12,466 nt of DNA from Candidatus Brocadiaceae bacterium. GTDB taxonomy: Bacteria > Planctomycetota > MHYJ01 > JACQXL01 > CAKKQI01. The notes beneath the pieces are model-generated. The model saw only the letters and a program-made list of their open reading frames with translations. It was not told the origin of the DNA and ran no database searches. The position numbers and the translations under genes are program-made. Within the stretch, counting starts at the first letter, position 1. Every line of letters begins with the position of its first letter. Positions 1-12,466 of the stretch are shown piece after piece. The stretch lies in NCBI GenBank assembly GCA_919901895.1, contig CAKKQI010000081.1:1-12466 (forward strand), written 5' to 3'.

Positions 1-3000
1 GAACTGACTAAAGCCATTACCTACGCGGCCGACCAAAACGTCCGAATTATCTGTGTTAACCTGGCTACGCCGGTTTGGTCTGAGGCCTTAAAAGACGCGG
101 TCGAATATGCCCGGGAAAAAGGGTGTCTGCTGATTGCCCCGGCGGGAAACGAGGGAGCCAATGTGCCGATGTATCCGGCCGGTTTCAAAAACGTCATTTC
201 CGTAACCGGCACAGACGAAGAAGATAAACCGACTAATGGAGTTAATATTGCTAAAGGAACAACGGTCGCGGCGCCCAGCGGCGTGGTTTCTACTTTCCCT
301 TATCAGCAATATTCTAATATGGGTTATACCTCTTGTTCCACCGCCATAGTTACCGGTATTACCGCCCTGCTTATTTCTAAAAATAACCAACTGACTAACG
401 AGCAAATTAAATCCATTATCCATTATGCGATTGAACCGATTAAGATTGAAGGGTTTCCCGAATATTTCCAGTTCGGTCGGATTAACGCCCTGAAAGCCCT
501 GCAAAGAACCGACTCCGATTATAAAGATGTTGCCATAAAAAGTATTGAGGTCTTTCCCCGAAAACCGCAACCCGGGCAGGAAGCCGAAATCAGGGTTATC
601 GTAGAAAATCAGGGGAATGTTAATATAAATAATCTGACGTTTAAAATATGGGCCGACGGGATTGAAATCACCAAAAAGGAAAAAAAGAACAACGGCATTA
701 AAATAGGTCAAGTCAAGATGGGCGAGTCAGAAGAAGTGGAAATAGACTGGGCAGTACCGGCTCAATCTAAGGAATACACCATTAAAGTTGAAATTACGCC
801 GGTTGCCGGAGAATCTGAAACGTTTAATAATACTCTGGAAAAGAAAGTCACGATAGACCAGGCCGTTTTGCGTGACGTAACGATTAAAGACATTCAAATG
901 AGCGAATTAAAATTACTCAAATCAAATCTTACTTTTGAGGTGGTGGTTCAGAATTTAGGCGCTCAATCGGAAGATAACGTCTCAGTGGAGGCGTATTTTC
1001 TTGGATCAGAATGGAAAGAAACCAAAATAATTCAGCGGTTAGGGATCGGCGAAGAAAAGACCCTTAAATTTGAATGGACCGGGGTGGAAAACAATCGTGA
1101 CCCTTACCAGGTTTTTAAAGCCCGGGTCAATCCGGTTCGTGATGAAACAGAGACCATTGATAACGAAGTTCAACTAAGATTCTTGTTTGTACCGAACCAA
1201 GATATTTTTCAGGAACAGTATGCGGATATGATGGGTGAAGACATTATTGCCGATGCCCCCTGGCGGGTGGAAAAAGACTATGTGCCGGTAATGATTTTTA
1301 TTCCTAATTTTAAATGTAAAGAAATGGTTCTTTCAATTTTTAGTATCAGCAATGTTTCTAATTTAAACGACCCGGTCGGCGAAGGCCAACCTTTTTCAGT
1401 TCTTTATCTGGACACTTGGGAAAGTTTACCTTATCCCGGCTATAATTTTCAAGCAGTGAACGACTTAGGTTATATAATTCCCGATGCCGATATTATTACA
1501 ACAAAGAAATTACAATGGGATGACGAGGCCGGCTGGCACCGGATTGTTCGGATTCCACGAGAAGAGAACAACAAAAATTTTCCCCACGCGATTCGGCAGG
1601 CGGCCCGGAATGTCTCCACGGCTTATCTCCACGCGCGGATGGGTTATAACGACAAGTACGTTAAAAATACAATTATCGCCAAACTTTATTATAGTAAAAT
1701 TTTAAAAGTGGATTTAGCCGATGAATCTTTGCCGGTCCTGGTTGAGGGCGGTAAGTATTATGACCCGCATAATCATACGATTGCCGAATGGGAAACCTCA
1801 AACTGGCCGCCGCTGGCGCCCCGCAAGGCCTTTGGCGGGCCAATCCAGATGTTAGCAGAATCGGCCTTTGCCTTAGGGTTGATTGACCAACCGGATTATA
1901 AGCGGGCTCAAAATAAACTTATTACCACCGACCATAATATTTTTTATTCGGACGATGAGCGTCCGAAAGTCGGGCCGACCGCCGCGAAAAACTCTCCGGT
2001 TGACCCAATGACCGGAAGGTCGGAAACCGAATGGCAGCGGATGCGGACGTTTTTTGAACGCGGCGCGGCTCGGGAAGTAACCTTACAAAGAACCGGCACT
2101 TTCGGCAGCCACCTTTTGGTCTATGAAAATCCTAATTTTTTCTTTGACACACCGGTCTGGCACGGCGGACGTCTTTTTCAGTTCTCGGCCGATAACCCTT
2201 GGCCCTTAAGCCGGGTGATGAAAGAAGTCTTGATTCCTAATCCTGAGATGTATAGTTTCTCCGCTCATCCCTTAGATGGTGATGGAGTACGGGAATTAGG
2301 TTGGCCTGACGAATATCTCAGGTTAGCCGCTAATTTTCCTCCAGATTATAATGAAGTGAAGTGGGTGCGAGCCAATATTCCGGAAAAGAATTTCGTTTAT
2401 AACGGTTTACAAATCTGGAACGAGATGAATTTTTATGGCCGCAGTGGTTTAACCCGGCAAGATTTTTTATCCTTAAATCCATTTGGCGGAAAACATAAAT
2501 GGGCCTTAGACCCTAAATGGGATTTACGCCTTAATATGGGCTTGCTAAAGTATTTTAATCAGGTTCAAGAAGGTTTAGTTTATAATTTGATTGACCCGAA
2601 TAACCGCGATGAAGAGAAAAAGAAATTTATCAGAAAACTTTATGTTCTCAATGGTTCGGATGCCCATGGGGATTATAATTATAACACAACCAATCATGCT
2701 ACTTTATTAAGTGATGTGGCTCCCTCAGGTAACAAGATAACTGATAATGCCTTTGGCAAACTCCGGACTTATGTTTTAGAAGACGGCGATATGGTTAAAA
2801 TGAAACAGGGGAAATGCGTGATGACCAGCGGGCCTTTACTGAAATTTAATATTGATAGCGATGGTAAATTTGACCAGACGGATTTATCATGGCATAATCA
2901 AAAAACCACTCCGGAAGAATCATATAAAGATGACGACGGACAAATTGGCGGTGAAGGTGTATTTGATGGTAGTCGGACAATGCTAATACGCAAAGAATGT

Positions 3001-4344
3001 GAAGATATGATTTATAAATATACCTGGGAAAATACCGAAGAATTTGGCGGTAAACCGTCCGTTATTGAATTGTATAAAACAGATAGGAAAAATCCGGTAA
3101 AAACTATGGATGGTTATTTGGCCGCTAATAAAATATTAACGGTTGGTGACAAAAACGCGCCAAATTATAAATTTGTTGAGAAAGAAGAAGAGGTTAATTT
3201 GCCTTCGGTTTTTGCCTTAGGCGCTTTTAAAGGAGAAATTTTTAAATACCGCTGTTATACCAACCCCATCTGGGCGATTCCGATAGACATTGATATTTCT
3301 CCTTTACCTGCTTATGGCAAAGGTCACGAAGCCGGTTTTCCGGTAACGGTCACTTTTAATGCAACACTTCTTTCTATGCACGATGCGCCCTATGAAGTTG
3401 GCGCCAAATGGTTGGATGCGGACGGGAACAGCATTGATGACGTTATTTATCCTTTAGCGCCTGTTCAGCCGCCTCTGCCCAGTGTGGGTGAGTGGGAAGA
3501 TAATCCGACTCTTTTGAATTTTAAGTATACCGCGGCAGGTCAAATTAATTGGTTGGACCGGGCCGGGTCTTTTAGATGGGGTACGACCACTTGGCCCACC
3601 CGTTACGCCTTTATGGTCTATCTAAAAAACCCACAGGACATTAACGAAAACAAGTTAAATTCAGTCGCCGCCTTATGCACTTTGCCTACCCAAACCGGCG
3701 CGCTTCAGGAACAATCCGACTGGCAGGTAACACCGACCAGTACAGGAGCCGGACGACAGCTCATTAGAATTGAGACTTCCAATCCCCAGATAAAATTACG
3801 TCCTGTTTTAACCGGCGTCACGGTGGTTAATTCCGAACAAGGGGAAGTGGTTGCTGGTTCGGTGCATGTCATTGATGATAAAACCGTGGAATTCCAGGTT
3901 GATGTTACGGAAACTTACACTGAGGGGACTCAACTTGACTTTTTCATCAAAACGGTGATGGAAGGAATTAACTGGTTTTTCTGGGTGAAACAGGGAGTGC
4001 CGGTTGGGAATATTCAGGTGGATACTAAAGAAGTTCCTGATTGTAATGTCAAGGTAACCATTAGCGGTCCGAAAACTGTTGCTTCCGGTGAAACCTATAA
4101 AATCAAACTTAATGCCGAGATGATTCAAGGCGATGACTGGTCACACTTCCAATGGTATTTGCTGGAAAACGAAAGTTGGAAAACCGGCAGCGGTTTTCAA
4201 TGGGGACGAATTTTTGACAGGGAGTTAGAATTTACGCAACCGGCGGCTGGAAATTATACCTATAAATTTGGTTTTCGGGACGTCAGTACGGCCCACGGTT
4301 GGTGTGATTTTACAACCGTTCAGATTACGATAAAAGTAGAATAA
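1..4344 (+). CDS. Subtilisin-like protease / CARDB / PHP metallohydrolase fusion (5' end missing)
   Basis: The frame is open from base 1, so the true start lies upstream; 1447 codons are visible and are numbered here from base 1. Codons 1-150 are the C-terminal half of an S8 peptidase. They hold the oxyanion-hole motif PAGNEG (N50) and the nucleophile in YTSCSTAIVTG (S111), a degenerate form of the family GTSMAxPxVAG. The Asp and His of the triad would be upstream. Two CARDB-like adhesion or Ig-like repeats follow (about 176-287 and 292-400), both starting D-V-x-I-K. Codons 584 to about 1090 look like a CehA/McbA-type PHP domain: DPHNHT (H590, H592), TTDHN (D644, H645), REVT (E692), GSHLLV (H704), SAHP (H756), GSDAH (D887, H889) and a later TSGPLL segment. 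The C-terminus (about 1347-1447) looks like a PKD/Ig fold. No C-terminal anchor or sorting signal is visible. Secretion is inferred from the S8 and CARDB domains; the PHP substrate is unknown. Confidence 0.85.
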   Translation, partial: ELTKAITYAADQNVRIICVNLATPVWSEALKDAVEYAREKGCLLIAPAGNEGANVPMYPAGFKNVISVTGTDEEDKPTNGVNIAKGTTVAAPSGVVSTFPYQQYSNMGYTSCSTAIVTGITALLISKNNQLTNEQIKSIIHYAIEPIKIEGFPEYFQFGRINALKALQRTDSDYKDVAIKSIEVFPRKPQPGQEAEIRVIVENQGNVNINNLTFKIWADGIEITKKEKKNNGIKIGQVKMGESEEVEIDWAVPAQSKEYTIKVEITPVAGESETFNNTLEKKVTIDQAVLRDVTIKDIQMSELKLLKSNLTFEVVVQNLGAQSEDNVSVEAYFLGSEWKETKIIQRLGIGEEKTLKFEWTGVENNRDPYQVFKARVNPVRDETETIDNEVQLRFLFVPNQDIFQEQYADMMGEDIIADAPWRVEKDYVPVMIFIPNFKCKEMVLSIFSISNVSNLNDPVGEGQPFSVLYLDTWESLPYPGYNFQAVNDLGYIIPDADIITTKKLQWDDEAGWHRIVRIPREENNKNFPHAIRQAARNVSTAYLHARMGYNDKYVKNTIIAKLYYSKILKVDLADESLPVLVEGGKYYDPHNHTIAEWETSNWPPLAPRKAFGGPIQMLAESAFALGLIDQPDYKRAQNKLITTDHNIFYSDDERPKVGPTAAKNSPVDPMTGRSETEWQRMRTFFERGAAREVTLQRTGTFGSHLLVYENPNFFFDTPVWHGGRLFQFSADNPWPLSRVMKEVLIPNPEMYSFSAHPLDGDGVRELGWPDEYLRLAANFPPDYNEVKWVRANIPEKNFVYNGLQIWNEMNFYGRSGLTRQDFLSLNPFGGKHKWALDPKWDLRLNMGLLKYFNQVQEGLVYNLIDPNNRDEEKKKFIRKLYVLNGSDAHGDYNYNTTNHATLLSDVAPSGNKITDNAFGKLRTYVLEDGDMVKMKQGKCVMTSGPLLKFNIDSDGKFDQTDLSWHNQKTTPEESYKDDDGQIGGEGVFDGSRTMLIRKECEDMIYKYTWENTEEFGGKPSVIELYKTDRKNPVKTMDGYLAANKILTVGDKNAPNYKFVEKEEEVNLPSVFALGAFKGEIFKYRCYTNPIWAIPIDIDISPLPAYGKGHEAGFPVTVTFNATLLSMHDAPYEVGAKWLDADGNSIDDVIYPLAPVQPPLPSVGEWEDNPTLLNFKYTAAGQINWLDRAGSFRWGTTTWPTRYAFMVYLKNPQDINENKLNSVAALCTLPTQTGALQEQSDWQVTPTSTGAGRQLIRIETSNPQIKLRPVLTGVTVVNSEQGEVVAGSVHVIDDKTVEFQVDVTETYTEGTQLDFFIKTVMEGINWFFWVKQGVPVGNIQVDTKEVPDCNVKVTISGPKTVASGETYKIKLNAEMIQGDDWSHFQWYLLENESWKTGSGFQWGRIFDRELEFTQPAAGNYTYKFGFRDVSTAHGWCDFTTVQITIKVE

Positions 4345-4387
4345 AAAAAATTACAAAATTGCCAAATTAAATTAACGCTGTTAAAAA

Positions 4388-4750
4388 ATGACATTATCTC
4401 TTAAAAAGATTTATCTTATTTTATTATTAAGCGGCATTGTAATTTTTGTGCCGGTTTTGTTCTTATTTTCACTAACCCATGGTTTAAATGTTGCCTTGGG
4501 CGGACTCATCGGCATTTTTCCTTTAGTCAGTTGGGACCTTTTAGGCAATTTATTCAAACCGGAACAAAAAATTACAACCGGCAAAAAATTTTTATTCGGG
4601 TTGCTTGCTCTTTTAAAAATTTCAGTACTGGGTTTAATTATTTATTTTCTCACTCAGGCTAAATTTTTTCTGATCTGGCCGTTTATAATCGGGATGACCG
4701 CAATTTTGCTGGTAATGATTATTGTCGTTTTAATCTATTTTTCTAAATGA
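4388..4750 (+). CDS. Small four-helix membrane protein in the atpI position
   Basis: This 120-residue, strongly hydrophobic protein has about four predicted membrane segments: residues 7-28, 33-50, 66-87 and 91-117. A short positively charged loop (KPEQKITTGKK) lies between the second and third. It ends 7 nt before atpB and starts 43 nt after the protease fusion gene. AtpI (subunit I) of bacterial F-ATPases is a small membrane protein encoded just ahead of atpB and has been linked to c-ring assembly and Mg2+ supply. Size, topology and position fit that role, but AtpI is poorly conserved and I see no diagnostic motif, so the identification rests mainly on context. No clear Shine-Dalgarno precedes the ATG. 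The short AT-rich gap upstream shows neither a clear terminator nor a clear promoter, so the operon promoter may lie elsewhere. Confidence 0.6.
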   Translation: MTLSLKKIYLILLLSGIVIFVPVLFLFSLTHGLNVALGGLIGIFPLVSWDLLGNLFKPEQKITTGKKFLFGLLALLKISVLGLIIYFLTQAKFFLIWPFIIGMTAILLVMIIVVLIYFSK

Positions 4751-4757
4751 AGTTGTT

Positions 4758-5510
4758 ATGGCTGCTGAACAGCATTTACCAAGTGTTTTAACGCCGCTCT
4801 ACCGGAAACTTTCAGAAAGTAATCTCCTGCCCGAATTTCTGAAAGGCGAGCACGGCGAGACCTATTTCAAGATAATCATATCCAGCTGGCTGATAATGGG
4901 GTTTCTGATAATCCTGTCCCTGATTGCTACGAGGCGTCTTAATAAATCACCCGGCCGCCTGCAGGCGCTGATGGAAACCGTGGTTGATAGTTTGGGGGGA
5001 TTGCTTGATTCCTTAATCGGACCGGGCGGCCGAAAGTATTTGGGACTTTTAGGGACCACCTTTATTTTTGTTTTCTGCCTTAACCTGCTCGGGCTGATTC
5101 CCGGAATGATTTCGCCCACGGCCAACTGGAATTGCACAATTTCTATGGCGCTGGTGGTGATTATTATGGTGCAGGTCTATGGCATCAAGGAAAACGGATG
5201 GGGGGGGTATTTTAAGCATCTGGCCGGTTCGCCCAAGGGGTTCGCGATGTGGGTCATGGCGCCGATGATGTTTCCTTTGCATATTTTAGGAGAACTGATT
5301 AAGCCGGTCTCGTTATCATTACGATTATTCGGTAATATTTCCGGAGAAGATACGATTATTATTGCATTGGTTAATATGGGATTTCCGATGATGCCGCTTC
5401 AGATAGTGATGTTTTTCTTTGCGGTCTTTACCTCGTTTTTACAGGCCTTTATTTTTACAGCGCTTTCATCTATTTATATTATGTTATTGACGGCGCATGA
5501 GGAACATTGA
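4758..5510 (+). CDS. atpB: F-type ATP synthase subunit a
   Basis: This 250-residue integral membrane Fo subunit forms the ion half-channels next to the c-ring. The family signature is clear. SLSLRLFGNI carries the essential Arg (R189, equivalent to E. coli aR210) that interacts with the c-subunit carboxylate. NLLGLIPG marks the earlier conserved helix, and FLQAFIFTALSSIYI near the end holds the conserved Gln and Tyr-containing last helix. About five to six membrane helices are evident and the length is normal. It lies 7 nt after the atpI-like gene. Its TGA stop (5508-5510) sits inside the left 13-bp terminal inverted repeat of the element that follows, so that element begins exactly at the end of this gene. 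Confidence 0.97.
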   Translation: MAAEQHLPSVLTPLYRKLSESNLLPEFLKGEHGETYFKIIISSWLIMGFLIILSLIATRRLNKSPGRLQALMETVVDSLGGLLDSLIGPGGRKYLGLLGTTFIFVFCLNLLGLIPGMISPTANWNCTISMALVVIIMVQVYGIKENGWGGYFKHLAGSPKGFAMWVMAPMMFPLHILGELIKPVSLSLRLFGNISGEDTIIIALVNMGFPMMPLQIVMFFFAVFTSFLQAFIFTALSSIYIMLLTAHEEH

Positions 5511-5511
5511 T

Positions 5512-5551
5512 ACACGAATAAACACGAATTAATACACGAATGGACACGAAT
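5512..5551 (+). repeat. Left iteron array, four ACACGAAT units
   Basis: Exact ACACGAAT units lie at 5512-5519, 5522-5529, 5534-5541 and 5544-5551, with unit-to-unit spacings of 10, 12 and 10 nt. That is close to one helical turn, so all units would face the same side of the DNA. The ATG of the GxxExxY gene (5540-5542) begins on the last bases of the third unit, so the array also encodes the first residues (MDTN) of that protein. Confidence 0.85.
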
Positions 5552-5932
5552 CAGAGTAAAAAAGTAGAAATATTATACAAGGAATTATCATATAAAATAG
5601 TTGGTTGTCTTTACAAAATATATAATACTCTTGGCCCGGGTCATAAGGAAGATATATACCAGAAAGCCTTAAGGATAGAATTTGATAATAACGGGACAGG
5701 ATACCTGGCCAAAAAGAAATTAGTCATAGAATATGACGGCAAAAAAGTCGGTATTTATGAACCTGATTTTATAATTGAAGATAAAATAATTCTGGAAATC
5801 AAATCTGTTTTAACGATGCCAAAGGTTTTTGAAAAACAATTATATTATTATCTTCATGCTTCTGGTTACCGGTTGGGTTATTTGGTCAATTTTGGTTCCG
5901 ATAAAATAGAAATTCGTCGCCGCGTGAATTAA
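5540..5932 (+). CDS. GxxExxY family protein, PD-(D/E)xK nuclease-like
   Basis: This 130-residue protein has the family's naming motif at residues 34-40 (GHKEDIY) after an N-terminal helix. A PD-(D/E)xK-like core follows: PDFIIEDKIILEIK, with D76, E86 and K88 as the expected metal-binding and catalytic residues, all present. The family is short (about 125-130 residues) and its biochemical role is not established to my knowledge; nuclease activity is inferred from the fold motif. The start codon lies in the repeat array, so the N-terminus MDTN is repeat-encoded. There is no recognisable Shine-Dalgarno. The TAA stop (5930-5932) is within the first bases of the right-hand array. It has no connection with ATP synthesis and splits atpB from atpE, so it is best read as cargo or an agent of the surrounding element. 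The frame is intact, with no sign of decay. Confidence 0.88.
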   Translation: MDTNQSKKVEILYKELSYKIVGCLYKIYNTLGPGHKEDIYQKALRIEFDNNGTGYLAKKKLVIEYDGKKVGIYEPDFIIEDKIILEIKSVLTMPKVFEKQLYYYLHASGYRLGYLVNFGSDKIEIRRRVN

Positions 5933-5975
5933 TTCGTGTAAATTTGTGTTGAATTAGTGTGAATTCGTGTATCAA
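5927..5975 (-). repeat. Right iteron array, inverted relative to the left array
   Basis: Units of ATTCGTGT type lie at 5932-5939 (exact), 5942-5949 (ATTTGTGT), 5953-5960 (ATTAGTGT) and 5963-5970 (exact), spaced 10, 11 and 10 nt. This mirrors the four-unit array on the other side of the GxxExxY gene. The outermost 13 bases complete the perfect terminal inverted repeat. The segment 5927-5955 matches 9998-10026 before atpG at 23 of 29 ungapped positions. Confidence 0.85.
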
Positions 5976-5985
5976 AGGAGGTGAT
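5974..5985 (+). promoter_or_regulatory. Very strong Shine-Dalgarno of atpE
   Basis: AAAGGAGGTGAT is fully complementary to the usual bacterial 16S 3' tail. GGAGG lies 10 nt before the ATG at 5992. It decides the start: an in-frame ATG at 5959 would sit inside the repeat array with no such site. It is by far the best ribosome-binding site in the window, consistent with the multi-copy c-ring needing more product than the other subunits. Confidence 0.9.
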
Positions 5986-5991
5986 AAAAAA

Positions 5992-6327
5992 ATGGATTGG
6001 ACACCAGCGATGATCGCTTTAGCCATCGGGTTCGGAATGGCAATCTCCGCTTCTATTGGCGCACTCAGCCAATCACGCGCCATCTGGCGCGCTGTTGAAG
6101 CCATTGCCAGGCAGCCCGAAGCCGGCGGCCGGATTTTTACTTCGCTGATTATCGGTCTCGCTTTGATTGAAACCCTGGTTATCTATACACTCCTGGTTAC
6201 CGGTTTCTTCCTGCAGGGCAGTTTGAACGAGGTCATTAAAGCAAAGTATGGGAAGGATGCCTTGGACAACCAGAAAGTGATGGATACTTACGAGGCGGAA
6301 AAGAAAGCTAAAGGTGGCGTTCATTAA
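5992..6327 (+). CDS. atpE: F-type ATP synthase subunit c with C-terminal extension
   Basis: The c-ring subunit is recognised by the loop ARQPEAGG (residues 39-46) between two helices and by the ion-binding carboxylate E60 in LALIETLVIY. The ligand set is Q27, E60, T61 and Y65. These positions correspond to Q32, E65, S66 and Y70 of the Na+-binding Ilyobacter ring, while the T67 position is Leu (L62), as in proton-type rings. Helix 1 is poor in the usual Gly-x-Gly repeats and carries R29 and W32, which is unusual. The protein is 111 residues; most c subunits are about 75-90. The excess is a charged tail after FFLQ (about residues 77-111). The start at 5992 is fixed by the strong upstream Shine-Dalgarno. 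It lies directly after the GxxExxY cassette and is followed by a perfect hairpin. Confidence 0.95.
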   Translation: MDWTPAMIALAIGFGMAISASIGALSQSRAIWRAVEAIARQPEAGGRIFTSLIIGLALIETLVIYTLLVTGFFLQGSLNEVIKAKYGKDALDNQKVMDTYEAEKKAKGGVH

Positions 6328-6335
6328 AAGAATCA

Positions 6336-6367
6336 GGTTGTCCCCCAAGGCGACATCGGGGGACAAC
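6336..6367 (+). other. Perfect 11-bp hairpin between atpE and atpF
   Basis: GGTTGTCCCCC (6336-6346) and its exact complement GGGGGACAACC (6357+1 to 6367) close an 11-nt loop. The hairpin starts 8 nt after the atpE stop codon. No T-run follows, so it is not a canonical intrinsic terminator. A stable 3' stem after the c-subunit cistron could act as an RNA-processing or exonuclease barrier, or cause partial transcription stopping, raising c over b; that role is inference. Confidence 0.75.
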
Positions 6368-6392
6368 CACGGTATTATAATTAGAAATGATG

Positions 6393-6433
6393 TGATTACC
6401 GGTAATTTTTACCGCCTAAAATCGGTGTAATCA
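6393..6433. repeat. Small TGATTAC...GTAATCA inverted-repeat element before atpF
   Basis: TGATTAC (6393-6399) and GTAATCA (6427-6433) are perfect 7-bp terminal inverted repeats bounding 41 bp. Inside lies a 12-bp palindrome ATTACCGGTAAT (6395-6406), and GGTAA/TTACC can form an alternative stem (6401-6413). The right end AAAATCGGTGTAATCA (6418-6433) is repeated exactly at 11807-11822 before atpD. A TATAAT sequence at 6376-6381 lies just upstream but has no convincing -35 partner. The rest of the 127-nt atpE-atpF gap shows nothing else. Confidence 0.6.
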
Positions 6434-6454
6434 TTAAGAGAGAGGCAAATATTT

Positions 6455-6994
6455 ATGCTCCAAAATTTATTACAATCACTTAAGAATTTCTTTGATACAA
6501 TGGGCGGCAACTTACAGGTGATTCTTATCCTGGTTATTAACTTCATTATTCTTTTTGTCGTTCTTAAAAAGGCGCTTTTCAGCCGGGTGATGCAGCATCT
6601 GGACAGCCGCAAAAAGGAGATTGACGATACTTTTAATAAGATTGACCTGGATAAAAAAGAAATTGCCCGGTTGAGTGAGGAATACCAGTCCAGAATTGTC
6701 CAGATAGAAAAAGAGGCGTACCAGAAGATCCAGTCCGCGATCAAAGAGGGTTTAAACGCGAAGACCGGTATCATTTCCGAGGCGCATTCCCAGGCGAATA
6801 ACGTCCTGCGTAAGGCAAAAGTGGAAATAGACCACGAGAAGAAGAAAGCGCTGACCGAATTAAAAAATGAGATGGTGACTTTAGTCATTGCCGCCGCTTC
6901 CCGGGTGATTGAAGAGAAAATGGATGAAAAAATCCACGCCAAACTGGTGGAGAAATTTATTAATGATTTGGAATCGGCTGCGCCGGGAAAATAA
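6455..6994 (+). CDS. atpF: F-type ATP synthase subunit b
   Basis: This 179-residue protein forms the peripheral stalk that holds F1 to Fo. One N-terminal membrane helix (about residues 20-37) is followed by a basic stop-transfer stretch (KK at 38-39). A long charged, heptad-like helix (about 45-165), rich in Lys and Glu, is typical of the b-subunit dimer. A Shine-Dalgarno-like AGAGAGG lies about 10 nt upstream of the ATG. There is a single b gene and no b' copy is visible, so a homodimer is expected. It is separated from atpE by 127 nt of hairpin and repeat sequence, and is followed by atpH after 8 nt, so b and delta are probably translated from the same message. Confidence 0.95.
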   Translation: MLQNLLQSLKNFFDTMGGNLQVILILVINFIILFVVLKKALFSRVMQHLDSRKKEIDDTFNKIDLDKKEIARLSEEYQSRIVQIEKEAYQKIQSAIKEGLNAKTGIISEAHSQANNVLRKAKVEIDHEKKKALTELKNEMVTLVIAAASRVIEEKMDEKIHAKLVEKFINDLESAAPGK

Positions 6995-7002
6995 GTAAAA
7001 CT

Positions 7003-7548
7003 ATGCAAGAAAGAATTATTGCCAAACGTTATGCCCGGGCCTTGCTTAACATCGCCCGGCTGAAGGGAATCCTTGAGCCGGTGAAAGAGGATCTGGCCGG
7101 TCTGAACCGGTTATACCAGGCATCAAAACAATTTTCCAGAGTATTAAATCATCCTTTAATCAGCCGGGAACGCAAAAAGAATTTTTTAACCCGGATCGTC
7201 GGCGAAAAAATTCAGCCCGTAACTTTTAAATTTATAGAACTGTTAATCAAAAAGAACCGTTTTGAATGCCTGCCGGAGATTAAAGAAGCCTATGATTTTT
7301 TAAGCGACCGGGACCGCGGGATTATGCGGGTAAAAGTAAAATCTTTTTACCCTTTAAAAAATAGTGAGCAGGAACTGCTCCGGGCTAAATTAGCCCGGCT
7401 GAGCGGCAAAGAAATTATCCTGGAAGTGCATCAGGAAACGGGAATCATGGGCGGGCTGGCTCTCCAGATTGGAGATGATGTGATCGACGGAACGGCCGCC
7501 CACCGGCTGAATCAAATAAAAGAATTGTTATTAAGAAAAACTATTTAG
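7003..7548 (+). CDS. atpH: F-type ATP synthase subunit delta
   Basis: This 181-residue protein caps F1 and connects it to the b dimer (OSCP equivalent). The N-terminal helical bundle begins with the typical IAKRYARALLNIA (residues 5-17). The C-terminal signature IGDDVIDGTAAHRLNQIKELL matches the family's IGDxxIDGSxxxRLxxL pattern, and NHPLISRERKKNFL is another common delta segment. Length is normal. It follows atpF by 8 nt. Its TAG stop lies 16 nt before the DedA gene, which takes the place where atpA normally begins. Confidence 0.95.
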   Translation: MQERIIAKRYARALLNIARLKGILEPVKEDLAGLNRLYQASKQFSRVLNHPLISRERKKNFLTRIVGEKIQPVTFKFIELLIKKNRFECLPEIKEAYDFLSDRDRGIMRVKVKSFYPLKNSEQELLRAKLARLSGKEIILEVHQETGIMGGLALQIGDDVIDGTAAHRLNQIKELLLRKTI

Positions 7549-7564
7549 GAACCCTTAATTACTA

Positions 7565-8191
7565 ATGGAATGGTTATTTAATTATTTTATTCCTTATACC
7601 GATGCTTTTCCCTATATCGGGGTGGCTCTCGTTTTGCTGTTGACCGGTGTTGGTTTTCCGGTGCCGGAGGATATTATTTTATTAACAGCCGGTTTTGTAA
7701 CCGTTGAAGGGAAAGCGAATATTTATTTAATGATTAGTGTCTGTATGATGGCGATTCTGGGTGGTGATTTTATGATGTACGGACTGGGCCGGCGGTTCGG
7801 TGAAAGCGTGTTCAATCTGCGGTTTTTTGGGAAAATTTTCACTCCGTATCGTGTTTCCAGAATTCATCACTTTTATGAACGGCACGGAAAAAAAACTGTT
7901 TTTATCTGCCGGTTTACACCCGGCTTAAGGGCCGGGGCATATCTTCTGGCCGGCGCTTCCAGAATGAAGGCCTGGCGATTTTTGTTAATGGATTTTCTGG
8001 CTATCATTATCAGCGTGCCGCTGCTGGTCTGGCTCGGCTATGTCCTGTCCGACCAGATTAAAGAAGTTGCCCACTTGGTCAGCCAGACTAAACTCATCCT
8101 GTTTCTGTGTATTCTGGTCGTTATTTTATCTATTTTATTATACCGAAGGATTATGTTGAAACCACAGGTTCCGCTAAAGCGGGACGGATAA
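7565..8191 (+). CDS. DedA/VTT family membrane protein inside the atp operon
   Basis: This 208-residue polytopic protein has the DedA hallmarks. GFPVPEDI (30-37) is the acidic re-entrant motif, [14 protein letters not shown] (66-79) is the conserved Gly/Tyr/Arg motif, and [16 protein letters not shown] (115-130) is the F-x-R-x-x-P-G-x-R motif. Several membrane helices surround them, ending with one at about 172-194. DedA proteins include undecaprenyl-phosphate and phospholipid flippase candidates, and their loss affects envelope and membrane-potential homeostasis in E. coli. They are not a known part of ATP synthase. The gene sits between atpH (16 nt) and atpA (29 nt), so co-expression is likely. 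Its last codons, giving PLKRDG, are encoded by a degenerate copy of the CCGCT/AGCGG palindrome family, suggesting a repeat reshaped the C-terminus. Confidence 0.9.
8169..8188. repeat. Diverged CCGCTAAAGCGG palindrome at the DedA gene 3' end
   Basis: CCGCTAAAGCGGGACGGA resembles the perfect palindrome GTCCGCCTAAGGCGGAC found at 11707-11723, including the following GGA/GGG-rich bases. It forms CCGCT/AGCGG arms around AA. It encodes the final PLKRDG of the DedA protein. Relatedness is suggested by similarity and by the exact copy 250 bp downstream, but the short match could be chance. Confidence 0.4.
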
Positions 8192-8205
8192 ACACTCTCA
8201 TATAT

Positions 8206-8212
8206 AAAGGAG
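8206..8212 (+). promoter_or_regulatory. Shine-Dalgarno that fixes the atpA start
   Basis: AAAGGAG lies 8 nt before the ATG at 8221. The same frame is open further upstream to an ATG at 8107, but that region overlaps the DedA gene and has no family similarity. The 8221 start gives the expected alpha N-terminus [16 protein letters not shown]. Confidence 0.88.
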
Positions 8213-8220
8213 CCATTGTT

Positions 8221-9801
8221 ATGCCAATCAGACCTGAAGAAATTAGTTCGATTTTGGAACAGGAAATCACCAAATTTGAAGGCGCTTTAAAAATGGAAAC
8301 AATCGGAACGGTGCTTCAGGTCGGTGATGGAATTGCTCGTGTTTATGGATTAGACAAAGTAATGGCCAGCGAATTGGTAGAATTCCTACCGAAGGAAGAA
8401 GAGAAATCAGGCTCCGATAGTCCGCCTAAGGCGGGTGGGGCAGGCCGGACCGCTCATCAACCAATTTATGGCATGGCGCTTAATCTGGAAGAAGACCACG
8501 TCGGTTGCGTGGTGTTAGGCGATGATACTGTGATTAAAGAAGGAGACCAGGTTAAAGGAACCGGCCGGATTGTTCAGGTGCCGGTGGGTGAAGCGTTAAT
8601 CGGGCGGGTGGTTGATGCGCTGGGGCATCCCCTGGACGGCAAAGGACTAATTGTGACCGAGCAATTCAACCCGATTGAAGGGCGCGCCCCAAACGTCATC
8701 CAGCGCCAGCCGGTTAAAGAACCCTTGCAAACCGGTTGGAAAGCGATTGATTCTATGATTCCGATCGGCCGCGGTCAGCGCGAATTAATTATCGGCGACC
8801 GCCAGACCGGAAAAACTGCTCTCGTGCTTGATACCATTCTTAATCAAAAAGGAAAAGACGTTATTTGTATTTATGTCGCCATCGGGCAGAAGGCCTCAAC
8901 CGTTGCTTCCATTATCCAAACCCTGGAAAAATATGATGCGATGAAATATTCTATTGTTGTTTCAGCTAGCGCCAGCGAGCCGGCTCCCTTGCTTTACATC
9001 GCCCCTTACGCCGGTTGCGCCATCGGCGAATATTTCCGCGATAATAAAAAACATGCTTTAGTTATCTACGACGACCTTTCTAAACATGCGGCCGCTTACC
9101 GGCAGGTATCATTGCTTTTAAGAAGACCGCCCGGCCGCGAGGCCTATCCGGGCGATATTTTTAATCTGCATTCCAGATTGCTGGAACGGGCGGCTAAACT
9201 ATCAGATGCCTTAGGAGGCGGCTCGCTGACCGCTTTACCCATCGTGGAAACCCAGGCCGGCGATGTTTCCGGTTATATCCCGACCAATGTTATCTCCATC
9301 ACGGATGGCCAGATTTATCTGGAACCGGACTTATTTTATGCCGGTATCCGGCCGGCGATTAATGTCGGGTTATCGGTTTCGCGCGTGGGTGGGTCGGCTC
9401 AGATACCGGCGATGAAACGGGTGGCCGGCCGCTTGAGATTGGAATTAGCCCAGTATCGTGAACTGGCCGCCTTTGCCCAGTTTGCCTCAGATTTAGACAA
9501 AACCACGCAGGCCCAGTTAATCCGCGGGGAACGGCTGGTGGAAATACTCAAACAATCGCAGTACCAGCCGATGGATGTTGAAGACCAGGTAATTATTCTT
9601 TTTATAGGCACCAGCGGTTATCTGGACAGTTTGCCGGCTGAAAAAGTTCAATCATTCGCACAGGAATTCCAGAAATTCATTTACGAACACCATCCCGGTA
9701 TCCGTGAAGAAATCAGGAAAACAAAAAAGTTGGAAGGAAAAACTGAAGAAACGTTAAAGAAAGCGGTGGAAGAGTTTAAAAATAGTTATAAGAGCGTCTA
9801 A
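8221..9801 (+). CDS. atpA: F-type ATP synthase subunit alpha with palindrome-derived insertion
   Basis: This 526-residue non-catalytic nucleotide-binding F1 subunit alternates with beta in the hexamer. The Walker A motif is GDRQTGKT (192-199), and VSRVGG (386-391) carries the Arg finger R388. [20 protein letters not shown] is the usual conserved segment near the catalytic interface. The family length is about 500-513. The excess is an insertion in the N-terminal beta-barrel domain, about residues 57-81, between ELVEF and [10 protein letters not shown], where other alphas have only three or four residues. Part of it (SPPKAGG, 67-73) is encoded by the palindrome at 8419-8434. The last few residues (KSV) and the stop codon fall in the left arm of a 17-bp inverted repeat. 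It follows the DedA gene by 29 nt. Confidence 0.97.
8419..8434. repeat. In-frame palindrome AGTCCGCCTAAGGCGG inside atpA
   Basis: The 16 bases are identical to 11706-11721 downstream of the Bro-N gene. CCGCC/GGCGG arms surround TAA. Read in the atpA frame the copy gives S-P-P-K-A-G-G without a stop; TAA occurs only out of frame. It lies in a segment that other alpha subunits lack, so it was probably inserted, as Rickettsia palindromic elements insert into open reading frames. Confidence 0.75.
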
Positions 9802-9935
9802 CAGAATAACTTTATACCTACTCCGTATGTCATTCCTGCGAAAGCAGGAATCCAGATCTGAAAGTAACGGTCTGGATTCCCGTTTACACGGGAATGACAG
9901 AAAGAAGCATTTTTTCTCATTTTGTTAGACGCTCT
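9791..9935. repeat. Nested inverted-repeat element overlapping the atpA stop
   Basis: The outer arms are AGAGCGTCTAACAGAAT (9791-9807) and ATTTTGTTAGACGCTCT (9919-9935), complementary at 16 of 17 positions. The left arm contains the atpA TAA (9799-9801). A second, inner inverted repeat lies between them. No T-run follows the right arm, though TTTTTCTCATTTT precedes it. The 145-bp block looks like a miniature element or a large hairpin that replaced the end of atpA. A function as a transcript barrier before atpG is possible but not shown. Confidence 0.65.
9829..9898. repeat. Inner 28-bp inverted repeat, GTCATTCC...GGAATGAC type
   Basis: The arms GTCATTCCTGCGAAAGCAGG... (9829-9856) and its near complement (9871-9898) differ at only a few positions and surround a 14-nt centre. 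Each arm is itself a small hairpin (TTCCTGC/GCAGGAA, and ATTCCCGT/ACGGGAAT). This sequence type, GTCATTCCCGCG...GGAATCCAG, is a familiar dispersed repeat in many bacterial genomes and resembles the ATTCCC-N8-GGGAAT pattern of neisserial dRS3. The remaining gap to 9997 holds only a weak CCCGC/GCGGG stem (9977-9994). Confidence 0.75.
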
Positions 9936-9997
9936 AAGTTGAAACCTTTGTAGATAATCATGAAGTATGCATGAATCCCGCCCGTATGAGCGGGGCG

Positions 9998-10034
9998 AAT
10001 CAATTCGTGCTAATTCGTGTGTAATTCGCGGGAA
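9998..10034 (-). repeat. Solo ATTCGTG iteron array before atpG
   Basis: Units ATTCGTGC (10003-10010), ATTCGTGT (10013-10020) and ATTCGCGG (10024-10031) are spaced 10 and 11 nt, as in the array to the right of the GxxExxY gene, and in the same orientation. No left-hand array and no GxxExxY gene accompany it. It looks like a solo end left by excision or recombination, or an independent insertion. Confidence 0.7.
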
Positions 10035-10046
10035 TTTGGATATTTT

Positions 10047-11024
10047 ATGTTAGGCACGCGAAAAATAAAACGAAAAATTCGCAGCGTTAATAATATTAAA
10101 AAGATTACGCAGGCGATGCAAATGGTCTCAGCGGCTAAACTGAAGAAAATCCAGGGCAAACTGCTGGCCATCCGTCCGTATGCATCCAAATTGCAGGCGA
10201 TTATGGATAACTTACTGACCTATTTACCGCCGGAAGCCATTACTCATCCGTTACTGAAAACCCGCTTACCCGGTTCCGAGCACCGGGAAACAAGCGGCGC
10301 TTCCCAAAAAACAATAGTCGCGGTTATTATGGCTTCGGATAAAGGCCTCTGCGGAAGTTATAATAATAATCTTTTACGGACGGCCGGCAATTTTATTAAA
10401 GAAAATATGTCGTCGGTTATTAAAATTATTGCCCTGGGCCGCAAGGCCGGAGATTATTTTAAAAAACAGTCCGCCTTAGGCGGATTGGAAATTTTAACCG
10501 CTCATACGCAATTATCTACCGATGTTAATTTTCGCAGTGTCAAAAATATTATTGCGCCGGTTTTACGACAGTATGAATCACAGATTTTGGATGAGGTCTG
10601 GTTGATTTACTCGGAATTTATTAATCCGATGGTGCAAAAACCGCGGGTGACCAGATTTCTTCCCTTGTTAACACCGGAGGAAATAATTTCCCGTCAAAAG
10701 ATGGGTCAATCTGAAGCCGATAATCAGTCGTTAACCAAGTCGGCTGCGGGACAGGAATCGCTTCCCTACGGCTATCTTTTTGAGCCGGAGCCCAAAATAA
10801 TCCTGGATTTAGTCGTGCCGCGTTATATTGAAGTGGTATTTTACCGGATTGTTTTAGAATCAATGGCCAGTGAGCAGGCCGCCCGGATGATGGCTATGCG
10901 TAACGCCACCGACAATGCTGAGGAAGTTATTGAAGATTTAACCTTAACGTTTAATAAAGCGCGCCAGTCAGGTATTACCAAGGAATTACTTGATATCGTC
11001 GGCGGGGCAGAGGCGATGAGATAA
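10047..11024 (+). CDS. atpG: F-type ATP synthase subunit gamma
   Basis: The central rotor stalk of F1. The N-terminal coiled-coil signature TRKIKRKIRSVNNIKKITQ leads into AMQMVSAAKLKK. MASDKGLCGSYN is the conserved core motif, and the C-terminal helix ends with the typical GITKELLDIVGGAEAM. The ATG at 10047 gives the family N-terminus MLGTRKIKRK; an in-frame GTG at 10017 lies inside the solo iteron array and would add a non-conserved MCNSREFGYF. The protein is 325 residues against the usual 285-295. The excess is mainly two polar stretches, about residues 75-90 and 216-240 (QKMGQSEADNQS and following), before YGYLFEPEPKIIL. The Shine-Dalgarno is weak (GGAT at about 10037). It is separated from atpA by a 245-nt repeat-filled gap. 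Confidence 0.95.
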   Translation: MLGTRKIKRKIRSVNNIKKITQAMQMVSAAKLKKIQGKLLAIRPYASKLQAIMDNLLTYLPPEAITHPLLKTRLPGSEHRETSGASQKTIVAVIMASDKGLCGSYNNNLLRTAGNFIKENMSSVIKIIALGRKAGDYFKKQSALGGLEILTAHTQLSTDVNFRSVKNIIAPVLRQYESQILDEVWLIYSEFINPMVQKPRVTRFLPLLTPEEIISRQKMGQSEADNQSLTKSAAGQESLPYGYLFEPEPKIILDLVVPRYIEVVFYRIVLESMASEQAARMMAMRNATDNAEEVIEDLTLTFNKARQSGITKELLDIVGGAEAMR

Positions 11025-11053
11025 GATAAATTGAGTTTTTGGAAATAAAAAAT

Positions 11054-11716
11054 ATGGCTAATGAGTTAATACCCGCCACGAAAATAGCCGTTTTCCGCGG
11101 TAGAAAAATCCGTAAGGCCATCCATAAAAACGAATGGTGGTTTTCAGTAGTAGACGTATGTGAAGTATTAACAGAGAGTATTGATGCCGGAGCGTATTGG
11201 AGAAAGTTAAAGCAACGCTTAAAAGAAGAGGGTAGCGAGGTCGTGACATTTTGTCACGGACTGAAATTAGAGGCATCAGACGGCAAAAAATACGAGACCG
11301 ACTGTGCCAATACCGAAAGTATGTTCCGCATCATCCAGTCCCTTCCCTCACCCAAAGCCGAACCATTCAAACGTTGGCTGGCCCGGGTCGGATATGAGCG
11401 GGTGCAGGAAATAGAAAACCCTGAGATTGCCACCAAACGCACCCGGCTTTTGTATAAAGCCAAAGGTTACAGCGACGACTGGATAGAAAAACGGATGCGC
11501 GGTATCGCCATCCGCGAAGAACTTACCGATGAATGGAAAAAGCATGGCGTTGAAAAAGACCGGGAAAACGAGATTCTAACCGCGGAAATCTCCAAAGCGG
11601 CTTTCGGATTTACACCAAGCCAGTATAAAAAACTAAAGACATCCTATAATGAGAGGATGTCTGATTACACAGATACGTGCGAGTGGTCAGTAACATTCCC
11701 TCGGCAGTCCGCCTAA
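11054..11716 (+). pseudogene. Bro-N domain protein, 3'-truncated, between atpG and atpD
   Basis: This 220-residue frame starts with a Bro-N domain (residues about 9-100, from TKIAVFRGRKIRKAIHKNEW through the Bro-N-typical IIQSLPSPKAEPFKRWLA). A conserved C-terminal region follows (GYERVQEIENPEIATKRTR, YSDDWIEKRMRGIAIREELT, ILTAEISKAAFGFTPSQYKK). Such proteins are phage antirepressor-like or DinD-like and usually DNA-binding. Homologues I recall run about 270-290 residues and continue after YKKLK with a GLKRENLRDHMTDLE-like segment. Here family similarity stops at about residue 195 and the last 25 residues (from TSYNERMSD) are encoded by repeat sequence. So the gene appears cut short by the element beginning near 11637, and whether the product works is doubtful. 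A TTG start at 11039 is possible; ATG 11054 is preferred. It has no link to ATP synthesis. Confidence 0.75.
11637..11662. repeat. Perfect 9-bp hairpin at the Bro-N truncation point
   Basis: AGACATCCT (11637-11645) and AGGATGTCT (11654-11662) are exact complements around an 8-nt loop, ATAATGAG. The stem begins in the last family-like codon of the Bro-N protein (K195), so it marks the junction between gene and inserted sequence. Confidence 0.7.
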
Positions 11717-11822
11717 GGCGGACGGGGTGGTGAGGCTTCGGCAGGCTCAGCCCTTGAGTTTACCGAAAGGCGAAGCCGAACCACTAATCTGTGTAATCGC
11801 TATTCAAAAATCGGTGTAATCA
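11662..11822. mobile_element. TGATTAC...GTAATCA bounded element before atpD
   Basis: TGATTAC (11662-11668) and GTAATCA (11816-11822) are the same terminal inverted repeats as in the 41-bp element before atpF. Inside are GATTACACAGAT (11663-11674) and its exact complement ATCTGTGTAATC (11787-11798). The related ATCGGTGTAATC (11810-11821) lies 23 nt further on. The centre contains the GTCCGCCTAAGGCGGAC palindrome and a GGCTTCG/CGAAGCC pair (11734-11740 and 11771-11777). No gene is contained beyond the tail of the truncated Bro-N frame. Read as a composite of short non-coding repeats; mobility is inferred from the bounded structure. Confidence 0.5.
11706..11723. repeat. Perfect palindrome GTCCGCCTAAGGCGGAC
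   Basis: Bases 11707-11723 have perfect 8-bp arms around a central A. The first 16 bases (11706-11721) are identical to the copy inside atpA at 8419-8434. The Bro-N frame's stop codon (11714-11716, TAA) is provided by the centre of this palindrome. Confidence 0.8.
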
Positions 11823-11828
11823 ATTAGA

Positions 11829-12466
<638 letters not shown>

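Follow-up and report, generated by a model that had tools for sequence, protein, structure and literature searches.

Our analysis of the junction between atpB and atpE in the window, by which the whole 12,466-nucleotide stretch of DNA is meant, suggests that the GxxExxY gene found there, together with the inverted arrays of a short word that enclose it, is probably one copy of a widespread small mobile, homing-like cassette with a Cas4/RecB-like gene as its core. Comparison of loci from many genomes shows the gene and the arrays recurring jointly at many unrelated sites, and it shows that the word varies between copies while both ends of a copy keep the same word. As far as the comparison of relatives goes, the atpB-atpE site is empty elsewhere and array-only derivatives of the unit exist. 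The same approach shows the unit lying in frame in essential-type genes, mostly of Patescibacteria, with near-identical inserts in divergent hosts at one loop of LepA. The unit, its mobility between sites and the tolerance of in-frame copies are thus derived from comparison, and recognition of the word and cutting by the encoded protein are steps that we infer.

The cassette at the atpB-atpE junction

The features of the locus are collected in Table 1. The initial annotation had described four units on the left and four inverted units on the right, 10–12 nt apart, and these are indeed present, with one mismatch in two of the right units. The left array consists of four exact copies of ACACGAAT with a spacing of 10, 12 and 10 nt, and in the right array, spaced 10, 11 and 10 nt, the units at 5932 and 5963 are exact and those at 5942 and 5953 have one mismatch each. 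The inverted-word score of the locus is 8; as 1000 dinucleotide-preserving shuffles of the flanks never exceeded 6, a value reached in three cases, a chance or simple repeat was rejected. In the repeat search of the locus, arms of 24 nt with 88% complementarity were obtained. The outermost segments, TTGATACACGAAT (5507-5519) and ATTCGTGTATCAA (5963-5975), are perfect inverted copies of 13 bp, as had been claimed, but the outer TTGAT belongs at least partly to atpB, since CATTGAT is also found at the same place in the insert-free relatives L106 and L107, so that the element's own end is about 8–9 bp long. Further statements of the initial annotation were borne out by the coordinates: the left end of the cassette includes the stop codon of atpB (TGA, 5508-5510), the right end shares 2 nt with the Shine-Dalgarno sequence of atpE, and the start codon of the GxxExxY gene (ATG, 5540) falls within the repeats, namely in word 3 of the left array. 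The stop codon of the gene (TAA, 5930-5932) abuts the first right word.

Table 1. Positions of the cassette and of its neighbouring genes in the window
Feature	Position	Strand	Remarks
Left word array	5507..5551	+	ACACGAAT at 5512, 5522, 5534 and 5544; linkers of 2, 4 and 2 nt
Right word array, inverted	5932..5975	-	ATTCGTGT at 5932, ATTTGTGT at 5942, ATTAGTGT at 5953, ATTCGTGT at 5963
GxxExxY gene, 130 aa, predicted PD-(D/E)xK nuclease (PF13366 / TIGR04256)	5540..5932	+	Profile matches
13-bp terminal inverted repeat, left half	5507..5519	+	At least part of the outer 5 bp belongs to atpB
13-bp terminal inverted repeat, right half	5963..5975	-	2-nt overlap with the atpE Shine-Dalgarno sequence AAAGGAGG (5974-5981)
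atpB, left host gene of the insertion	4758..5510	+	Open reading frame and comparison with relatives
atpE, right host gene of the insertion	5992..6327	+	ATG at 5992; named by eye

No Rfam match was obtained between positions 4700 and 6400 of the window, on which ground a known RNA family was rejected for the cassette; this and its site between atpB and atpE set the locus apart from a 23S rRNA intervening sequence.

Several other observations were made in the atp region of the window. In the atpA-atpG gap (9790-9937), 13-bp inverted ends (AGAGCGTCTAACA and TGTTAGACGCTCT) enclose a longer palindrome, which looks like another short palindromic element, and just 5' of atpG (10003-10030) lies a one-sided, gene-free array of ATTCGTGC- and ATTCGTGT-type words. 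Between atpG and atpD (11660-11810), GATTACACAGAT and ATCTGTGTAATC stand about 120 nt apart and constitute a gene-free CACAGAT element; a gene with a Bro-N domain (11039-11716) overlaps this element with its 3' end. The atp operon also contains, between atpH and atpA (7565-8191), a gene for a predicted membrane protein that looks DedA-like by eye.

The window gene is a member of the GxxExxY/PDDEXK_3 family, as its product matches PF13366 of Pfam (E 5.3e-33, 114.3 bits against a cut-off of 22) and TIGR04256 of NCBIfam (E 3.9e-34, 117.5 bits against a cut-off of 35), in both cases above the curated cut-offs. The protein keeps E37, D76, E86, K88, Q100 and Y104, and in an alignment of 54 sequences E37, D76 and K88 are invariant and E86 is nearly so; neither this alignment nor the tree included the remnant L006 or any locus whose gene contains stops. 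A structure model of the protein has a pLDDT of 92.9 and its closest folds are PD-(D/E)xK nucleases, the fold being Cas4/RecB-like. The catalytic domain of I-Bth0305I is among the Foldseek matches (E 0.017), and a PDB profile search with the family alignment gave weak matches, the best ones at E 0.13 (4ic1) and 0.14 (T7 endonuclease I). By its catalytic D, its ExK and its modelled fold the protein is a PD-(D/E)xK superfamily member with predicted nuclease activity. Cas4 proteins possess four conserved cysteines which belong to an Fe-S cluster. In this respect GxxExxY proteins differ from Cas4 and RecB-family nucleases, as no cysteine column is found among the invariant or nearly invariant columns of the 54 sequences.

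GxxExxY genes were found in 70 of 149 genomes sampled across the phylum of the window. In the literature searched, which was available in part and excluded most subscription papers and all bioRxiv preprints, we found no function assigned to GxxExxY, nothing on its mobility, and no description of word arrays around GxxExxY genes or of GxxExxY inside LepA.

The atpB-atpE junctions of 17 relatives were judged by eye. Twelve of them, including the closest one (AtpB 85% identical), have neither an array nor an extra gene there, so that the comparison suggested by the initial annotation did yield empty sites. The GxxExxY cassette is present at this junction in none of the 17, and a gene without the repeats, which would have spoken against the reading of the initial annotation, is found in none of them either, one genome of the genus having been sampled. 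Gene-free inverted arrays of other words occupy the junctions of L105, L114, L115 and L117, and in L103 an IVP four-helix-bundle gene (PF05635, E 1.1e-27) lies between its own arrays and is followed by atpE. A partial GxxExxY gene is located about 1.2 kb upstream of atpB in L102 (genome G152), a close relative with an empty atpB-atpE junction, where it lies in the first 300 nt of the locus as read on the atpB strand.

The source assembly itself contains five full GxxExxY genes and one remnant. Different words accompany three of the four other full copies (ACACGGAT-type at L001, AACAGATT at L002 and CGGATTA-type at L004), and the fourth, L003, has an inverted-word score of 4. Close pairs of ACACGAAT occur at seven other places of the genome (L007, L008, L012, L013, L015, L016 and L018), on contigs that carry no GxxExxY match. 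One of these, L013, is compact and has both arrays and a stretch resembling the start of the window gene (CACGAATTAGAGTAAAA compared with CACGAATCAGAGTAAAA), and judging from this it looks like an internal deletion derivative of the cassette. A copy of a fixed iteron family was rejected because the word differs per copy, even within the source genome, and for the same reason the term iteron, which had been used in the initial annotation, is a loose fit.

Word arrays and the genes they enclose

A scan of named genomes provided 48 relatives from Omnitrophota, Elusimicrobia, Patescibacteria, Bacteroidota, Stahlbacteria and others. When an inverted-word score of at least 6 is taken as the threshold, arrays are found at 78 of 120 GxxExxY loci from many phyla, including genomes of the window's phylum, and 42 loci remain below it; nine of 129 GxxExxY matches had been left out as partial or for a short flank. 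The same score was reached by 12 of 410 shuffles, by 13 of 197 ordinary ORFs taken from these loci and by one of 25 PIN-domain genes, from which the short L274 had been left out (Fisher p 6e-9 against 78 of 120). Words in direct orientation reached it at 13 of 82 GxxExxY loci.

For 29 loci with a score of at least 6 and a 10-nt pair on both sides, the identity of left and right words is 0.905 compared with 0.432 when loci are shuffled, and that of the linkers is 0.466 compared with 0.297, 6 of 2000 shuffles being as high. This bears on the suggestion that the element works at the RNA level, in which case the arrays would pair in the transcript and the gene in the loop would be trimmed by RNase III or a similar enzyme, as happens in 23S rRNA intervening sequences, so that insertion would be tolerated and movement would be secondary. 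A continuous stem would favour matching words and linkers alike, yet the linkers match far less than the words; in addition, in LepA, transketolase and others the insert continues the host frame without interruption, which removal from the RNA would not require. We therefore regard this explanation as improbable, even though the predicted fold of this segment of the window is a stem in which every one of the four words is paired (-109 compared with -92.1 ± 5.5 kcal/mol for 100 shuffles, z -3.1) and rRNA intervening sequences are known to carry IVP genes (PMC11270868; PMC4990558).

The words around GxxExxY genes are A-rich. Their spacing in the relatives is 8–10 nt with a peak at 10, and the spacing of one helical turn emphasized in the initial annotation is accordingly the commonest one without being universal. 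At least three words of the class C[AG]C[AG][AG]A[GT] flank 54 of 120 GxxExxY loci and one of 54 IVP loci (L146, with CACGGAG), suggesting that the word class tracks the gene between the arms, L146 excepted. On the GxxExxY protein tree the word changes 31 times compared with 40.4 ± 1.5 times when shuffled (56 loci with a word), meaning that it tracks the tree beyond chance, yet changes often. At one syntenic place in four flavobacteria (Tamlana twice, Confluentibacter and Bizionia), the GxxExxY copies of both Tamlana genomes have CACAGATT at both ends, that of Confluentibacter has CACTAATT, CACAAATT and CACGAATT, and that of Bizionia has CACGAATT/CACTAATT at its right end, its left end being mixed.

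Words that lie near one helical turn apart and extend over the start codon and the two ends of the gene could also be the binding sites of an ordinary gene, used for autoregulation or by another regulator and without any mobility. The mirrored copy at the 3' end, the gene-free arrays, the in-frame insertions, the empty sites and the near-identical inserts in divergent LepA hosts would all be left unexplained by such operators, which are disfavoured by these comparisons and appear very unlikely to us.

The layout of inverted arrays is shared by the unrelated IVP family. Among IVP genes of the phylum, 18 of 29 lie in such arrays (L145 left out for its short flank); in a larger set, from which 2 of 56 matches were dropped as partial or for a short flank, the numbers are 21 of 54 including three bursts and 19 of 31 when the 23 rows of the bursts are left out as well. 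IVP words are G/T-rich with a spacing of mostly 9 or 14, and the IVP/S23 protein has a weak Pfam match to DGR bAvd. In the bursts (L161-L180, in genomes G079, G013 and G001), which have recently multiplied, a conserved GC-rich upstream hairpin, seen by eye, replaces the word arrays and perhaps represents another mobile form.

A pattern of three words of the class was counted 609 times, distributed over 44 of the 149 genomes, and the reversed pattern five times. Among 30 array loci, three have a GxxExxY gene within 700 nt, nine have an inverted partner, and 27 have neither a GxxExxY nor an IVP gene within 700 nt. The initial annotation had named arrays that are equally common without the gene as an argument against its reading, and here the result is mixed, 27 of 30 array loci being free of either gene and 78 of 120 GxxExxY genes being flanked. 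In Fisher tests, which ignore relatedness and incompleteness and overstate independence because of kinship, arrays are present in 34 of 70 genomes with GxxExxY compared with 10 of 79 without (p 1.9e-6), and, among the 99 genomes in which both families were looked for, in 25 of 48 with IVP compared with 4 of 51 without. Within these groups the effect of GxxExxY is non-significant (19 of 32 compared with 6 of 16 in IVP-positive and 1 of 11 compared with 3 of 40 in IVP-negative genomes), and IVP genes predict the presence of arrays no less well than GxxExxY genes do. Arrays are also found in 38 of 94 genomes with a Y1 transposase compared with 6 of 55 without. The words of resident genes match the gene-free arrays of the same genome weakly, in 5 of 10 genomes compared with 2.9 expected (85 of 2000 shuffles were as high), for 33 array matches picked by hand among the matches listed.

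As the unrelated IVP gene has the same architecture, and as arrays follow IVP and Y1 genes too, the mover may be shared and lie outside the cassette. The arrays would then be moved by a Y1/RAYT-type transposase, by a reverse transcriptase or by replication and repair alone, and GxxExxY and IVP would be cargo or helpers that settled between the arms, which would agree with two unrelated families in one layout and with the many gene-free array loci. Word class and spacing are nearly family-specific, however, as described above, and six array-bearing genomes have no Y1 match, some of them incomplete and one carrying 116 arrays. Moreover, when 12 Y1 loci were inspected by eye, at least 8 had GC-rich hairpins of the REP type in place of such arrays, and 3 of the 12 reach a score of 6 through these hairpins. 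With evidence on both sides, we consider a mover outside the cassette rather unlikely. Judged by eye, the Y1 transposase genes L255-L262 of the phylum show the classic RAYT layout, with GC-rich hairpins of the REP type in inverted orientation on either side.

In-frame insertions and the LepA loop

The GxxExxY reading frame is continuous in both directions with that of a host gene at seven of the 48 named loci, the hosts being transketolase (L030, L033), LepA (L031, L034), a P-type ATPase at a contig end (L032), RseP (L064) and RecG (L068). Six of the seven are named as Patescibacteria groups, L064 being the exception. The frame of L035 reads downstream into an Aconitase_C-domain protein. In L068, from Patescibacteria, the upstream RecG frame is otherwise open but holds two table-11 stops, and a recoded stop is possible.

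A search for long proteins, in which a quick tree on few columns was used, returned 274 with a GxxExxY domain among 487 candidates. The 120 listed of these comprise 105 with LepA/translation-GTPase domains, seven LeuRS, six GatB, one glycosyltransferase and one unassigned protein. As the 274 proteins come from several sources, an artefact of ORF calling was rejected for the fusions. When eight of the fusions with host proteins (L030, L032, L033, L064, L068 and the long proteins P0001, P0012 and P0020) were scanned with Pfam, the host domains and PF13366 were detected, and no intein domain. In-frame insertion into a conserved host protein, as in inteins, is thus a property of copies in other genomes, the window locus being intergenic.

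In LepA, the insert takes the place of a loop preceding the LNLIDTPGH motif. This loop is short in 97, longer than 80 residues in 67 and intermediate in 4 of the 168 proteins recognised by the motif out of 237, the other 69 being left out. P0122 and P0123 have a short loop. In P0121, which shares 83% identity with the L031 host across the searched region and was among the matches listed (120 of at least 7999 candidates scored), the loop is array-only, with an array-coded peptide and no nuclease domain. P0082 and P0090 have inserts that are 93% identical in hosts that are 55% identical, and for P0016 and P0018 the values are 100% and 70%. Over 102 LepA fusions, the correlation of insert and host distances is weak yet above 999 permutations (Mantel r 0.18). 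At this one site the phylogeny of the insert therefore appears independent of that of the host, as is typical of homing, the insert being partly inherited with its host. Horizontal spread into a single site would look like this, though recombination of gene segments could mimic the pattern and could be the source of the conflict between insert and host trees.

At a second LepA site, after PPP and before F[RQ]ALVF/F[RQ]ALIF, in-frame array-like peptides without a nuclease domain are found in P0001, P0011, P0121 and P0122.

Mechanism, known systems and significance

In the mechanism we propose for the homing-like cassette, the nuclease would recognise its word and nick or cut an array-bearing or related site, and the break would be repaired by copying the cassette in. 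Internal deletion would leave gene-free palindromic arrays comparable to MITEs, and the two ends may be kept alike through conversion between the arms or through shared recognition by the protein. The initial annotation had suggested a self-mobilising or homing-like unit whose protein binds or cuts the repeats. The joint recurrence of gene and arrays across phyla, their absence from the junction in 17 relatives and the homing-like pattern in LepA argue for such a unit, and the binding or cutting is a supposition.

REPIN-RAYT systems consist of a REP-associated Y1 transposase gene flanked by inverted REPs, and of dispersed REPINs. The cassette is similar in that inverted short repeats enclose one small nuclease-type gene and that repeats without a gene are numerous in the same genome. 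It differs from them in that its gene encodes a PD-(D/E)xK protein (PF13366 only) and not an HUH/Y1 enzyme (PF01797), in that its repeats are tandem words of 8–10 nt instead of single GC-rich hairpins, in that the word varies per copy within a genome, and in its in-frame insertion into coding genes. A RAYT system was rejected because the Y1 loci have another type of flank and because of the six array genomes without a Y1 match.

Rickettsia palindromic elements are palindromic, lie in frame in unrelated genes and encode a conserved peptide, according to a review (PMC10969869). The cassette is likewise palindromic and in frame in unrelated genes, and its array-only forms are the ones that resemble these elements, whereas the full cassette carries a nuclease gene in place of the conserved peptide. 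With homing endonucleases, such as those of inteins or the PD-(D/E)xK enzyme I-Bth0305I, it shares the insertion at one conserved site of an essential-type gene in many lineages and the tree conflict with the host. It differs from them by word arrays at both ends, by its many non-allelic sites, by a cleavage that is predicted and by the lack of an intein domain in the eight fusions scanned. As for 23S rRNA intervening sequences and their IVP/S23 genes, a small gene between complementary ends is common to both, and an IVP cassette is present at the atpB-atpE junction of L103, but protein, word class and the non-rRNA site of the GxxExxY cassette are different.

The cassette looks like an overlooked kind of mobile DNA. 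We tentatively put forward, as a possibility held with some reserve, that GxxExxY cassettes may constitute their own class of autonomous mobile DNA, in which a Cas4-like nuclease with an evolving address word at both ends would home into word-bearing sites, spawn gene-free palindromes and enter essential genes in frame as a tolerated domain, and that an unrelated four-helix-bundle family may run the same scheme with another word class. A mobile cassette of this kind would account for one of the common origins of short repeats in bacterial genomes. It would also be an example of a nuclease that spreads, in frame and without splicing, through essential-type genes such as LepA. As each cassette bears its predicted target at both ends, the word of each copy would make the protein-DNA specificity of the family directly testable.
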